A stretch of DNA of 64,000 bases from Anaerolineae bacterium (GTDB lineage: Bacteria; Chloroflexota; Anaerolineae; Anaerolineales; Anaerolineaceae), in assembly GCA_013178295.1 (NCBI GenBank), contig JABLWW010000015.1:1-64000 (forward strand), given 5' to 3'. The notes under the pieces are model-generated. The model saw only the letters and a program-made list of their open reading frames with translations, searched no databases and was not told the DNA's origin. Positions 1 through 64,000 of this stretch are shown here, piece after piece (the stretch's first letter is position 1; each line of letters opens with the position of its first letter). The position numbers and the translations under genes were made by a program.

Positions 1-185
1 ATGTTCGCTTTCCCGTGGGGGCACAACGAGTGATAAAGCAAAACCGTGACCCCCGTCAGGGGACGTTGTTCGCTTTCCCGTGGGGGCACAACGAGTGATA
101 AAGCAAAACCGTGACCCCCGTCAGGGGGCGATGTTCGCTTTCCCGTGGGGGCACAACGAGTGATAAAGCAAAACCGTGACCCCCG
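1..185. repeat. 65-bp tandem repeat, about 2.9 copies, cut by the window edge
   Basis: Three near-identical copies run head to tail with period 65: the word TGTTCGCTTTCCCG recurs at 2, 67 and 132. The copies differ only near the unit junction (GGGGACGT versus GGGGGCGA). Each unit carries complementary C-rich and G-rich words (CCCGTGGGGG and GTGACCCCCGTC) that could fold. No variable spacers are present, so this is a minisatellite rather than a CRISPR array. The array starts at or before the window edge, so its full copy number is unknown. Confidence 0.93.
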
Positions 186-190
186 CAAAA

Positions 191-226
191 CTCCCCTCAC
201 TGTGGGAGGGGCTGGGGGAGGGTATA
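191..226. repeat. Dispersed GGGAGGGGCTGGGGGAGGG-type repeat
   Basis: A short inverted unit (CTCCCCTC, short loop, GAGGGGCTGGGGGAGGG) matches elements seen near 12590, 17735, 31540, 50700, 63460 and 63510. It is always intergenic and often next to the GATGGGGCAAGCCCC palindrome family. Function unknown. Confidence 0.6.
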
Positions 227-284
227 CAGTCCCATCACCCGCTGACAATCGATAGGGCAACCCCGTGCACCGCTTCCCCCTTTT

Positions 285-368
285 TGTCATTTCGAGCCGC
301 AGAGCGGCGAGAAATCTTTCGCATCCGCAAGTAAGATTTCTCGGTCGCTGTGATCCCTCGAAATGACA
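285..368. repeat. 84-bp MITE-like inverted repeat
   Basis: The element begins TGTCATTTCGAG and ends with the complement CTCGAAATGACA. Inside is a second complementary pair, GAGAAATCTT and AAGATTTCTC. It lies in the otherwise empty 227-499 stretch. Similar TGTCATTTCGA hairpin elements are dispersed in many bacterial genomes. No ORF in this stretch looks real. Confidence 0.7.
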
Positions 369-499
369 GGCAGGGGCTTTTGTGGTGTGTTTTGGGTATA
401 TCCCTGATCCCTGTCAGATATATATTGGCTACACGCAGAATACACACAAGCCACATTTCCCCCCGCCGTCTCTGCCCGCAGTTCTAACAACCGCCGCTC

Positions 500-1987
500 T
501 CAGACCTCCGCCGGGCGCTCGATGCGCTCCATCTGGGCAATCTTGCCGCCCGGTGCAAAGAAAACCGCCAGCAGCCCGCCCAGCGAGGCAACAAACGCGG
601 CAAAGAACATCCTGCCCATCGCCGCCCCCAGCGCTATACGCAGTGGGATAGTAAACGCAGCGCCGCCGCCCGCCAGCGGGTCAATCAGGCTGTTGAGATT
701 GACACTGCCCGCATCCAACCCGCTTGCCAGCAGGTGCTGCGCCAGCCCGGCGCTGAGCAGCGCTCCCAGCACACTCACCCCCAGCGTGCCGCCAATGTTG
801 CGGCTGAACTGAATGGTGGACGTGGCGGCTCCCAGGTCTGCCTTGCACACGCTGCTCTGCACAGCGATCAGAAAAGCAGGCACCGAAAGCCCCATCCCCA
901 CCCCCATCATCCCCGTATACACCATGACGCCAATCTCGCTCGAATGCACACCCACCCCCGCCAGCAGCAGGTTTCCAGCGGTCATCACCAGCATCCCAAT
1001 CAGCGCCAGCGTGCGGTAACCCATCTTGAGCAGCAGCCGCCCGCCAAAGATGCTCGCCAGCGTCCAGCTGAGCGACATGGGCGTCAGGGCAATCCCGGCG
1101 CGCGTGGCGCTGGTGCCCAGCACTGCCTGGACAAACAGCGGCACATACGACAGACTGCCAAACATCGCCCAGCCGGAGAGAAAGCCATGCACAATGGAGA
1201 CGTTGAACAACCGCCGCCGGAAGAGATACAGCGGCAGGATGGGATCAGCCGCCCGCCCCTCCACCCAAGCCAGCAGGGCAAACAGCAGACCGCTTGCCCC
1301 CAGCGCCCACCATCCGGCAGGTGTCCCTATCTGGTTGAGACCCAGCAGCAGACACACCCCGCCCAGCATCAGCAGGGCAGCTCCACCATAATCCACCCTG
1401 CGTCTGCCCGCCGTGCGCTCGCCATCGCGCCACGCCAGCCACACCAGCCCCACCGCCAGCGCCCCCGGCAGCAGGTTGATGAGAAACACCCACTGCCACG
1501 CCACGCGGTCAACCAGAAACCCGCCGATGAACGGACCAATCACCGAAGACACCCCCCACACCCCTGAAAAAAGCCCCTGCATGCGGGCGCGCTCCTCCAG
1601 CGTGAAAATCTCGCCGATGATGGTGAACGCCAGCGGCAGCACCCCGCCCGCCCCCAGCCCCTGGATGGCACGAAAGACGATCAACTGCTCCATCGTGCGG
1701 CTGAGGGCACACAGCACCGACCCCGCCAAAAAGAGCAGCATGGAAAACACATACAACCGCCGCCGCCCAAAGATATCCGAAAGCTTACCATACACCGGCC
1801 CGGTGGTGGTCGAAGTAAGCATGTAAATCGAAAACACCCAGCTGTAAATGGACAGCCCCCCCAGCTGCGCCACAATGGTCGGCATGGCGGTTGCCACCAC
1901 CGTCCCCTCCATCGAAGCCAGAAAAAGCGAAAGCAGAATCCCCCAGGTGATATAGGTAATCTGTTGACGTGTCAAAGCAATCTCCAC
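500..1987 (-). CDS. MFS drug-efflux transporter, DHA2 (EmrB/QacA) type
   Basis: About 495 residues with some 14 hydrophobic segments, the size and topology of DHA2 drug:H+ antiporters. The N-terminal segment reads LFLASMEGTVVATAMPTI, matching the D/E-x-T-I-V-x-V-A-L-P region of helix 1. The loop after helix 2 holds GKLSDIFGRRRLY, the MFS motif A. It probably exports drugs or other amphipathic compounds across the cytoplasmic membrane using the proton gradient; the substrate cannot be read. The start is uncertain: GTG at 1987 is used here, TTG at 1996 or 1975 are alternatives, and none has a good ribosome site. A TATAAT box on this strand lies at 2026-2031. The gene is divergent from the acyltransferase at 2242. 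Confidence 0.88.
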   Translation of the reverse strand: MEIALTRQQITYITWGILLSLFLASMEGTVVATAMPTIVAQLGGLSIYSWVFSIYMLTSTTTGPVYGKLSDIFGRRRLYVFSMLLFLAGSVLCALSRTMEQLIVFRAIQGLGAGGVLPLAFTIIGEIFTLEERARMQGLFSGVWGVSSVIGPFIGGFLVDRVAWQWVFLINLLPGALAVGLVWLAWRDGERTAGRRRVDYGGAALLMLGGVCLLLGLNQIGTPAGWWALGASGLLFALLAWVEGRAADPILPLYLFRRRLFNVSIVHGFLSGWAMFGSLSYVPLFVQAVLGTSATRAGIALTPMSLSWTLASIFGGRLLLKMGYRTLALIGMLVMTAGNLLLAGVGVHSSEIGVMVYTGMMGVGMGLSVPAFLIAVQSSVCKADLGAATSTIQFSRNIGGTLGVSVLGALLSAGLAQHLLASGLDAGSVNLNSLIDPLAGGGAAFTIPLRIALGAAMGRMFFAAFVASLGGLLAVFFAPGGKIAQMERIERPAEV

Positions 1988-2241
1988 AGTGTGCAAAACC
2001 CAGCGCGCAAAACGCCCAGGCGTTGATTATAACATCACAGCCCCCGCCCGGCGCAGCGTAACTCTTTGGGCGCCGCGGGGTTATCAGTCATGTACCTCTG
2101 TGCATGGGTCATAATGACCAGCACAGCCCGCAACACGGCAAAATGGTGCCCATGCACACGAGCAAATTGTGTCCTGCGGGGGATGCGCAGCCGCACATCC
2201 TGCGGTACGATAGCAAAAAACAGACAGGACAAACAGAACAC

Positions 2242-2940
2242 ATGTCACTCACAAAAAAATTAATCTATTGGTTTTCCAAGCCGGTCGTGCTTTCCTACAC
2301 CGGCAGTATGCTGCAAATGGATGTGCGGCGGGAGGCAGCCTTGCCAGAGGGGGCAAAAATCATCGCCGCCAACCACCCCAGCACCACCGACCCGTTTTTT
2401 GTCGCCGCCATGCTGCGCCAGCAGTCGTTTATCCTCATCAATAACCTGCTCTTTCAGGTGCCGCTGCTGGGCGAATATCTGCGCCGTTCGGGGCACATCC
2501 CCGTCGAAGCCGGTAAAGGACAGCGCGCCGTAGATGCCGCCTTGGAATATCTGCGCGCCGGGCGGACGGTGATGATCTTCCCCGAAGGCGCCCTCAGCCC
2601 TGAAGAAGGCGGGTTTCAGCAGGCGCGCACCGGCGTTGCCCGTCTGGCATTGGCAAGCGGCGCCCCGGTCATCCCGGTCGGCATCCATCTTGACCGCCAG
2701 CGTCTGCACAGCATTCAGTCCACCGTGCGCGGGCAGCAGGATACCGGACGCTGGTATCTGCGCGGACCGTATTACATCACCAGCGGCAAGCCGCTGCACT
2801 TTAGCGGCAGTGTGGAAGACCACGCCCGCGTGCGCAGCGTTGCCGATACCGTCATGCACCACATCATCGAGCTTGCCCGCCAGAGCGAACAGCGCATGAA
2901 GCGTCTGCCCTCGGCGCTGGTCGGCGAATTCGGCGTATAA
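2242..2940 (+). CDS. 1-acylglycerol-3-phosphate acyltransferase family protein (PlsC-like)
   Basis: 232 residues. The acyltransferase motif I is NHPSTTDPF (the NHxxxxD catalytic pair) near residue 40 and motif III is FPEGALS near residue 115. The family transfers an acyl chain from acyl-ACP or acyl-CoA to lysophosphatidate at the inner face of the membrane. I start at the ATG giving MSLTKKLIYW, because the 46 codons upstream read like untranslated sequence and homologues begin near this point. The ribosome site is weak. A hairpin terminator follows directly, so it is probably monocistronic. Which lysolipid it acylates is not known. Confidence 0.85.
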   Translation: MSLTKKLIYWFSKPVVLSYTGSMLQMDVRREAALPEGAKIIAANHPSTTDPFFVAAMLRQQSFILINNLLFQVPLLGEYLRRSGHIPVEAGKGQRAVDAALEYLRAGRTVMIFPEGALSPEEGGFQQARTGVARLALASGAPVIPVGIHLDRQRLHSIQSTVRGQQDTGRWYLRGPYYITSGKPLHFSGSVEDHARVRSVADTVMHHIIELARQSEQRMKRLPSALVGEFGV

Positions 2941-2963
2941 CCCGCCCAAGCCCATCATCACAG

Positions 2964-3003
2964 GCTTGGGGAGTGCGTCCGATGCACCCCCCAAGCTTTT
3001 GCT
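2964..3003 (+). terminator. Intrinsic terminator after the plsC-like gene
   Basis: GCTTGGGGAGTGC pairs with GCACCCCCCAAGC (one mismatch) around a 7-nt loop, then TTTTGCTTT. It lies 24 nt after the acyltransferase stop. Confidence 0.7.
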
Positions 3004-3162
3004 TTACAGCTGGTGGTTTTCACTATAAAATTACCCAATGACCATACTGGATCAGATACTGCCAGGCAAAAGGCGCTCGCAATTCTCTCCTGCCGCACAG
3101 CGGGCATGCGGGGGCAAATATTACCAGCAGGGTCATATCCACTCTAAACCAGGAGAATAAAA

Positions 3163-4221
3163 ATGAAACCCCTGCAGCGTTTTATCCTTCCCATCCTGCT
3201 CGTTTTTGCTTTTCTGGCGTCTGCCGGATGCACCTATCAGCGGGTTACCCCAACCACCGCCCCAACGCCAGATGTCAACGCTACCGTCAACGCGGCAGTT
3301 GCCGCCACCGAAGCGGCACAGGTGATGATGCAGGCAACCATTGATCAAGCCGTCCAGAGCACTGCCTCACTCATCCCAACCTCGGTGATCACCGCCGTCA
3401 TCGTCATCACCCCCATCCCCTCCCCAACCCCTGTGGATGCCTACACCCTCAGCGAGGAAGAGCTGGCAGCCATTATTGACCAGTCGGTCAACGAGGCAAT
3501 CAGCGCCTACGAGACGGCAACCGCCGCCACCCAGCAGGCATATCAGGACGGCAGCCTGTCTTCCGAAGAACTGGAAGCGGCATACTATGCCTACGCCTAT
3601 GCCGAAGACGAGATCGAAGCCGCTCTGGCGCTGGCAGACGAATATCTGGCGCTGTATGCGGAGCTTGGCGAAGAGACCATTGCCCTGCTGACAGCCATCG
3701 AGGAAGACCTGTCTGCCATGGCATCCGCGGCAGAAGCCGCCTCCGCCACGCTCAACGAAATCTACGCCAACGTCCAGGCAGGGGTACAAGTTACCCAGCA
3801 GAACATCGAGCAGTTACAGCAGCAGGTTGAGCAGGCAGCAGCCAACGCCCAGCAGATGCACGAGCAGGCTGGCGCATGGCAGACCACAGTGAAAAACGAA
3901 ATCAGCCGCTTCGAGCAGCAGTTCGGCAGTCTGCAGCCCAACCAGATCGCCGCAGACCGTTTAGGCTCGATCCAGATGTGCAAGGACTATCTTGCCACAG
4001 TGCGCTCTGCGCTGCAGGATAACAAACTGACCCGCGACGAGATGAACGTCATTGCCCAGCTGGGCGCCAATGCCAGCGCCAGCGTCAAACAGTTCCAGGC
4101 TCCCGAGATGGCAAACCTGGCAAACAAGATTGAGGGAATGACACATCAGCTTTCGCGCGGTGAGCTTCCGCAAGCGCGCGGCGGTCTGGGCGAGATCGAG
4201 CGCTCCATCCCGCGCCGTTAA
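3163..4221 (+). CDS. Secreted coiled-coil lipoprotein, unknown function
   Basis: 352 residues. It opens with a charged start, a hydrophobic segment and a possible lipobox ending ASAGC at Cys23, so probably a lipoprotein on the outer face of the membrane. A Thr/Pro linker follows. Residues ~95-330 are very rich in Ala, Glu and Gln (e.g. TQQNIEQLQQQVEQAAANAQ) and look like a long helical coiled coil. The start has a good AGGAG 6 nt upstream. No enzymatic motif is seen. A scaffold or envelope spacer role is only a guess. Confidence 0.8.
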   Translation: MKPLQRFILPILLVFAFLASAGCTYQRVTPTTAPTPDVNATVNAAVAATEAAQVMMQATIDQAVQSTASLIPTSVITAVIVITPIPSPTPVDAYTLSEEELAAIIDQSVNEAISAYETATAATQQAYQDGSLSSEELEAAYYAYAYAEDEIEAALALADEYLALYAELGEETIALLTAIEEDLSAMASAAEAASATLNEIYANVQAGVQVTQQNIEQLQQQVEQAAANAQQMHEQAGAWQTTVKNEISRFEQQFGSLQPNQIAADRLGSIQMCKDYLATVRSALQDNKLTRDEMNVIAQLGANASASVKQFQAPEMANLANKIEGMTHQLSRGELPQARGGLGEIERSIPRR

Positions 4222-4230
4222 GCCTGCACA

Positions 4231-4346
4231 TTGTAGGATGGGGCTTGCCCCATCACCCCATCGGCATCGGCGGGGTGAACCCCGCCCTACAACCAACCCG
4301 ACAGCCAGCACGTAGGATGGGGCTTGCCCCATCGGCTTGCCCCACC
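4231..4346. repeat. Dispersed GATGGGGCTTGCCCC / GCGGGGTGAACCCCGC palindromes
   Basis: Two copies of GTAGGATGGGGCTTGCCCCATC flank one GGCGGGGTGAACCCCGCCCTAC unit. Each is a near-perfect palindrome. They sit between the convergent ends of the coiled-coil lipoprotein and the E2-like gene and could act as bidirectional transcription ends. The same modules recur at eight or more places in the window. Confidence 0.85.
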
Positions 4347-4355
4347 CCCAGCCTG

Positions 4356-5141
4356 CTATCCCAACCCATAGCCGCCCTCGACCAGCTTCTTCAGACGCTG
4401 GATAAAGCGCGCCGCCGGGGCACCGTCAATGACATCGTGGTCAAAACTGACGGTAACGCTCAGGTACTCGCGGATTTCCACGCGGCGGTTGACCACCCCC
4501 GGCTTTTCCGCCATCCCGCCCAGCGTTACCTGGAGCACATGGTTGGGCTGCGGGATTCCCCAGCCGCTGCCCCTGCCAAACATCACCACCGAGGAGAGCA
4601 GCACCGTGCCGTAAAGTTCCTTCATCCACTGCGGGTTCTTGAGCAAAAACCGCAAAAACAGACGACGCACAAAACCAGGCAGGCGTACAAACCATTCGAT
4701 AAACCCCGCCTCGCGGCTGGCGGCGTGCCCCCCCTGCTGAAACGCACGGATTTCCTGCTCAAGCTCGCCCAGCGTCTTATGGTTCACTCCCCTGAGAATA
4801 TGCGGGCGGATCGCCTTGACCCCGTCCACCTCCACCTCAAAGAGCATATTCACGTCCACGTCGTCAAAGATCACCACACGCCCGCGCCCGTCGCGGCAGG
4901 CATGCATCTGTTTATCCTGGTCAATTGCCGTCCCCAGGCAGGCAAGAAAAAAGGTCGAAAATGAGAGGGTTTCCCCCGTCTGCTGGCGGTAGCGGCGCAG
5001 CTTCTGACGCGCTTCGGTAATATCAAACTCCACCAGCCCGTGGATGGTGTGTCTCTGCCGCGCCAGTTTGCCGCCATCCACCATCAGCAGCCGATTCCTG
5101 GGAAAGGGCTGCACAGTTTTCATCACATCTTTTGTTTTCAT
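4356..5141 (-). CDS. Stand-alone 2-oxoacid dehydrogenase E2-type acyltransferase
   Basis: 261 residues. The C-terminal DHDVIDGAPAARFIQRL matches the HxxxDG active-site signature of dihydrolipoyl acyltransferases and the chloramphenicol-acetyltransferase fold. The lipoyl and peripheral-binding domains of a normal E2 are absent; only the catalytic domain is present. It therefore probably transfers an acyl group to something other than a lipoyl arm, but the acceptor is unknown. The start is the ATG at 5141, preceded by AGGAAG at 9 nt; an upstream in-frame ATG would overlap the previous gene. It follows the glycosyltransferase gene by 26 nt on the same strand, so the two are likely co-transcribed. 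Confidence 0.8.
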   Translation of the reverse strand: MKTKDVMKTVQPFPRNRLLMVDGGKLARQRHTIHGLVEFDITEARQKLRRYRQQTGETLSFSTFFLACLGTAIDQDKQMHACRDGRGRVVIFDDVDVNMLFEVEVDGVKAIRPHILRGVNHKTLGELEQEIRAFQQGGHAASREAGFIEWFVRLPGFVRRLFLRFLLKNPQWMKELYGTVLLSSVVMFGRGSGWGIPQPNHVLQVTLGGMAEKPGVVNRRVEIREYLSVTVSFDHDVIDGAPAARFIQRLKKLVEGGYGLG

Positions 5142-5167
5142 CGCACACTTCCTATCGGCTGTCCCCA

Positions 5168-6427
5168 TCAGCCAAAATGTTTCTCAATCACACCCAGCGC
5201 ATTTGCAACCCCGTTTTCAGCGCGGATGGCAGCCCCCGCCCGGCTTGCCCGCGCCCGCATGGCGGCATCCGTTACTGCCGTCTCAATTGCCTCCGCCAGA
5301 CGCCCGGCGGTGAGGTTCTTTTGCGCAACAGGCGGCGGACCCAGCCCCATCGCCTGCACACGCGCCCCCCAGAAGGGCTGGTCGAGGATAAAAGGGACAA
5401 TCACCGAGGGCACCCCAGCGCGCAGCCCCTCCGCAGTGGTACCTGCCCCGCCGTGATGCACCACCGCCGCCATGCGCGGGAAAAGCCAGCTGTGCGGGGC
5501 GGCATCCAGCACAAAGACGTGCCGCGCAAGCTGTTCAGGGCGCAGCCCTCCCCACCCCGTCAGCAGCACCCCCCGCCGTCCGCACTGTGCCAGCGCCTCC
5601 AGCGCTATCCCTGCCAGCTTCTGCGGGTTGCGTCCCGCCATGCTGCCAAAGCCGATAGACACCGGCGGGTCGCCCGCCTGCAAAAACGCCTCCAGTGATG
5701 GGGAAGGCTGCCATGCGGTTTGCGCATCCAAAAAGAAATAACCGCTGACATGCACACCCGGCGGCCAATCTGGCGGGCGTGGGATAATCTGCGGACTGTA
5801 AGCGCCGAGCATGGGCGTGGTTTTGAGCACACGGTAAAAATCGGCAGCAGTGAAGACGGAAAGCCCCAGCCGCCGCCGAAAATCATTGACAAACGGGCTG
5901 TACCACAACCAGGGCACGCGCAGCATCACCCACCCTGAAAGATAATTGTGCCACCCTCCCAGACTGCGCTGGATTGGCCATGAAGCCGCCGGAAAGGCGC
6001 GCGTCGGCAGCAGCGGAGTCGGCTCAACATGCATCACGGGGATTTTGAGCGCCTCGGCTATCGTCTGCCCAAAGGCGGCAAACACACCCAAACAGATCAG
6101 CCCCTGCGCCGTGCGGCATGCGGTGTAGGCGTCCTCCGAAAAACTGCGCACGATCGGAGCGATCATGCGGCGCATGGCAACGATCGAGCGGATGGGGTTG
6201 CCGCCGCCCGTTTCCATAAACTCCCGCCCGGTGTCGCTCGCCATGATCTGCCGCACATCCCCGCGCAGCGCAGAAAAATCCACGCCATGCGCCTGGAGAA
6301 ACCCAGCAAAGTCCTGCGGGGCAGCCAGAGACACCGCCCAGCCAGCCGCCTGCATCCCTTTTGCCAGCGCCAAACACGGCTGAATATCCCCCTGTGAACC
6401 GGCGGCAAGGATAACGATTTTTCTCAT
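5168..6427 (-). CDS. GT1 glycosyltransferase (sterol/macrolide glucosyltransferase-like)
   Basis: 419 residues. The N-terminus KIVILAAGSQGDIQPCLALA matches the acceptor-domain start of bacterial UDP-glycosyltransferases such as MGT/YjiC and sterol 3-beta-glucosyltransferases. The C-terminal donor site HHGGAGTTAEGLRAGVPSV, with a downstream DQPFWG, is the GT1 nucleotide-sugar motif. It likely glycosylates a lipid or small hydrophobic acceptor in the cytoplasm. TATGAT ends 6 nt before the ATG, suggesting a leaderless mRNA. It is divergent from the Mrr-like gene at 6473, whose -10 box is only 21 nt away. The partner acyltransferase downstream hints at acylated glycolipid synthesis (inference). 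Confidence 0.88.
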   Translation of the reverse strand: MRKIVILAAGSQGDIQPCLALAKGMQAAGWAVSLAAPQDFAGFLQAHGVDFSALRGDVRQIMASDTGREFMETGGGNPIRSIVAMRRMIAPIVRSFSEDAYTACRTAQGLICLGVFAAFGQTIAEALKIPVMHVEPTPLLPTRAFPAASWPIQRSLGGWHNYLSGWVMLRVPWLWYSPFVNDFRRRLGLSVFTAADFYRVLKTTPMLGAYSPQIIPRPPDWPPGVHVSGYFFLDAQTAWQPSPSLEAFLQAGDPPVSIGFGSMAGRNPQKLAGIALEALAQCGRRGVLLTGWGGLRPEQLARHVFVLDAAPHSWLFPRMAAVVHHGGAGTTAEGLRAGVPSVIVPFILDQPFWGARVQAMGLGPPPVAQKNLTAGRLAEAIETAVTDAAMRARASRAGAAIRAENGVANALGVIEKHFG

Positions 6428-6433
6428 CCTGCT

Positions 6434-6466
6434 ATCATAACACACCCCAACGGCGGATGGTATAAT
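6434..6466. promoter_or_regulatory. Divergent -10 boxes of two apparently leaderless genes
   Basis: On the minus strand TATGAT (6439-6434) is followed by 6 nt and the ATG of the glycosyltransferase. On the plus strand TATAAT (6461-6466) is followed by 6 nt and the ATG at 6473. No convincing -35 box or ribosome site is seen for either. The spacing implies transcription starts at or next to the start codons. Confidence 0.6.
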
Positions 6467-6472
6467 GCGCCC

Positions 6473-7105
6473 ATGCAGATTGCTGCCATCGTGCTGAGCT
6501 ATGCCCTGGGACTGGTGGTGATGGTGCTGTGCGTGGGTGTGCTGCGCAGCCGCGCCCTGCTGGATGGGCTGCTGCCGCCGGGCAAACCCGACATGCCGCT
6601 TGCCAGCCGTCTGCGCCGCCTGGAAGAAATCACCGCCCTCACCCCTGCCGAATTTGAGCGTCTGGTGGGCGAGTTATTTGCCTGGCAGGGATACGAGGTA
6701 ACCCCCACCCCCTCCAGCGGCGATCAGGGCGTTGACCTGTTTTTGCGCCGCGCCGGACGGCTTTCGGTGGTGCAGTGCAAACGTTATCAGCCCGGCGAGC
6801 CGGTGGGGCAGCCGGTGGTGCGCGACCTGTACGGCGTGCTGGCGCACCATGCCGCCTGGGAAGCCTATCTGGTAACCAGCGGCAGCTTTTCCGAACCGGC
6901 GCGCAGCTGGGCGGCAGGCAAACCCATCCGTCTGGTGGACGGCAATCAGCTGGCAGAGTGGCTGGAGATGCTGCGCTCCAACGCCAGACCGCACCCCGAC
7001 CGCCGCACCCTGCTGGGGCTGGCGCTGGCTGCGCTGGCGCTGCTGGCAGGCGGTGCCCTGCTGGGGATGACCTGGCTGCTGGTACTGCAGGCGCTCACCG
7101 CCTGA
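6473..7105 (+). CDS. Membrane protein with Mrr/restriction-endonuclease-like domain
   Basis: 210 residues. A hydrophobic helix (~2-24) precedes a PD-(D/E)xK nuclease-like domain (~45-165): LTPAEFERLVGELFAWQGYE, then GDQGVDLFL and VVQCKRY, the D...QxK catalytic pattern of the Mrr family. A long hydrophobic segment closes the protein (~180-208). The predicted topology places the nuclease fold in the cytoplasm, held by both ends. Members of this family cut or bind DNA. A membrane-tethered form might act on incoming DNA, but no methylase or defence partner is adjacent. The start is set by the -10 box 6 nt upstream. Confidence 0.85.
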   Translation: MQIAAIVLSYALGLVVMVLCVGVLRSRALLDGLLPPGKPDMPLASRLRRLEEITALTPAEFERLVGELFAWQGYEVTPTPSSGDQGVDLFLRRAGRLSVVQCKRYQPGEPVGQPVVRDLYGVLAHHAAWEAYLVTSGSFSEPARSWAAGKPIRLVDGNQLAEWLEMLRSNARPHPDRRTLLGLALAALALLAGGALLGMTWLLVLQALTA

Positions 7106-7111
7106 CCCGCC

Positions 7112-7152
7112 CGCAGGATGGGGTTTGCCCCATCAGGCTTGCCCCATCGGGA
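7112..7152. repeat. Dispersed GCAGGATGGGGTTTGCCCCATC palindrome
   Basis: One palindromic unit plus a second GCTTGCCCCATCGG half lies between the convergent Mrr-like gene and the lipoprotein at 7156. Same family as the copies at 4231 and 50545. Confidence 0.75.
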
Positions 7153-7155
7153 AAA

Positions 7156-8214
7156 TCACCCATGCGTTGGCGGATGGTTTGGAAAAGGAGGAGGCGGTGG
7201 ATTGCCGCCCGGGCTTGGGATAAACTTATCCTCCCTCTCCGGACCCTCTTCAGGGACTAACGGGCACAGCCCCTTTTCTTTTCCGCCTGCATCAAAGCCG
7301 GAAGCCACACGGCAGGTGTTATCCAATGAGTGCACGGCTTTGAGCGGGTAGAACGCACCTTCCTCTTTCAGCGGGGAGCCAGCCAGGTCGTAGGGGAAGT
7401 GGTCGCTGGGGTGGAACAGATCGTTTGTCAGGGCAAGCCCCGAACTCCAGGCGCGCCACAGGAATTTGCCCTTCTCACCGCCGATCAGGCTGTTTTTGAA
7501 GGCAATTTCGACATAGTGCGAGTCCTCAAGCGAGAGCCGCCCCCACGCCAGATCGGGGTCATCGCCGATGCCCTGCTGTATGTCAAAGAAGACTGTTTCG
7601 TAGCCGTCGCCGCCCACGTCTTTATCGGCATTACTGACGATCTGGATGACCCCAGCGTCCCATTCACGTCCCTCGGGGTTGACCGCCCAGATGATGTAAT
7701 CGCCGTTGTCGTCGAGATCGGTATCCAGCTCAATCCCGTAGGCGGCTGGGACTTCGTCTGCCGCCGGGGGAGCCTGCACCAGCCGCAGGGTCACATACAC
7801 CCACTCAGGGTCGCTTCTCTGCAGAACGGCGCCGGAGAGATCCAAATAGGGGAGATACACCATCTCCTCCTGTGTGAAGGGACGCTCGTAAATGCCTTCT
7901 TTGTACTTGTCGCCTCCATAGGCGCGCTTTTGTTTGGCAACCTCCTCACTCACCTGATCGTGGATAATCTGACGCTTGCCCTCGCCGGTGACGGGGATAG
8001 CAAGGTGGGCAAGCTCGGTGGGTTCCGGGGTAGGCGGAATGGCGGTAGGTTCAAGGGTGGGCGGCAGAGGCGTAGGGGGCGGGGGCGCCACAGTGGGCGG
8101 GGGAAGCTCAGCTTTGGCATCCGATTGCCGGGCAGCAAAACTGCACCCCGCCAGAAAGACACAGATAAGACCCACAAGGGTCAGTTTTTTGAGTGAAGGT
8201 ACGAAGAATTTCAT
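7156..8214 (-). CDS. Secreted lipoprotein, unknown function
   Basis: 352 residues. The lipobox FLAGC places the lipid-modified Cys at 24. A Pro-rich spacer (e.g. PPPPTPLPPTLEP) follows, then an extracellular domain of about 260 residues rich in Asp and aromatic residues (e.g. YGIELDTDLDDNGDYIIWAV). The tail is Pro-rich. The start is fixed by a strong AAAGGAGG upstream. It is the last gene of a three-gene leftward operon with the two larger surface proteins upstream. No catalytic motif was recognised. Confidence 0.83.
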   Translation of the reverse strand: MKFFVPSLKKLTLVGLICVFLAGCSFAARQSDAKAELPPPTVAPPPPTPLPPTLEPTAIPPTPEPTELAHLAIPVTGEGKRQIIHDQVSEEVAKQKRAYGGDKYKEGIYERPFTQEEMVYLPYLDLSGAVLQRSDPEWVYVTLRLVQAPPAADEVPAAYGIELDTDLDDNGDYIIWAVNPEGREWDAGVIQIVSNADKDVGGDGYETVFFDIQQGIGDDPDLAWGRLSLEDSHYVEIAFKNSLIGGEKGKFLWRAWSSGLALTNDLFHPSDHFPYDLAGSPLKEEGAFYPLKAVHSLDNTCRVASGFDAGGKEKGLCPLVPEEGPEREDKFIPSPGGNPPPPPFPNHPPTHG

Positions 8215-8246
8215 AGTACATACCTCCTTTGACCGAGCAAAAAACA

Positions 8247-9872
8247 CTAGCCAATACTTGCCACGCAGAAGTCTGCCGTGGCGGTTTGCCCCTCACCAAC
8301 CGATACCTTGACCGAATCCGGTCCGATGGTGCTGTAGCCGGGGTGATTGAGGGTAACCGTGTAGCTGCCGGGGTCAACCGGACCAATGTAATAGAACCCA
8401 TCCTTGCCGACGTCAGAATATCCGCCGTCGGCGGTTACGCTGAAGCCGCCAAAGCTCCATGCCGAATCGCATTTGCCGTCGCCATTGCTGTCATAATACA
8501 CCATGCCCTGAATGGCGCCGGGGCTGGGCGGAGGAGGAGGTGGGGGAGGAGGCGGGACGGTGAAGGTGGGCGTTGGCTGCGGAGGAGGCGCGGGAACGGT
8601 GAAGGTGGGCGTCGGCTGCTGCGCCGGAGGCTGCCCGGGTTTGGTGGGGGTGCGCGTCGGCTGCGGTGGGGTCACGCCCGCCGCACAGCTGACAATCTGG
8701 ATTTCTCCCACCTCCGAGAAGGCAATATCCGTGCCGCCCGTCCCGACCACGATGGCGCGGTACTTGACACTGCCGCCCGAGGCAAGCTGCGCCGGGGCAC
8801 TGGAGGTGTTCAGCCGGTAGGTATAGCCCCCGCCGCCGATGGGCGTCATGGCAGCGCGGTTCTCCACACCCACCGTGCCGATCCACGTTCCCGCCTGGTC
8901 AAACCACACATACCCCAGGTCAACGCGCGCAATCTGCGCCGCGGCGATGTCCGTCCCGGCTTCAAAATTGATGGCGGTCGGCTGACTGGCGGTGCACTTG
9001 CTGCCGATATAGACCGGGTTGGGCAGCCCGCCGATCTTGATCATCTTGCCGCCTGCTTGCTCTCCCTGGCAGGGTTCGACGGCAATCACGCGCTCATCGC
9101 TCTGACGGAACCATTCCTTTTGGTCATTGAGCAGCGCCAGCCGGTAGAGGATTTTGCCCTCCCCGCTTGCAAAAAACGCCATATCTCCCGCCGAGAGGAT
9201 ATACGCACCACTGTAACTGCCCCCGCTGCCGGGGGTGAGCATCTGAGAAAACTCGCGGCGCTCACCGCTCTGGTTGACCATCACGCCAAGGATATGCACC
9301 TCAATGGCGCCCTGCAGGTCTGCCACATAGCCCTCAAAATTGATGGTGGTCGTCCCCGGCGTGCACCCGGCGCCGATCGCCAGTCGGTCGGGGTTGGCGC
9401 CGACTTTCATCTCTCCACCGCTCTGTACCGTAACGGTGATCTCCGTCCCTTCTTCTGATGACACCATGCCGCTGCAAGCGGCTTTTTCGGGGTCGCCCAC
9501 ACACACCCGCGCCGGTTCAGAGGACGCCTCCTGCCCGGCGGTGTTGACCGCCACCGCCTGGATCACATACACGCCCGGCGCCGAGGGGTTCCACTCGAGC
9601 GTGGCTTGGGTCAGTTCCAGGCTGGCATCCGCCGAGGCACTGCCCAGTTCCACCCCGTTGACCACAAAGCGGATCATCATCACCCCCCCGCCCGGCTGAC
9701 GGGCGTGCGCCACCAGCGGGAACGGCTCCAGCGGCAGCGCATACCCGTTGGGGGGCTGGTCAAGCCAGACGCGCATCGCATTACTTGCGCCCCCGCCTCC
9801 AGCCTGTAGCGTGCAGGCGCTCAGCGCAAAAATCACCACGATCACCGCGGTCAGCAAAGTCTTGTCGCTCAT
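8247..9872 (-). CDS. Secreted lipoprotein with Ig-like and carboxypeptidase-regulatory-like domains
   Basis: 541 residues. The lipobox ALSAC gives Cys20. Residues ~30-120 form an Ig-like module (VWLDQPPNGYALPLEP...GVYVIQAVAVN). Two further beta-rich repeats follow. A long Pro/Thr-rich linker with three TPTFTVP/TPTRTPTKP-type blocks leads to a C-terminal prealbumin-like module (GMVYYDSNGDGKCD...PGSYTVTLNHPGYS), typical of extracellular carbohydrate or surface proteins. The start has GGAGGTG upstream. The N-terminal module is clearly related to the lipoprotein at 41741-43033, so the two loci are paralogous. Confidence 0.84.
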   Translation of the reverse strand: MSDKTLLTAVIVVIFALSACTLQAGGGGASNAMRVWLDQPPNGYALPLEPFPLVAHARQPGGGVMMIRFVVNGVELGSASADASLELTQATLEWNPSAPGVYVIQAVAVNTAGQEASSEPARVCVGDPEKAACSGMVSSEEGTEITVTVQSGGEMKVGANPDRLAIGAGCTPGTTTINFEGYVADLQGAIEVHILGVMVNQSGERREFSQMLTPGSGGSYSGAYILSAGDMAFFASGEGKILYRLALLNDQKEWFRQSDERVIAVEPCQGEQAGGKMIKIGGLPNPVYIGSKCTASQPTAINFEAGTDIAAAQIARVDLGYVWFDQAGTWIGTVGVENRAAMTPIGGGGYTYRLNTSSAPAQLASGGSVKYRAIVVGTGGTDIAFSEVGEIQIVSCAAGVTPPQPTRTPTKPGQPPAQQPTPTFTVPAPPPQPTPTFTVPPPPPPPPPPSPGAIQGMVYYDSNGDGKCDSAWSFGGFSVTADGGYSDVGKDGFYYIGPVDPGSYTVTLNHPGYSTIGPDSVKVSVGEGQTATADFCVASIG

Positions 9873-9898
9873 CTTTTCACCTCCACTTTGGCGCATAT

Positions 9899-12289
9899 CT
9901 AAGGCGTAATCGGCGCACCGCTCACCCGCACGGTGATGGTGCAGTCCGCCTGCGGGTTGGGCGTGGTTGTATCGCGCAGGGTGAAGGTCTGGTTGATGCG
10001 CGACCAGTCTTCAATCGAACGCCCCGCAAGACGCATGCTCACGTTGCAGAACACATCCTCTGCCCAGCCTGACCACCAGTTGCGGTCATCATCCGCAAGC
10101 CACGCCCCAAAGACAACTTCATCCGACGGGTCGCTGATGACCGTCTCAAACACATTCAAGCCGTAGGCAGCCGTGATGCACGGTGCGCCACCCCCAGGGC
10201 AGCTCCCCATCCTCAGCGAGCGCAGGTTGTAAGTGCCCTGTTCCAGGTCTGCATAGAGCGAGCGCAGCGACCAGGGCAGCGACCCGCCGCCTGCTGAGAA
10301 ATAGGCGCTGATTTCCAGCTCGGTATCCCGCGCCGGACAGAAGATGCACGGGTCACCGATGTCATTCACATTATCCAGACGCAGAGTTTGAAAATCAATG
10401 TTCACCCGCGCCGCGCTGGGGCAAACGAGAGAGGTGAAGGTCAGCGGGTCGCTCATGCGCGACTGACGGGCGCCCTGCCGGGCACGCACGCGGTACTCGA
10501 CGCGCTTGTTACAGCGCAGGCCGGCATCGCGCGGCAGGGTCATACGCAGCAGCCTGCCGTCTGCGCCGCGGGGAATATCCCAGCTGATGGTGAACATCGC
10601 CCCGCTTGCCAGGTCAACCTCCGTACGATAGACAGTATAGGCAGTCAGATCCGATTCGGGCACCAGCGGCGTGGGCGTCCAATCCCACAGCAGCGCAGTC
10701 TCCCTTCCGCCGCCAAACAGCATGTTCAGGCTGCATGCCGCCCGCGCAACAGGCTCGCTCAGCTGGTCGCAGGCTTCCCTGCTTGCCCCAAAGCGCAGAT
10801 TGTGCGGGGGAGGCAGATACAGCAGCACTTCGATCAAATCCACCACGTTGAGATACCCGCCCGGGGTGAGCGTGGCAGGCGCCTCAGGCGGGATGACCGG
10901 TGTGCAGGCAACCGCCGCCGGACCAATGCAGTACGAAAAGCGGAACGACCCGGCGCGGGTGCTGCGCAGGCTGCCATCCCACTCGGGCTGGCGATGGCTG
11001 ACTTCAAACCGTCCGAGCTGTTCGGTGCGCGCACCGCGCCGCCCGCGGCACTCGCCGCGCAGGATAACCGGGTTGCTGACCGGGTGTCCATTGAGGTTGA
11101 CCCTGCCGCCGCCCGGCTGGCGTGTCAGATTGTAATACAGCCGGTTGCTTGGGTCGGGCGAGAGCAGGTTTGAATCGCCCAGCGGGATGCGCTCGTAGGG
11201 CTGGTCGTTGATCGAGAGGTAGCAGTACACCCCGTCCCAGGCGGCGTCGGTGTTGACCATGGCAACCGTCAGCATCAGGTCGCTGGCAGAGCCGGGCGGC
11301 GCCCCCGCTCCCACACACCCCGCCGGGGTGGTGGCAGCTGCCATCAGGCTCGGCGCACCTTCCCTGCCGCTGCGCACAGAAGCCACCTGATAGCGGAAGA
11401 CCTGTCCCCCCGGCAGGGCGGGCAGGGCATCGCGGAAGGAGGTGGTGTTGGCAGGCGGTGAGGCAATCACCAACGGACGCACATCGCCCGGTCCCAGCCG
11501 GTAGATGCGGTAGCCTGTCTCCTCCGGGCTGTCGTTCCATGTCAGCGTGGCGCTGGTGCAGTCGGCACTGACACGCAGATTGGTGGGCGGCGCCGGGGCA
11601 CCTGGCGGAGGCGGGGGTGGAGGAGACGGCGGGGAGGGCGGAGAGGGGGGCGAGGGAGGGGAAGAAGACGCCGGAGCCTCGACCGTCGTTCCGGGCGGCA
11701 GCGGGGCGTAGGGGTCTGTTCCGCTCAAGCCGGGGTTGCTCTGCACCAGCTGCTCGGGGGTCACCCCATACAGCGTTGCCAGGTCGCTCAGGCTGGGGTT
11801 GGGCGAGCCTGGCTGCGCAGCCAGGTCGTCCACGTTAATCGACGCTGTATCGGAGGGCGGCAGTATGTCCACATACACCGCCGCCGAGTCGACAAAATCG
11901 TTCTCCGTGCCGTAGGCGCGCGCCACCAGCACATGCCGCCCGGCGCTCTCGGGACGCCAAAGACCAGCCAGTGCCAGCGGCGTCTGCCCGCTCTGGCTGG
12001 CGTTCTCCGCCAGCACCAGCCCGCCGTCGGCATACACTTCCAGCCGCGTCACCCCGCGCCTGGCAACCGCCCCTGCCTCAATGACAACCTCACTGTTGAG
12101 CGGCGTCTGACTGCCATCCAGCGGCGCAAGGATGGTGGCGTTGAGCGCAATGCCCTGCCGCCAATCATAGCGCGCCAGCAGCACCACAGCAACGCACAAC
12201 CCTGCCAGCAGCACAATCCCCGCCGCCAGCCCACACCCTGCGATCCAGCCTTTGCCGGACCGCGCCGCTTTCCCGGTCTGACTCCTCAT
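9899..12289 (-). CDS. Large membrane-anchored surface protein with Ig-like, LysM-like and Fn3 modules
   Basis: 796 residues. One N-terminal transmembrane helix (~15-38) is followed by an Ig-like module (APLDGSQTPLNSEVVIEA...), a LysM-like segment (PSLSDLATLYGVTPEQLVQS), a Ser/Pro-rich hinge, and a fibronectin III-like module (SADCTSATLTWNDSPEETGY). The C-terminal half contains more Fn3-like and beta-rich segments. The start is ATG at 12289 behind AGGAGG; an upstream GTG overlaps that site. It probably binds peptidoglycan through the LysM-like part and displays a large extracellular domain. It is a paralogue of the 961-residue protein at 38843. Confidence 0.83.
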   Translation of the reverse strand: MRSQTGKAARSGKGWIAGCGLAAGIVLLAGLCVAVVLLARYDWRQGIALNATILAPLDGSQTPLNSEVVIEAGAVARRGVTRLEVYADGGLVLAENASQSGQTPLALAGLWRPESAGRHVLVARAYGTENDFVDSAAVYVDILPPSDTASINVDDLAAQPGSPNPSLSDLATLYGVTPEQLVQSNPGLSGTDPYAPLPPGTTVEAPASSSPPSPPSPPSPPSPPPPPPPGAPAPPTNLRVSADCTSATLTWNDSPEETGYRIYRLGPGDVRPLVIASPPANTTSFRDALPALPGGQVFRYQVASVRSGREGAPSLMAAATTPAGCVGAGAPPGSASDLMLTVAMVNTDAAWDGVYCYLSINDQPYERIPLGDSNLLSPDPSNRLYYNLTRQPGGGRVNLNGHPVSNPVILRGECRGRRGARTEQLGRFEVSHRQPEWDGSLRSTRAGSFRFSYCIGPAAVACTPVIPPEAPATLTPGGYLNVVDLIEVLLYLPPPHNLRFGASREACDQLSEPVARAACSLNMLFGGGRETALLWDWTPTPLVPESDLTAYTVYRTEVDLASGAMFTISWDIPRGADGRLLRMTLPRDAGLRCNKRVEYRVRARQGARQSRMSDPLTFTSLVCPSAARVNIDFQTLRLDNVNDIGDPCIFCPARDTELEISAYFSAGGGSLPWSLRSLYADLEQGTYNLRSLRMGSCPGGGAPCITAAYGLNVFETVISDPSDEVVFGAWLADDDRNWWSGWAEDVFCNVSMRLAGRSIEDWSRINQTFTLRDTTTPNPQADCTITVRVSGAPITP

Positions 12290-12463
12290 ATCCACCTCCT
12301 TTTTTATCTGTCAGAGAAGGCTTAATTCAACAGCGTAAACTTTCCCCCAAAACCCCCTGGGTATTGCCTCGGTGGTGTCACCAAAACGATCACCATCATG
12401 TTAGCACACTCGAAATCGGATTACAAGAGGGGATTTTTGCATATTTGGATCAATCCCGCCCGC

Positions 12464-12715
12464 ATCGGCTTGCCCCAGCGGAAGTCTCCCCTTCCCTCCG
12501 GGGGGTACGTAGGATGCGCCCTGCCCCATTGGGTTAGCGGGGTCAACCGCGCACAGCACTCCCGCAGACAGCCGCCCTACACGCTCCCCTCTCCTTGCAG
12601 GAGAGGGGCTGGGGGTGAGGTGCGCCCTGCCCCATCGGTTTTGGCTACGCGCCCCCTCACACCTTTTAGGAGAGGGTCCGGGGGTGAGGTGCGCCCTGCC
12701 CCATCGGCTTGCCGC
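12464..12715. repeat. Cluster of dispersed intergenic repeat modules
   Basis: GTAGGATGCGCCCTGCCCCAT units alternate with CTCCCCTCTCCTTGCAGGAGAGGGGCTGG-type hairpins in the 438-nt gap between two minus-strand genes. A 69-nt stretch at 12628-12696 is identical to 18082-18150. No gene is visible here. The upstream promoter of the surface operon probably lies at 12300-12450, but no convincing boxes were found. Confidence 0.8.
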
Positions 12716-12727
12716 CGCCGCACCCGC

Positions 12728-13873
12728 TCACCTGCCGCTGATTTTCTTCCACACAAACCCCACCAGCGCCTCACGCATCAGGCTGTTTTGCAGGGCTTTG
12801 GCAGAGGGCGGCACAGCAGGGGCTTTCTGACGCAGCTCGAGGTGCAGTGCACCCTGCGGGCAAACGCTGACGCACAGCCCACACCCCAAACACAGCGCAT
12901 GATCCACCTGCGGCAGCCCGTCTTCTCCCACCCGCACCGCCCGCACCGGGCACATCTCCACGCAGGCATGGTCGGCGGCGCATTTGTGCGCCTCAAAGAC
13001 CACGCGGTAGCGCGAGACGGCTTCAATGTTCTTCTTTCCGGCGGCAGTGGCTTTCATCCCCGGGCAGCAGCAGGCACAGCAGTTGCACAGCCCACGGATT
13101 TCACCCTGAAAGTTATCTATGTTGTGCACCAGCCCCTCTTTTTCGCACGCCTCAAGGATCTCCAGCGCCTCCTCCAGGCTCAGCGGGCGGGCGATTCCCA
13201 AATCAATCAGGCTTTGGGCAAACTGGTTGAAGACAAAACACGTCTCATGCGGTTTGCTGCACGGCGCGCCCTGCATCTGGCGCGAAAGACGGCAGTAGCA
13301 CTCCGCCACACCAATCAGCTTCTGCTGGCGCACCATCTGCGAGACGACATCCAGCGGCAGCACCTGACGCGGGTCGGGGATGGGGTGGTTGATCTCGATG
13401 CGCACCTTTTCGGCAGGCTGGATGGTACGCTCCACCGGCAGGATGCGAAAATAGGGCGTGCGCGTCGGCAGCTGATAGGCAGCCACCTCCGCCAGCGAGA
13501 GCCAGTAATCGGCGTAGGCTTTGCCCAGCTCGCTGCCCTTACGCATGCGCACCTGCTGCTCGGCGGTCATGCTCAGCGGACAGCTTTCGTAGGCGACGCC
13601 CTGCGGCGTGTGGTGGCGCATGACAAACGCCTGCTGATAGAGGCGCTCCAGCGTCTCCTCCAGCCGCAGGCGGTCATATCCCAGGCGGGCGGCTTTGCGC
13701 GCCAGCTTTTCCAGCGGGATGGTGCTGCCAAAGGGGATGAGAAAATAGATGCGCAAATCCTCTTCGGGGATGGTCTGGCTCAGCGCCCACAGGATGCGCT
13801 CCTCGCCGGGCAGTTTGCCAAACATCAGGGCAGAGGCATTGACCAGCTTGTGATACAGAGAAGTTTTTGGCAT
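12728..13873 (-). CDS. 4Fe-4S dicluster ferredoxin-domain protein, unknown role
   Basis: 381 residues. The C-terminus is a ferredoxin with two [4Fe-4S] sites: CVEMCPVRAVRV and CLGCGLCVSVCPQGALHL. Upstream lie two further Cys-rich stretches: CYCRLSRQMQGAPCSKPHETC and CNCCACCCPG. The N-terminal ~150 residues look helical. Proteins of this layout are annotated as 4Fe-4S binding proteins with possible electron-transfer functions. The start is ATG at 13873, preceded by AAGGAA; an upstream frame extension is AT-rich and looks non-coding. It is divergent from the sugar ABC operon. Confidence 0.8.
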   Translation of the reverse strand: MPKTSLYHKLVNASALMFGKLPGEERILWALSQTIPEEDLRIYFLIPFGSTIPLEKLARKAARLGYDRLRLEETLERLYQQAFVMRHHTPQGVAYESCPLSMTAEQQVRMRKGSELGKAYADYWLSLAEVAAYQLPTRTPYFRILPVERTIQPAEKVRIEINHPIPDPRQVLPLDVVSQMVRQQKLIGVAECYCRLSRQMQGAPCSKPHETCFVFNQFAQSLIDLGIARPLSLEEALEILEACEKEGLVHNIDNFQGEIRGLCNCCACCCPGMKATAAGKKNIEAVSRYRVVFEAHKCAADHACVEMCPVRAVRVGEDGLPQVDHALCLGCGLCVSVCPQGALHLELRQKAPAVPPSAKALQNSLMREALVGFVWKKISGR

Positions 13874-13965
13874 GGCTTGTGTTCCTTGTTTGGGGGAGAA
13901 AAAGAAAAACGGCATTGGTATTATAATCAATGTATTCACATCAAGAAAATTTAAGAAAAAAGTCA

Positions 13966-13995
13966 TTGCAATTGCAGGCAAGGATGTGTTATGAT
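13966..13995 (+). promoter_or_regulatory. Sigma70-type promoter of the sugar ABC operon
   Basis: TTGCAA (13966-13971) and TATGAT (13990-13995) are separated by 18 nt. The start point would fall inside or at the edge of the palindrome at 13998-14013. Confidence 0.65.
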
Positions 13996-13997
13996 TG

Positions 13998-14013
13998 ATG
14001 CACACGTGTGCAT
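13998..14013. promoter_or_regulatory. 16-bp perfect palindrome, probable repressor operator
   Basis: ATGCACACGTGTGCAT is a perfect dyad placed just after the -10 box of the sugar ABC operon, over the expected transcription start. That position is typical for a LacI- or ROK-type repressor site. No regulator gene is adjacent. Confidence 0.6.
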
Positions 14014-14051
14014 TCAGGGTTGTTTCCATCTATGAAAACAGGAGTGGTGCG

Positions 14052-15572
14052 TTGGTTTCAGATGACGTTCTGCAGATGAACCGCATCGACAAGAGTTTCT
14101 TTGGGGTAAAAATCCTGGACTCGGTCACCTTTCAGGTCAGGCGTGGTGAGGTACATGCCCTGGTTGGCGAAAACGGCGCCGGAAAGTCCTCATTGATGAA
14201 AATCCTGATGGGAATCTACACCAGCGACCGCGGCGAAATCATCCTCGACGGGCAGCGGGTGGCATTCCATCACCCGCGCGAAGCCATTGCGCACGGCGTT
14301 TCGATGATCCATCAGGAATTAATGCCCGTGATGGACATGGAAGTGGCTGAAAACATCTTTCTGGGGCGCGAGATCGCCGCCCGCCAGGCAGGTTTGCTGG
14401 GGCTGGTCAACAAAAAAGAGCAGCGTCTGCAAACCGCCAAACTGTTTGCCAAAATGGGCATCTCGATTGACCCCAAACGTCTGATGCGCAGCCTGAGCGT
14501 CGCCCAGATGCAGCTGGTGGAAATCGTCAAAGCCCTTTCGCTCTCCGCCAAAGTGGTGATCATGGACGAACCGACCTCTGCCATTACCGACAAAGAGGTA
14601 GATACGCTCTTCGACCAGATTGCCAAACTCAAGGCGCAGGGCGTGGCGATCATCTACATCTCGCACAAGATTGACGAGATCTTCAAAATCGCCGACCGCA
14701 TCACCGTGCTGCGCGATGGACAGCTGATCGCCACTGAAGACGCCGCCAGCCTCAACAAAGACCGCCTGATCACCATGATGGTGGGCAGGGAGATCAAAGA
14801 GTTTTACCCCAAAGAGACAGTGCAACCCGGTGAAGTTGTCTTGCAGGTCAAAGAGCTAAGCCAGAAAGGCAAATTTCACGATATCAGCTTCTCCGTCCGC
14901 CGCGGCGAGATTGTGGGGATTGCCGGATTGGTGGGTGCCGGGCGCAGCGAACTGGTGGAGTGCATTTTTGGCATCACCCGCCCCACCAGCGGCGCGGTGC
15001 TGCTGGACGGCAAAAAAGCCAGCATCCGCCACCCAAAAGATGCCATCCGCAGCCGCATGGCGCTGGTTACCGAAGACCGCAAACTGACCGGTCTCAACCT
15101 CAAGGCTTCAGTCGAGCACAATATTTCGCTGGTCGGCATCCAAAGCCTTTCAAAATACGGCATCATCAACACCCGCAAAGAAGCCGCGGTAACCGAAGAA
15201 TACATCCGCCGGATGCGCATCAAAGTTTTTTCACGCAAAAGCATGGTCAATGCCCTCAGCGGCGGCAACCAGCAAAAGGTGGTGCTTTCCAAGTGGCTGC
15301 TGACCGAACCGGAGATCATCATCCTCGATGAACCCACGCGCGGCATTGACGTGGGCGCCAAGCGGGATATTTATCTGTTCATGGGCGAGCTGGCAAAAGC
15401 GGGCAAAGCCATTTTGATGATCTCCTCCGAAATCCCCGAACTGATGGGGCTTTCTGACCGAATTTTGGTAATGGCAGCCGGAAGGCTTGCCGGTGAACTG
15501 GAACGCAAAGACTTTTCGCAGGAAAATATCATGCGGCTGGCATCCAAATTTGAGGCAAATAAAGATGAGTGA
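14052..15572 (+). CDS. Sugar ABC transporter ATP-binding protein (RbsA-like, double NBD)
   Basis: 506 residues with two ATPase halves. The first has Walker A GENGAGKSS and Walker B VVIMDEPTSAI. The second has a degenerate GLVGAGRSELVE, signature LSGGNQQ and Walker B IIILDEPTRGIDVG. This is the CUT2 (ribose/galactose/simple sugar) architecture. It powers uptake through the permease encoded next. I start at TTG 14052: AGGAG lies 7 nt upstream, and homologues begin with the equivalent of VLQMNRIDKSF. It overlaps the permease gene by 8 nt (ATGAGTGA). Confidence 0.92.
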   Translation: MVSDDVLQMNRIDKSFFGVKILDSVTFQVRRGEVHALVGENGAGKSSLMKILMGIYTSDRGEIILDGQRVAFHHPREAIAHGVSMIHQELMPVMDMEVAENIFLGREIAARQAGLLGLVNKKEQRLQTAKLFAKMGISIDPKRLMRSLSVAQMQLVEIVKALSLSAKVVIMDEPTSAITDKEVDTLFDQIAKLKAQGVAIIYISHKIDEIFKIADRITVLRDGQLIATEDAASLNKDRLITMMVGREIKEFYPKETVQPGEVVLQVKELSQKGKFHDISFSVRRGEIVGIAGLVGAGRSELVECIFGITRPTSGAVLLDGKKASIRHPKDAIRSRMALVTEDRKLTGLNLKASVEHNISLVGIQSLSKYGIINTRKEAAVTEEYIRRMRIKVFSRKSMVNALSGGNQQKVVLSKWLLTEPEIIILDEPTRGIDVGAKRDIYLFMGELAKAGKAILMISSEIPELMGLSDRILVMAAGRLAGELERKDFSQENIMRLASKFEANKDE

Positions 15573-16524
15573 GAAAAAACAAAGCGTGCAGCTTGGCTCC
15601 TTCAAGGAACTGGGAATCTTTTTTGCATTTCTAATCATCCTGGCGGTGTTGATGATCCTCTCCCCCAATGCATTTGCCCGTCCCGCCAACCTGATCAACA
15701 TCCTCAAACAGGCTTCCATCAACGGCATCCTGGCAACTGGGATGATGTACGTCATCATCTCCGGCGGGATTGACCTCTCGGTGGGTTCGATTGTGGCATT
15801 GAGCGGCGTCATTGCCGCCAGCTTTGCCCACCCGGGCGAGTATCCCCTCATCGTGCCCATTGTGCTGGCGGCGGTGGTGGGGGCGCTGGTCGGTCTGGCA
15901 AACGGAATCGGCGTGGCTTATGGCAACATCCCCCCCTTCATTGTTACCCTGGGCAGCATGACCATCGTGCGCGGCATCGCCCTAATCGCCGCCAACGGTC
16001 AGCCGGTTTTCAACGTTACCAAGCAGTTCGAAAGAATCTCCGGCGGGTTTGTGTTCAACACCATCCCCAACCTGGTAGTGTACTTCATCGTCGTGACCCT
16101 GGTGCTGGCGTTTGTGCTGACGCGTACCGTGTTCGGACGGCGGGTATACGCCATTGGCGGCAATGAAACCGCCGCCAAAGTCTCGGGGATCAACGTCGAG
16201 CAGATCAAACTGGCGGTCTATACCCTGTGCGGCTTTCTTGCCGGGATTGCCGGTTTGCTGCTGGCTTCGCGCATCATCTCCGGCAACCCCACCTCGGGGC
16301 AGGCGTACGAGCTGGATGCCATTGCGGCGGTCATCATCGGCGGCGTCAGCATGTCGGGCGGGGCCGGAAAATGGTACGGTACAGTCATCGGCGCGTTGAT
16401 GATCGCGGTGATCAGCAATGGGCTGGATATTCTCAACGTCTCATCGCACTTTCAGCTGGTCATCAAGGGGCTGATTATCGTCGTTGCGGTGCTGATGGAT
16501 ATCAAAGGCAAAGCGGGGAGATAA
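15565..16524 (+). CDS. Sugar ABC transporter permease (RbsC-like)
   Basis: 319 residues with about 8-10 hydrophobic helices. Family segments include MMYVIISGGIDLSVGSI near residue 55-70 and RTVFGRRVYAIGGNETAAKVSGI near 185-205, as in RbsC/XylH-type permeases. It forms the membrane channel for the CUT2 transporter. The ATG at 15565 overlaps the end of the ATPase gene, giving translational coupling. Confidence 0.92.
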   Translation: MSEKKQSVQLGSFKELGIFFAFLIILAVLMILSPNAFARPANLINILKQASINGILATGMMYVIISGGIDLSVGSIVALSGVIAASFAHPGEYPLIVPIVLAAVVGALVGLANGIGVAYGNIPPFIVTLGSMTIVRGIALIAANGQPVFNVTKQFERISGGFVFNTIPNLVVYFIVVTLVLAFVLTRTVFGRRVYAIGGNETAAKVSGINVEQIKLAVYTLCGFLAGIAGLLLASRIISGNPTSGQAYELDAIAAVIIGGVSMSGGAGKWYGTVIGALMIAVISNGLDILNVSSHFQLVIKGLIIVVAVLMDIKGKAGR

Positions 16525-16593
16525 GCATTGCACACGCTTTTATCCTCTCATGGTTTACTTCTCACACCAAATTCACTTCATAAGGAGAAAGAT

Positions 16594-17616
16594 ATGAAAA
16601 AGAGACTGTCTGTTCTGTTCGCTGTTTTGACAGTGCTGGTATTTGCACTAAGCGCATGCCAGCCTGCCGCTCCAGCCACCGAGGCGCCTGCCGCTCCAGC
16701 CACCGAGGCGCCTGCCGCCCCAGCTACCGAGGCGCCCGCCGCCCCAGCTACCGAGGCGCCCGCCAAGCCCGCCGCCAAGTACGGGCTGTTTATGAGCCAC
16801 ATGACCAATGCCTTTACCATCGAACTTTCGGACGCGGTGAAATCCAAAGCCCAAGAACTCGGTGTTGAGTTGACCGTATACGACGGCGAGCATGACCCCG
16901 CCAAACAGGTTAGCCAGGTTGAAACAGCCGTCACCCAGGGCATTAGCTGCATCGTGATTGAACCCGCCTCGGTGGATGGTCTGGTGCCCGCTATCGAAAA
17001 CGCCACCAAGTCCGGCGTGCCGGTGGTGGTGGTCAACCAGGCAATCAGCAAGCCCGAAGTTGCCAGCAGCTTTGTCGGCGTCAGCAATGTGGATGGCGGC
17101 ATCCTCGAGATGAAGACCGCCGCTGAAGCCCTCGGCGGCAAGGGCAATGTGGCTTTCCTGCTCGGACCAATGGGCTCTGATGCCCAGCTCGGGCGCACCA
17201 AAGGCTACTACGAGGTCCTCAAGGACTATCCCGACATCAAGGTTGTCTTTGAACAAACCGCCAACTGGAAGACCGATGAAGCCCTGACGGTGGTCGAAAA
17301 CTGGCTGCAGACCGGCACACAGATTGACGCCATCGTCGCCAACAACGACGGTATGGCGCTGGGCGCCCTCAAAGCAGTGGAAGATGCCAAACTGCTTGAC
17401 AAGATCAAGATTTACGGTCTGGACGCCACCCCGGATGCCCTGGCAGCGGTCAAAGAAGGCAAACTTGCCGCTACGATCTCTCAGAACACAACCGCCCAGG
17501 GCTTGACCGCCATGGAAACCTGCTACAAGATCGTTCAGGGCGAACAGGTAGAAAAAGAAATTCTGCTCAACTTCGTCCTCATCACCAAAGACAACGTTGA
17601 CGAGTTCATCAAGTAA
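16594..17616 (+). CDS. Sugar ABC transporter substrate-binding lipoprotein (type I PBP, RbsB-like)
   Basis: 340 residues. The lipobox ALSAC gives Cys22. Residues ~24-58 are four tandem APATEAPA repeats forming a flexible tether. The mature domain reads like RbsB (YGLFMSHMTNAFTIELSDAV near its start, DAIVANNDGMALGALKAVED later). TAAGGAGAAAG precedes the ATG. It captures a simple sugar outside the membrane and delivers it to the permease. The actual sugar is not readable, and no sugar kinase lies beside it. A strong terminator closes the operon. Confidence 0.92.
   Translation: MKKRLSVLFAVLTVLVFALSACQPAAPATEAPAAPATEAPAAPATEAPAAPATEAPAKPAAKYGLFMSHMTNAFTIELSDAVKSKAQELGVELTVYDGEHDPAKQVSQVETAVTQGISCIVIEPASVDGLVPAIENATKSGVPVVVVNQAISKPEVASSFVGVSNVDGGILEMKTAAEALGGKGNVAFLLGPMGSDAQLGRTKGYYEVLKDYPDIKVVFEQTANWKTDEALTVVENWLQTGTQIDAIVANNDGMALGALKAVEDAKLLDKIKIYGLDATPDALAAVKEGKLAATISQNTTAQGLTAMETCYKIVQGEQVEKEILLNFVLITKDNVDEFIK
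16666..16761 (+). repeat. 24-bp in-frame tandem repeat, 4 copies
   Basis: Four units starting at 16666, 16690, 16714 and 16738 encode the APATEAPA tether of the binding protein. The third position varies between copies (GCT/GCC, ACC), so the peptide is conserved more than the DNA. Confidence 0.85.
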
Positions 17617-17673
17617 AAACCCTGCTGTAACAACCGCTTCTTAAGAGCACGCAGAAGTAAACCAGAAGATCAA

Positions 17674-17707
17674 AGGGCTGCGCCCCCAAAGCGCAGCCCT
17701 CTTTTTT
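17674..17707 (+). terminator. Intrinsic terminator of the sugar ABC operon
   Basis: AGGGCTGCGC and GCGCAGCCCT form a perfect 10-bp stem with a 7-nt loop, followed by CTTTTTT. It lies 57 nt after the binding-protein stop. Confidence 0.93.
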
Positions 17708-17719
17708 GTGTCCCTCCCC

Positions 17720-17772
17720 CGCCCCTGCGGATATCCCCTTCTCCCTCTGGGAGGGGACGGGGGAGGGCATGT
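17720..17772. repeat. Dispersed CTCCCTCTGGGAGGGGACGGGGGAGGG element
   Basis: Same G/C-rich inverted module as at 191 and 63460, between the ABC terminator and the HicB-like gene. Confidence 0.55.
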
Positions 17773-17837
17773 AGCCTTGCCCCAGCGCAATCTGCCCATC
17801 CGGCAGGAACGCAGACAATAGTATAATTTGGATAAGG

Positions 17838-18059
17838 ATGAGAGCACATGTCCACGTCTTCTACAGCCAGGAAGATGGCGGCTACATCGCCGATATTCCT
17901 GATTTAAAACACTGTTCGGCATTTGGCAACACCCCCGAAGAAGCGCTGCATCAAGTCTTGCTGGCAAAACAGGCATGGCTTGATTCCGCCCGGGCAAATG
18001 GCAAACCCATCCCCGCGCCGCGCTACCGCCCGGTGATTTACCAGGTGGCAAGGACCTGA
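17838..18059 (+). CDS. HicB-family antitoxin-like protein
   Basis: 73 residues. HVHVFYSQEDGGYIADIPDL followed by FGNTPEEALHQVLLAKQAWL matches the HicB partial RNase-H-like fold (beta strands with G-Y-x-A-x-x-P-D, then a helix). Canonical HicB neutralises the HicA mRNA interferase and represses its own operon. No HicA-like gene is present on either side, so this copy is solitary. A TATAAT box lies at 17822-17827 and AAGG just before the ATG. Confidence 0.75.
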   Translation: MRAHVHVFYSQEDGGYIADIPDLKHCSAFGNTPEEALHQVLLAKQAWLDSARANGKPIPAPRYRPVIYQVART

Positions 18060-18065
18060 TCCAGG

Positions 18066-18150
18066 CACGTAGGATGCGCCTTGCCCCATCGGTTTTGGCT
18101 ACGCGCCCCCTCACACCTTTTAGGAGAGGGTCCGGGGGTGAGGTGCGCCC
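18066..18150. repeat. Dispersed GTAGGATGCGCCTTGCCCCATC repeat, copy identical to 12628
   Basis: 69 nt (18082-18150) are identical to 12628-12696. The element fills the gap between the convergent HicB-like gene and the last gene of the lysine cluster and may end transcription from both sides. Confidence 0.85.
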
Positions 18151-18160
18151 GCCGATCCCC

Positions 18161-19012
18161 TCAGCGCGCCCGCGCCGCCTGCAGCGCATATTCCACAATC
18201 ATCCCCGGAATATCCACCCCCGTCAGCGGAACGGTGGAGTGAAACTCCATGGTGTGGTTGACCTCGTTGATCAGATAACCGCGTTCGGGGTCTTCGAGCA
18301 CATCCACCGCAATCACCCCGCCGCCCACCGCCTGCGCCGCCGCCACGCTGATAGCATCCAGCTGCGGCGTCACCGGGCAGATGCTTGCCTTGCCGCCGCG
18401 GGCGGTGTTGGTGATCCAGTGCGCCGAACTGCGGTAGATGGCGCACACCGTGCGGTCGCCGATGACAAAGCTGCGGATATCGCGCCCGGGTTTGGAGATG
18501 TATTCCTGAATATAAAATACCGAATGCTGATACGACCCCAGCACCTCCTTGTGTTCAAGGATGGCTTCAGCGGCTTCGCGGTCGTTGACCTTTGCCAGCA
18601 GCCGCCCCCACGAACCGATCACCGGTTTGAGGATCAGCGGGTAGCCGATGCGGTCCATGATCTCCAGCGCCGCTTCGGGGGTAAAAGCCGTCCACACGCG
18701 CGGCTGCGGCACGCCCGCCCGCGCCAGCGCCTCAGAGGTCGCCAGCTTATCGCCGCACACTGCCGCCACCTGTGCCATGTTGACCGTAGGGATGCCCCAC
18801 GAATTGAGCACACGCGTGATATACAGCCCGTTCTTATAGCTCACACTGCGCTCGATGACGATGTCATACTGCCGCCAGCTGCCCGCATCGAGCACATCCA
18901 TCCACACCTCACGGTCGTCAATGCGGTCGTAGTCAATCCCGCGCCGCTCGAGCGCCTCAAAAATCCATTTCTCCTCCACCCGCACCCGCGAACACAACAC
19001 TGCAATCTTCAT
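18161..19012 (-). CDS. LysX/ArgX-type LysW-amino acid ligase (second copy)
   Basis: 283 residues, an ATP-grasp enzyme of the RimK/LysX family that joins an amino group acceptor to the C-terminal Glu of LysW. Landmarks are SRVRVEEKW at the N-terminus, [12 protein letters not shown] (ATP site), WITNTARGG and [10 protein letters not shown] at the metal/ATP end. It is very similar over its whole length to the product at 27287-28237, which lies next to lysW. The gene overlaps the dehydrogenase stop by 4 nt (ATGA) and has AGGAGG upstream. One copy may act on alpha-aminoadipate (lysine) and the other on glutamate (ornithine/arginine), as in archaea that have both LysX and ArgX. The shared NTARGG motif does not separate them. 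Confidence 0.88.
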
Positions 19013-20031
19013 ACCTGCATTCCTCCTGTCATCGCATTGGTTTCCAGCGCCGCCAGCACGCGCCGGGTGATGGCGGCAGTGGTATTCTCGCCCGGCGTTT
19101 GCAGGGCAAGCTGCACGGCAAGCTCGATGCGCCGCGCGGCATCTTCTTCTTTCCACACATAGCGCGCCAGCAGCGCCGCGCTCAGCATGGCTGCTGCCGG
19201 GTTGGCGATGCCGCGTCCGGCGATATCCGGCGCCGAACCGTGCACCGGCTCGGCAACGGCGCAGTCATCCCCCAGGTTAAGCGAAGGCGCCAGCCCCATC
19301 CCGCCGCACCAGCGCGCCGCCACATCCGAAAGGATATCGCCAAACAGATTAGTGGTCACCAGCACGGCAAAGCGCCCGGCGTCCACCGCCAGCTGATAGG
19401 CAGCGTTATCCACCAGCATCTCCTCCACCTCCACCGCCTGCCCGCCGCGGCGGGCTTCTTCGACCGCTTCCATCACCCCCTGGCGGAAGAGACCATCCGT
19501 CAGCGGCAGGATGTTGGCTTTGTGGACGATGGTCAGCCGCCCCGCGCCGCGCCGTGTCAGCATCTCCACCGCCCGCCGTCCAATGCGCCGCGAGGCAGCC
19601 AGCGTGATCACCCGCTCGGCAATTGCCGTATCGCCCTCGCGCCGCTCACGCCCGGCGTACAGCCCCTCGCTGTTCTCGCGCACGATGATCATATCCACCT
19701 GTGCGGCGGGCGGCTGGGCAAAGACACCGCGCACCGGGCGCAGGTTGGCGTAGAGATCAAGCTCCTGACGCAGGGTGAGGATGGCACTGCGATAGCCCTC
19801 CACCTTGCGCGCTGGAGAAGAAACCGCCCCAAACAGCGCCGCCCCGCAGGCGCGCACAGCTTCCAGCGTCTGCGGCGGGACGGAACCCCCCCGCCGCTGA
19901 AAACACTCCCAACCGGCTTCGGCAGAGACCACCTCCACCCCATCCAGCACGGCGCACAGCACCTCTACCGCGGGCGGGATGACCTCGCGCCCGATGCCGT
20001 CGCCTTCGATGACGCACACCTGACGCCGCAT
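19009..20031 (-). CDS. hicdh: Homoisocitrate dehydrogenase (isocitrate/isopropylmalate dehydrogenase family)
   Basis: 340 residues of the beta-decarboxylating dehydrogenase family. The N-terminus is [20 protein letters not shown]. The substrate loop includes [12 protein letters not shown], the catalytic Lys lies in [13 protein letters not shown], and the metal site in NLFGDILSD; the cofactor end reads [12 protein letters not shown]. In this setting it should oxidise homoisocitrate to 2-oxoadipate using NAD+. Isopropylmalate or isocitrate activity cannot be excluded from sequence. It starts 1 nt after the small aconitase subunit stop, so translation is coupled. Confidence 0.87.
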
Positions 20032-20032
20032 C

Positions 20033-20539
20033 TCACCCCTCCTCGCCCGGAAAGCGCCCATAACGGCGCACGTATGGCACAATCCCGCCCGCCTGCAAAA
20101 TCTGGCGTGCAAACTCGGGCAGCTGCGGCAGGGCAAACACCCCGCCCGTTCCCGAAAGCCGCTCCAGCGTGCCGCCCGCCACGTCCAGCCGCACCGCGTC
20201 GCCGTCCTCCAGGGCGTGCACGATCTCGGGCGATTCATACAGCGGAATCCCCAGATTGAGGGCGTTGCGGTAAAAGATGCGCGCAAACCCCAGGGCGATG
20301 ATCGCCCCTACCTGGCGGCGGCGCAGGGCTTCGACGGCATACTCGCGCGAAGACCCGCAGCCAAAGTTGTGCAGGGCAATAATCACGTCGCCCGGCTGTG
20401 CCGTTTTGGCAAATTCGGGGCGCGCTTCGATAAACGCCGCCTCGCCCACATCCGCATCCGGGCGCATATAGGGGGCATAGCGTCCCGGCACAATCTGGTC
20501 GGTATCCACATCTGATCCAAATTTCCACACTCTTGCCAT
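20033..20539 (-). CDS. lysU: Homoaconitase small subunit (LysU-type)
   Basis: 168 residues, the swivel domain of the aconitase family. GSDVDTDQIVPGRY opens the protein and FGCGSSREYAVEAL is the substrate-binding signature. With the large subunit it should convert homocitrate to homoisocitrate through cis-homoaconitate. Isopropylmalate isomerase is the close alternative, and the context of homocitrate synthase and LysW genes favours homoaconitase. AAGGAGC precedes the ATG at 20539. Confidence 0.87.
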   Translation of the reverse strand: MARVWKFGSDVDTDQIVPGRYAPYMRPDADVGEAAFIEARPEFAKTAQPGDVIIALHNFGCGSSREYAVEALRRRQVGAIIALGFARIFYRNALNLGIPLYESPEIVHALEDGDAVRLDVAGGTLERLSGTGGVFALPQLPEFARQILQAGGIVPYVRRYGRFPGEEG

Positions 20540-20564
20540 GTTTTTGCTCCTTGTCAAACCAGTT

Positions 20565-21794
20565 TTACAGACTGCGCGGGTCGGTGATGACACCGGTCAG
20601 CGCCGAAGCCGCCGCCACCGCCGGAGAAGCCAGATAGATGTGCGAGGTCGGGTCGCCCATGCGCCCGCGGAAGTTGCGGTTGGCGGTGGAAAGACACACC
20701 TCGCCCTCGCCCAGCGTCCCCTGATGACGTCCCATGCACATCCCACAGCCGGGGGTAGTCAGCGCCGCCCCCGCCTCCAGCAGGGTTTGCAGCGTGCCGT
20801 CCGCCGCGGCTTGCGCCAGCACACGGCTGGAAGCCGGGGTGACGATGAGGCGCACACCCGCAGCCACACGCCGCCCGCGCAGCAGCGCCGCGGCGGTTTG
20901 CAGGTCGCTCAGCCGTCCGTTGGTGCAGGTGCCCAAAAAGACCACATCCACCTTTGTGCCAGCCGCTGCGTCCACGTCCACCACACGGTCAACGGCATGC
21001 GGCAGCGCCACCTGCGGCTGCAGGTCTGCCAGGTCAACCTCCAGGCGGCGGGCATAGCGCGCCCCCTCCTCCACCTTCAGCCAGTGCGGGACGGCATACT
21101 GCCGCGGCAGACCGTCAGGCGGGACGATGCCCGCTTTGGCGCCCAGCTCGACCGCCATACTCGCCAGCGTCTGCCTGCCGCCCAGCTCCAGCCACTCCAG
21201 CCCGTGATACTCGATGGTCATGTAATTGGCGCCGGAGATGGTCAGCAGCCTGCCCAGCTTGAGCGCCAGGTCTTTGGCATCGGTAAAGGGCGGAAAGCGC
21301 CCTGTAATGTCTACACGCAGGGTTTCGGGCACCCGCAGCCACGTCCGCCCGGTCGCCCATGCCAGGGCAACATCCGTCGAACCCATCCCCGTGCCAAACG
21401 CCCCCACCGCCCCATAGCTGGTGGAATGCGAATCGGCGCCGATCACAATCTGCCCCGGCTGGGCAATCCCCTCCTCCACCAGCACCTGATGGCAGATGCC
21501 GCACCCGCCCTCAAACAGACGGATGCCCTGCTCGGCGGCAAAACGGCGCACCGTCTTTTGGGCGTTGGCTGTCCCCACCGTCGCCGCAGGTACCACGTGG
21601 TCAAAAACAAACACCAGCTGCTGCGGGTTGTGCACCCGTTCCTTTCCCAGCTCAGAACGTAGAATCTGAATAATGCTCGGGGTGAGCGAATCGTGGCTCA
21701 TCACCACATGCGGCGCAACCACCACAAAATCGCCCGCCTGCACCGCCCGCCCGGCGGCTTGCGAAAGGATCTGCTCGGATAAAGTCCGTCCCAT
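20565..21794 (-). CDS. lysT: Homoaconitase large subunit (LysT-type)
   Basis: 409 residues, the length of LysT/LeuC-type prokaryotic large subunits. The [4Fe-4S] cysteines are in FLGTCTNGR and TTPGCGMCMG. GADSHSTSYGAVGAFGTGMG is the substrate loop. It catalyses homocitrate/homoisocitrate isomerisation with LysU, encoded 25 nt downstream. AGGAGG lies before the ATG. The homocitrate synthase stop is 9 nt upstream. Confidence 0.9.
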   Translation of the reverse strand: MGRTLSEQILSQAAGRAVQAGDFVVVAPHVVMSHDSLTPSIIQILRSELGKERVHNPQQLVFVFDHVVPAATVGTANAQKTVRRFAAEQGIRLFEGGCGICHQVLVEEGIAQPGQIVIGADSHSTSYGAVGAFGTGMGSTDVALAWATGRTWLRVPETLRVDITGRFPPFTDAKDLALKLGRLLTISGANYMTIEYHGLEWLELGGRQTLASMAVELGAKAGIVPPDGLPRQYAVPHWLKVEEGARYARRLEVDLADLQPQVALPHAVDRVVDVDAAAGTKVDVVFLGTCTNGRLSDLQTAAALLRGRRVAAGVRLIVTPASSRVLAQAAADGTLQTLLEAGAALTTPGCGMCMGRHQGTLGEGEVCLSTANRNFRGRMGDPTSHIYLASPAVAAASALTGVITDPRSL

Positions 21795-21803
21795 AGCCGC
21801 CTC

Positions 21804-22973
21804 CTATGCTCCCCCGCTGGGTTCGGGTGTCTTTTCCTCTTCCAGCAGCGCCTCGTGCATCGTATACAGCAGGCGGTCCACCTCGTCCAGCGTCAGCGGC
21901 TGATGATCCGACAGCCGTTTGACCTCCTCGGTGATGGCTTTGAGATGCGCATCGCTCAGCTTCAGCCCCAACTGCTCGGCGCGGTAGCGCACCGCGTTCC
22001 ACCCCGTCAGACGGCTGGCGATGTGGATGTAGCGCGTCAGCCCAAAATCCTCCGGTTTGAGAATCTCATAGGTCGAGGGGTTGTTGAGCACGGCTTTGGC
22101 ATGGATGCCCGCCTTGTGGGTGAAAGCGGCAAAACCGGTAATGTAGTTGTTGAAGGGAATATCCACCCCCACCAGGCTGGCGATCGCCTGGTCAAGGTGG
22201 CGCAGCAGCGGCAGGTTGTATTTGGCAACCAGCGCCGGGCTGACGGCATACAGGCGCGCAATCAGCCCGCCCAGCGGGGTAATGCCGTTGCGCTCGCCGA
22301 TGCCCAGCACGCTGGTATCCACATGCGTGGCGCCCGCTTCCAGGGCGGCAAAGGCATTGGCGATGGCACAGCCGGTGTCGTTGTGCCCGTGAAACTCAAT
22401 ATCCGCCTTGACCCGCGCCCGCAGGTTTGCCACCAGGTCATAAATCTGGCGCGGCGTGCCGATGCCCACCGTATCGGCAACGCCCACACGGTGCACGCCC
22501 ATTTTATCCACCGCCTCATAGACGCGGTAGAGGTCTTCCACGTTGCTGCGCAGGCTGTCCTCGGTGCTAAAGCGCATCTCGACGTTGAACTTTTTGAGAT
22601 ATTCAAACACCTCGCCCGCCATCTCGACAATGGCTTCGATGCTCTTGCCGTGGCTGAACTTGCGCAGGTACGAGGACGTGCCGATGACCACATCCACGCC
22701 CTGCACACCGGTCTCCACCGCCACACGCACATCCTCCAGCGCACAGCGGGTGTGGGTCAGCGTTTTGGCGCGCAGCCCCAGCCGCGCAATCGCCCGGCAG
22801 TCCTTCTCGCTCTGCGGTGATGCCAGCGGCGTGGTCAGCTCGATATACTCCACGCCAAAGGCATCCAGCAGGGTGGCGATGCGGATTTTCTGCTCGGTGG
22901 TGAAGAAGGCATTGACAAACTGCTCTCCCTCACGCAGGGTTGAATCAATAATGGCAAATTGCTGGACACTCAT
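21804..22973 (-). CDS. hcs: Homocitrate synthase
   Basis: 389 residues of the DRE-TIM superfamily. The N-terminal [12 protein letters not shown] contains the metal/2-oxoacid motif, and the barrel ends with [16 protein letters not shown] and the [17 protein letters not shown] stretch. It condenses acetyl-CoA and 2-oxoglutarate, the committed step of the alpha-aminoadipate route. 2-Isopropylmalate synthase is unlikely because the protein is short and lacks the LeuA C-terminal regulatory domain. The start has AAGGAG upstream. The gene lies directly behind a lysine-rich leader ORF and terminator (23011-23162), so it is the regulated entry of the downstream half of the cluster. Confidence 0.9.
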
Positions 22974-23010
22974 GCTGTTTTCTCCTTTTTTATCTATCAA
23001 CAAATCCTCC

Positions 23011-23050
23011 AAAAAAAATCGGGCTTACCGTTTTTCTCTGGTAAGCCCGA
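23011..23050 (-). terminator. Attenuator terminator upstream of homocitrate synthase
   Basis: On the minus strand TCGGGCTTACC (23050-23040) and GGTAAGCCCGA (23029-23019) form a perfect 11-bp stem with a 10-nt loop, followed by eight T residues (23018-23011). The homocitrate synthase ribosome site and ATG follow 38 nt later, with lysK upstream, so it sits inside the operon. Confidence 0.93.
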
Positions 23051-23096
23051 CTGGGTAACAAGTGGTTGCGTCTCACTCGAAAACGCGGCTTACCAG
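23038..23096 (-). promoter_or_regulatory. Antiterminator pairing of the lysine attenuator
   Basis: CTGGTAAGCC (minus strand, 23096-23087), within codons 23-26 of the leader ORF, is a 10-nt perfect partner of GGCTTACCAG (23047-23038), which contains most of the terminator 5' arm. The two pairings cannot coexist. A ribosome stalled on the Lys codons leaves the first segment free; a ribosome at the stop codon (23075-23073) would cover part of it. Confidence 0.8.
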
Positions 23097-23162
23097 ATTT
23101 GCATCCGGCTTCTTCTCCTTCTTGCTTTTCTTCAGCGCTTCAAACGCGGTGTTGTACGGCAT
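23073..23162 (-). CDS. Lysine-rich leader peptide controlling homocitrate synthase transcription
   Basis: 29 residues, translated from the minus strand. Codons 11-18 read Lys-Lys-Ser-Lys-Lys-Glu-Lys-Lys (AAG AAA AGC AAG AAG GAG AAG AAG): six lysines in eight positions. The ATG lies 3 nt after the lysK stop, and a GGAG about 10 nt upstream could load ribosomes. The ORF is followed by the antiterminator/terminator pair described at 23011-23096. This is the textbook layout of ribosome-mediated attenuation by charged tRNA-Lys. Leader-peptide attenuation of the lysine cluster is known in Thermus thermophilus. The peptide itself probably has no function. That it is translated is inferred. Confidence 0.85.
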   Translation of the reverse strand: MPYNTAFEALKKSKKEKKPDANLVSRVFE

Positions 23163-23165
23163 GGG

Positions 23166-24212
23166 CTAGGTCTCCGTCAGCTGCGTCAGCGCCTGCGCCA
23201 GCACGGCAATACAGGCTTTGTATTCCGAAATCAGCACGTGCTCGTGCGGGGTGTGGTCGAGGTTGGAATCGCCTGGGCCGTAGGCAACCGCCGGGCATTT
23301 CCACACCGGCGCCACCAGGTTCATATCGGATGTGCCCGTTTTGAACGAAAAACACGGGATGCCGCCCTGGGCACGCACACCCGCCAGCAGAGCGCGCACC
23401 AGCGGGGTGTTTTTGCTGTCGTTCCACGCCGGAACGCCCTCTTCAAACTGAAAGCTCCCCCCGTTGGAAAGGTTACGGACAAACTCCTGCGCCTCAGACG
23501 GGGGCAGGTCTTGCGGCAGCCGCAGGCTGATGCGCAGACGGGCGGTCTCGTACAGCCCGTCATCCTCGCTGAACATGCCGCGCAGAGAGGGGTTGAGATG
23601 GGTGAAGAGCTTTTTGCGCCCCTTGTTGTAATCATCGGCGGCTTTGCTCAAGCGCATCCAAAAATCCACAGCCTGCTCGCAGGCGCTTGCCTGTTGGGAA
23701 GCGGTATGCGCCAGCGGCTGACGCACCGTATACTCAAACCACATCCCGCCCTTATACCCCAGCGTGACGCGGTCCCAGCCGCTGGGTTCGCCAATGATCA
23801 CCATCTGCGGGGGGGTGTGGGTTTGCAGCAGGTGTTTTGCCCCGCGCGAATCGCCCTCCTCGCCCACTGCACCGACCACCGTCAGCCGCCAGCCGCGGCG
23901 CGCCCCCGCCTGTGCCGCCGCGGCGGCAAAGCACGCCAGGGCGCCTTTGGCGTCCACCGCCCCGCGCCCGTGCAGCACATCGCCGCTGCGCCGCACCGGG
24001 ATTTGCCCAGGCACGGTGTCAATGTGCCCCAGCAGCAGAATTTCGCGCTCGCCGTCGCCCAGCATTCCCACAGCGTTGCCCACCTCATCCATATAGGCAG
24101 AAAATCCCCACTCTTCCATCACCTGCACCAAAAACGCAGCTGCCTCCGCTTCGGCACCGGTTGGGCTGTAGCGCTCAACCAAACCCGTCAGCAGCGTTTC
24201 TTCGTTATACAT
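23166..24212 (-). CDS. lysK: LysW-lysine/ornithine carboxypeptidase (LysK, M20 family)
   Basis: 348 residues. It is an ArgE/DapE-like M20 metallopeptidase: the metal site [12 protein letters not shown], then [12 protein letters not shown] and [10 protein letters not shown]. In the LysW pathway it frees lysine (or ornithine) from the carrier in the last step. GGAGGG precedes the ATG, 3 nt after the lysJ stop region. Its stop codon is followed after 3 nt by the lysine-rich leader ORF, so the end of lysK doubles as the entry to the attenuator. Confidence 0.9.
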
Positions 24213-24215
24213 GTC

Positions 24216-25403
24216 TTATTCACCCTCCGCCGTGGAAATCGGCGCCGCCAGGACGCTCTGCACCGATTCTACCACTTTCTGCAAATCCTGCTGTGCAATC
24301 ACCAGCGGGGGCAGAAAACGCATCACCGTCATTCCGGCTGGCAGCGCCAGCACGCCGTGCGCCATCAGCGCCTGCAGATAGGGGGCGGCTTTGCAGCGCA
24401 GTTCCACCCCCACCATCAGCCCCAGCCCGCGCACCTCGCGCACCAAAGGCGAGTCAATCTCCGCCAAACGGGCGCGGAACCACCCGCCCAGCTCCTCCGC
24501 CCGCTGTGGCAAATGCTCGTCCTCAAGCACATCCAGCGCCGCCAGCGCAGCGGCGCACGCCAGCGGATTGCCGCCAAAGGTCGAGCCGTGCACATGCCCG
24601 GGCAGTTTGCCCAGTTCGGCACGCAGCAGCGCGGCGCCCATCGGCAGCCCTCCGGCAATGGATTTTGCCACACACAGCAGGTCGGGCTGGATAGCATAAT
24701 GTTCAAAGGCAAACATCTTCCCCGTGCGCCCAAAGCCGGTCTGCACCTCATCCAGGATCAACAGCGCCCCATGCTGACGGCAGACCTTCTGCGCCGTGTG
24801 CAGAAACTCGGCATCGGCTGGGTTGACCCCGCCCTCGCCCTGCACCGCCTCCAGAATCACCGCCGCCGTCTCGGCGCTGACCGCCTCCTGCAGTGCGGAT
24901 GGGTCGTTATAGGGCACATGCCGCACCCCCGGCAGCAGCGGCTCAAACGGGGCGCGGTATTTCTTCTCCCAGGTTGCCGAAAGCGCCCCAAACGTACGCC
25001 CGTGAAAGCCGCGCATGGCGGCAATGATCTCCTTGCGCCCGGTAATCAGACGGGCAAACTTGAAGGCTGCTTCCACCGCCTCGGTGCCGGAGTTGCACAA
25101 AAAGACCCTCCCCATCCCGGTCACAAGGCACAGCCGCCGCTCCAATTCCGCCCGCCGGTCGTTGTAAAAAATCTCCGGACAGGTAATCAGCTGGCGGGCT
25201 TGCTCGGCAACCGCCTGCGCCACGCGCGGGTGGGCATGCCCCACATTCGCCGCGCCGTGCCCGCCCACACAGTCAATATATTCATTGCCGTCGGCGTCCC
25301 ACAGTTTGGCGCCGCTGCCGCGCACAATGACCACATCGCGTTTGGTATACACCCCGCTGGTGTAGTTCTGCTCCATTTCCTGTATCGCCGCGCTTGCGCT
25401 CAT
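24216..25403 (-). CDS. lysJ: LysW-aminoadipate semialdehyde/acetylornithine-type aminotransferase (LysJ)
   Basis: 395 residues of the class III PLP aminotransferases (ArgD/LysJ). CNSGTEAVEAAFKFAR binds the PLP phosphate region, ILDEVQTGFGRTG contains the PLP-ring Asp and VAKSIAGGLPMGA the Schiff-base Lys. It aminates the LysW-linked semialdehyde to LysW-lysine using glutamate. Its place between lysK and lysZ supports LysJ over ArgD. AAAGGAGCGG precedes the ATG. Confidence 0.92.
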   Translation of the reverse strand: MSASAAIQEMEQNYTSGVYTKRDVVIVRGSGAKLWDADGNEYIDCVGGHGAANVGHAHPRVAQAVAEQARQLITCPEIFYNDRRAELERRLCLVTGMGRVFLCNSGTEAVEAAFKFARLITGRKEIIAAMRGFHGRTFGALSATWEKKYRAPFEPLLPGVRHVPYNDPSALQEAVSAETAAVILEAVQGEGGVNPADAEFLHTAQKVCRQHGALLILDEVQTGFGRTGKMFAFEHYAIQPDLLCVAKSIAGGLPMGAALLRAELGKLPGHVHGSTFGGNPLACAAALAALDVLEDEHLPQRAEELGGWFRARLAEIDSPLVREVRGLGLMVGVELRCKAAPYLQALMAHGVLALPAGMTVMRFLPPLVIAQQDLQKVVESVQSVLAAPISTAEGE

Positions 25404-25421
25404 CTCTCCGCTCCTTTGCCC

Positions 25422-26225
25422 TCAGGCAATCACCGTGCCCCTGCCCGCCATGGCGGCTTGCAGCGGATGCTCGATGCGTCCGTCGGCAAAAATCACCTGC
25501 TGTACGCCCAAATCGAGCGCCTCGCAGGCACCCAGCACCTTTTTCTTCATGCGCCCCTCGGCAAACGAGAGCGCCTGTTCCAGCCCGGTTTTGGGCAGAC
25601 GGTCAATCAGCGTGCTCTCGTCGGGAAAACTGCGCATCAGCCCGGGGACATTGGTGAGGATGATCAACTGCTGTGCCCCCGCCGCCCCCGCCACCATCGC
25701 CGCGGCGCGGTCGGCATCCACGTTGAGCGCCTCCCCGGAGGGCGAAATTGCCAGCGGCGCAATCACCGGCGTCAGCCCCGCCGAAAGCAGCAAGCTGATC
25801 AGCAGACTGTTGACCTGTTCGATTTTGCCAGTGTAGTCGTCGCGCAGCATCATCTGCCGCCCGTTTTCCACCACACGGATGGCATCCTTACGGCGCGCCA
25901 TCATCAGCCGCCCGTCCAGCCCCGAAAGCCCGCAGGCGTTCACCCCCGCCTTTTGCAGACGCTCCACCAGCAGGGTGTTGATCTTGCCGTTGGTCACCAT
26001 GGCAAAGATTTCCAGCGTCTGACGGTCGGTGTAGCGGCTGGTGTAGCCCGAAGTGGAAGTAACAAAGCGCGGCGGGTGACCCAGCCGTGTCGAAATCTCG
26101 TTGGTTTCGGCCGAACCGCCGTGTACCACAATCAGCTGCTGCCCGCTGGCAACCAGTTGGGCGGCATCGGCGCAGATGGCATCCAGGTTGACCCCCTGCG
26201 CGCCGCCAATTTTGACCACAATCAT
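25422..26225 (-). CDS. lysZ: LysW-aminoadipate kinase (LysZ, amino acid kinase family)
   Basis: 267 residues, ArgB-like. IVVKIGGAQG is the N-terminal ATP/substrate loop, VHGGSAETNEIS the substrate-binding motif and LNVDADRAAAMVAGAAGA the nucleotide-binding part. It phosphorylates the gamma- or delta-carboxylate of the amino acid attached to LysW. GAGGAG lies upstream of the ATG. The stop of lysY is 33 nt upstream. Confidence 0.92.
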   Translation of the reverse strand: MIVVKIGGAQGVNLDAICADAAQLVASGQQLIVVHGGSAETNEISTRLGHPPRFVTSTSGYTSRYTDRQTLEIFAMVTNGKINTLLVERLQKAGVNACGLSGLDGRLMMARRKDAIRVVENGRQMMLRDDYTGKIEQVNSLLISLLLSAGLTPVIAPLAISPSGEALNVDADRAAAMVAGAAGAQQLIILTNVPGLMRSFPDESTLIDRLPKTGLEQALSFAEGRMKKKVLGACEALDLGVQQVIFADGRIEHPLQAAMAGRGTVIA

Positions 26226-26258
26226 CTTGCTTTCTCCTCTGATTCCTCGATGTCAATC

Positions 26259-27290
26259 TTAAATGGGGTGCAGACCGCCAAAGGTCAGCCCGGCGCTCTC
26301 TTCCCAGCCGCACATCACGTTCATGCACTGCACCGCCGAACCGGCCGCCCCTTTCATCAGGTTGTCAATGGCGGCCAGGCTCACCACCCGCCCGCTGGCA
26401 GGGTCGAGGTCAAAGCCTACATCCACGTAGTTGCTCCCCGCCAGAATCTTGGCTTCGGGCACACGGTAGATACCGCGTTTATCCTTGACCAGACGCACAA
26501 ACGGCTCTTCCTCCGCCCAGGCGCGGTAGGCGCGCCACAGGTCTTTTTCGCTCACGCCCGCTTTGACAAAGACATGCGCCGCCGCCAGCGCCCCGCGCAC
26601 CACATCCACCGAGGTCATGGTCAGATGCACATCCTCCAGCCCCAGCTCCTGGATCACCTCGGCTGTGTGGCGGTGTCCATAGGCGGAAAAGGTGCGGATG
26701 ACGCCACTGCGCTCGGGGTGGTGCGATCCGGGATTGGGCGAGGCGCCGCCCTCCGACGATCCGACCTTGATATCCACAATCACCGCCCGGCTGCGGTCGA
26801 GCAGGTCATTTTTGACCAGCGGCAACAGGGCAAGGATGGAGGCGGTGGCGTTGCACCCCACCCCGCTGATGTAGTTTGCCGTGCGCATCTCGGCGCGGTG
26901 CAGTTCGGGCAGCCCGTAGACAAACTTCTCCAGCCAGTGCGGGGCAGCGTGGGGTTCGCCATAGTACTGCTGATACAGGGCGGCATCGCGCAGACGAAAA
27001 TCGCCCGCCAGGTCAATCAGACGCGGTGCCAAAGAGGCATAGTGGTCAATGTGCTTTTGGCTTTCGCCGTGCGGCAGCGCCAAAAAGAGCACATCGCAGG
27101 CTTCCAGCTGCGTGCGCGAGGTGAATTTCATTTGTGTGCGTTTGCGTAAATTGGGGTGCTGCTGATAGACATACTCGCCGAGATGGCTTTCGGAGGTCGC
27201 CTGAGCCACCTCCACGTGGGGATGTTCGAGCAGCAGGCGCAGCAGCTCGCCGCCCGCATACCCCGAGGCGCCGACAATGGAAACTCTCAT
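26259..27290 (-). CDS. lysY: LysW-aminoadipate-6-phosphate reductase (LysY, ArgC family)
   Basis: 343 residues. The NADP-binding start is [18 protein letters not shown] and the catalytic Cys lies in [36 protein letters not shown] is the family loop. It reduces the LysW-linked acyl phosphate to the semialdehyde. The ATG at 27290 overlaps the lysX stop by 4 nt (ATGA), a sign of coupled translation; a longer upstream frame belongs to the overlap with lysX. Confidence 0.92.
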
Positions 27291-28237
27291 AGCGCCCCCG
27301 CCAGCACGCCCGGTTTCCACATCTGCCCGCCGCAGGGGGTGATAGCCGCCGCCCGCACCCGCCCGGCGCCCGGCAGGTTGACGCGCGTCCTGCCCTCTGC
27401 CACCGCCAGCGCATATTCGACGATCACGCCAGCGATGTCCACACCGGTTACCGGCGCCAGAGTGTGAAATTCCATGGTGTGGTTGATTTCGTTGACCAGA
27501 TAGCCGCGCTGCGGGTCTTCCAGCACGTCCACCGCCAGCACACCACCGCCCACCGCCTGGGCAGCCGCCACACACAAGTCATTGAGTTCGGCGCTCACCG
27601 CACATACCTCGCCCTGTCCGCCGCGGGCGGTGTTGGTGATCCAATGCGAGGCGTTGCGGTAAATGGCACACACCGTCTGATCGCCCACCACCATAGCGCG
27701 GATATCGCGTCCGGGCTTTTGGATGAACTCTTGAATGTAGAAAATGGAATGCTGGTACGAGCCAAGTGTCTCCTTGTGCTCCAAAATGGCTTCAGCGGCG
27801 TCGCGGTCGTTGATTTTGGCAAGCAGACGCCCCCACGAACCGACCACCGGTTTGAGCACCACCGGATAGCCCAGCTCTTCAATGGCTTCCAGCGCCGCCT
27901 CGGCAGTAAAGGCAACCTTGATGCGCGGCTGGGGAATGCCCGCCCGCGTCAGCGCGGCTGAGGTTGCCAGCTTATCGCCGCAGGTCATGGCAACCTGCGC
28001 CATGTTGACCGTGGGGATGCCCCAGGCGTTGAGCATCTGACAGGCATACAGCCCGCGCGAAAACGACAGACTGCGCTCCAGCACCACATCCAGCCCGCAC
28101 CACGGCTGCGGGTCGTTGAGGTCAAAATGGGCGCTGCTGTCGTCAATCCGCTCATAGGGCACACCCTTCTGCTCCAGGCTGGCAAGCAGCCACTTCTCTT
28201 CCACACGCACACGCGAAAGCAAAATACCGACCTTCAT
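27287..28237 (-). CDS. lysX: LysW-aminoadipate ligase LysX, with C-terminal extension
   Basis: 316 residues. ATP-grasp ligase with [34 protein letters not shown] and [10 protein letters not shown]. It attaches alpha-aminoadipate (or glutamate) to the C-terminal Glu of LysW, protecting the amino group. It lies 20 nt after lysW. Compared with the second copy at 18161 it carries about 32 extra residues after EYALAVAEG ([12 protein letters not shown]...). That tail overlaps lysY by only 4 nt, so it is encoded by DNA of its own. AAGGAGCG precedes the ATG. Confidence 0.92.
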
Positions 28238-28257
28238 AGAACGCTCCTTGACCGGGT

Positions 28258-28431
28258 TTATTCGCCCCAGTCTTCTTCTTCCATCGGCGCCAGCTCCACC
28301 GTCAACGGGTCGAGGCTGGTAACCTCCAAGTCCACGCCGCAATCCGGGCAGACGACAATTTCCCCGACGACAACCCCGCTCAATTGCAGGGCGGCTTCAC
28401 ATTCGGGACAGGTGGGTTGATGATTGGACAT
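28258..28431 (-). CDS. lysW: Amino-group carrier protein LysW
   Basis: 57 residues, read directly from the minus strand. Two zinc-knuckle pairs are present, CPEC (residues 8-11) and CPDC (28-31). The acidic C-terminus ends MEEEDWGE, the EDWGE tail whose last Glu carries the substrate on its gamma-carboxyl group. All intermediates from aminoadipate to lysine (or glutamate to ornithine) travel on this protein. A GGAGG ribosome site lies 6 nt before the ATG. It heads the operon behind a strong promoter and a leader with a terminator. Confidence 0.96.
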
Positions 28432-28445
28432 GACGATACCTCCGT

Positions 28446-28480
28446 AAAAAATTAGAGCCTTCCGGTACTCGGAAGGCTCT
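28446..28480 (-). terminator. Terminator hairpin in the lysW leader
   Basis: On the minus strand AGAGCCTTCC and GGAAGGCTCT form a perfect 10-bp stem with a 7-nt loop, then AATTTTTT. It stands between the lysW promoter and the lysW ribosome site, so it can only act as an attenuator of this operon. Confidence 0.9.
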
Positions 28481-28521
28481 TTTGGTTTGCCTGGGATAAA
28501 ACCGCTTACGCTTGTTCTCTC

Positions 28522-28611
28522 CTAAACGCCAAACGCCCACTTTCCCGGAAAGTGGAGGGATGTGGCTGGCTTTCGCTTAGGGCTGATGAACAAAGCAGTG
28601 TGCGCTAACAT
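28522..28611 (-). CDS. Candidate leader peptide with Lys-Arg-Lys run, upstream of lysW
   Basis: 29 residues. The ATG falls 10 nt after the TATAAT box, so the transcript would be leaderless or nearly so. Codons 12-14 are AAG CGA AAG (Lys-Arg-Lys) and codon 24 is another Lys. CCTAAGCG (28581-28574), overlapping those codons, can pair with CGTTTAGG (28528-28521) around the stop codon. A further hairpin (CCACTTTC-CGG-GAAAGTGG) lies between. The attenuator terminator follows. The layout resembles the clearer leader at 23073. The Lys/Arg signal is weaker, and it could respond to either amino acid or be chance. Confidence 0.55.
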   Translation of the reverse strand: MLAHTALFISPKRKPATSLHFPGKWAFGV

Positions 28612-28621
28612 ATTGACATTC

Positions 28622-28649
28622 ATTATACTGATGGGGTGATATTTGTCAA
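28622..28649 (-). promoter_or_regulatory. Promoter of the lysine cluster
   Basis: TTGACA (28649-28644) and TATAAT (28627-28622) are both perfect sigma70 boxes, separated by 16 nt. The start is expected near 28614-28616. It is one of the strongest promoters in the window and should drive lysW to lysK and, when the internal attenuator reads through, the genes down to 18161. Confidence 0.9.
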
Positions 28650-28709
28650 GGGATTTGGGCAAGATTTTTGCCCTGATAACCAGATGTTAACATTGGCATC
28701 CTAGCAGTG

Positions 28710-28819
28710 CCGCACGTAGAGCGGGGTTCACCCCGCCAAACATCACCCAGGGCGTAGGCTGGGGTTCACCCCAGCATCCGATGGGGCAAGTGATGGGGCA
28801 AGCCCCATCCTACATGTAG
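28710..28819. repeat. Dispersed palindrome cluster upstream of the lysine promoter
   Basis: Contains GCGGGGTTCACCCCGCC, GGCTGGGGTTCACCCCAGC and GATGGGGCAAGCCCCATCCTAC, the same modules as at 4231 and 50545. Confidence 0.8.
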
Positions 28820-28851
28820 GTAATAACAATCATTTTTTTTATTAAGAACCA

Positions 28852-28879
28852 CGTAGGCAAATACAATCGTATGCCTACG
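28852..28879. repeat. Short inverted repeat
   Basis: CGTAGGCA (28852-28859) and TGCCTACG (28872-28879) are separated by 12 nt, in an AT-richer stretch with no clear gene. Confidence 0.4.
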
Positions 28880-28965
28880 AGCATCAATGCTAGTGTCAAT
28901 ATCTGTGTCATGCGGAGCTAAACATACACGATAGCAGTGATACAAGCCCACAACAAGAAACACAT

Positions 28966-29223
28966 CTAAACACTTACATCAATGGAAGTATGTTTAGGCA
29001 ACACAATCTGAGAAGTAGAAAGCACGACCAACAGCACACACCCAACATTGAGAAGCACCACATCAGAAGCAGAATAGCCAAACATAGAGCAAACAGCCTC
29101 AATGTCAACAGGCAAGCCGTCAAACACAGCCACCGCAGAACGATGGAGTTGAGGGTCATCAAAGCAAAAAACCACAGCACGAGGAACAGCCACACCAAAA
29201 TTATATATACCCCAGCGCTCCAT
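28966..29223 (-). CDS. Hypothetical small protein, possible degenerate HTH
   Basis: 85 residues if started at MERWGIYNFG. The region is AT-richer than its surroundings and the encoded peptide has a natural-looking composition. VDIEAVCSMFGYSASDVV has a helix-turn-helix-like pattern that resembles, weakly, the LuxR-type gene at 29993. No ribosome site was found and no family was recognised. It may be a decayed gene or chance. Confidence 0.3.
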   Translation of the reverse strand: MERWGIYNFGVAVPRAVVFCFDDPQLHRSAVAVFDGLPVDIEAVCSMFGYSASDVVLLNVGCVLLVVLSTSQIVLPKHTSIDVSV

Positions 29224-29575
29224 GTCGATCTGCCAGCCCGCCCGCAAGCCAAAGAGATTAGCGGTATCTGCTCATGCGGTCGCTACGGTCGCAAGGTCGC
29301 AAAGAACGCTCCCGCTCCCTCCGCTCCCGCTTTCGCAGTGCCCCTCCGCCCTCCCCCTCCCCCCCGCCCCCCCCACACCCCCACACCCGATAAATGTAAA
29401 TCATAAAGCGGGGGGGATCAGGGGGATTATGGCTGCGGCTTCGCCTCGTGTGGGGCGCAAAGAACGCGCCCCACTACTCGGGGCTTATCTAACTTGGGGG
29501 CTTCGCCCCCAAACCCCCATTAATTGATTGAAATTATAGAACAGATGAGCTAAAATAAAGACACCACACGTTGCA

Positions 29576-29606
29576 AGCCCCTGCTGGACGCCCACCAGCA
29601 GGGGCT
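29576..29606. repeat. 12-bp perfect hairpin
   Basis: AGCCCCTGCTGG and CCAGCAGGGGCT flank a 7-nt loop. No T-tract follows on either strand, so it is not a standard terminator. It marks the left side of the 35-bp repeat clusters. Confidence 0.6.
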
Positions 29607-29646
29607 AACCATTCCGCCAACATCTCACCCTACCAAACACCAAGCA

Positions 29647-29760
29647 GATGCGCGCCATGCTGATCTGCCAACAGCCACGCAGGCGCACGCTATGCCGGCA
29701 GGCTAACAGCCACGCAGGTGCGCGCCATGCTGATCTGCCAACAGCCACGCAGGCACGCAC
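29647..29760. repeat. 35-bp tandem repeat, cluster 1
   Basis: The word AACAGCCACGCAGG recurs at 29670, 29705 and 29740, exactly 35 nt apart. The remainder of each unit (GCGCGCCATGCTGATCTGCC or GCACGCTATGCCGGCAGGCT) alternates between two versions. Confidence 0.85.
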
Positions 29761-29787
29761 CACTCCCCCCCTCACGGGGGGGAGTGG
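29760..29787. repeat. 12-bp C/G hairpin, copy 1
   Basis: CCACTCCCCCCC and GGGGGGGAGTGG flank TCAC. An identical hairpin is at 29915-29942, each directly after a 35-bp repeat cluster. Confidence 0.75.
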
Positions 29788-29857
29788 AAAAAGACCCAGT
29801 GATAACAACCTCTTGCTCCGCTCACTCCGCAAAAACCGCTCCGTTCGCTCCGCCCTC

Positions 29858-29914
29858 ACAACAGCCATGTAGGCGCGCGCCATGCCGGCACGCCAACAGC
29901 CACGCAGGCGCGCA
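29858..29914. repeat. 35-bp tandem repeat, cluster 2
   Basis: AACAGCCA words at 29860 and 29895 again show 35-nt spacing. The sequence is the same family as clusters 1 and 3. Confidence 0.75.
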
Positions 29915-29942
29915 CCACTCCCCCCCTCACGGGGGGGAGTGG
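29915..29942. repeat. 12-bp C/G hairpin, copy 2
   Basis: Identical to 29760-29787. It follows cluster 2 of the 35-bp repeat. Confidence 0.75.
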
Positions 29943-29992
29943 AAAAGACCACCCCCAGAGTGCAAAAAAAGCACTCGAGTAGAACAGACGTT

Positions 29993-30217
29993 CTACTTAC
30001 GAGAAAACCGCACCCCGTCAAGCGTAAGATAACCGTGAGCCGTCAAAAGAAACAATGCAGAGTAAGCATTAGAAACACAAAGCTTACTACGCACACGCCA
30101 CATATACAAGTAAACAGTACGAGGGGCTATACCAAGAGCAGAAGCAATCTCATTGACAGTAAAACCACCAGCCAGCAAGCGGAAAACATCAACCTCGCGA
30201 CAAGAAATATAACCCAT
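29993..30217 (-). CDS. Small stand-alone LuxR/NarL-type HTH protein
   Basis: 74 residues, almost only a DNA-binding domain: CREVDVFRLLAGGFTVNEIA, then SALGIAPRTVYLYMWRVRSK fit the GerE/LuxR helix-turn-helix (xREx-V-x-LL-x-G-x-x-x-x-EIA-x-x-L-x-I-x-x-x-TV). No receiver or ligand domain is present. The ATG at 30217 lies 7 nt after a TAGAAT box with TTTACA 16 nt further up, so the mRNA appears leaderless. It is the only clear gene in a repeat-rich, gene-poor stretch and its AT content is higher than neighbouring genes. Target and signal are unknown. Confidence 0.72.
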   Translation of the reverse strand: MGYISCREVDVFRLLAGGFTVNEIASALGIAPRTVYLYMWRVRSKLCVSNAYSALFLLTAHGYLTLDGVRFSRK

Positions 30218-30224
30218 GCGAAAT

Positions 30225-30252
30225 ATTCTACACACAAAAATAAACGTGTAAA
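30225..30252 (-). promoter_or_regulatory. Promoter of the LuxR-type HTH gene
   Basis: TTTACA (30252-30247) and TAGAAT (30230-30225) with a 16-nt spacer. The ATG is 7 nt after the -10 box. Confidence 0.65.
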
Positions 30253-30264
30253 CGCATACCTCCC

Positions 30265-30329
30265 TCCCCCCCTCACTCCCCCCCTCCCCCCTGCGGGGGG
30301 GAGGGGGGGAGTGAGGGGGGGAGGGGGGG
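30265..30329. repeat. 27-bp perfect C/G hairpin with G-quadruplex-type G runs
   Basis: The arms at 30265-30291 and 30296-30322 are perfectly complementary around the loop TGCG. The plus strand of the right half has four runs of seven G, separated by A, AGTGA and A (30295-30329), a strong G-quadruplex pattern. No genes are encoded in it. Confidence 0.9.
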
Positions 30330-30412
30330 AAGTACCACGCAGGCGCACGCTATCCCGGCAGGCTAACAGCCACGCAGGTGCGCGCCATGCCGACCCGCCA
30401 ACAGCCACGAAA
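30330..30412. repeat. 35-bp tandem repeat, cluster 3
   Basis: AACAGCC words at 30365 and 30400 (35 nt apart), preceded by a partial unit CCACGCAGGCGCACGCTATCCCGG. From here to about 30690 the sequence has only G/C-rich degenerate repeats (GCAAAGAACGC words at 30498, 30571 and relatives) and no recognisable gene. Confidence 0.75.
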
Positions 30413-30693
30413 AACCAGGAGGAGGGGAAAAGGTAGGTCAGGCAAAGCCCTCCCAACAATCTCCATGGGGGCTTTGCCCCCAAACCCCCAGCGGGGGCAA
30501 AGAACGCCCCCTGCACCCCCGCCTCAAACCTCCCCCTGCGGGGCTTCACTGCGCCCCGCTTGTCGCTCCGCAAAGAACGCTCCGCTTGCGGGGCGCAAAG
30601 CGTTCACGCCCCGCGCCACACCCCGAAAGCGGGGGGCGGCAGGGGCGGGGCGTTCTTTGCCCCGCCCCCGTTTAACCGCCATCCCCCCGCTTA

Positions 30694-30768
30694 TGCAAGC
30701 CCCATCCTACAGGCGCGGCACGGCTCCCTGCGGGAGTGCTGCACGAGGTTCACCCCGCCGAGGCTATT
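30694..30768. repeat. Dispersed GCAAGCCCCATCCTAC repeat (partial)
   Basis: Half of the GATGGGGCAAGCCCC palindrome plus GAGGTTCACCCCGCC, next to the end of the PIN operon. Confidence 0.6.
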
Positions 30769-30976
30769 TCTTCGTTCCCCGTTCGCGAAGGATTTGTCTG
30801 CCCACTTCGCCGACAGACTTTTTGGGCAAAAGGCTGCGGCGCTCTTGGGTATAATCCCCATGCCCCCTCTCATATTGCTGAATGAAACGAACAGCACCTG
30901 CGGGACCAAGCTCACGCACCAGAGCCTCAAAACCAATCGTGCGGATTTCATACAGAGTAAGCATATTCGTTCTCAT
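30764..30976 (-). CDS. Probable antitoxin partner of a PIN toxin
   Basis: 70 residues: LTLYEIRTIGFEALVRELGP, then RFIQQYERGHGDYTQERR. Small proteins of this pattern are commonly encoded beside PIN-domain genes in cyanobacteria and Chloroflexota (from memory, family not named). It overlaps the PIN gene by 4 nt (ATGA) and lies downstream of it, the reverse of the usual antitoxin-first order. It probably binds and neutralises the PIN protein, though this is inferred from the pairing. Confidence 0.65.
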   Translation of the reverse strand: MRTNMLTLYEIRTIGFEALVRELGPAGAVRFIQQYERGHGDYTQERRSLLPKKSVGEVGRQILRERGTKK

Positions 30977-31419
30977 TTTAGCATATCCTGCAACCATCTC
31001 AAAGGATTGGCTGCCAGAAAGGGGAGAGATTCTTTATTTTGCCTGACCACCTTTAGCAATTCATCATCGGTGGTTAAAAATACATCCACATTACTCTGCT
31101 GTGCACAGGCAAGATGAAGCGCATCGTAGCTGTCAAAACCCAGTGCCGCCAACTTTTCTGCCTGTGTCATCGTCTCCTGAGTAAGCTCAACCACCTGGTG
31201 TGATTGCCTTGCCAGGAGCAGTAAACGTTCCCTGCGCTCTATATCGACTGTCTGCTTTAGCTCAAAAAATAACACTTCACTACTGATCCAAACCCATTCG
31301 CGTTGGTGAAGTCTTTCTAATATCAGGATAATCGCTTCAGTTTCCAGACGAATACGGGCTTGATTCTGGTCATCGAAGGGGCGGTTCAGACAACAGGCAT
31401 CAAGATATATCTTCGTCAT
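30973..31419 (-). CDS. PIN-domain toxin-like nuclease
   Basis: 148 residues. KIYLDACCLNRPFDD at the N-terminus supplies the first acidic residue. FDSYDALHLACAQQSNVDVFLTTDDELL provides the central and C-terminal acids of the PIN nuclease site. PIN toxins cut RNA (often tRNA or rRNA) and arrest growth. Start at 31419 (MTKIY), six codons inside a longer frame. The gene is coupled by ATGA to the small downstream gene. Confidence 0.8.
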   Translation of the reverse strand: MTKIYLDACCLNRPFDDQNQARIRLETEAIILILERLHQREWVWISSEVLFFELKQTVDIERRERLLLLARQSHQVVELTQETMTQAEKLAALGFDSYDALHLACAQQSNVDVFLTTDDELLKVVRQNKESLPFLAANPLRWLQDMLK

Positions 31420-31479
31420 CTTGTCAAAGTATAGCACGGTTATCCAGTGTGAACAAAAAGATTCATGATGTCACCTCCC

Positions 31480-31665
31480 CCCTCCCTGCACACCCGCCAC
31501 CAGCCAATGGGGTCATGGAGCGATGGGGCTAACCACCCTCCCCTGCAAGGGGAAGGACGGGGTGGGGTCAAAAATGTTGGGTTTCGCCAAGAGCGCTCAA
31601 CCCAACCTACAGCCTGGGGTTCACCCCAGTGATGGGGCAAGCCCCATCCTACGGCTATGCGCAAA
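31480..31665. repeat. Cluster of dispersed intergenic repeats
   Basis: CTCCCCTGCAAGGGGAAGGACGGGGTGGGG, GGCTGGGGTTCACCCCAG and GATGGGGCAAGCCCCATCCTAC modules fill the gap between the PIN operon and the secreted protein gene. No ORF here looks real. Confidence 0.75.
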
Positions 31666-31698
31666 ATACGGGTGGGGGCAAAGGGGCAAATCTCCCGC

Positions 31699-31726
31699 TT
31701 GACAGCCGACAAAAACCCCCTATGAT
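31699..31726 (+). promoter_or_regulatory. Promoter with consensus -35, giving a leaderless mRNA
   Basis: TTGACA (31699-31704) and TATGAT (31721-31726) with a 16-nt spacer. The ATG at 31733 follows the -10 box after only 6 nt, and no ribosome site exists. Confidence 0.85.
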
Positions 31727-31732
31727 AAAGAT

Positions 31733-33214
31733 ATGTACACACGCTGTCTCTCTTTGGCAGCCGCACTGCTGGCACTGCTTGCCTGCAGCCTGCCGCAGCG
31801 CTCAGCACCCGCCGCCCTCAGCCCCACCCCGCCCGCGCTTGAAGAAGCCCCCGCCGCGCCCACAGCGCCCGCACCCCCCGCCGCCCCCTCCGCCGCCGCG
31901 CCGCCCTCCGCCGGGCTAATCTCCCCCGCCAGCCTGCGTTATCTGGGCGCATTCCGCCTGCCGCAGGGCGGGGAACGCCCGCTCACCTTTGCCTACGGCG
32001 GCAGTGCTATGACCTTTTACCCGCACGGCGACCCGCAGGGCAGCGCCGACGGCTTTAGCGGATCGCTGTTCATCAGCGGACACGACCGCCTGCCCTACGG
32101 TGAGATGCCCGACGGCAGCCGCATTGCCGAGGTCAGCATCCCCGCCCCCGTGCGCGCGCCCAACGTTGCCGACCTGCCCACCGCCGAACTGCTCCAGCCG
32201 TTCAGCGACGTGGCGGGCACGCTCTTTGCCGGGCTGGATGAAATCCCCCGTCTGGCAATGTGCTATCTCGATGCCCCCAACGGCGGCAAGATTCATCTGG
32301 CATGGGGGCAGCACCTGGAACCTGACCCGCCGCGCCCCACCCATGCCTGGTTCGACCCCAACCTGAGCGCCCCCAACCCGCAGGGCGTCTGGTTTTTGCA
32401 GGGCGCACCGCTCTACACCGTCAACGGCTATCTGTTTGAAATCCCCGCTGACTGGGCACAGCGCTATGTGAACGGGATGCGCCTCGCCAGCGGACGCTTC
32501 CGCGACGGCGGGCTGGGGGGGATGGGACCAGCGCTGTTTGCCTACTCGCCATGGCTGCCGGATGGCTCCGCCCCGCCCAACGGCAGCGCCCTGCCAGCCG
32601 CCCCCCTGCTGCACTATATCGACTCCGCCGCCAGCGAGCAGATCGAGGGCGCCCTCAACGGCTATCAGCACCCCGACGAGTGGGAAGGCGGCGCATGGCT
32701 GACCACGCCCGGCGGCAAATCGGCAGTGCTGCTGGCTGGCACCAAGTCCATCGGCACAGCCTACTGGTACGGCTTTGTCAACCCGCAGTCGCCCGACCTG
32801 CCCTGTGTGCATCAGGAAGCGGTGGGCGAGTTCCCCGCCTGCCGCATGGCGGATGGCAGTCTCTGCCCGCCGCAGCACATGCAGGAATGCAGCGGGCACA
32901 ACGGCGCGCGCGGCTGGTGGAGCACCCGCTTTGAGGCGCAGTTTTTGCTCTATAACCCCGAAGACCTGGCTGGCGTGACACAGGGCAGGCTGGAAAGCTG
33001 GCAGCCGCAGCCCTACGCCGTTCTGAACATCGAAGAATATCTCTATCACAACCCCGACGGGGTGGAAAGCGAGATGCTCGGCACGGGCGTTCAGCGCCGC
33101 TTCCGTCTGGGCGAGACGGCTTACGACCGCAGCGGCGGCAGGCTCTACGTGCTCGAACTGTTCGCTGACGGCGCTCAGCCGGTGGTGCACGTCTGGGCAG
33201 TTGAAGACACATGA
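31733..33214 (+). CDS. Secreted lipoprotein, unknown beta-rich protein
   Basis: 493 residues. A signal peptide with lipobox LLAC (Cys18) and a Pro/Ala linker of about 40 residues precede a beta-rich domain starting SPASLRYLGAFRLPQGG. Repeated short motifs such as FISGHDRLPYGE, LHYIDSAASEQIEGALNGYQ and LLAGTKSIGTAYWYGF resemble beta-propeller-like extracellular proteins. Several Cys pairs in the last third suggest disulfides outside the cell. No enzyme family was recognised. The start is set by the consensus promoter 6 nt upstream. Confidence 0.78.
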   Translation: MYTRCLSLAAALLALLACSLPQRSAPAALSPTPPALEEAPAAPTAPAPPAAPSAAAPPSAGLISPASLRYLGAFRLPQGGERPLTFAYGGSAMTFYPHGDPQGSADGFSGSLFISGHDRLPYGEMPDGSRIAEVSIPAPVRAPNVADLPTAELLQPFSDVAGTLFAGLDEIPRLAMCYLDAPNGGKIHLAWGQHLEPDPPRPTHAWFDPNLSAPNPQGVWFLQGAPLYTVNGYLFEIPADWAQRYVNGMRLASGRFRDGGLGGMGPALFAYSPWLPDGSAPPNGSALPAAPLLHYIDSAASEQIEGALNGYQHPDEWEGGAWLTTPGGKSAVLLAGTKSIGTAYWYGFVNPQSPDLPCVHQEAVGEFPACRMADGSLCPPQHMQECSGHNGARGWWSTRFEAQFLLYNPEDLAGVTQGRLESWQPQPYAVLNIEEYLYHNPDGVESEMLGTGVQRRFRLGETAYDRSGGRLYVLELFADGAQPVVHVWAVEDT

Positions 33215-33373
33215 GGCGCGCGGCGCACACACGAAGCGTAAATTAGGAGAGAGAGCAAAGTTGAAAGAAATTGCAGAGGATACTTCGATATCGCTGCTCT
33301 TACGTCAAAAAGCGGCTAAATCTCTTACTTTATTGAGGTAAAATCAACAAAAGGATTTTGCAGAGGCCTTGCC

Positions 33374-34030
33374 ATGCTCAAACTCACCATCGAAAGTTTA
33401 CGCAAAGAAGCTGCCGCCTTTTCAACCGCCGAGTCACACCGCGTGGAAAAAACATTGTTTGGCATAACAGACGGCAAAGCCATTGGGACTTATCTCGAAC
33501 ACAGGTTTAAAACGCATTTACAGAGAAGTTATGAACTTGAAGTCAGCAGTTCCGCTAGCGGCATAGATTTTCCAAACTTACTAGTCGATATTAAAGTCAC
33601 AAACATCCATCAGCCCCAATCATCTTGCCCATTCAAGTCCGCCCGGCAAAAAATTTACGGCCTAGGCTATTCGCTTCTCGTGTTCGTTTACGAGAAAACG
33701 GACAACGTCAACGCACAGACAGCATCCTTGAAAATTCTGCATACGATTTTTGTCAACGCGGACAGGACAGCCGATTTTCAAATCACAAGAGGCATCCTTC
33801 AGATTCTGGCAAATGAAGGTAACCGGGATGACATTATTGCTTTCCTGCTCGACAAAAATTTACCAGCAGATGAGATGGAAGTTAACCAAATAGCCGATGA
33901 AGTATTAAACAAGCCGCCCAAGCAAGGTTATTTGACCATTTCCAATGCCTTACAATGGCGGCTACAATACAGCAGAGTCATTGAACAAGCAGGGCAAGTG
34001 GAAGGAATTTATCGGATAAACTATCAATGA
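33374..34030 (+). CDS. Putative type II restriction endonuclease
   Basis: 218 residues. GIDFPNLLVDIKVTN fits a PD-(D/E)xK nuclease core (D...DxK). The rest matches no family I can name with certainty. It overlaps the methyltransferase gene by 4 nt (ATGA), the standard pairing of a restriction-modification operon. The gene is visibly AT-richer than its neighbours, which suggests recent transfer. The recognition sequence is unknown. Confidence 0.78.
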   Translation: MLKLTIESLRKEAAAFSTAESHRVEKTLFGITDGKAIGTYLEHRFKTHLQRSYELEVSSSASGIDFPNLLVDIKVTNIHQPQSSCPFKSARQKIYGLGYSLLVFVYEKTDNVNAQTASLKILHTIFVNADRTADFQITRGILQILANEGNRDDIIAFLLDKNLPADEMEVNQIADEVLNKPPKQGYLTISNALQWRLQYSRVIEQAGQVEGIYRINYQ

Positions 34031-35478
34031 GTGAAGGGTCAAGACAAGCACAGATAGAATACGGAGACTTCCAAACCCCTTTTGAACTAGCCAAAAGGGT
34101 CTGTGAAAAGCTACACGTATTAGGGGTAGCACCAGATGTCATCATTGAACCGACATGCGGCGTTGGTGCATTTATTGAAGCCTCTGCGATAGCTTTTCCA
34201 TCTGCCAAGAAAATTTTTGGCATTGAAATCAACACCTCTTATCTTGCTGAGCTGGAAAAGCGAAAAGGGCGGTTTCCCGCAAGCGAGCGCATACTTCTGT
34301 ACCAGGGGAATTTTTTTAATTTTAGTTGGAAAAGTCTTCTCGATACCAAAGGCTCTTTATTAGTTATTGGTAACTTTCCCTGGGTCACGAACTCCCAACA
34401 GGGTACAATTGGTGGAGCAAATCTTCCGTTAAAGACAAACTTTCACAATCGCGGCGGTTTTGACGCCATGACGGGAAAAAGCAATTTTGATATTTCAGAA
34501 TGGATGTTAATTCAGGTTTCTAATTGGCTTCGAAATCGCCATGGCCACCTCGCAATCTTGGTAAAAACCTCTGTGGCTAGAAAGTTTTTAAACCACCTTT
34601 ACATGCAAAAAACGCCTCTGGTACGTTCCTCGATCTACGGCATTGACACAAAAAAATACTTTGACGTTTCAGCAGAGGCATGTCTCTTGTTCTGTGAATT
34701 TGATCCAGAGTCCCACAATTACGATTATGATGTTTACAATGATCTCGATAGCCTGGGGGGCTATCGAGCAGGTCATCGAAACGGGATCACAATTCGAGAT
34801 TTAGACACCTTTGAGAGATTAAGCGAATATTACGGAAATAGCAAAACAAAGTGGCGATCAGGCATTAAGCACGATTGTTCACATGTCATGGAACTCCAAA
34901 AAGTTGGCGATCGTTTTATCAATGGGCTAGGCGAGGTTGTAGAAATTGAATCCACATATCTTTACCCGTTATTGAAAGGCTCCGATGTCGCAAACAACCG
35001 TGTTGACAAAACAGACCGTTACGTTTTAGTAACCCAAAAGTCCATTGGAGAGCCAACAACTCCGATCAAAAAACTTGCTCCAAGAACCTGGGCTTATTTG
35101 GAAGCTCACGCCAAATATCTGGATGCGCGGAAAAGCCGCATATACCAAGACAATCCCCGCTTTTCAATTTTTGGCGTTGGCGATTACACCTTTGCTCCTT
35201 ACAAAATTGCAATTTGCGGTCTTTACAAAAAATTGGCCTTTCGGCTGGTCCGCCAAATTGAAGAAAAGCCCACTGTATTTGACGATACAGTTTATTTCTT
35301 AAGTTTCAATAACGAGCAAGAAGCAATCAGAATTTTCAACATTCTGTCTTCACCATTAGCAAGCGACTTTTTCTCAACACTTATTTTTTGGGATGAAAAA
35401 CGCCCTATAAAAAGCAGTGTGTTAAATCGTCTAAATTTACAACAGTTCGATAATGCACAAGCTCTCAGGTTGTTTTAG
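34027..35478 (+). CDS. N6-adenine DNA methyltransferase of a type II R-M system
   Basis: 483 residues. Motif I is EPTCGVGAFIEA (AdoMet binding), followed by FGIEIN (motif II). Motif IV is VIGNFPWVTNS, an N-F/P-P-W catalytic tetrapeptide of the gamma (TaqI-like) class. The C-terminal half (~230-483) is a target-recognition region. It protects host DNA from the endonuclease encoded just upstream. The base composition is AT-rich and the codon use differs from flanking genes. Confidence 0.88.
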   Translation: MSEGSRQAQIEYGDFQTPFELAKRVCEKLHVLGVAPDVIIEPTCGVGAFIEASAIAFPSAKKIFGIEINTSYLAELEKRKGRFPASERILLYQGNFFNFSWKSLLDTKGSLLVIGNFPWVTNSQQGTIGGANLPLKTNFHNRGGFDAMTGKSNFDISEWMLIQVSNWLRNRHGHLAILVKTSVARKFLNHLYMQKTPLVRSSIYGIDTKKYFDVSAEACLLFCEFDPESHNYDYDVYNDLDSLGGYRAGHRNGITIRDLDTFERLSEYYGNSKTKWRSGIKHDCSHVMELQKVGDRFINGLGEVVEIESTYLYPLLKGSDVANNRVDKTDRYVLVTQKSIGEPTTPIKKLAPRTWAYLEAHAKYLDARKSRIYQDNPRFSIFGVGDYTFAPYKIAICGLYKKLAFRLVRQIEEKPTVFDDTVYFLSFNNEQEAIRIFNILSSPLASDFFSTLIFWDEKRPIKSSVLNRLNLQQFDNAQALRLF

Positions 35479-35633
35479 CAGCACACAGCCAACGAGCTGA
35501 CCGTCTTCCGCAGCGGGTGGTTGCCTGCCTGGGAGAGCACGATGGCAACGCCGCAAACCTACAAACATAGATACCCTTCCGCCCCTCCGCCTCCCCCGCC
35601 GCCGCCCCAAAAAATGATGGTACAATCGGGGGC

Positions 35634-36869
35634 ATGACCGCTTTTCTGCAGCTGGCGCTCGAACTGGCGATCCTCCTGGCGCTGGCAAAGACCTCCGCCT
35701 ATATCAGCATCCGTCTGCGCCAGCCTGCCGTGCTGGGCGAACTGCTGATCGGCATCCTCGTCGGTCCTTCGCTGGTGGATGTGACCCATCTGCCCTTTAT
35801 CACCAGCGGGCATCTCGACGAAGTCATCACCGAGCTGGGCGAGATCGGCGTGCTGCTGCTCATGTTTCTGGCAGGGCTGGAACTGCACATCTCCGACCTG
35901 GCGCGCAATACGCGCGTCTCCGCCTATGCGGGTGTGCTGGGGGTGCTCTTCCCGCTGGGGATGGGCTGGGGGTTTGGGCGTCTCATCGGTCTGGGCGGCG
36001 ATCAGGCGCTCTTTTTGGGGCTGACCATGGGCGCAACCAGCGTGAGCATCTCCGCCCAAACGTTGATCGAACTCAAAGCCCTGCGCAGCCGCGTCGGGTT
36101 TGGCTTGCTGGGGGCGGCGGTGTTTGATGACGTGCTGGTTATCCTCTTCATGTCCTCCTTCCTCGCCATCATCTCGGGCGGCGGCAGCGGCACACTGCAA
36201 ATCCTCATCACGCTGGGCAGAATGCTGCTCTTTCTGATACTTTCGCTGGCGTTTGGGCTGTGGGTGCTGCCGCGCCTGGTGCGGGCTGTTGCGCAGACCT
36301 CCGTCAGTCAGGGCGCAGTAACCTTTGCCATCGTCATCATGCTGGTCTACGGCGTGGCAGCCGAACTGCTGGGCGAGGTGGCTGCCATCACCGGCACATT
36401 TATCGCCGGGCTGATGTTTGCCCGCACACCCGAAAAAACGCTCATCGAGCCGGGGCTGCGCGCCATCGCCTACGGCTTTTTTGTCCCCATCTTCTTTGTC
36501 TCCATTGGGCTGGGGATTGACCTGCACGACATCCAGCCTGCCATTCTGTGGACGGTGCTGGGGGTCATCGTGCTTGCGGCGCTGGGCAAGGTGCTGGGCG
36601 CCGGGCTGGGAGCAAAGCTCTCCGGCTTCAGCGGGCGCGAGGCGCTCCAATTGGGCATCGGCATGATCTCACGCGGCGAGGTGGGGCTGATCCTCGCCAG
36701 CGTGGGGCTTTCCAACGGTCTGCTCACCCCCGCCATTTACTCCGCCATCATCGGCATGGTGCTGGTCACCACACTGATCACCCCGCCGCTGCTGCGGGCT
36801 GCCTTCCGCCGCGCCAAAAAACCGCAGATGCAGCCAGTCGTACAACCCTCCCCTGAGGTAGATATCTAA
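35634..36869 (+). CDS. Kef/CPA2-type Na+(K+)/H+ antiporter
   Basis: 411 residues with about 12 hydrophobic helices. RLRQPAVLGELLIGILVGPSL near the start and the GATSVSISAQTLIELKAL region are typical of CPA2 exchangers. No cytoplasmic TrkA domain follows, so regulation must come from elsewhere. The TAA stop shares one base with the ATG of a PII-like gene (TAATG), so the two are translationally coupled. A TACAAT box lies 7 nt before the ATG, giving an apparently leaderless message. Confidence 0.88.
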   Translation: MTAFLQLALELAILLALAKTSAYISIRLRQPAVLGELLIGILVGPSLVDVTHLPFITSGHLDEVITELGEIGVLLLMFLAGLELHISDLARNTRVSAYAGVLGVLFPLGMGWGFGRLIGLGGDQALFLGLTMGATSVSISAQTLIELKALRSRVGFGLLGAAVFDDVLVILFMSSFLAIISGGGSGTLQILITLGRMLLFLILSLAFGLWVLPRLVRAVAQTSVSQGAVTFAIVIMLVYGVAAELLGEVAAITGTFIAGLMFARTPEKTLIEPGLRAIAYGFFVPIFFVSIGLGIDLHDIQPAILWTVLGVIVLAALGKVLGAGLGAKLSGFSGREALQLGIGMISRGEVGLILASVGLSNGLLTPAIYSAIIGMVLVTTLITPPLLRAAFRRAKKPQMQPVVQPSPEVDI

Positions 36870-37228
36870 TGTTCATGCTTCTGTTTGTCCTTCACGACCC
36901 CGAACTGCTGGAAGAAGTCCTCGACGCCTGGGAAAACGCCGGTGTCAGCGGCATCACCATCCTGCCCAGCACCGGTCTTTCGCACATCCGCCAAAAGCAC
37001 TCCATCCGCGATGACCTGCCGCTGATCCCCAGCATGGAAAACATCCTCAACCACATCGAACATCTCAACCGCACCATTTTTTCCATCGTCGAGAGCCAGG
37101 AAATCGTCCAGCGTGTGGTTGCCGCCACCGAAAGCATCACCGGCAGCCTGTGCAACCCCGATACAGGCATCCTGGCGGTCATCCCGCTGGCGGGTGTGTA
37201 TGGGCTAAAGCCGCCCCACGCGCATTAA
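36869..37228 (+). CDS. PII-like ferredoxin-fold protein coupled to the antiporter
   Basis: 119 residues. MFMLLFVLHDPELLEEVLDAWENAGVSG-type beginning (beta strand, helix, strand) and ILAVIPLAGVYGL at the end fit the PII/ferredoxin-like fold. PII-like proteins bind nucleotides and gate transporters or enzymes. The one-base overlap with the antiporter stop suggests that it controls that antiporter, perhaps in response to nucleotides or metals. The T-loop residues of GlnB (uridylylated Tyr) are not evident. Confidence 0.7.
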   Translation: MFMLLFVLHDPELLEEVLDAWENAGVSGITILPSTGLSHIRQKHSIRDDLPLIPSMENILNHIEHLNRTIFSIVESQEIVQRVVAATESITGSLCNPDTGILAVIPLAGVYGLKPPHAH

Positions 37229-37281
37229 TCCCCCCCCCTGCCGCTCACACACACCCCTGCGCAGACGCCCGCGCGCCCCGC

Positions 37282-38811
37282 TCAGGGGTGCTCATAAGCG
37301 CCAATATCGGGAAGACCGCGGCGCGGGTTGCGCTCCAGGTCTTCGGCGGGAGCGTCCTGCGGCGTTGCGGCGTCAATTGCCGGGCTGCCGTCCTGCAGGT
37401 GATAATCGCCATCGCTGCCCCATGCAGGCGCGCGGAAGAGCGGGTCGCCATAGCGATTGCCCTCCCCCAGCGCGGCCACATCTTCGGCGCGGTAGGTGCG
37501 ATCGCCGTGTGTGAGCACAAACGCGCTCTGCGGCAGATAAAACAGACTGTAGCGGATATCCGCCTGCGAGGTCGCCCCGATATAAATGGGAGAATCGCTG
37601 CCCACCCCGCGCAGGATGGTGTTGCGCATCACCAGGTTGACCGCCACCGGGTTGTCGTATTGGACGTACATCAGATAGTTGCCGCCGAGCGTGTCGTCAA
37701 TCGTGGTGTTGATGATCTCAAAACGGGCGCCGGGCTTCTCTACCTGGTCAATCACCAGCGCCGCCCACGGGGTTACCTCGCGGCTGCCGTCGCCGCGCCC
37801 GTAGATCAGCGTGTTTTCAACACGGCTGTTTTCGCCCCACAGTTTGACGCCGTCGCAGGAGTTATTCGCCACCACCGCACGGCGGATGACGGTGTTGGCG
37901 GCTTTTGAATCCAGCCCGTCACCGTAGTTGTGCTCGGCAATGGTATCTTCGATCAGAATTGGACCCTGCGACACCTCGATGCCAAAGCCATCCGGGCGGT
38001 CGTAGGGGCGTCCCGTCCCATCGCCGCCCTGATAGTAATGTCCGCTCCACGAGAGGGCGCTGTTGCGGATGACCACGTTGCGCCAGCCGCCATGCTCGCC
38101 GCCCGGTCCGCCCAGCGCGCCAAACCCGGCGTATGTGATGTGCGTATCCAAAATCTGCAGGTCGTCCACATCCTGAATATTGATGCCAAACTCATCCACA
38201 TGGTGGATGTAGAGATTTTGGAGGACAATATGACTCGCCGGTGCGCCCAGAATTTCAATCCCATCGCGGAACCACAGCGCCTCGCCGCTGCCCTGCGGAT
38301 GATGGGTGATTTCGAGGTTTTCCACACGCACATAGCTGACCCCGCTCAGATTGACAGCCGTCACCAAGTTGTCGCGCCCCTCCAAGACGGGACGGTTGTT
38401 CTCCTCGCCGCGGATAGTGATCCAGCCATCGGGTGTGCCGCTGGGGGGCGTGAGGATGTCGGCATCGTACTCGGCAAGCACATAGTGCCCGCCAAGGATC
38501 ACCAGCGTATCGCCGGGCATCAGCTGGCGCGAGCCATATCCCGGGGTTGCCCAGGGCTGATCGCGCGTGCCGGGATTGGCATTATCGCCGTGCGGGGCAA
38601 CATAATAGGTGTTGCCCGTCCCCGCGGCAGGCGGAGACACAGTCGACGGAACAGCAGACGGGGAAGCGATCGAGGGAACGGCGGGCGTAACACCCACCCC
38701 CTCCCCTTGCCCCTCCTCCTGCCCCTCCTCCTGAGCGGCTGAGGGCAGATGACAGCCAAAGCTGATCAAGCATACAGCACACAGCAAAAACCAGACGATC
38801 AAGCGTTTCAT
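37282..38811 (-). CDS. Secreted right-handed beta-helix lipoprotein
   Basis: 509 residues. The lipobox SFGC gives Cys20. After a linker the protein shows NTYYVAPHGDNANPGTRDQP and LMPGDTLVILGGHY, the usual beginning of parallel beta-helix (pectate-lyase-like) proteins, then repeated coils with N/D-I/V-V-I-R-N ladders. GGAGGT precedes the ATG. It may be a polysaccharide lyase/hydrolase or an adhesin; no catalytic residues can be assigned. It ends the second surface operon. Confidence 0.83.
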   Translation of the reverse strand: MKRLIVWFLLCAVCLISFGCHLPSAAQEEGQEEGQGEGVGVTPAVPSIASPSAVPSTVSPPAAGTGNTYYVAPHGDNANPGTRDQPWATPGYGSRQLMPGDTLVILGGHYVLAEYDADILTPPSGTPDGWITIRGEENNRPVLEGRDNLVTAVNLSGVSYVRVENLEITHHPQGSGEALWFRDGIEILGAPASHIVLQNLYIHHVDEFGINIQDVDDLQILDTHITYAGFGALGGPGGEHGGWRNVVIRNSALSWSGHYYQGGDGTGRPYDRPDGFGIEVSQGPILIEDTIAEHNYGDGLDSKAANTVIRRAVVANNSCDGVKLWGENSRVENTLIYGRGDGSREVTPWAALVIDQVEKPGARFEIINTTIDDTLGGNYLMYVQYDNPVAVNLVMRNTILRGVGSDSPIYIGATSQADIRYSLFYLPQSAFVLTHGDRTYRAEDVAALGEGNRYGDPLFRAPAWGSDGDYHLQDGSPAIDAATPQDAPAEDLERNPRRGLPDIGAYEHP

Positions 38812-38842
38812 CAAAACCTCCACGCGTGTGATGGATGTTGTC

Positions 38843-41728
38843 TTACGGCAGCGGCACTTCCTCCACCTGCACAGTCAGGCTGCAGCCATCGCGGCTCTGC
38901 TGGCCGAGGGTCAGCGTATGCGCCGCGCCCAGCAACTCCTGCGGCTGAACTTGCGCCTGGATGGTGCAGATCTCTTCATATTCGTCCTCGCACGAGACTG
39001 CCCAAAAGTCATAATTCACATCCAGGTCATAGAGGTAAAGATACAGGTTGAGTGGATAATCGGGCTGGACGTAGACTTCGAAAGAGGGCGACTGCGGGGC
39101 AAAACCCTGCTGTGCCAGATGTGTACACCACTCACCCATTTCATGATCACTCATCCACCCACTGCGCGGTGCCGTCCCCGATCGGTAGATGGCAGGGCGT
39201 CCGTTGAACCAGATGGGTTCCGGCGGTCGGTTGATAACCGGGCTGCAGTTGTTGATGACAGCAAACGCCTCAGCCACCCGGAAGCTGTAATCCTGGTCAA
39301 TCATTAGGCCTTCTTCATGGCACTCAAACAAATCATTTTCCCCATAGTTATCAATCCATTCATCATGTGCGCCGCCATGAAAAGCAAGCCGATGGATCGA
39401 TCTGCCTGGGACCCACACCTGAAAGACACCGCCCAGCCCGACGAAGCAAGGACTGGTATCCGGAAAAAGGTGGCTAAGCGGCACTTCTCCGGGGTGTTTT
39501 ACGTCCATATCGGTCAGGGTCATGCGCACCCGCCGCAAACTGCCGCGATAGAGATTGTTGCCCTCATCCAACTCCGCCACCACATTGTCCGGGTCGAGGA
39601 TAATCTCAAAGCCATCCCCCAGGGAGGTGATGTCCTCCTCTCTCCAGATGAGCCAGGGGATGACACTGCTGCTGCCGGGCGTCAGCCCCAGCGTGTGCCC
39701 ATCGCGCAAACGCATCACCTCGCTACCATCGCTGCGCCGCGCCAGGATCTCCGGCCGCCACCACATAGTGCGGTAGCCGCTGTTGCGCACGGTGATGAGG
39801 GGAATAAACATATCCCCCGACCCCGACCGCTGCAGCATGTCCACCTTCTCAATGCGCAGGTCAACGCCAGAAGGATACCACAGCACGTTGAGGGGAACAT
39901 CGCGGCTGTAAAAATACACCGTCTGCCCGCTGCTGTCGCGTTTCATCATCATCAGCCGCACGCCGTCGGTGAGGATTTGCTGTCCGCCGCCGTAATAGAT
40001 ATCAACAAAGGCACTGCCCGTCTCGGGGCGGATGGCAGCGCTGCTGAACGAGAAATTTTGATACATCCCCGCCTCACCGCCCGCCAGCTGCCCGCCCTGC
40101 AGAGGCAGGGCAACCACCTGCACCTCGCTCCCCTGACTGCCATCGTACCAGTAATTCAGTTCCAGCCGCAGGCGCGCCCGCTGCGGCGTGGGCAGATCGG
40201 CATTGGCAATTTCAAGCTCATTGCGCCCGCGGCAGGCTTCCAGCGCGGGTGAAAACGCCGGGTTGCTGGGCGCCGACTCCGCACCCGGGCGCTTGACCGC
40301 CCGCACCTCAAAGCGGTATTCCTCGCTGCACTGCGGGCGGGCGGTGTTTTCGCTCAAAAAGGCGTAGCGCGCCGCACTGAAGTCAACCAGCGCCCCGTTG
40401 CGGTAAATGTTAAAGCCGTCAATATCCGCCGGGTTGCCATCCCAGCGCCAGGCAAGGGTGTAGGTGGTCACCGCCCCCGCGTTGCGGGTGATGGTCAGCT
40501 GATACGGGGGTGGGATGACGTTCTGCTCACACGGGACGGCGCAGATCCGATAGCTCAGGTCAAACCAGTTTGCGTCCTGCTGGGCACGGGCGGTGAACGT
40601 TTCGCCGTTCCAGTCAGCCGCCCCATGCTCGCGGATCAGTTCGCCCAGATGCAGCGAGGGGGTGAGCATATCACCCAGCCGCCCCAGACAGCGTACTTGC
40701 AGACGCAGCACATCCCCGGCGGGCACCACCACCGCCCGCCCATGCTCGCCGCCCAGATAGGCGGCAATGTTCCAAAAGCCATCGCCGGAAGGGGCAAAAA
40801 AGTCATCCTGATCGGACGGAGCGCGCTGCCAGTCATCATCCTGCAAACGCACATAACAGGCAACGTCGCTCAAACCGCCCGCGGTGCGCAGGCTGAGGAC
40901 TTCCAGTTCAACCGCGGCGCCGCTTTCCACCTCAGCGTCCGAAAGACCATCCCCGCCTGCCAGGTCTTCCAACCAGCGGCAAATGGCGCAGTTCTCTTCG
41001 ATTGCCACCTCTCCGGGCGCAATCCCAGAGCCGCCCCACGCCGGGCGCTGCTGTTCCCCCTGAATACTGCCTGCTGCGCCGACAATCTGTCCGCCCTCTG
41101 CTTCAGATAACTCTTCTTCGGGCGCCACCCAGCCGATTTGTCCGGCGGCATCTTCCTGCGCCGCCCCCTCTGCGGCTTGCGGCATACCGCCTTGCTCTGC
41201 CACGCCTTCCACACCGCCCAGCGGCGGACAGCCATCCATCTGCAGCAGACCGGGCTGCTGCGGACAGTCATCCTGCGCATCGCTCACCCCATCTGCATCC
41301 GCATCAGCCGCCTCGACGGCATTGACCCGCACCATCGCCACCCCGGAATCGCCGCGCCCGTTGTAGGCGCGCACGGTCAGCGTGTGGCTGCCGGGCGACT
41401 GCACCACCCACGTCCACGTGGCGCTCAACTGGGAAGCCGCCCCCCGCTGTTCGCCGCGCAAAACGCCATCCGCCCACAGCTGCATCAGCACCACCTGATC
41501 GCCGCGCGCCGCCCCCTGCGCCTGCACCACCACACGCCCGCCGCTCGCCACCTCCGCCCCATGTTGCGGGGAAAAAATCACCACCGTGGGGCGCAGCGCA
41601 TCACGGCGGGCAGTCTGCACGCGCGGCAGGACGTGATACATGGCGACATACCCCGCCCCCACCAGCAGACAGACCAGCAGCACCGCCAGAGCGCACCCCA
41701 TCCACATCCTGTTGCCTCGTTTTTTCAT
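38843..41728 (-). CDS. Large membrane-anchored surface protein with CARDB/Fn3-type modules
   Basis: 961 residues. The N-terminal membrane helix (~9-31) is followed by an Ig-like module (VIFSPQHGAEVASGGRVVVQ), a short Asp-rich thrombospondin-3-like stretch (DADADGVSDAQDDCPQQPG), a fibronectin III-like module (LAWRWDGNPADIDGFNIYRN) and a CARDB-like module (PLITVRNSGYRTMWWRPEIL). AAGGAGGTG precedes the ATG. It is paralogous to the 796-residue protein at 9899 in module order. It probably forms a long extracellular stalk. No catalytic site is seen. Confidence 0.84.
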   Translation of the reverse strand: MKKRGNRMWMGCALAVLLVCLLVGAGYVAMYHVLPRVQTARRDALRPTVVIFSPQHGAEVASGGRVVVQAQGAARGDQVVLMQLWADGVLRGEQRGAASQLSATWTWVVQSPGSHTLTVRAYNGRGDSGVAMVRVNAVEAADADADGVSDAQDDCPQQPGLLQMDGCPPLGGVEGVAEQGGMPQAAEGAAQEDAAGQIGWVAPEEELSEAEGGQIVGAAGSIQGEQQRPAWGGSGIAPGEVAIEENCAICRWLEDLAGGDGLSDAEVESGAAVELEVLSLRTAGGLSDVACYVRLQDDDWQRAPSDQDDFFAPSGDGFWNIAAYLGGEHGRAVVVPAGDVLRLQVRCLGRLGDMLTPSLHLGELIREHGAADWNGETFTARAQQDANWFDLSYRICAVPCEQNVIPPPYQLTITRNAGAVTTYTLAWRWDGNPADIDGFNIYRNGALVDFSAARYAFLSENTARPQCSEEYRFEVRAVKRPGAESAPSNPAFSPALEACRGRNELEIANADLPTPQRARLRLELNYWYDGSQGSEVQVVALPLQGGQLAGGEAGMYQNFSFSSAAIRPETGSAFVDIYYGGGQQILTDGVRLMMMKRDSSGQTVYFYSRDVPLNVLWYPSGVDLRIEKVDMLQRSGSGDMFIPLITVRNSGYRTMWWRPEILARRSDGSEVMRLRDGHTLGLTPGSSSVIPWLIWREEDITSLGDGFEIILDPDNVVAELDEGNNLYRGSLRRVRMTLTDMDVKHPGEVPLSHLFPDTSPCFVGLGGVFQVWVPGRSIHRLAFHGGAHDEWIDNYGENDLFECHEEGLMIDQDYSFRVAEAFAVINNCSPVINRPPEPIWFNGRPAIYRSGTAPRSGWMSDHEMGEWCTHLAQQGFAPQSPSFEVYVQPDYPLNLYLYLYDLDVNYDFWAVSCEDEYEEICTIQAQVQPQELLGAAHTLTLGQQSRDGCSLTVQVEEVPLP

Positions 41729-41740
41729 GGCGCACCTCCT

Positions 41741-43033
41741 TTAGGGCAGCGGACATTCAAAATACATCCACGGCGAGAGGTCGCCATTGCGCCCGCTGCC
41801 ATCCACCGCCCACACATTCCAGCGGTAGCCCCAGCCAGCCGTCAGATACTGCCCCACCGCTGCCGATGGATCGGGGAGCAGATCGTAGGGCGGCACGCTC
41901 TCCCACTGCCCGTTGTTGTTGCGCAGCAGCCCCACGCGGTAGCCCTGAATCCCCAGCGGAGAATCAACCGGCGTCCAGCGCAGAACAACCCCCGAACAAT
42001 CCGCCAGCTGCTGTGGGTTTGCCGCGTCGGTTGAACCGGGCTTAAGCGGCTGGGGGGCTGGCGGAGGAGGAGGCTGTGAGGTAATGGTCGGCGGCGGGGC
42101 AGGCGTGGTTGCCACAAATTCAGGCTGGGGAGTAACACAGCTTCCGCTGACCGAGACGCGCACGCTGCGCTCCTGTTTGCTGCCATCCGTCAGCGCGGCG
42201 CCCAGTGTATAGGTCTCGCTGGCGCACAAACACACCTGCTGCTGCCCCTCGGCTGCTACCTCCTTGCCCATCAGAAAGACGCGGCTGGCGTTGGTAACCT
42301 TCCAGCGCAGCGTGGTGCACGCGCCAGCGGCTATCTGGGTGCTGTCTGCCCAGAATTCGACGGCACCGGTCGGCTGGGGAGGAATGGGCGTGGCAACGCA
42401 GCTGCCCGAAACCTGCACAGCCACCGAGCGGGCGTACTTTTCGCCATTGGCAAAGACAATCAGGTCATACTGCATATTGCTGCAGGGGCAAATCTCCTGG
42501 CTGCCCTCCGGCGGAACAGGGCTGCCGTTGAGGTCAATGCTCTGCGGGTTGGGGATGTTGACCTTCCAGCGCAGGGTGGTGCACTCGCCTGCGGCAAGCG
42601 TTGTGCGCTCAGCGCGCAATGACATATCATCCAGCGGCGGCTGGGGAGAGGGGGACACCTGCGGCGCAGGCTGCGCATCCACCGTCAGCGCCACCGCATC
42701 CGACATCATCCGCCCGCCCTCTGCCGTCAGCGCCTCAACGCTGATCAGATAGCGCCCGGCGCCCGGCGGCTGCCATGTCCCCTGCCCATAGAACAACCCC
42801 TGCGAGACCTGCTCCACCGTCAGCGCCGCACTCTGACTGCCGTTGACATACAGATTCATCTGCACCCCGCCGGGAGCAGAGGCATACGCCCCCACCACCA
42901 CAGCCGTGCCGGGCGGGGCATGCGCGCCATCCAGGGGCACATCCACCCACACCGCCCGCTGCCCCAGCATCTGACGCTGACAGGCAGCCAGCAGCGCCAA
43001 AACCAACCACACGAGATAGCCTCTTGCGTTCAT
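41741..43033 (-). CDS. Secreted lipoprotein with Ig-like modules
   Basis: 430 residues. The lipobox LLAAC gives Cys18. Module 1 (VWVDVPLDGAHAPPGTAV...) is related to the start of the 541-residue lipoprotein at 8247. Two near-identical central repeats contain AGACTTLRWKVTNASRVFL and AGECTTLRWKVNIPNPQSID, each with a Cys pair. A C-terminal Fn3-like domain follows. GAGAGGT precedes the ATG. It is the first gene of the second surface operon, 12 nt before the 961-residue protein. Confidence 0.84.
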   Translation of the reverse strand: MNARGYLVWLVLALLAACQRQMLGQRAVWVDVPLDGAHAPPGTAVVVGAYASAPGGVQMNLYVNGSQSAALTVEQVSQGLFYGQGTWQPPGAGRYLISVEALTAEGGRMMSDAVALTVDAQPAPQVSPSPQPPLDDMSLRAERTTLAAGECTTLRWKVNIPNPQSIDLNGSPVPPEGSQEICPCSNMQYDLIVFANGEKYARSVAVQVSGSCVATPIPPQPTGAVEFWADSTQIAAGACTTLRWKVTNASRVFLMGKEVAAEGQQQVCLCASETYTLGAALTDGSKQERSVRVSVSGSCVTPQPEFVATTPAPPPTITSQPPPPPAPQPLKPGSTDAANPQQLADCSGVVLRWTPVDSPLGIQGYRVGLLRNNNGQWESVPPYDLLPDPSAAVGQYLTAGWGYRWNVWAVDGSGRNGDLSPWMYFECPLP

Positions 43034-43294
43034 TGCGACCTCTCTGACAAAATATGTACCGGGGGCTGAAACGGTCTTACGCTGTGTTGCTCAACCGGCA
43101 GGTGTTGCAAGGCTTTTCGCTGGGCGGAGCGTTGCTGCGCGCCCGCCTTTCACGGCGTGTCTGTGGGATTTGTAACGGAGAAAAACACTGCTCCCCCTGT
43201 ACCGCGCAATGCACTGTGCCCCGCAGACAGCTCCGCACCCCAAAAGCAACGTAAGGGCTTCTTTTTTTGAATATACTTCAAAATACGGCGCTGT

Positions 43295-43477
43295 TCAAGA
43301 GGGGCTGGCGGGGATAATTTTTTCGTCAGCATCCTCATGCTGGTGCGCGTGCTGATGACAGCCCGACAGCCCAAGCGGACACCCGCCGCACCCGTTAAAC
43401 GCTCCGTCGGCACACTGTCCTATTTGCAAAAACGCCGGGCGGTTTCTTTGCCCAAAATCTGACGTATAATTAACCAT
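43295..43477 (-). CDS. Possible small Cys/His-rich protein
   Basis: 60 residues. The C-terminal half contains CADGAFNGCGGCPLGLSGC followed by HQHAHQHEDADE, a pattern suited to metal binding. The ribosome site is weak, and the ORF overlaps the promoter area of the divergent aldo/keto reductase. It could be a real small metal-binding protein or chance. The rest of the 43034-43500 gap shows no clear gene. Confidence 0.35.
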   Translation of the reverse strand: MVNYTSDFGQRNRPAFLQIGQCADGAFNGCGGCPLGLSGCHQHAHQHEDADEKIIPASPS

Positions 43478-43500
43478 ATCTCACCCACAGGAGGACAGGC

Positions 43501-44490
43501 ATGGAATACACGCATCTGGGCAGGCTGGCGCTCAAGGTCAGCCGTCTGTGTTTGGGGACGATGAACTTCAACCCTCCGTTTGTCTCGGAAGCGGACAGCT
43601 TTGCCATCATGGATGCCGCCCTTGAGGCGGGCATCAACTTTTTCGACACCGCCGATGTGTACGGCTTTTATTACAGCGAAAGCCAGAGCGGTCTGACCGA
43701 GGAAATCATCGGGCGCTGGCTGGCGCAGAACCCCGCCCGCCGCCGCCAGATTGTGCTGGCAACCAAAGTGTATGGCAAGATGGGCGCGGGCGTCAACGAT
43801 CAGGGGCTGTCTGCCTATCACATCCGCCAGGCGTGCGAGGACAGCCTGCGGCGGCTGCAAACCGACCACATTGACCTGTATCAGATGCACCACGTTGACC
43901 GCAGCGCGCCTTGGGAAGAGGTGTGGCAGGCAATGGAAACCCTCATCCAGCAGGGCAAGGTCATCTATGTGGGTAGCAGCAACTTTGGCGCCCGCCACAT
44001 CGCCCGCGCCCAGTGCGCCGCAGTGCAGCGCAACCTGCTGGGGCTGGTTTCGGAGCAGAGCCTCTACAACCTGATTGACCGCCACGTGGAGCTGGAAGTG
44101 CTGCCCGCCTGCCGCGAATATGGCATGGGGTTTTTGCCGTGGAGCCCGCTCAAATCGGGGATGCTGGCGGGCGTGCTGCAAAAATCGTCCGCACAGGGAC
44201 GCCAAACGCTGGAAACGTGGATGCCGCAACTGATCGAAAAGCGCCGCACCGCCCTGCAGGGCTATGAAGACCTGTGCCGCCAGATGGGCGAATCCCCTGC
44301 CGTGGTCGGGCTTGCCTGGCTGCTGCACCAGCCGGGCGTCACCGCCCCCATCATCGGACCGCGCAGCGTGGATCAGCTGCACAGCAGCCTGCGGGCTGTG
44401 CAATTGCAGCTTTCTGCGGAGACGCTGCAGCAGCTGGATGCGCTCTTCCCCGGACCGGGGGGAGAAGCGCCCGAAGCCTACGCCTGGTAA
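43501..44490 (+). CDS. Aldo/keto reductase
   Basis: 329 residues. The catalytic tetrad is visible: Asp and Tyr in FFDTADVYGFYYS, Lys in VLATKVYGKMG and His in LYQMHHVD. The NADPH-binding C-terminus is PIIGPRSVDQL. It reduces aldehydes or ketones in the cytoplasm; the substrate is not readable. CAGGAGGACAGG precedes the ATG. It is followed after 5 nt by the glycerate kinase gene, so they are probably co-transcribed. Confidence 0.92.
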   Translation: MEYTHLGRLALKVSRLCLGTMNFNPPFVSEADSFAIMDAALEAGINFFDTADVYGFYYSESQSGLTEEIIGRWLAQNPARRRQIVLATKVYGKMGAGVNDQGLSAYHIRQACEDSLRRLQTDHIDLYQMHHVDRSAPWEEVWQAMETLIQQGKVIYVGSSNFGARHIARAQCAAVQRNLLGLVSEQSLYNLIDRHVELEVLPACREYGMGFLPWSPLKSGMLAGVLQKSSAQGRQTLETWMPQLIEKRRTALQGYEDLCRQMGESPAVVGLAWLLHQPGVTAPIIGPRSVDQLHSSLRAVQLQLSAETLQQLDALFPGPGGEAPEAYAW

Positions 44491-44495
44491 GCGCC

Positions 44496-45869
44496 GTGCC
44501 CCCTGCCCCCCCTGCAATCGACAGCCACACCGTGCGCACCTTTGGGCGCGGCGATGCCGCCGGGCGCATCCTCAAGGCGGCTCTGCAGGCGGTGGACCCA
44601 TACCGCGCCGTGCAGAGCGCCCTGCATCTCTCCGGCAGCCAGCTGCACATCGGCTCGTGGTACTGCGACCTGCAGAGCATCCGCCGTGTGCTGGCATTGG
44701 CAGTGGGCAAAGCCGCCGCTCCCATGCTGGAGGCGGTCTGCGCGCTTCCCACCCTCCCCCTCCAGCGCGGCGTGCTGATCACCAAAGAAGGACATACCCC
44801 GCCGCAGCCCTGCCACCCGGCAGTGGAAATCTACACGGGCGGGCACCCCGTCCCCGATGAACGCAGCCTGCGCGCTGCGGACGCGGTGCGCGACTTGCTT
44901 GCCGACTGCCGCCCCGATGACCTGCTGCTGTGTCTGATCTCCGGCGGCGGATCGGCTCTGCTCACCTCTCCGGCGGAGGGCATCCGCCTGGCAGACCTGC
45001 AAGAACTGACCGGGCTGCTGCTGCGCTGCGGCGCTACCATCCACGAGATCAACACCCTGCGCAAACACCTCGAAACGCTCAAAGGCGGCAACCTGGCGCG
45101 CCTGGCTGCCCCGGCACAGGTGGCGGCGCTCATCCTCTCCGATGTGGTGGGCGACCCGCTGGAGGTGATCGCCTCCGGTCCGACCGTCCCCGACCCAACC
45201 ACCTTTGGTGATGCGCTGGACATCCTCGAGCGCTACGCCCTGCGACCGCACACCCCACCCGCCATTCTGCAAAGGCTGGAAGAGGGACGCGCTGCCCTCC
45301 TCCCCGAAACGCCCAAACCCGGCGACCCGCTGTTTGCCAACGTCCACAACCAGGTGGTGGCAGGCAACCTGCACGCCGCCCGCGCCGCCCTCCAGCAGGC
45401 GCAAGCCGAGGGGTTTCATCCCCTGCTGATCACCACCCACCTGCAGGGCGAAGCCCGTCATGCGGGGGCATTGATCGCCGCCATTGCCCGCCAAATCGCC
45501 TCCAGCGGCGAACCCGTCCCCCGTCCGGCGTGCGTTCTGCTGGGCGGAGAGACAACCGTTACCGTGCAGGGCGACGGGCTGGGCGGACGCAACCAGGAGG
45601 TGGCACTGGGAGCAGTCGAGGGGCTGGCTGGTCTGCCCAACACCCTGCTCATCTGCCTGGCAACCGACGGCGGCGATGGACCGACCGATGCCGCCGGGGC
45701 GGCTGTCAGCGGCGAGACGCTGGCGCGCGCCCGTCAGGCTGGCATGCGCCCGGCGGATTTTCTGCGCCGCAACGACGCCTATCACTTCTTTGATGCCCTG
45801 GGCGACCTGCTGCGCACCGCCCCCACCCGCACCAACGTCAACGACCTGGCACTGCTGCTGATGCCGTGA
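44496..45869 (+). CDS. Glycerate 2-kinase (GckA/MOFRL family)
   Basis: 457 residues, the size of the GckA family. The N-terminal half has LALAVGKAAAPMLEAV and CLISGGGSALLTSPAEGI. The MOFRL domain at the C-terminus has LLGGETTVTVQGDGLGGRNQ. It phosphorylates glycerate to 2-phosphoglycerate, linking sugar-acid or serine breakdown to glycolysis. No in-frame ATG lies near the start, so GTG at 44496 is used; the ribosome site is poor, and coupling to the preceding gene (5 nt) is likely. Confidence 0.87.
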   Translation: MPPAPPAIDSHTVRTFGRGDAAGRILKAALQAVDPYRAVQSALHLSGSQLHIGSWYCDLQSIRRVLALAVGKAAAPMLEAVCALPTLPLQRGVLITKEGHTPPQPCHPAVEIYTGGHPVPDERSLRAADAVRDLLADCRPDDLLLCLISGGGSALLTSPAEGIRLADLQELTGLLLRCGATIHEINTLRKHLETLKGGNLARLAAPAQVAALILSDVVGDPLEVIASGPTVPDPTTFGDALDILERYALRPHTPPAILQRLEEGRAALLPETPKPGDPLFANVHNQVVAGNLHAARAALQQAQAEGFHPLLITTHLQGEARHAGALIAAIARQIASSGEPVPRPACVLLGGETTVTVQGDGLGGRNQEVALGAVEGLAGLPNTLLICLATDGGDGPTDAAGAAVSGETLARARQAGMRPADFLRRNDAYHFFDALGDLLRTAPTRTNVNDLALLLMP

Positions 45870-45926
45870 ACAGACAGAATGCCCCGTATCGCCAGCGCCA
45901 GTTTTGCGTCTTATCATTAAACCGCA

Positions 45927-46484
45927 ATGGATGAGGATGCCCTCCTGCAAGCGGCGCGGCGGCTAGACCCCAGCGCGCTGACATTCATCTACGACCACTA
46001 CAGCGCCGAACTGTATGCCTACGCCATGCGTCTGCTGGGTGACGCACAGCAGGCAGAAGACTGCCTTTCGGAGACGTTCACGCGCCTGCTGGCAAGCTTC
46101 AAAGCAGGAGGCGGACCGCGCCGCCACCTGCGCGCCTACCTCTACCGCGTGGCACATAACTGGGTTTGCGACCTATACCGCCGCCAGCCCGCCACACAAA
46201 CACAATGGGACGTGCTGGAAGATGAGGATGAACAAAACGACCACCAATACCAACTTTCCCCAAGCGATGCCGCCGAACTGCGCGACCTGCAAGCCCGCGC
46301 CCGCTCCGCCCTGCAGCGCCTTACCCCTGACCAGAGGCAGGTGGTGATGCTCAAATTTTTGCACGGCTGGGAAAACGAGGAGATCGCCGCGGCGCTCAAC
46401 AAGCCCGTCGGCGCCGTCAAAGCCCTGCAACACCGCGCCCTGGCTGCGCTCCAGCGGTTATTGAATTCCGGAGGTGATGCATGA
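45927..46484 (+). CDS. ECF-type sigma-70 factor
   Basis: 185 residues with only regions 2 and 4. LDPSALTFIYDHYSAELYAY and GDAQQAEDCLSETFTRLLAS are region 2; LTPDQRQVVMLKFLHGWENE and AAALNKPVGAVKALQHRALA are region 4. It directs RNA polymerase to a special promoter set. The gene overlaps its neighbour by 4 nt (ATGA), and that neighbour encodes a membrane protein that may hold the sigma factor inactive. Confidence 0.92.
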   Translation: MDEDALLQAARRLDPSALTFIYDHYSAELYAYAMRLLGDAQQAEDCLSETFTRLLASFKAGGGPRRHLRAYLYRVAHNWVCDLYRRQPATQTQWDVLEDEDEQNDHQYQLSPSDAAELRDLQARARSALQRLTPDQRQVVMLKFLHGWENEEIAAALNKPVGAVKALQHRALAALQRLLNSGGDA

Positions 46485-47671
46485 ACCCCAAAACCACTCC
46501 AAACCACCCGCAGGATGCCTGCCCCCCTGAGGTGGCAAAATACCTCGAGGCGCTGCGCGCCGTGCCCCCGCGCAACCCGCAGCTTGCGCAGCAAACGCGC
46601 CAGCAGTTTCTCGCACAGGTGCAGTCTTTGCAAACACCCGTATCTCGCAGCGGCAATCTGCGTCCTATTCAGCAAAAGGGATTTCTTTCCCGAACATCTT
46701 TTTTGCTGTTTAGAAAGGAACGTTTTGCCATGACCCTCATCACTACCCTGCTTACCCTGATTGCCCTGCTGGGAGGCATCACCGGCGGCACAGTCTATGC
46801 GGCGCAGTCCAGCCTGCCGCAGTCGCCGCTGTATCCCGTCAAACTGGCAAGCGAGGCGCTTGTCTTGCAGCTGACCAGCGACCCCATCCAGCGGCTGGAT
46901 TTGCTCGAGCAGCTTTCGGCAAGGCGGATGGAGGAAATCAACACCATGCTGCAACAGGGCGAACAGCCGCCCGAAGCCACGCTGGAACGCCTGCAAACCC
47001 ACACGCGTGCCGCACTGCAAACCGCCGCCAGCCTTGACGATGCCCAGCTGCAGCCAGCGCTGGCAACGCTGGAACTGCGCCTGCAGGATCGTCTGCGGCA
47101 GATGGATCAGATCCGCACCTGTCTGGAAACGCCAGACGCCGCATGTCCCCAGCTGCATCAGAACCTGCCCCCCTCCCCGCAAGCCGTGCAGCGTATGGAG
47201 CAGGCGCAGAATGTCTTCCGCGCCCAGCTGCAACTGGTGCAGGACGGACAGCAAAACACAGAGCGCTTCCGCCATCAGGTGCAGAACGGCATCCTCCCCA
47301 CCCCCGCCGATACGCAGCCGCCCACCGACACCACACCGCTGCCCGAAACGCCCCCTGCCGAACCAACTGCAGGCGGTGTAACGCCTGAAGCGTCTGCCGA
47401 GCCTGAAATCAACGCTTCGGCATCGCAGCAGCCACAGCCCGCACTGCAAAATACTCCCAACGCCCAAGCCCCGCAGGGCGCTCCGACCGGCATCGCCCCC
47501 GGCGGACCACACCACACACCAACCGCCCAGCCGCCGCACGGCAGCAACCTCATCACCCCGCAAGCCGCTCAACAACAGCAGCAACAGCAACAGCAAGACC
47601 AGCAGCAAGACCAGCAGAACGCCCCGCAAGCCAACCCCGGCGGCAACGGCAACGGCAACGGCAAAAAGTAA
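46481..47671 (+). CDS. DUF5667-like membrane protein, probable anti-sigma factor
   Basis: 396 residues. A cytoplasmic N-terminus (~1-80) is followed by one membrane helix (LITTLLTLIALLGGITGGTV) and the extracellular segment QSPLYPVKLASEALVLQLTS, characteristic of DUF5667 proteins. Coiled helices follow, then a Pro/Ala/Gln tail with a run of eight Gln and GGNGNGNGKK at the end. Sigma-ECF operons often encode such anti-sigma or sensor proteins. The zinc-binding anti-sigma motif HxxxCxxC is not seen. Confidence 0.78.
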   Translation: MNPKTTPNHPQDACPPEVAKYLEALRAVPPRNPQLAQQTRQQFLAQVQSLQTPVSRSGNLRPIQQKGFLSRTSFLLFRKERFAMTLITTLLTLIALLGGITGGTVYAAQSSLPQSPLYPVKLASEALVLQLTSDPIQRLDLLEQLSARRMEEINTMLQQGEQPPEATLERLQTHTRAALQTAASLDDAQLQPALATLELRLQDRLRQMDQIRTCLETPDAACPQLHQNLPPSPQAVQRMEQAQNVFRAQLQLVQDGQQNTERFRHQVQNGILPTPADTQPPTDTTPLPETPPAEPTAGGVTPEASAEPEINASASQQPQPALQNTPNAQAPQGAPTGIAPGGPHHTPTAQPPHGSNLITPQAAQQQQQQQQQDQQQDQQNAPQANPGGNGNGNGKK

Positions 47672-47694
47672 CCCCGCAACAGCTTTTATGAAAC

Positions 47695-47732
47695 CACAGC
47701 GGACGCAGAGCACGTGCTCTGCGTCCGCTGTG
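47695..47732. repeat. 38-bp perfect palindrome between convergent genes
   Basis: CACAGCGGACGCAGAGCAC is followed directly by its reverse complement, with no spacer. It lies 23 nt after the DUF5667-like stop and 27 nt from the stop of the convergent gene. It may act as a bidirectional terminator, though no T-tract follows. Confidence 0.9.
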
Positions 47733-47759
47733 CACAGCCTGACCACGCAACAACAAGGG

Positions 47760-48725
47760 TCAGCGCGCCGCGCCGTGCGCGCCGTCCGCCATCCACTGGC
47801 GGTACCACGCCAGCGTGGCTTTGACCGCCTGTTCGTGCGGGGTGGCAATATCGCCAAAGGTCTGGATAAAGGGCGAAGAATCAACCACAAACGGCTTCTC
47901 AAACTCGTACATCATCTCAACCGATTCACGGGCGGCAGGGATGAACAACCCGCCGAACGCCATCATCAGCCTGCTCATCACGCTGAAGCGCGGCGGCAAA
48001 CCGGCTTCGTTAAAGAACAGGGTGAGCAGCTGCCGCTGGGTGAGCGTGGGCGGGTTCGGCACGTGCCAGGCTTTACCCAGCGCTTCCTGACGTTCGCCCA
48101 GGATTGCCAGCGCCTCGCCAAAGTCGCCGATGTAGGTGTAGGTGTGCGGCAGGTCAAGCGCACCGACCACCTCAGCGGGTTTCCCCTGCAGCAGGGGGAG
48201 GATGGCGCGCTCGCCCAGCATTGACCCAAGCACCGCCGGACCGTAAAAATCTGCCCCGCGCCCCATGGCAACCTGCACCCGTCCGGCGCGGTGGGCTTCC
48301 AGCAGGGCGGCGCTCATCTCAGCCCGCACCCTGCCCTTGCGCGTGCGGGCGGCATGCGGCAGCCCCTCATGGATGACAGCGCCGTTGGTATCACCGTACA
48401 TATACAGGTTCTCGCCGACAATCAGCTTGGCACCGTTGGCGGCTGCGCCTTCGAGGATGGCGGCTTGCAGCGCCGGGAACTTCTCCACCCACTGATGATA
48501 CGGCGGCTGGGCACACTGATAGACCACCGCCGCCCCGCGCGCTGCCTGACGGGTGAACTCCACCTGGTAAGCGTCGCCGGGCAGAATTTCCACCGTCTCG
48601 GGAATGCCCGCCGGGCGGCTGCCCGAGCGGTTGATCATGCGCACCTGTTTGCCGCGCCGCAGCAGGGCGTGCACCACACTCTGCGCCAGCGGTCCGCTGC
48701 CAAAAACCACATTGAATTCAGACAT
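47760..48725 (-). CDS. NAD-dependent epimerase/NmrA-like protein
   Basis: 321 residues, a short-chain dehydrogenase-type fold. The N-terminus VVFGSGPLAQSVVHALL has the G-x-G-x-x-A nucleotide-binding pattern, and residues around VGENLYMYGDTNG suit the atypical/extended family. It may act as a redox sensor or as an oxidoreductase. AGAGGTG precedes the ATG. It lies 77 nt downstream of the tetR-type gene on the same strand, so co-regulation is likely. Confidence 0.85.
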   Translation of the reverse strand: MSEFNVVFGSGPLAQSVVHALLRRGKQVRMINRSGSRPAGIPETVEILPGDAYQVEFTRQAARGAAVVYQCAQPPYHQWVEKFPALQAAILEGAAANGAKLIVGENLYMYGDTNGAVIHEGLPHAARTRKGRVRAEMSAALLEAHRAGRVQVAMGRGADFYGPAVLGSMLGERAILPLLQGKPAEVVGALDLPHTYTYIGDFGEALAILGERQEALGKAWHVPNPPTLTQRQLLTLFFNEAGLPPRFSVMSRLMMAFGGLFIPAARESVEMMYEFEKPFVVDSSPFIQTFGDIATPHEQAVKATLAWYRQWMADGAHGAAR

Positions 48726-48802
48726 TTTACACCTCTTTTATCTTGATAAATTGATCTAAAAACAAATCATTATGGATTAAGTCCGCTTTGCCACTGCGGC
48801 GG

Positions 48803-49465
48803 TCAAAGCAAATATTGAGCAGTCAGCGTCTGCAGCGCATGGCGGTAAAAAACTTCGGCATCGCGCAGGACGGGCGGGTATTGCCTGCCGATCTCATTGG
48901 AGACCATGCCGTGCACATAGCACCACAGGGTAAGGGCGGCAAACAGCACCTGCGGGTCAACCCCTTCGGCGTCAAACACGGCTGGCAGCGGCACGGGGGA
49001 GAGCGGGCGCAGCTTTCCGGCGGCATGGGCTTGCGCCAGCACCTGAATGAGAAGGCTCAGCCCGCGCTGCGCGGCAGGCATGGTGATCTCCAGCGGGGCA
49101 TGATACCCGGCAATGGGCGTGCCAAAGATCAGCTGGTAGCGTTCGGGGTGCGCTACCGCCCAGGCGCGGTATGCCAGCCCCAAGGCGCACAACCGCCCGG
49201 CGTGGTCATGCGGCGTGGTGCCCTCCAGCGCCGCCGCCTGCCATGCGGCAAAAGAGGTAAACGCGTCCACGATAAGCGCCGTTACCAGCGCGTCGCGGTC
49301 GGGGTAGTAGCGGTAAATTGCCGGGGCGGTGATGCCCAGCTGGCGGGCAATGGCGCGCAGGCTGAGCGCCGCGGCGCCCTCGGCGGCGATCTGCTGCCAT
49401 GCCGTGTGGAGGATGCGCTCGTGCAGGTTGGGGATTTGCCGCTCGCGGTGGGGTCTTGGACTCAT
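48803..49465 (-). CDS. TetR-family transcriptional regulator
   Basis: 220 residues. The N-terminal HTH reads AALSLRAIARQLGITAPAIY followed by RYYPDRDALVTALIVDAF, the TetR signature. The C-terminal ligand domain resembles the TetR_C_13/WHG type. Its own promoter at 49507-49534 carries two inverted ACACTGT half-sites, so it probably represses itself and the NmrA-like gene downstream until a ligand binds. Confidence 0.93.
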   Translation of the reverse strand: MSPRPHRERQIPNLHERILHTAWQQIAAEGAAALSLRAIARQLGITAPAIYRYYPDRDALVTALIVDAFTSFAAWQAAALEGTTPHDHAGRLCALGLAYRAWAVAHPERYQLIFGTPIAGYHAPLEITMPAAQRGLSLLIQVLAQAHAAGKLRPLSPVPLPAVFDAEGVDPQVLFAALTLWCYVHGMVSNEIGRQYPPVLRDAEVFYRHALQTLTAQYLL

Positions 49466-49486
49466 GTTTGCCTCTCATATAAATAT

Positions 49487-49534
49487 ACACTGTTTATTTA
49501 ATAATAATTATACAGTGTTTATTTATTTTGTCAA
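49487..49534 (-). promoter_or_regulatory. TetR promoter with candidate operator
   Basis: TTGACA (49534-49529) and TATAAT (49512-49507) with a 16-nt spacer. Half-sites ACACTGT (49487-49493) and ACAGTGT (49512-49518) are inverted, 18 nt apart, and lie over and after the -10 box. The word TGTTTATTTA also repeats directly. Confidence 0.75.
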
Positions 49535-49574
49535 GGGGCAGTTTTGGGCGCGGCGGGCTTGCCAGAGAGCACTT

Positions 49575-50471
49575 TTAAAAATTCAAAGCCATTTGAAGCT
49601 TATAAGGCGCAAGCCGCTCTTCAGCCAGCTTTACATACCCGGCGTCAACCTCATAGCCGATGTACTTGCGCCCGGCTTTGAGTGCCGCAATTGCCGTTGA
49701 CCCGCTGCCCATAAACGGGTCAAGCACGATGTCTCCTGTGTAGGTATACAATTGGATCAAGCGGTACGGCAGCTCTACCGGAAACGGAGCAGGATGACCA
49801 ACCTTCTTTGCCGATTCGGGGTTCAGCGTCCAGACGGATTTTGTCCACTCCATAAACTGCTCGCGGGTGATTGTGTTTTCTTTTCCCGGCGGCTTTTTGC
49901 GCGCAAACGACCCTTTGGAAAACACCAGGATGTATTCATGCGTGTCGCGCAGCACCGGGTTGGCTGCCGACTGCCAGCTCCCCCACGCCATCGAAACACC
50001 CGCGCCCGCGCCCTTGTGCCAGATGATTTCCCCCCGCATGAGAAAGCCGATTTCGAGCATGAGATGCGAAACATAGTCCGAAAGGGGGATATACGGCTTG
50101 CGCCCCAGGTTTGCCACATTGACGCAGGCTCTGCCGCCATACACCAGCACGCGGTACGTCTCGGAGAACACGCTTTTGAGCAGGTGCAGATATTCCTTCA
50201 GCGAGAGGTTCTCGTCGTATGCTTTGGTCACATTGTAGGGGGGCGAGGTTACCATCAGGTGCAGCGAGTGATCGGGGATTTCCTTCATGTTCTCAGCGCT
50301 GCTCTGCAGGATCGTGTTCTCATACTCGGCGGGGAAGGGCGCATCCGCCACAGGAGGGCAGCCGGGATCACCCGCCAGGTCTGCATACAGCCTGGAATTG
50401 TAGTACTGCGACGAATCGTGGCTGATGCGCGAAGCCGTGCCAAAGCTGCTGGTTTTTGAGCCTTTTTTCAT
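49575..50471 (-). CDS. Orphan beta-class DNA methyltransferase (SPPY type)
   Basis: 298 residues. The catalytic motif is MVTSPPYNVT, whose SPPY form is usual for N4-cytosine methyltransferases (N6-adenine enzymes more often have DPPY or NPPY). The AdoMet motif DPFMGSGSTAIAALKAGRKY is C-terminal. AGAAGG precedes the ATG. No restriction endonuclease is adjacent, so it appears solitary and may have a regulatory rather than a defence role. Its recognition site is unknown. Confidence 0.87.
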   Translation of the reverse strand: MKKGSKTSSFGTASRISHDSSQYYNSRLYADLAGDPGCPPVADAPFPAEYENTILQSSAENMKEIPDHSLHLMVTSPPYNVTKAYDENLSLKEYLHLLKSVFSETYRVLVYGGRACVNVANLGRKPYIPLSDYVSHLMLEIGFLMRGEIIWHKGAGAGVSMAWGSWQSAANPVLRDTHEYILVFSKGSFARKKPPGKENTITREQFMEWTKSVWTLNPESAKKVGHPAPFPVELPYRLIQLYTYTGDIVLDPFMGSGSTAIAALKAGRKYIGYEVDAGYVKLAEERLAPYKLQMALNF

Positions 50472-50544
50472 CCTTCAATCCTTCTGCCGCCGCGGGGGGT
50501 GAAGCGCATGCCCTTTCTTCCCCATTGTACCGGAATTTTCGCGC

Positions 50545-50735
50545 CTGGGGCAAGCGATGGGGCAAGCCAATTCCGATGGGGCAAGCCCCATCCTACCCGC
50601 GGGGCGTAAGGCAGGGTTCACCCCGCCGTTCCCAATGGGGCAAACCAATCCCGATGGGGCAAGCCCCATCCTACCCACATGATCAGGCACAAAACCCTCC
50701 CCTATAAAGGGGAGGGCAGGGTGGGGTTCAAGCCC
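50545..50735. repeat. Cluster of dispersed palindromic repeats
   Basis: Two GATGGGGCAAGCCCCATCCTACC units, one GCGGGGCG...CACCCCGCC unit and a CTCCCCTATAAAGGGGAGGGCAGG hairpin fill the whole gap between two minus-strand genes. Confidence 0.85.
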
Positions 50736-50737
50736 CC

Positions 50738-53700
50738 TCACAGCACCGGCAGGTATTTTGCTGACTGGGTCAGCCCGCGCAGGATGACATACATCAGCGC
50801 CGCGCTGCGCAGCGAGTGTTCGCCCTCAAAGGGGTGTTTGAGGCGCATTCCGAGCGGCTGGAAGGTATCGGTTTTGATCACCAGAACCATCTTGTCATCC
50901 TCATAGCGCGCCTTGCTGCCGCCAGCGCGCCATTCCAGGCGCGCCTCCGCCCCGCCCTGGCGTGCACGCATCACCCAGCCGCGGCTGCCGCGCTCGATGA
51001 GATAGGCGTTATCGCTTTCGCTGTGGAAGTCTTCCCGATCGAGGAAGAGGCGCGGCTTATCGGCAAACGGCTCGCCGTTGTGGACGCAGAACGTAGCACA
51101 GTTGCCGCAGGCGTTGCAAAAGTCGTCCACGTGCACCACCTGGCGCGCCTGCTCGATGCGGAACACCTCCGTCCGCCCGCTGAATTCCAGCACCCCGCCG
51201 CGCACCGTAAGCAGCGGCAGACTCCAATGCACCGGCTGGACGGTGTAGGTATAGTTGGCACGGTTGGGGCACACCTCCACACACTTATCGCAGAAGGTGG
51301 AGCACTGCAGACAGCGCGCCGCCTCAGCGCGGGCAACATCCTCCGCCAGCGTGGCTTCCACCAGGCTGAAGTCCACCCGCAGCGGGGTTTCCAGCTCCGT
51401 CGGTCGGCGGCTGGGAGTGCGGCGGGCGCGGGCACGCTTGACCTGCACAATTTCCTCCTCGCTGAGGGCGGGCGGCTGCGGCGCATACTCCTCAAAGGGG
51501 ATGCCCAGCATGGCGCAGATGCCCTCAGCGGCTTTGCGCCCATCGGCGCAGGCGGCAATGATGCTCTCCGGTCCTTCGACCACATCCCCCCCGGCAAAGA
51601 CGCCCTCCACCCCTGCCGAGCGGGTTGCTTCCTGCACGGCAACCGCCCCGTTGGGCAGGCGCGCCACCGCACTGCCCTGCAAGAAGTCCAGGTCGGGCTG
51701 TTGACCGATGGCGGTGATGACCGCATCCACCGGCAGGTTGAACTCGCTGTGTTCGATGGCAACCGGGCGCGGGCGTCCGCTGGCATCCGGCTCGCCCAGA
51801 CGGTTGCGCACGCACTTCATTGCCACCACGTGCCCCTTCTCGCGCAGCACACGCAGCGGGGTCACCAGTTCCATGATTTCAACCCCCTCCTCCAGCGCCC
51901 CCTGCACCTCCTCAGGGCTGGCGGGCATCTCCGCCCGGCTGCGGCGGTAGACAATGGTAACCACCCCCGCCCCCAGCCGCCGCGCCACACGGGCGGCATC
52001 CATGGCCGTATCACCCCCGCCGATCACCGCCACCTGACGCCCCAGGTCAGGCTTTTCGCCGCGCCGCACACGCCCCAGCAGATCCAGGGCGGCATACACA
52101 CCTTCGCCCTCGGCGCCCTCAATCGTCAGCGGGACGTCCTTTTGAAACCCGGCGGCAACATACACCGCGTCAAACCCCTGCTGCAGCAGCTCCTCCGGCG
52201 GGGTGCGCACCGCCTGCGAAAGACGGATCTCCACCCCCAGCGAGCGGATGCGTTCGATATCCTCGTCAATCACCTCCTGCGGCAGGCGGAAGGATGGAAT
52301 CATGTTGAGCATCCCGCCCGGGCGGTCTTTTGCCTCAAAGACGACCACATCCACCCCCTGCAGCGCCAAAAAAGCCGCCGCCGCCAGCCCCGACGGACCG
52401 CTGCCGATGACCGCCACACGCCGCCCGCGGCGCGGTTTGCGCACTGCCAGCTGTGTGTGCCCATGCTCAAGTGCAAAGCGTTTGAGGGCGCGGATGGCGA
52501 CCGGCTCCTCATAGTTGTTGCGCGTGCAGCGCGTCTGGCACAGGTGCGTGCACACATAGCCGGTCACCCCCGGCAGCGGGTTGCGCGCCAGAATCACCTC
52601 CAGGGCGCGGTCAAACTCGCCGCGGCTGATCAGCCAGGCATATTCGGGGATGTTCTGATGCACCGCGCAGGGTTCCATGCACGGGGCGGTTACGCAGTCG
52701 AACATATCCAGCGCCGACTGCACCTTGGGCAGTCCGTAGGGATGATAGCGCTTCTTATAGCGCGGGTTGGTGAGGGCATCCTGGGCGGCGTTTTCCAGGT
52801 TGGTCAGCTTGTCCTTTGCCAGTTCCGCCAGGCTGTTTGCCCCGCGGGCGCGCATCTCGGATTCGATGTTCTCCACATACTGCGCCAGGCGCGCATACCC
52901 GCCCGGCTTGAGCAGGTCGGATGCCGCTGTGACCGGCAGTGCCCCGCACGAAAGGATCGTGGCGACGTTGAGCGCATCCGCCCCGGCGCTGTAAGAGACG
53001 TTCAGCGCCCCGCCAAACTCGTGCGCCAGCTTGTTGAACAGGTTCATCGTCACCGGATAAAGCGCCCGCCCGGACATATACATCTCATCCCCCGGCAGCA
53101 CACCGCGGTGGTTTGCCATCGCCAGCGTGTTGCTCAGCTTGACGCCAAAACTCAGCCCGCACTCCGCCGCTGTGCGCTGCAGGCTGCCGATCAGCACCAC
53201 AGCGCGGTCGTAGCGCAGATCGTGTTCAAACACCTTGTCGGGGATGACAATCTCCTCAAACCCCAGATGGTTGTGGAGAATATCGAGCACCTGGTCTTTG
53301 CCCAGCAGGGTGGGGTTGAGCTTGACGGTGGTGTGCAGACGGCACTCCGTCAGCAGATAGCGCGCAATGCGTTCGATCTCATCCGGCGGACAGCCGTGCA
53401 TGGTGGAGAGAGTCACGTTGTTGGTCAGACGGGCGGGGATCGCGATATCAGCAAACTGCGGATGCTCCCGTTTGAGATAGTCGCGGATCAGGGCGATCTC
53501 CTCCCCGGCATCCGCCAGCCGCTGCATAAACTGCGTCATCGGCGGCGATTGAATCCCCTCCAGGTTGTACCCCACGCTCATGTTGAAGATCGTCCCCAGC
53601 GGCGCCAGTTCCTCCCACCCCAGCAGACGGTTGAGGATGTGGATCAGCGCCCAGGCTTTGATGTATTCGCCCACCGATTCCTTCAGCCGCAGTTCCTGCG

Positions 53701-54037
53701 ACCACTCGACGTTGTAGCCTTCATCGGCAAGGTCAATACACGGGCGCGGGATTTCCAGCTCGTCCATGATCTGCACCGTCTTAAGCTCGATAAAGCGCGC
53801 CCCGCACAGCCAGGCGGCGATGATGTTCTGCGTCAGCTGGGTGTGCGGTCCGGCGGCTGGACCAATGGGCGTGCCCAAACGGCTGCCGAACAGGTCATCC
53901 ACAACATAAGGGGCGTCCTTTTGGGGGACGTGAAACTGCGCACGGTGAATGCCAAAGATCGAGTGGTTCTCCTCATATTCTTTGAGAATCCAGCGCAGCA
54001 AAAAGTCGAACGATTGCACCTTCATTCTATCTGACAT
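50738..54037 (-). CDS. ygfK: YgfK-type NAD(P)H:Fe-S oxidoreductase (putative selenate reductase subunit)
   Basis: 1099 residues. The N-terminal ~430 residues form a dihydroorotate-dehydrogenase-like barrel (GTPIGPAAGPHTQLTQNIIA). A glutamate-synthase small-subunit-like half follows: Cys cluster CVTAPCMEPC near 448, FAD site AVIGSGPSGLAAAAFLAL near 540 and NAD(P) site AVIGGGDTAMDAARVARR near 670. The C-terminus holds Fe-S clusters (CSTFCDKCVEVCP near 910, CNACGNCATFC near 972). E. coli YgfK has this architecture and is linked to selenium and purine metabolism. The usual partner genes (xdh, ygfM, ygfN) are not here. GGAGG precedes the ATG. Confidence 0.87.
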   Translation of the reverse strand: MSDRMKVQSFDFLLRWILKEYEENHSIFGIHRAQFHVPQKDAPYVVDDLFGSRLGTPIGPAAGPHTQLTQNIIAAWLCGARFIELKTVQIMDELEIPRPCIDLADEGYNVEWSQELRLKESVGEYIKAWALIHILNRLLGWEELAPLGTIFNMSVGYNLEGIQSPPMTQFMQRLADAGEEIALIRDYLKREHPQFADIAIPARLTNNVTLSTMHGCPPDEIERIARYLLTECRLHTTVKLNPTLLGKDQVLDILHNHLGFEEIVIPDKVFEHDLRYDRAVVLIGSLQRTAAECGLSFGVKLSNTLAMANHRGVLPGDEMYMSGRALYPVTMNLFNKLAHEFGGALNVSYSAGADALNVATILSCGALPVTAASDLLKPGGYARLAQYVENIESEMRARGANSLAELAKDKLTNLENAAQDALTNPRYKKRYHPYGLPKVQSALDMFDCVTAPCMEPCAVHQNIPEYAWLISRGEFDRALEVILARNPLPGVTGYVCTHLCQTRCTRNNYEEPVAIRALKRFALEHGHTQLAVRKPRRGRRVAVIGSGPSGLAAAAFLALQGVDVVVFEAKDRPGGMLNMIPSFRLPQEVIDEDIERIRSLGVEIRLSQAVRTPPEELLQQGFDAVYVAAGFQKDVPLTIEGAEGEGVYAALDLLGRVRRGEKPDLGRQVAVIGGGDTAMDAARVARRLGAGVVTIVYRRSRAEMPASPEEVQGALEEGVEIMELVTPLRVLREKGHVVAMKCVRNRLGEPDASGRPRPVAIEHSEFNLPVDAVITAIGQQPDLDFLQGSAVARLPNGAVAVQEATRSAGVEGVFAGGDVVEGPESIIAACADGRKAAEGICAMLGIPFEEYAPQPPALSEEEIVQVKRARARRTPSRRPTELETPLRVDFSLVEATLAEDVARAEAARCLQCSTFCDKCVEVCPNRANYTYTVQPVHWSLPLLTVRGGVLEFSGRTEVFRIEQARQVVHVDDFCNACGNCATFCVHNGEPFADKPRLFLDREDFHSESDNAYLIERGSRGWVMRARQGGAEARLEWRAGGSKARYEDDKMVLVIKTDTFQPLGMRLKHPFEGEHSLRSAALMYVILRGLTQSAKYLPVL

Positions 54038-54252
54038 ACTGCCTCCAATAAAAATTTGTCTGACAATGTTATTCTATCTTACCGTTAAAGGGCGGCGTTA
54101 CACACTGGACAACCATCTATGATTGGGGTGACATTATTCCCTTCCTGGGCATATCACAGATGGGGCAGTTTTGCACCCCAAAACCTGTGTTACAATCCTC
54201 TCTGCGCCGTCCTCTGCGGCAGGCGCACTTTTATTTTATCAGGAGACTTGCT

Positions 54253-55065
54253 GTGCCCAAAATTCTGTTGTTTGTGCTGCTTGCACTCGTCATTTTGCTG
54301 GCGCTTGGCTGGCTGGGGCTGAAAATCAAACCAGCCGCCTTCCCGCCCTATCCGCAGCGCACCCCTGCCCTGCAGACCGTGCCGCTGCCGCCCAACCTGC
54401 CGCCGCCGGTTGAGCGTTTTTACCGCACGGTGTATGGCGATCACATCCCGGTCATCACCTCAGCCGTCATCAGCGGGCGCGCCACCATCCGCCCGTTTGG
54501 CGCGCTCTCGCTTCCGGCGCGCTTCCGCTTCACCCACGATGCCGGAAAAGGCTACCGCCACTACATCGAAGCCACCTTCTTCGGCATCCCCATCCTCAAG
54601 GTCAACGAGCGCTATCTGGACGGCAAAGGGCGCATGGAACTGCCTTTTGGCGTCGAAGAGGGCGAGAAAATCAACCAGGGCGCCAACCTGGGAATGTGGA
54701 GCGAGGCAGGATGGTTCCCCGCCATCTATCTGACCGACCCGCGCGTGCGCTGGCTGCCAGTGGATGACGAAACCGCCATCCTGGTCGTCCCCTTTGAGGA
54801 TGCCTCCCAGCACTATGTGGTGCGCTTTGACCCCCAAAGCGGGCTGATCACCTGGATGGAATCCATGCGCTATCAGGGCGCGAGCAGCCCTGCCAAAGTG
54901 CTGTGGCTCAACCGCGCCGAGTGGGGCGAGCGCGATGGCAAACCGTTCATGGTCAGCGGGGCTGCCATCTGGATGAACGACGGCAAGCCGTGGGCGGTGT
55001 TCACCGTTGAGGAGATCCAGTACAACGTGGACGTCAGCACATCTATCCGCCAGCGCGACCTTTAG
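54253..55065 (+). CDS. DUF6544-like membrane-anchored protein
   Basis: 270 residues. The start is GTG at 54253 with AGGAG 7 nt upstream. One N-terminal membrane helix ([18 protein letters not shown]) leads to a domain containing [40 protein letters not shown] and [16 protein letters not shown]. That pattern matches the uncharacterised DUF6544 family. The domain is probably extracellular. Its function is unknown. The flavodoxin gene follows after 49 nt. Confidence 0.78.
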
Positions 55066-55114
55066 CCGCCCTGGGCGTATATGATATAGACCTGCCATAA
55101 CGAAAGATAACAAG

Positions 55115-55756
55115 ATGAGTCAACCAATCTCACGGCGCACCTTTCTCAAAACCAGCGCCATCACCGCCGCCGCGGGCGGCATCGTTTTGTGCGGCGGAGG
55201 GGCGTTTGCCGCCACCTACCGCCCGCCGATTGATCTTCCCACCACATCGTATGGAGAAAATACTATGACCAACCAGCACATCCTCATCGCCTATGCCAGC
55301 AAAGCCGGTTCGACCGCCGAAGTGGCGCAGCGCATTGGCAAAGTGCTTGCCGATGCCGGGCAGCGCGTCGACGTTCAGCCCGTGACCGAGGTCAAAGACC
55401 TGAGCGCCTACAGCGCCGTCGTGCTTGGCAGCGCCATCCGCGCCGGGCATCTTCTGCCCAAGGCGATGCAGTTTATCGAGACCCACCGCCAGGAACTGGC
55501 GCAGAAACCCTTCAGCGCCTTTATCGTCTGTCTGACGCTCAAGGACGACACCCCAGAAAACCGCAAAACCGTCAGCGCCTATCTCGACCCGCTGCGCGCC
55601 ATGCTCCCCCCCGCCCACGAAGGCATGTTTGCCGGGGTGATGGATTCCAGCAAATTGAACTTTTTGGAGCGCACGCTGATGAAGATGATGAAAGCCCCCA
55701 GCGGAGACTTCCGCCGCTGGGACGAGATCGAACGCTGGGCAGCCGCACTCGCCTAG
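55115..55756 (+). CDS. HemG-like flavodoxin with Tat signal and an internal start
   Basis: 213 residues in the long form. Residues 1-34 hold SRRTFLKTSAITAAAGG, a twin-arginine signal. The mature part is a flavodoxin: IAYASKAGSTAEVAQRIG binds the FMN phosphate, and GSAIRAGHLLPKAMQFIETH resembles menaquinone-dependent protoporphyrinogen oxidase HemG. A second ATG at 55265 (codon 51), in frame, has GGAG 9 nt upstream and would give a normal cytoplasmic flavodoxin of 163 residues. Both forms may be made. The neighbouring DUF6544-like gene is co-oriented. Confidence 0.82.
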   Translation: MSQPISRRTFLKTSAITAAAGGIVLCGGGAFAATYRPPIDLPTTSYGENTMTNQHILIAYASKAGSTAEVAQRIGKVLADAGQRVDVQPVTEVKDLSAYSAVVLGSAIRAGHLLPKAMQFIETHRQELAQKPFSAFIVCLTLKDDTPENRKTVSAYLDPLRAMLPPAHEGMFAGVMDSSKLNFLERTLMKMMKAPSGDFRRWDEIERWAAALA

Positions 55757-55911
55757 ACAGCTCCGCTTGCTGTATAACCCACGCACACCGCAGCCAGGGC
55801 TGCGCTGCATCCGCAAGTACGCCAAGCATGATGTGCTGCTGCCTGAACAGATTTGTCCAAGTCTGTAAAAAGTGCTATTATAATAAACACAGATATTGCT
55901 GAGAGGTGTGC

Positions 55912-56142
55912 ATGACCCTGCTGGATCAAATACAACAGCGTCTGAGCCAACTTCCGCCGGATAAACAGAAGGAAGTGCTCGATTTTGTCACCTTTTTGCA
56001 GCGATCCACCTCATCCAAAGCCAAGGCGCACAAAACCCGTTCGCTGCGCCAGCACGCGGCATTCGGATCGTGGAAAGAGCGCAACATCAACGCTCTAGGC
56101 TACGAACAATCTTTGCGCGCCGAGTGGGATTCGCCCCATTAG
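55912..56142 (+). CDS. DUF2281/VapB-like antitoxin
   Basis: 76 residues. LLDQIQQRLSQLPPDKQKEV and LDFVTFLQRS match the DUF2281 antitoxin N-terminus. The C-terminus (FGSWKERNINALGYEQSLRA) would wrap the partner toxin. AGAGGTG precedes the ATG. A TATAAT box lies at 55879-55884. It is encoded 11 nt before a PIN toxin, forming a type II pair. Confidence 0.82.
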   Translation: MTLLDQIQQRLSQLPPDKQKEVLDFVTFLQRSTSSKAKAHKTRSLRQHAAFGSWKERNINALGYEQSLRAEWDSPH

Positions 56143-56153
56143 GCAATCAGCGT

Positions 56154-56519
56154 ATGATCGCTGTTTTCGACACCAACATCCTGATTGACGCCCTGAACGG
56201 GGTCGCCAATGCCGATGCAGAGTACTGCCGCTATGAACGCGTCCTTATTAGCTGTATCACGTGGATCGAAGTGATGGTAGGTGCAAAGGCGAGCGAGGAA
56301 AAACAACTGCGCGATTTTCTGGATACCAATTTTGAGGTCATCCCATTGGACAACGCCATTGCCGAGGCGGCGGTGCTTTTACGGCGGCAACACCACCTGC
56401 GTCTGCCGGATGCCGTGATCTGGGATACGGCGCAGGTGAACGGTGCTGACCTGGTAACGCGCAACACCAAAGACTTCAAGCCGGAATGGGCAGGCATCCG
56501 GGTTCCTTACACATTATAA
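56154..56519 (+). CDS. VapC-like PIN-domain toxin
   Basis: 121 residues. IAVFDTNILIDAL carries the first catalytic Asp, LPDAVIWDTAQVNGADLVTR and NTKDF the remaining acids. It probably cuts RNA and is held in check by the antitoxin encoded immediately upstream. ATG at 56154 chosen because the frame extension overlaps the antitoxin and because PIN proteins begin at this motif. Confidence 0.88.
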   Translation: MIAVFDTNILIDALNGVANADAEYCRYERVLISCITWIEVMVGAKASEEKQLRDFLDTNFEVIPLDNAIAEAAVLLRRQHHLRLPDAVIWDTAQVNGADLVTRNTKDFKPEWAGIRVPYTL

Positions 56520-56597
56520 GAGCGTGCGACCGATAAAGCCGCCGCATGCAGACAGCAGGCGAGAAATCTGCCTCAATCCAAAACTAGAATTTTTAGC

Positions 56598-57242
56598 ATG
56601 GAAACGTCCCCTCCCGAAGCCATTCTCATCCCCGGCGGCGGGGTGCGCGCAGAAGGGGAACTGCCCGAGTGGACGCTGCGCCGTTTGCAGCGCGCCCTGC
56701 AGGTGGAGGGCAGACCGCTGTTCATCCTGCTCAGCGCCGGAACGCCGCACAAACCGCCTCCGCTGGATGGGCGCGGCTTTCCCATCTTTGAATCGCTTGC
56801 CGCCGCCCGCTGGCTGCTGGCGCACGGCGTGCCTGCCGAGCGCATCCTCACCGAAACCTGCTCCTACGATACCATCGGCAACGCCTATTTTGCCCGCCGC
56901 CTGCATGTTGACCCACTGGGGCTGCGCCGCCTGCTGGTGATCACCTCAGAGTTTCATCTGGCACGCACTACCGCCGTCTTCGGTTGGGTCTTCAGCCTGG
57001 ATGCGCCGCCGGGCGGTTATCATCTGCAGTTCGAAGCGGTGAGCGACGCCGGGATTGACCCGCGCCTGCTTTCTGCCCGCGGCGAAAAAGAAGCCTCTGC
57101 CCTGCGGCAGGTGCAGCAGCTGCGCGCCCAAATTCACAGCCTGGCAGACCTGCACCGCTGGCTGTACACCCGGCACGCCGCCTATGCCCCCTGGGCAGCG
57201 CCGCCCGCCGTGCTGGACGAAGACGCCCGCGCCAGCTACTAG
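56598..57242 (+). CDS. DUF218/YdcF-family protein
   Basis: 214 residues. AILIPGGGVRAEGELPEWTL, LFILLSAGTPHKPPP, TETCSYDTIGNAYFARR and LLVITSEFHLARTTAVFGWV are the DUF218 landmarks (GGG, SxG, T-x-x-N, S-x-x-H). Relatives bind S-adenosylmethionine or handle cell-envelope intermediates. No transmembrane segment is present, so it is probably cytoplasmic. Specific role unknown. Confidence 0.85.
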   Translation: METSPPEAILIPGGGVRAEGELPEWTLRRLQRALQVEGRPLFILLSAGTPHKPPPLDGRGFPIFESLAAARWLLAHGVPAERILTETCSYDTIGNAYFARRLHVDPLGLRRLLVITSEFHLARTTAVFGWVFSLDAPPGGYHLQFEAVSDAGIDPRLLSARGEKEASALRQVQQLRAQIHSLADLHRWLYTRHAAYAPWAAPPAVLDEDARASY

Positions 57243-57256
57243 CTACTAGCCCGTCC

Positions 57257-59782
57257 TCACGCATCCAGCATCTGGCGGATTTTGGCGGAAAGCTCGCGGA
57301 AGAGATACGGCTTCTGGATAAAGTGCACGCCCGCCTCCAGCACGCCGTGATGCACGATCACATTGGCGGTGTAGCCGGAGGTGTAGAGCGTTTTGAGGTG
57401 CGGGTAGGTCTGCGTCAGCGCCTCCGCAAGCTGGCGGCCGTTCATGCCGGGCATGACCATATCGGTCATCAGCAGGTGGATCTGGCCGCCGTGCTGCCGC
57501 GCCAGTTCCAGCGCCTGGACGGGGGAAGTTGCCGCCAGCACGGTATAGCCCAGCTCTTCAAGGTTTTCGCGGCACAGCTCGAGCAGTCCCTCCTCATCTT
57601 CCACCAGCAGAATCGTCTCGCTGCCGCCCGCAAACGCCTGACCCTCCTGCGGCAGGGCGGCGGGCATCTCCACCTCCTCATCCGCCCAGGGCAGATAGAT
57701 TTTGAAGGTCGTCCCCCCGCCCACCTCGCTATAGACGTTGATAAACCCGCCCTGCTGTTTGACGATGCCGTATACCGTTGCCAGTCCCAGCCCGGTGCCC
57801 TTGTGTTGCTCTTCTTCTTTGGTGGTGTAAAACGGCTCAAACAGGTGCAGCAGCGTCTCGCGCGTCATCCCCCTGCCGCTGTCGCTGACCGCCAGCATCA
57901 CATACCTGCCGGGCAGCGCCTCGATGTGGGTATCGCAGTAGCTGGTCTCCAGGGTCAGGTCATGCGTCTCAACACTCACCCTGCCCACACCGTCAATCGC
58001 CTCGCGGGCATTGACCAGCAGGTTGACCAGCAGCTGATCCACCTGCACCGGGTCAATCTTGACCTTGAGCACGCCGGGAGCGGGGACCCACTCGAGTTCG
58101 ATATCCTCGCCAATCAGCCGTTTGAGCATGCGCAGCATGTTTTCAATCGTGTGGTTGAGGTCGAGAACGCGCGGGTTGACCGTCTGACGGCGGGCAAAGG
58201 TGAGCAGCTGGCGGGTCAGCTCCGCCGAGCGGCGGGCGGTGGTGTGAATCTCTTCAAAGATGGGATAGCAGGCTTCGTCGGGGGCAAAACGGTTGAGGGC
58301 TGTCTCGGTGTGCCCAATGATGACGCCCAGCAGGTTGTTGAAGTCATGCGCCACGCCGCCTGCCAGCCGTCCGATCGAATCGAGCTTCTGCGCCTGCTGC
58401 AGCTGGTCGCGCAGCTTTTCGCGCTCCTCATCGGCTTGATGCTGGCGGGTCATATCGCGCAGGATGGCGGTATAGCCCTGCTGGCGCTCCAGATAGGTGA
58501 GCGACATCTCCACCGGCAGCATACGCCCGTCCTTAGCTTGCAACTCTACCGACAGCCCAAACAGCGTGCCCCGCTGGCGCACCTCGCCCAGCGCCTCGGC
58601 AATCTTGCCCTTGCTGTGCGGCGGACAGATCATATCACAGGGCTTGCCGAGAATCTCCTGACGGGTATAGCCAAAAACCTGCTCGGCGCCGCGGTTCCAC
58701 AGCAGAATCTCGAGCGCAGTGTTGAACGAGATGATCGCCTCGCCGGAGGTCTCGAGGACGGTGCGGTAGAGCGCTTCGGAGGTCTGCACCTGATCCATCA
58801 GACGGGCATTTTCCAGCGCCGCCGCCAGACTGCCAGCCAGCAGGCAGGCGGGGCGTTCGTCCTCCTCTTCCCAGGCGTTCGCCGTGCGGCTGAAGAGCGC
58901 CAGCACCCCCAGCAGACGCTGCCCGCACAGCACCGGCACAATCAGCGCGGCGCGCAGGTCGGCGGCTGTATCCGCGGGCAAATGACAGGCATGGGCGGCA
59001 TCCTCGCCCAGCACCAGGGCAGACTGCAAGCGCGCACAGCGTTCGAGCGCGCTGCCGTCCAAACGCACCTCCAGCGGCGGCAGCTGCTGCAGAGCATCTT
59101 GCAGGGCAGGGCTTGCCCCCGCCAACTGGGCAAACGCCAGGCGGGCGTGCGGCTCCTCATAGACAAAATATACCCCCACCTCGGCGGCAAAGGCACGGAT
59201 AGCAGCCTGCAGGGCGGTTTTGATCAGCGTTTGCGGCGGGGCAAACACCGCCAAATCCACCCCCGCCTGATAGAGCATCTCCAGCCGCTGGTTGGTGCGC
59301 CGCAGCTGTTCCATTTTATCTTCCAGCTTGCGCACCAGCGCCTGGCTGTACTCACGGTAGTAGGTCATATCATTCTCCTGCGTCTCCTGCGAGACGGTAT
59401 ACTCACCCGCGGTATGGGTCTCCAGCACCTCTACCAGCAGTTCCAGAAAGCGCTGCGGATCGATGGGTTTGGTAATAAAACGGTCAGCCCCCAGACTGAG
59501 CGCAAAAGCTTCGTCTTTGGGGTCGGTGTAGGTGGCAGTATAGAAAATAAACGGGATGTGTCTCAGGCACTCGTCCGCCCGCCAGGCACGGCACAGGCTA
59601 AAGCCGTCCATCACCGGCATGAGGATATCGCTGACGATCACATCCGGCGGGCTGCGCCGTGCGGCTTCCAGCGCCTCGGCGCCGTTGGCGGCGCTTTCCA
59701 CCGTATAGCCTTTGGCGCGCAGCAAGGTTTGCAGCAAATACAGGTTTTCGCTTTTATCGTCAACGATAAGCACTCTGGTCAT
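57257..59782 (-). CDS. Hybrid sensor histidine kinase (REC-GAF-PAS-HisKA-HATPase-REC)
   Basis: 841 residues, no transmembrane segment. REC 1 (~1-125) has Asp52 in DVIVSDILMPVMDG. A GAF domain (~195-325) and a PAS domain (~336-455; LETSGEAIISFNTALEILLW) follow. The kinase H-box is AHDFNNLL near residue 478 and the ATP site reads DSGRGMTRETLLHLFEPFYT and GTGLGLATVYG. REC 2 (~722-838) has Asp near 773 in LLMTDMVMPG. The gene starts with a 4-nt overlap (ATGA) with the CheY-like gene before it. It receives and passes phosphoryl groups within a relay; no DNA-binding output lies nearby. Confidence 0.9.
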   Translation of the reverse strand: MTRVLIVDDKSENLYLLQTLLRAKGYTVESAANGAEALEAARRSPPDVIVSDILMPVMDGFSLCRAWRADECLRHIPFIFYTATYTDPKDEAFALSLGADRFITKPIDPQRFLELLVEVLETHTAGEYTVSQETQENDMTYYREYSQALVRKLEDKMEQLRRTNQRLEMLYQAGVDLAVFAPPQTLIKTALQAAIRAFAAEVGVYFVYEEPHARLAFAQLAGASPALQDALQQLPPLEVRLDGSALERCARLQSALVLGEDAAHACHLPADTAADLRAALIVPVLCGQRLLGVLALFSRTANAWEEEDERPACLLAGSLAAALENARLMDQVQTSEALYRTVLETSGEAIISFNTALEILLWNRGAEQVFGYTRQEILGKPCDMICPPHSKGKIAEALGEVRQRGTLFGLSVELQAKDGRMLPVEMSLTYLERQQGYTAILRDMTRQHQADEEREKLRDQLQQAQKLDSIGRLAGGVAHDFNNLLGVIIGHTETALNRFAPDEACYPIFEEIHTTARRSAELTRQLLTFARRQTVNPRVLDLNHTIENMLRMLKRLIGEDIELEWVPAPGVLKVKIDPVQVDQLLVNLLVNAREAIDGVGRVSVETHDLTLETSYCDTHIEALPGRYVMLAVSDSGRGMTRETLLHLFEPFYTTKEEEQHKGTGLGLATVYGIVKQQGGFINVYSEVGGGTTFKIYLPWADEEVEMPAALPQEGQAFAGGSETILLVEDEEGLLELCRENLEELGYTVLAATSPVQALELARQHGGQIHLLMTDMVMPGMNGRQLAEALTQTYPHLKTLYTSGYTANVIVHHGVLEAGVHFIQKPYLFRELSAKIRQMLDA

Positions 59783-60177
59783 GGCGACTGCGCTCCTTCT
59801 GGGCGAAGATGCGGCGGCAGGTGGCGTTCCACCTCGCCGACAAAAGTGGCTGGGTTGATGGGTTTTTCGATATACCCGCGGCATCCGGCGGCGAGCACGC
59901 TCTCGCGGTCGCCCGGCATGGCATACGAAGTAACCGCCACAATCGGGATGTGCGCCAGCAACGGATCGCCGCTGATGTGGCGCGCCACCGTGTAGCCATC
60001 CATGCCCGGCAGCTGGATATCGAGCAGGATCAGGTCGGGGTTGATCTGGCGCGCCAGTTCGAGCCCGAGGTGCCCATCCTCTGCCTGCACCACACGGTAA
60101 CCGCGTTTTTCAAGGATAAAGGTCGCCAGATAGCGGTTTTTCTCGTTATCCTCAATCAGCAAAATGGTTGCCGTCAT
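59779..60177 (-). CDS. Single-domain response regulator (CheY/DivK-like)
   Basis: 132 residues of REC only. ILLIEDNEKNRYLATFIL supplies the acidic pocket, ILLDIQLPGMDGY the phospho-accepting Asp and EKPINPATF the conserved Lys. It lies between two kinase genes, 3 nt after one and overlapping the next by 4 nt, so it probably shuttles phosphoryl groups between them. Confidence 0.92.
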   Translation of the reverse strand: MTATILLIEDNEKNRYLATFILEKRGYRVVQAEDGHLGLELARQINPDLILLDIQLPGMDGYTVARHISGDPLLAHIPIVAVTSYAMPGDRESVLAAGCRGYIEKPINPATFVGEVERHLPPHLRPEGAQSP

Positions 60178-60180
60178 ACT

Positions 60181-63100
60181 TCATGCTCCTTGCGTCAGCG
60201 GCAGGGTGAAGCTGAAACAGCTGCCGCGCCCCGCTTTGCTCTCCACCTGTATTGTACCACCCATTGCCTCCACCAGCCGTTTGCAGATCGAAAGCCCCAG
60301 CCCGGTGCCCTCGTAGGAGCGGGTGATGCCCGTTTCCAGCTGGCGGAAGGGCTGAAAGATTTTTTCCACATCCTCAGGGCGGATGCCGATGCCGGTATCG
60401 CGCACGCGGGTTACCAGCCAGCCGTTCTCGATGCGCGCCGAGAGCGACACCTCGCCGCGCTCGGTAAACTTGACGGCGTTGCTCAGCAGGTTGAGGACGA
60501 TCTGCTCCACCCGCCGCCGGTCGCCGCGCAGGCTGCCCAGGGCGGGGTCAATCTCGCAGCGCAGCGCCAGCCCTTTTTTCTCCGCCAGCGGGCGCATCTT
60601 CTCAACACTGCGCTGCAGTGCGGCGCGCAGATCGAAGGTCTCATGCGCCAGTTCCAGCTGTCCGGCTTCGATTTTTGAGATATCCAGCACATCGTTGATC
60701 AGTTCAAGCAGATGCTGGGCGCTGTCCTGCACCATGCTGAGCTGTTTGCGCTGTTCATCGTTCAGTTCGCCCACCAGCCCCATCAGCAGGATGCCGGTGA
60801 AGCCGATGATGGAATTGAGCGGCGTGCGCAGCTCGTGCGACATGGTCGCCAAAAACGCCGACTTGGTGCGGTCGGCGGCTTGGGCACGGTCGCGGGCGAT
60901 CTCCAGTTCACGCGTGCGCTCGGCAACGCGCTCCTCCAGGCGGGCGGCGTGGGTGCGGATTTCTTCCAGCAGACGGGCGTTCTGGATGGCGATACCCATC
61001 TGCGCCGCCACCGTCTCCAGCAGACGCTGGTCGCTTTCGCTGTAGGCATCCTGGCGGGTAGATTCGACGCTCACCGTGCCGATAACCGTCTCGCCATAGC
61101 GCAGCGGCACGCACAGGATAGAACGCACATCGCTCTCGCCGCGCAGCGGCAGGTAGCGCCGGTCGCGGCGCACATCCCCCACGCGGGCGCTCTCGCCATG
61201 CTCCGCCACCCATCCAGCAATCCCCCGCCCGCGGCGCAGCCCCAGGCTGTTGATCCTGCAGCGGGCTTCTTCTGCCGCCGCGCCCCCCAGACGGTCTTCG
61301 CCGATGACAAAGGGAACAAAGCGCTTGCCGTCTTCTTCCATCAAGAACACCGCACCGTGGTCATATCCCAGCGTCTCTTGCAGCACCGCCAGAATCTCCT
61401 GCGTCAGCTGCGGCAGGTCATGCAGGCGCGCCAGCCGCTGCCCAGCCTGATGCACCGCCTGAAGTTCGCGCACATGCCGCTGTGTCTCGTCATAGAGCAG
61501 GGCGTTGCGGATGCCGGCCGCGGCGTGTGAGGCAAGCGTTTCCAAAAAATCCGCCTGGGTTTCAAAATCGCGCTCGGATTCTGCCGCCAGCCCCACCACC
61601 CCAAACACCTCGCTGCCGGTCATCAGCGGCAGGGCGGCAAACGAACGCAGCCCCATCTGTTTGCACTCCTCCCAGGTGCAGCGCATATCGCTGAAGATAT
61701 CACGCGAATACAGCGCCCTGCCCTCCTGCGCTGCCAGCCCGCACATACATTCGCCCACGCGGTGCTCGGGAATTTCGCCAAAGCTCTGGCGGGCATGCGG
61801 CGGGGCAACCCCATGCAGCATCAGCCGCTCGCCCTGCCGCAGAAAGAGAAAGGTGAGATCGGCATTGCAGGCGGCATGCAGTTCGTTGACCGCGTGGGCA
61901 ATCACCCTCTGCGGCGAAAGGCTCTGGCTCACCTGACGGCTGAGGGAGTTAAGGGCAGAAAGCTCCTCCACGCGGCGGTGCAGTTCCAGTTCTGCCCGTT
62001 TGCGGGTGGTGATATCTTTGACCGCCCCATAAATCCCCGCCAGCCGCCCGTGTTCCTCATCCCACTGCGGCAGGGCATACACCTGCACCCACACCGTCTG
62101 GCCATCGCGGTGCACAAGACGCACTTCGCTGCTCACCGCCTGGTTGGCAAACAGCCGCTGGCGGTCTTGATCATCCTGCGCCAGGTCGTCGGGATGCAGG
62201 ACGGCGCGCCAGCCGCCGCGTTCGGCAAACTCCTGCGGGGTGTAGCCGGTGATGGCTTCCAGCGCCCCTGCCACCCACTCCTGCACCACGCGCCCGTCCT
62301 CCTCCACCCGCTCCCAAAAGACATAGTCCGAAGCCAGCATCGAGATCAGCTGATAGCGCTGCTCGCTCTCGCACAGCAGACGATTTGCCTGCTCGAGGTG
62401 GGCGGTGCGCACCCGCACCTGACGGCGCAGCAACAGCACCCACACCCCCGCCAGCACCAGCAGAGCCGCCACCCCTGCCAGCGTCCAGCGCACAAACGGC
62501 GGCAGGCGGTAGAAGACGTTCTTTTCCTCCCAGCGGCTGAGGATGGTGTAGTAGATGGATGCGCTATCATCCCGCCACGCGCCCAGATAGCGGTCAATCG
62601 CCGCTAACAGGTCAGCGTTCTGCCCCTGCGGGACGGCGTAATACAGCACCGCCGGGCTGAGCACAATGGAAGTGCGCGTCAGCCCGTAATCGCGGTGGAA
62701 GTAATCACCAAAGAAGTGGTTGGCAATGGCGGCATCGGCGGCGCCGCTTTGGGCAGCGCGGAAGGCTTCTTCCAGAGAGGCGGTCGGGACAATCTCCACC
62801 GCAAAACCAAAGCGCTGCATCAGGCTTTCAAACTCGCCCTGCTGGATGGAGCCGCCCAGCAGCGCCACGCGCCTGCCGTTGAGCTGGTCAATGCGCTGGA
62901 TGCCCGAACGCGGGGCGGCATACACCCGCGACCAGCTTTCGGCGGCGGGGATGCGGTGAAAGTCGTATTTCTGATCGCGCTCGGGCGAGTATGCCACGTC
63001 CGGCATCAGGTCAATCTCCCCCGTCTCCAGCAAAGCCAGACACACCGTCCAGGCGCAGGGGGTATAAGCCAGCTGCCAGCCCTGGCGGGCGGCAATCTCT

Positions 63101-63288
63101 CCCAGCAGGTCAACAAAAAAGCCGGAAGGGTTGCCGTTTGCATCCGTAAAAATCTTGGGCGGGTTCTGATATACCCCCACCCGCACCAGCCGCCCGGCGG
63201 TCTGCGGCGCGGGCGGGGCACAGCCTGCTGCCAGCAGCAGCAGACACATCAGCCCCGCCACACACCGCAGCGCAGTTTGCGGTTTCAT
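60181..63288 (-). CDS. Sensor histidine kinase with periplasmic-binding (SBP_bac_3), PAS and GAF domains
   Basis: 1035 residues. A lipobox-like LLAAGC at Cys23 ends the signal segment. Residues ~35-260 are a family-3 solute-binding domain (VGVYQNPPKIFTDANGNPSG). A membrane helix (~262-290) follows, then PAS (~312-435), two GAF domains (~455-775), HisKA with LATMSHELRTPLNSIIGF (His near 817) and HATPase (DTGIGIRPEDVEKIFQPFRQ). It should sense an amino acid or similar ligand outside the membrane. The ATG follows a TATAAT box after 6 nt, no ribosome site is seen. Confidence 0.9.
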   Translation of the reverse strand: MKPQTALRCVAGLMCLLLLAAGCAPPAPQTAGRLVRVGVYQNPPKIFTDANGNPSGFFVDLLGEIAARQGWQLAYTPCAWTVCLALLETGEIDLMPDVAYSPERDQKYDFHRIPAAESWSRVYAAPRSGIQRIDQLNGRRVALLGGSIQQGEFESLMQRFGFAVEIVPTASLEEAFRAAQSGAADAAIANHFFGDYFHRDYGLTRTSIVLSPAVLYYAVPQGQNADLLAAIDRYLGAWRDDSASIYYTILSRWEEKNVFYRLPPFVRWTLAGVAALLVLAGVWVLLLRRQVRVRTAHLEQANRLLCESEQRYQLISMLASDYVFWERVEEDGRVVQEWVAGALEAITGYTPQEFAERGGWRAVLHPDDLAQDDQDRQRLFANQAVSSEVRLVHRDGQTVWVQVYALPQWDEEHGRLAGIYGAVKDITTRKRAELELHRRVEELSALNSLSRQVSQSLSPQRVIAHAVNELHAACNADLTFLFLRQGERLMLHGVAPPHARQSFGEIPEHRVGECMCGLAAQEGRALYSRDIFSDMRCTWEECKQMGLRSFAALPLMTGSEVFGVVGLAAESERDFETQADFLETLASHAAAGIRNALLYDETQRHVRELQAVHQAGQRLARLHDLPQLTQEILAVLQETLGYDHGAVFLMEEDGKRFVPFVIGEDRLGGAAAEEARCRINSLGLRRGRGIAGWVAEHGESARVGDVRRDRRYLPLRGESDVRSILCVPLRYGETVIGTVSVESTRQDAYSESDQRLLETVAAQMGIAIQNARLLEEIRTHAARLEERVAERTRELEIARDRAQAADRTKSAFLATMSHELRTPLNSIIGFTGILLMGLVGELNDEQRKQLSMVQDSAQHLLELINDVLDISKIEAGQLELAHETFDLRAALQRSVEKMRPLAEKKGLALRCEIDPALGSLRGDRRRVEQIVLNLLSNAVKFTERGEVSLSARIENGWLVTRVRDTGIGIRPEDVEKIFQPFRQLETGITRSYEGTGLGLSICKRLVEAMGGTIQVESKAGRGSCFSFTLPLTQGA

Positions 63289-63324
63289 AGATTCATTATA
63301 CAACAATTGTTAAAAAATCACGCC

Positions 63325-63550
63325 CCTACCCGTAGGATGGGGCTTGCCCCATCGCTTGCCTGGGGTGAACCCCAGCCTACGCCACTGCTGAATGAGAACG
63401 GCGGGGTAAAACCCCGCCCTACGAGCACCCGCAGGATGCGGCTTGCCCCATCACTCCTCCCCTCCCTCCGGGAGGGGCTGGGGGAGGGTAAGCCGCGCAG
63501 CACTCCCGCAGCGAGCTGGGAGGGGCTGGGGGAGGGCATATCTCCCCGCG
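63325..63550. repeat. Cluster of dispersed intergenic repeats
   Basis: GTAGGATGGGGCTTGCCCCATC, GGGGTGAACCCCAGCC, GGCGGGGTAAAACCCCGCC and two GGGAGGGGCTGGGGGAGGG hairpins fill the 283-nt gap between the kinase gene and livF. No gene is visible. Confidence 0.85.
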
Positions 63551-63571
63551 TAAGCTCGCCCCTGTGCCACC

Positions 63572-64000
63572 CTAGATGCTCTCGCCCAGATAAGCACGGG
63601 CGACGCTGTCGTCCTGCATCAGGTCTTTGCTCACGCCCTCGTGGGCAATCACACCCGTTTCGAGCACGTAGCAGTAGTTGGAAATCTCCATCGCCATCAT
63701 GGCATTCTGTTCGACCAGAAAGATGGTCAGCCCGTTTTTCTGGTTGATGGTCTGGATGGTAGCAAAAATTTCCTCCACCAGGTTGGGGGCAATCCCCATT
63801 GAAGGTTCATCCATCAGCAGCAGGTCACCGCCGGTAATCAGCGCCCTGCCAATGGCAAGCATTTGCTGTTCGCCGCCCGAAAGCGTGCCGCCCGCCTGCT
63901 GGCGGCGCTCCTTCAGCCGCGGAAAGAGCGAGAAGATGTACTCCATACGCTGTTCCAGCAGGGGCTTGTTGCGGTTGGAAAACAAATACCCGGCAATGTG
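63572..64000 (-). CDS. livF: Branched-chain amino acid ABC transporter ATPase LivF, C-terminal part
   Basis: The last ~142 residues of the protein; the N-terminus lies beyond the right edge. LSGGEQQMLAIGRAL is the ABC signature and LLLMDEPSMGIAP the Walker B region with the LivF-typical SMGIAP. FLVEQNAMMAMEISNYCYVL is the H-loop area, with Gln in place of the usual His as common in LivF. It belongs to a HAAT-type importer for branched-chain amino acids or related compounds. Walker A is not visible here. Confidence 0.9.
   Translation of the reverse strand, partial: HIAGYLFSNRNKPLLEQRMEYIFSLFPRLKERRQQAGGTLSGGEQQMLAIGRALITGGDLLLMDEPSMGIAPNLVEEIFATIQTINQKNGLTIFLVEQNAMMAMEISNYCYVLETGVIAHEGVSKDLMQDDSVARAYLGESI

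Follow-up and report, generated by a model that had tools for sequence, protein, structure and literature searches.

A probable ribosome-mediated attenuator with lysine control codons inside a lysine operon of an Anaerolineae bacterium

A lysine-codon leader and alternative hairpins between lysK and hcs

The window, the whole 64,000-nucleotide stretch of DNA that was analysed, carries on its minus strand a lysine gene cluster in the order lysW, lysX, an argC-family gene (lysY), lysZ, a lysJ-like gene, lysK and hcs, followed 3' of hcs by the homoaconitase subunits, a homoisocitrate-dehydrogenase-like gene and a second lysX-like gene (Table 1). This last gene (19012-18161, minus strand), 3' of the homoisocitrate-dehydrogenase-like gene, is 67% identical to the first lysX. 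A scan of the minus strand from 18000 to 29000 listed a single sigma-70-like site, located before lysW. Since this was the only site listed, the leader and hairpins between lysK and hcs are most likely part of one long operon that starts before lysW.

Table 1. Positions of genes, leaders and RNA elements in the window
Feature	Position	Strand	Remarks
hcs, homocitrate synthase	21804..22973	-	TIGR02146 above cut-off; first gene after terminator; ATG at 22973 inferred
U-tract, eight T	23011..23018	-	directly after terminator 3' arm
Region 4, GGTAAGCCCGA	23019..23029	-	terminator 3' arm
Region 3, TCGGGCTTACCAGA	23037..23050	-	terminator 5' arm and loop start
Leader peptide ORF MPYNTAFEALKKSKKEKKPDANLVSRVFE, 29 codons and stop	23073..23162	-	ATG 23162, stop 23075-23073; similar ORFs in relatives
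Region 2, ATCTGGTAAGCC	23087..23098	-	alternative partners: region 1 or region 3
Region 1, CCGGAT, codons Pro19-Asp20	23103..23108	-	partner of region 2
Lys control codons KKSKKEKK	23109..23132	-	six Lys in eight codons (codons 11-18)
lysK, [LysW]-lysine hydrolase	23166..24212	-	NF003367 above cut-off; precedes leader; stop 23168-23166
lysW, carrier protein	28258..28431	-	TIGR01206 above cut-off
Terminator before lysW	28454..28480	-	read from upstream region
Second leader ORF, MLAHTALFISPKRKPATSLHFPGKWAFGV, mixed Lys and Arg codons (KRK), before lysW	28522..28611	-	read from upstream region
Promoter TTGACA-16-TATAAT	28622..28649	-	sole sigma-70-like site listed by scan, minus strand, 18000-29000

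The original prediction placed a lysine-rich ORF of 29 codons directly after lysK, and its coordinates and codons were as claimed, with Lys at codons 11, 12, 14, 15, 17 and 18. The 11-bp terminator with eight U that it placed before hcs was also found, with arms at 23050-23040 and 23029-23019. Folded alone, this terminator reaches -20.6 kcal/mol (z -4.8), and none of 200 shuffles was as stable. The competing antiterminator had been given as 10 bp; the competition stands, and the helix comprises 11 perfect pairs (23097-23087 with 23047-23037), one more than claimed. A further pairing, absent from that prediction, joins codons 19-20 to region 2: CCGGAT (23108-23103) pairs with ATCTGG (23098-23093), the first half of region 2. 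This pairing gives the hcs leader a complete trp-type set of alternative hairpins, 1:2, 2:3 and 3:4, and the minimum-energy fold of the leader segment contains 1:2 plus 3:4.

Of the 1,234 short ORFs (8-70 aa, the longest for each stop) that the two strands of the window contain, the hcs leader alone has at least five Lys in eight codons. When the upstream segment was shuffled by mononucleotide 20,000 times, a perfect complement of at least 10 to the terminator 5' arm and loop arose in 5.

We examined the effect of ribosome position with a folding model that assumes a reach of 16 nt from the P site. In the window, 2:3 competed with 3:4 at equilibrium only when the P site was at codons 15-17 (0.19, 0.41 and 0.44), which corresponds to Glu-16, Lys-17 or Lys-18 in the A site; at other positions 2:3 did not exceed 0.01. 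In 34 of 39 elements, ribosome position brought the terminator probability under 0.95. For 23 of these 34 the optimum placed Lys in the A site, compared with a mean of 38.5% Lys codons, and for 11 it lay elsewhere. At locus L002 the position effect shrank without the U-tract (terminator minimum 0.92). When the RNA ended after region 3, 2:3 prevailed in the model even without a ribosome (0.96), and termination would therefore need either prior formation of 1:2 or a ribosome over region 2.

From these features we infer a mechanism in which transcripts from the promoter before lysW would run past lysK, with a ribosome translating the small ORF. When charged tRNA-Lys is scarce, this ribosome would stall with Lys-17 or Lys-18 in the A site and cover region 1, leaving region 2 free to pair with region 3. 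Formation of 2:3 would block terminator 3:4, and hcs and the downstream genes would be transcribed. When lysine is plentiful, the ribosome would advance over region 2, or would depart and allow 1:2 to re-form; with region 2 occupied, 3:4 would form and transcription in vivo would end at the U-tract.

Conservation and covariation among relatives

The search for hcs homologs drew on four overlapping genome sets: 61 relatives, 147 members of the family, 400 of the order and 396 of the class. From these we took 140 hcs upstream regions, a part of all hcs matches (60 loci returned with the searches and 80 more that were fetched), and scored a region as Lys-rich if, within 650 nt of hcs, it held a short ORF in which eight codons included at least four Lys. 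Such an ORF was present in 45 of the 140 regions. Dinucleotide shuffling, done 20 times, gave a mean of 4.05 and a maximum of 7, and the reverse strand gave 5. The remaining 95 regions had no Lys-rich ORF within 650 nt, and 7 of these carry the element farther upstream, before lysX. A chance origin of the hcs leader was rejected on this excess, the rarity of the complement in shuffles and the uniqueness of the ORF in the window. Arg-rich ORFs were found in 76 of the 140 regions (shuffle mean 65.0, maximum 75); since they too are slightly above shuffles, an Arg-rich ORF alone says little in this GC-rich DNA.

In relatives Pro-Asp often follows the Lys tract, and the Pro-Asp codons are region 1. 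A script placed a terminator after 45 of 49 Lys-rich ORFs, with four of the 45 mis-parsed. The Lys-rich ORF and complementary arms that the original prediction expected in close relatives are there: 19 of the 22 hcs loci searched from the family and order (L003-L013 and L151-L161) match a covariance model of the element, R1, which was built partly from these 22 loci and leaves eight of them (L006, L008, L010, L011, L154, L155, L157 and L158) outside the model. R1 had no match at L012, L013 or L161. Loci L162-L169, read by ORF outside the R1 search, have no Lys-rich ORF within 650 nt.

At L005 and L153 the control codons form the in-frame C-terminal tail of lysK, so that the sensor would be ribosomes engaged in translating an enzyme gene. 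Promoter-like sequences, read by eye, lie directly 5' of the leader at L007 and L010. Loci with two putative attenuators in tandem before one lysine gene include L009, L010, L160, L334 and L335.

For covariation we aligned 37 elements out of the 49 Lys-rich ORFs (alignment A1), leaving out 4 without a scripted terminator, 4 mis-parsed, 2 second ORFs, the near-duplicate L208 and L010. The combined 1:2 and 3:4 structure was paired in 87.1% of cells, compared with 71.4% in shuffles and 30-49% in slid versions, the tested columns being taken from alignment members and so biased in their favour relative to the slid versions. It showed 104 double-sided changes compared with 33.3 in shuffles. Covariation was strong in the terminator, where 9 of 11 pairs changed on both sides; the 1:2 hairpin was paired in 82.9% of cells, with both sides changed in 2 of 6 pairs.

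The antiterminator duplex of 45 elements averaged -19.5 kcal/mol with cognate arms and -15.8 kcal/mol with permuted arms, and 0 of 10,000 permutations was as good. When the set was thinned to 21, 12 and 9 representatives, 0, 7 and 1 of 20,000 were. By column, 2:3 was paired in 92.7% of cells among ten near relatives, equalled in 84 of 500 shuffles, and in 77.1% among the 37 sequences compared with 72.3% in shuffles (0 of 500 as high). In these 37 sequences double-sided changes in 2:3 showed no excess over shuffles (261 of 500), and many cells outside a CUGG:CCAG core were unpaired. The antiterminator is supported mainly by energy, with weak column covariation of 2:3. Related sequences are non-independent in all of these counts, whether for or against an attenuator.

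Control codons and the downstream pathway

At E<=0.01, R1, which includes sequences from some of the genomes searched, matched at least 142 of the 396 class genomes sampled, and the core CCGGAC, GTCTGG and CCAGAC is shared across many of them. We read 106 matches in context at 87 loci, which were chosen rather than random: 80 of 84 matches (three duplicates and one reverse-strand match were dropped) and 26 of 34 (two reverse-strand matches, five whose E exceeded 0.03 and the window, which was already included as L288, were dropped). The first recognised gene was LysW in 42, HCS in 34, LysX in 10, HCS2 in 2, ArgC in 9, ArgG in 3 and none in 6; pooled, 88 elements precede lysW, hcs or lysX and 12 precede argC or argG. 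Two elements were present at 19 of the 87 loci. One of the six elements lacking a recognised lysine or arginine gene (L324 216-324, genome G440) reads RRKLAKKPD and lies before carA-carB. Searching 63 of 119 loci that share a 14-base motif, itself too common, gave one weak R1 match (L141, 27.1 bits, E 0.014).

The control codons follow the downstream gene. Over the ten codons that precede region 1, Lys was more frequent than Arg in 54 of 62 elements upstream of lysine genes and in none of the 12 upstream of arginine genes (Fisher p 6e-9, relatedness ignored), six of the 80 matches having no assigned gene. The eight exceptions include L305, whose true frame reads KKSKK and was miscounted in the script frame, and L313-L315, which are truly mixed (KRSKVYPR). 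Among the matches listed, the twelve arginine cases span six families (f50, f30, f41, f37, f27 and f67), and several genomes (G650, G574, G659 and G557) hold both a Lys copy and an Arg copy.

In the window's genome R1 found the hcs element alone (E 1.1e-11; next match E 9.5). The lysW gene is preceded by the strong promoter, leader and terminator given in Table 1, with a weak antiterminator of -9.8 kcal/mol, and mixed Lys/Arg lysW leaders occur in six relatives (KRAR, KRK, KKRSSK, KKRSEK, KKR and KRR), one of which gave a weak R1 match (L355, 27.7 bits, E 0.004). Before argG (L363, G000:C15) lie a promoter, an Arg-rich leader MNRNQLRRGRRNSFPVSLWVAASDMH, a terminator and a competing duplex of -16.0 kcal/mol. 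The genome has three such leaders: Arg-only (argG), Lys and Arg (lysW) and Lys-only (hcs).

At another locus of this genome (L365, G000:C2), a cimA/leuA-like gene, which from its sequence we take to be cimA-like, is preceded by a promoter-like TTGACA, by an ORF in which six of eight codons are Ile (IIFGIIII), and by a GC-rich hairpin and T-run. This Ile-rich leader and terminator are a possible Ile attenuator. Among ten leuA-like genes examined, none in the window's genome has a Leu-rich leader; Leu-rich ORFs precede those of three relatives.

The mixed codons before lysW led us to consider the enzymes of both pathways. In the window's genome, which is 97.8% complete, a single argC-type and a single argB-type gene exceed the cut-offs, and both lie in the lysine cluster; weaker second matches fall below the cut-offs. 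With these single genes, the lysW half may serve both the lysine and the arginine pathways. The single argB/argC-type set is accompanied by argG, as in a bifunctional LysW pathway of the Sulfolobus/Thermococcus type. The LysW pathway of Sulfolobus makes both ornithine and lysine, according to the available text of PMC10433800. A lysW half that makes both would be expected to have Lys as well as Arg codons ahead of lysW, with Lys codons alone ahead of hcs. Counting against a shared pathway, we identified no ArgX-like ligase among the two LysX-like genes of the window's cluster: both carry NHT, and neither looks like ArgX. We took the Asn and Thr of NHT to be the LysX-type residues named in that part of PMC10433800.

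We predicted before the search that genomes with a mixed Lys/Arg lysW leader would have one argC-type gene and those with a pure-Lys leader two. One gene above cut-off was found in 10 of 10 mixed-leader genomes, or 9 of 9 new cases because G000 was known beforehand; in G106 a second match fell below cut-off. Two genes were found in 10 of 12 pure-Lys genomes as first classed, the exceptions being G763 (one gene; its leader holds an Arg codon) and G598 (one gene; 82% complete). In further predictions G607 had the one gene predicted, G745 had none where one was predicted, and G598 and G783 had one each where two were predicted. Against the idea, G444, G524 and G540 combine two argC-type genes with a leader that contains an Arg codon. 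Beyond the predicted genomes, G569 (SKRKQVKK) has one gene and G447 (pure Lys) two; G650, G574, G659, G557 and G450 have two, G454 one and a cut-off piece, and G668 one. For a last group we have gene counts alone: one in G735, G718, G723, G595 and G764, two in G620, G690, G756 and G509, and none in G636.

Interpretation and relation to known systems

The original prediction read the segment as leader-peptide attenuation. Terminator covariation, the advantage of cognate over swapped arms and codons that follow the pathway all support this, and we consider it very likely that the lysK-hcs segment is a transcription attenuator of the ribosome-mediated (trp/his) type within a lysine operon.

The basic peptide might instead arrest the ribosome itself, through charge in the exit tunnel or a KKP context, with the switch reading ribosome speed or a factor like EF-P rather than tRNA-Lys charging. 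The tract is indeed strongly basic and often ends in K-P, and Lys and Arg, the two amino acids of this RNA family, are both basic. However, Lys and Arg segregate by downstream pathway, the Pro-Asp codons are better explained by 1:2 pairing, and the window's genome has an Ile-rich leader with a terminator before the cimA-like gene. In the Salmonella speF leader, changing two Arg codons to Lys abolished arginine regulation (PMC6386406, in the text available). We regard arrest by the peptide as improbable. Still less probable is an ordinary intergenic terminator whose partial read-through fixes the ratio of the lysK half to the hcs half, with the ORF a passive by-product. The hcs terminator is strong, and terminators also precede lysW and argG, but across many genera the terminator is accompanied by the ORF, its codons and region 2, and the codons differ according to the pathway; this explanation was rejected on the latter and on the covariation of 1:2 plus 3:4. 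Least credible is a leader that binds a metabolite or tRNA (lysine riboswitch or T-box) or a protein, with a chance ORF: lysine genes in other phyla are often controlled by riboswitches or T-boxes, but alternative hairpins and codons are what is conserved here, and a riboswitch or T-box was rejected because neither the window nor nine loci, of which eight belong to other genomes carrying the element, gave an Rfam match at gathering score.

T-boxes read tRNA directly, one RNA scaffold being retuned by codon change. Scaffold retuning is alike in the hcs-type element, where, in contrast, a ribosome must translate the codons. The lysine genes of Thermus thermophilus, which use the same pathway as the hcs element, are reportedly controlled by leader-peptide attenuation. 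We did not find this in the open-access literature searched, PMC3356886 included.

Like the trp, his, leu and thr attenuators of the E. coli type, as presented in the available part of PMC9413887, the hcs element has a leader ORF, clustered control codons, alternative hairpins and a terminator before a structural gene. Unlike these, it uses Lys or Arg codons, lies mid-operon about 5.3 kb after the start of the first gene, is doubled at 19 of 87 loci and has an RNA core common to many genomes of one class. Consecutive Arg codons in orf34 of the Salmonella speF leader sense arginine via ribosome pausing; unlike the hcs element, orf34 acts via RNase G decay, Rho and the ribosome-binding site on a polyamine gene, and its authors found no intrinsic terminator (PMC6386406, in the text available). 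Cognate codons also precede amino-acid genes in two uORF attenuators identified by genome comparison, the hisZ/hisS* uORFs of bacilli (PMC2965389) and the cysS uORFC-8-2 of Rhodobacterales (PMC8632094), in both cases for other amino acids and phyla, and the available parts of these two papers do not describe codon switching between pathways. Rfam at the time of PMC3766115 held attenuator motifs only for his, leu, thr and trp, in the portion of that paper available, and we found no attenuator family such as this one in Rfam 15 or the open-access literature searched. The kind of attenuator is known, as are Arg-codon leaders as such (speF); the family, its codon switching and the mixed Lys/Arg leader appear to be new.

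A broader reading, to which we give about even credence, is that one attenuator scaffold has spread through the class and been retuned by its control codons, with codons for both amino acids where the enzyme set is shared. The window's genome would then have three tiers, Arg-only for argG, Lys and Arg for the shared lysW half and Lys-only for hcs, and the lysK tail would serve as leader peptide in two relatives.

These results would bring a large class that has been studied little within the range of amino-acid attenuation, and would extend such attenuation to a single RNA family that uses Lys and Arg codons. Gating of the lysine-specific half only is a possible reason for a switch in mid-operon. 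The Lys/Arg leaders would constitute a natural experiment in control-codon reprogramming, and may help sequence-based prediction of the LysW pathways that make lysine as well as arginine.
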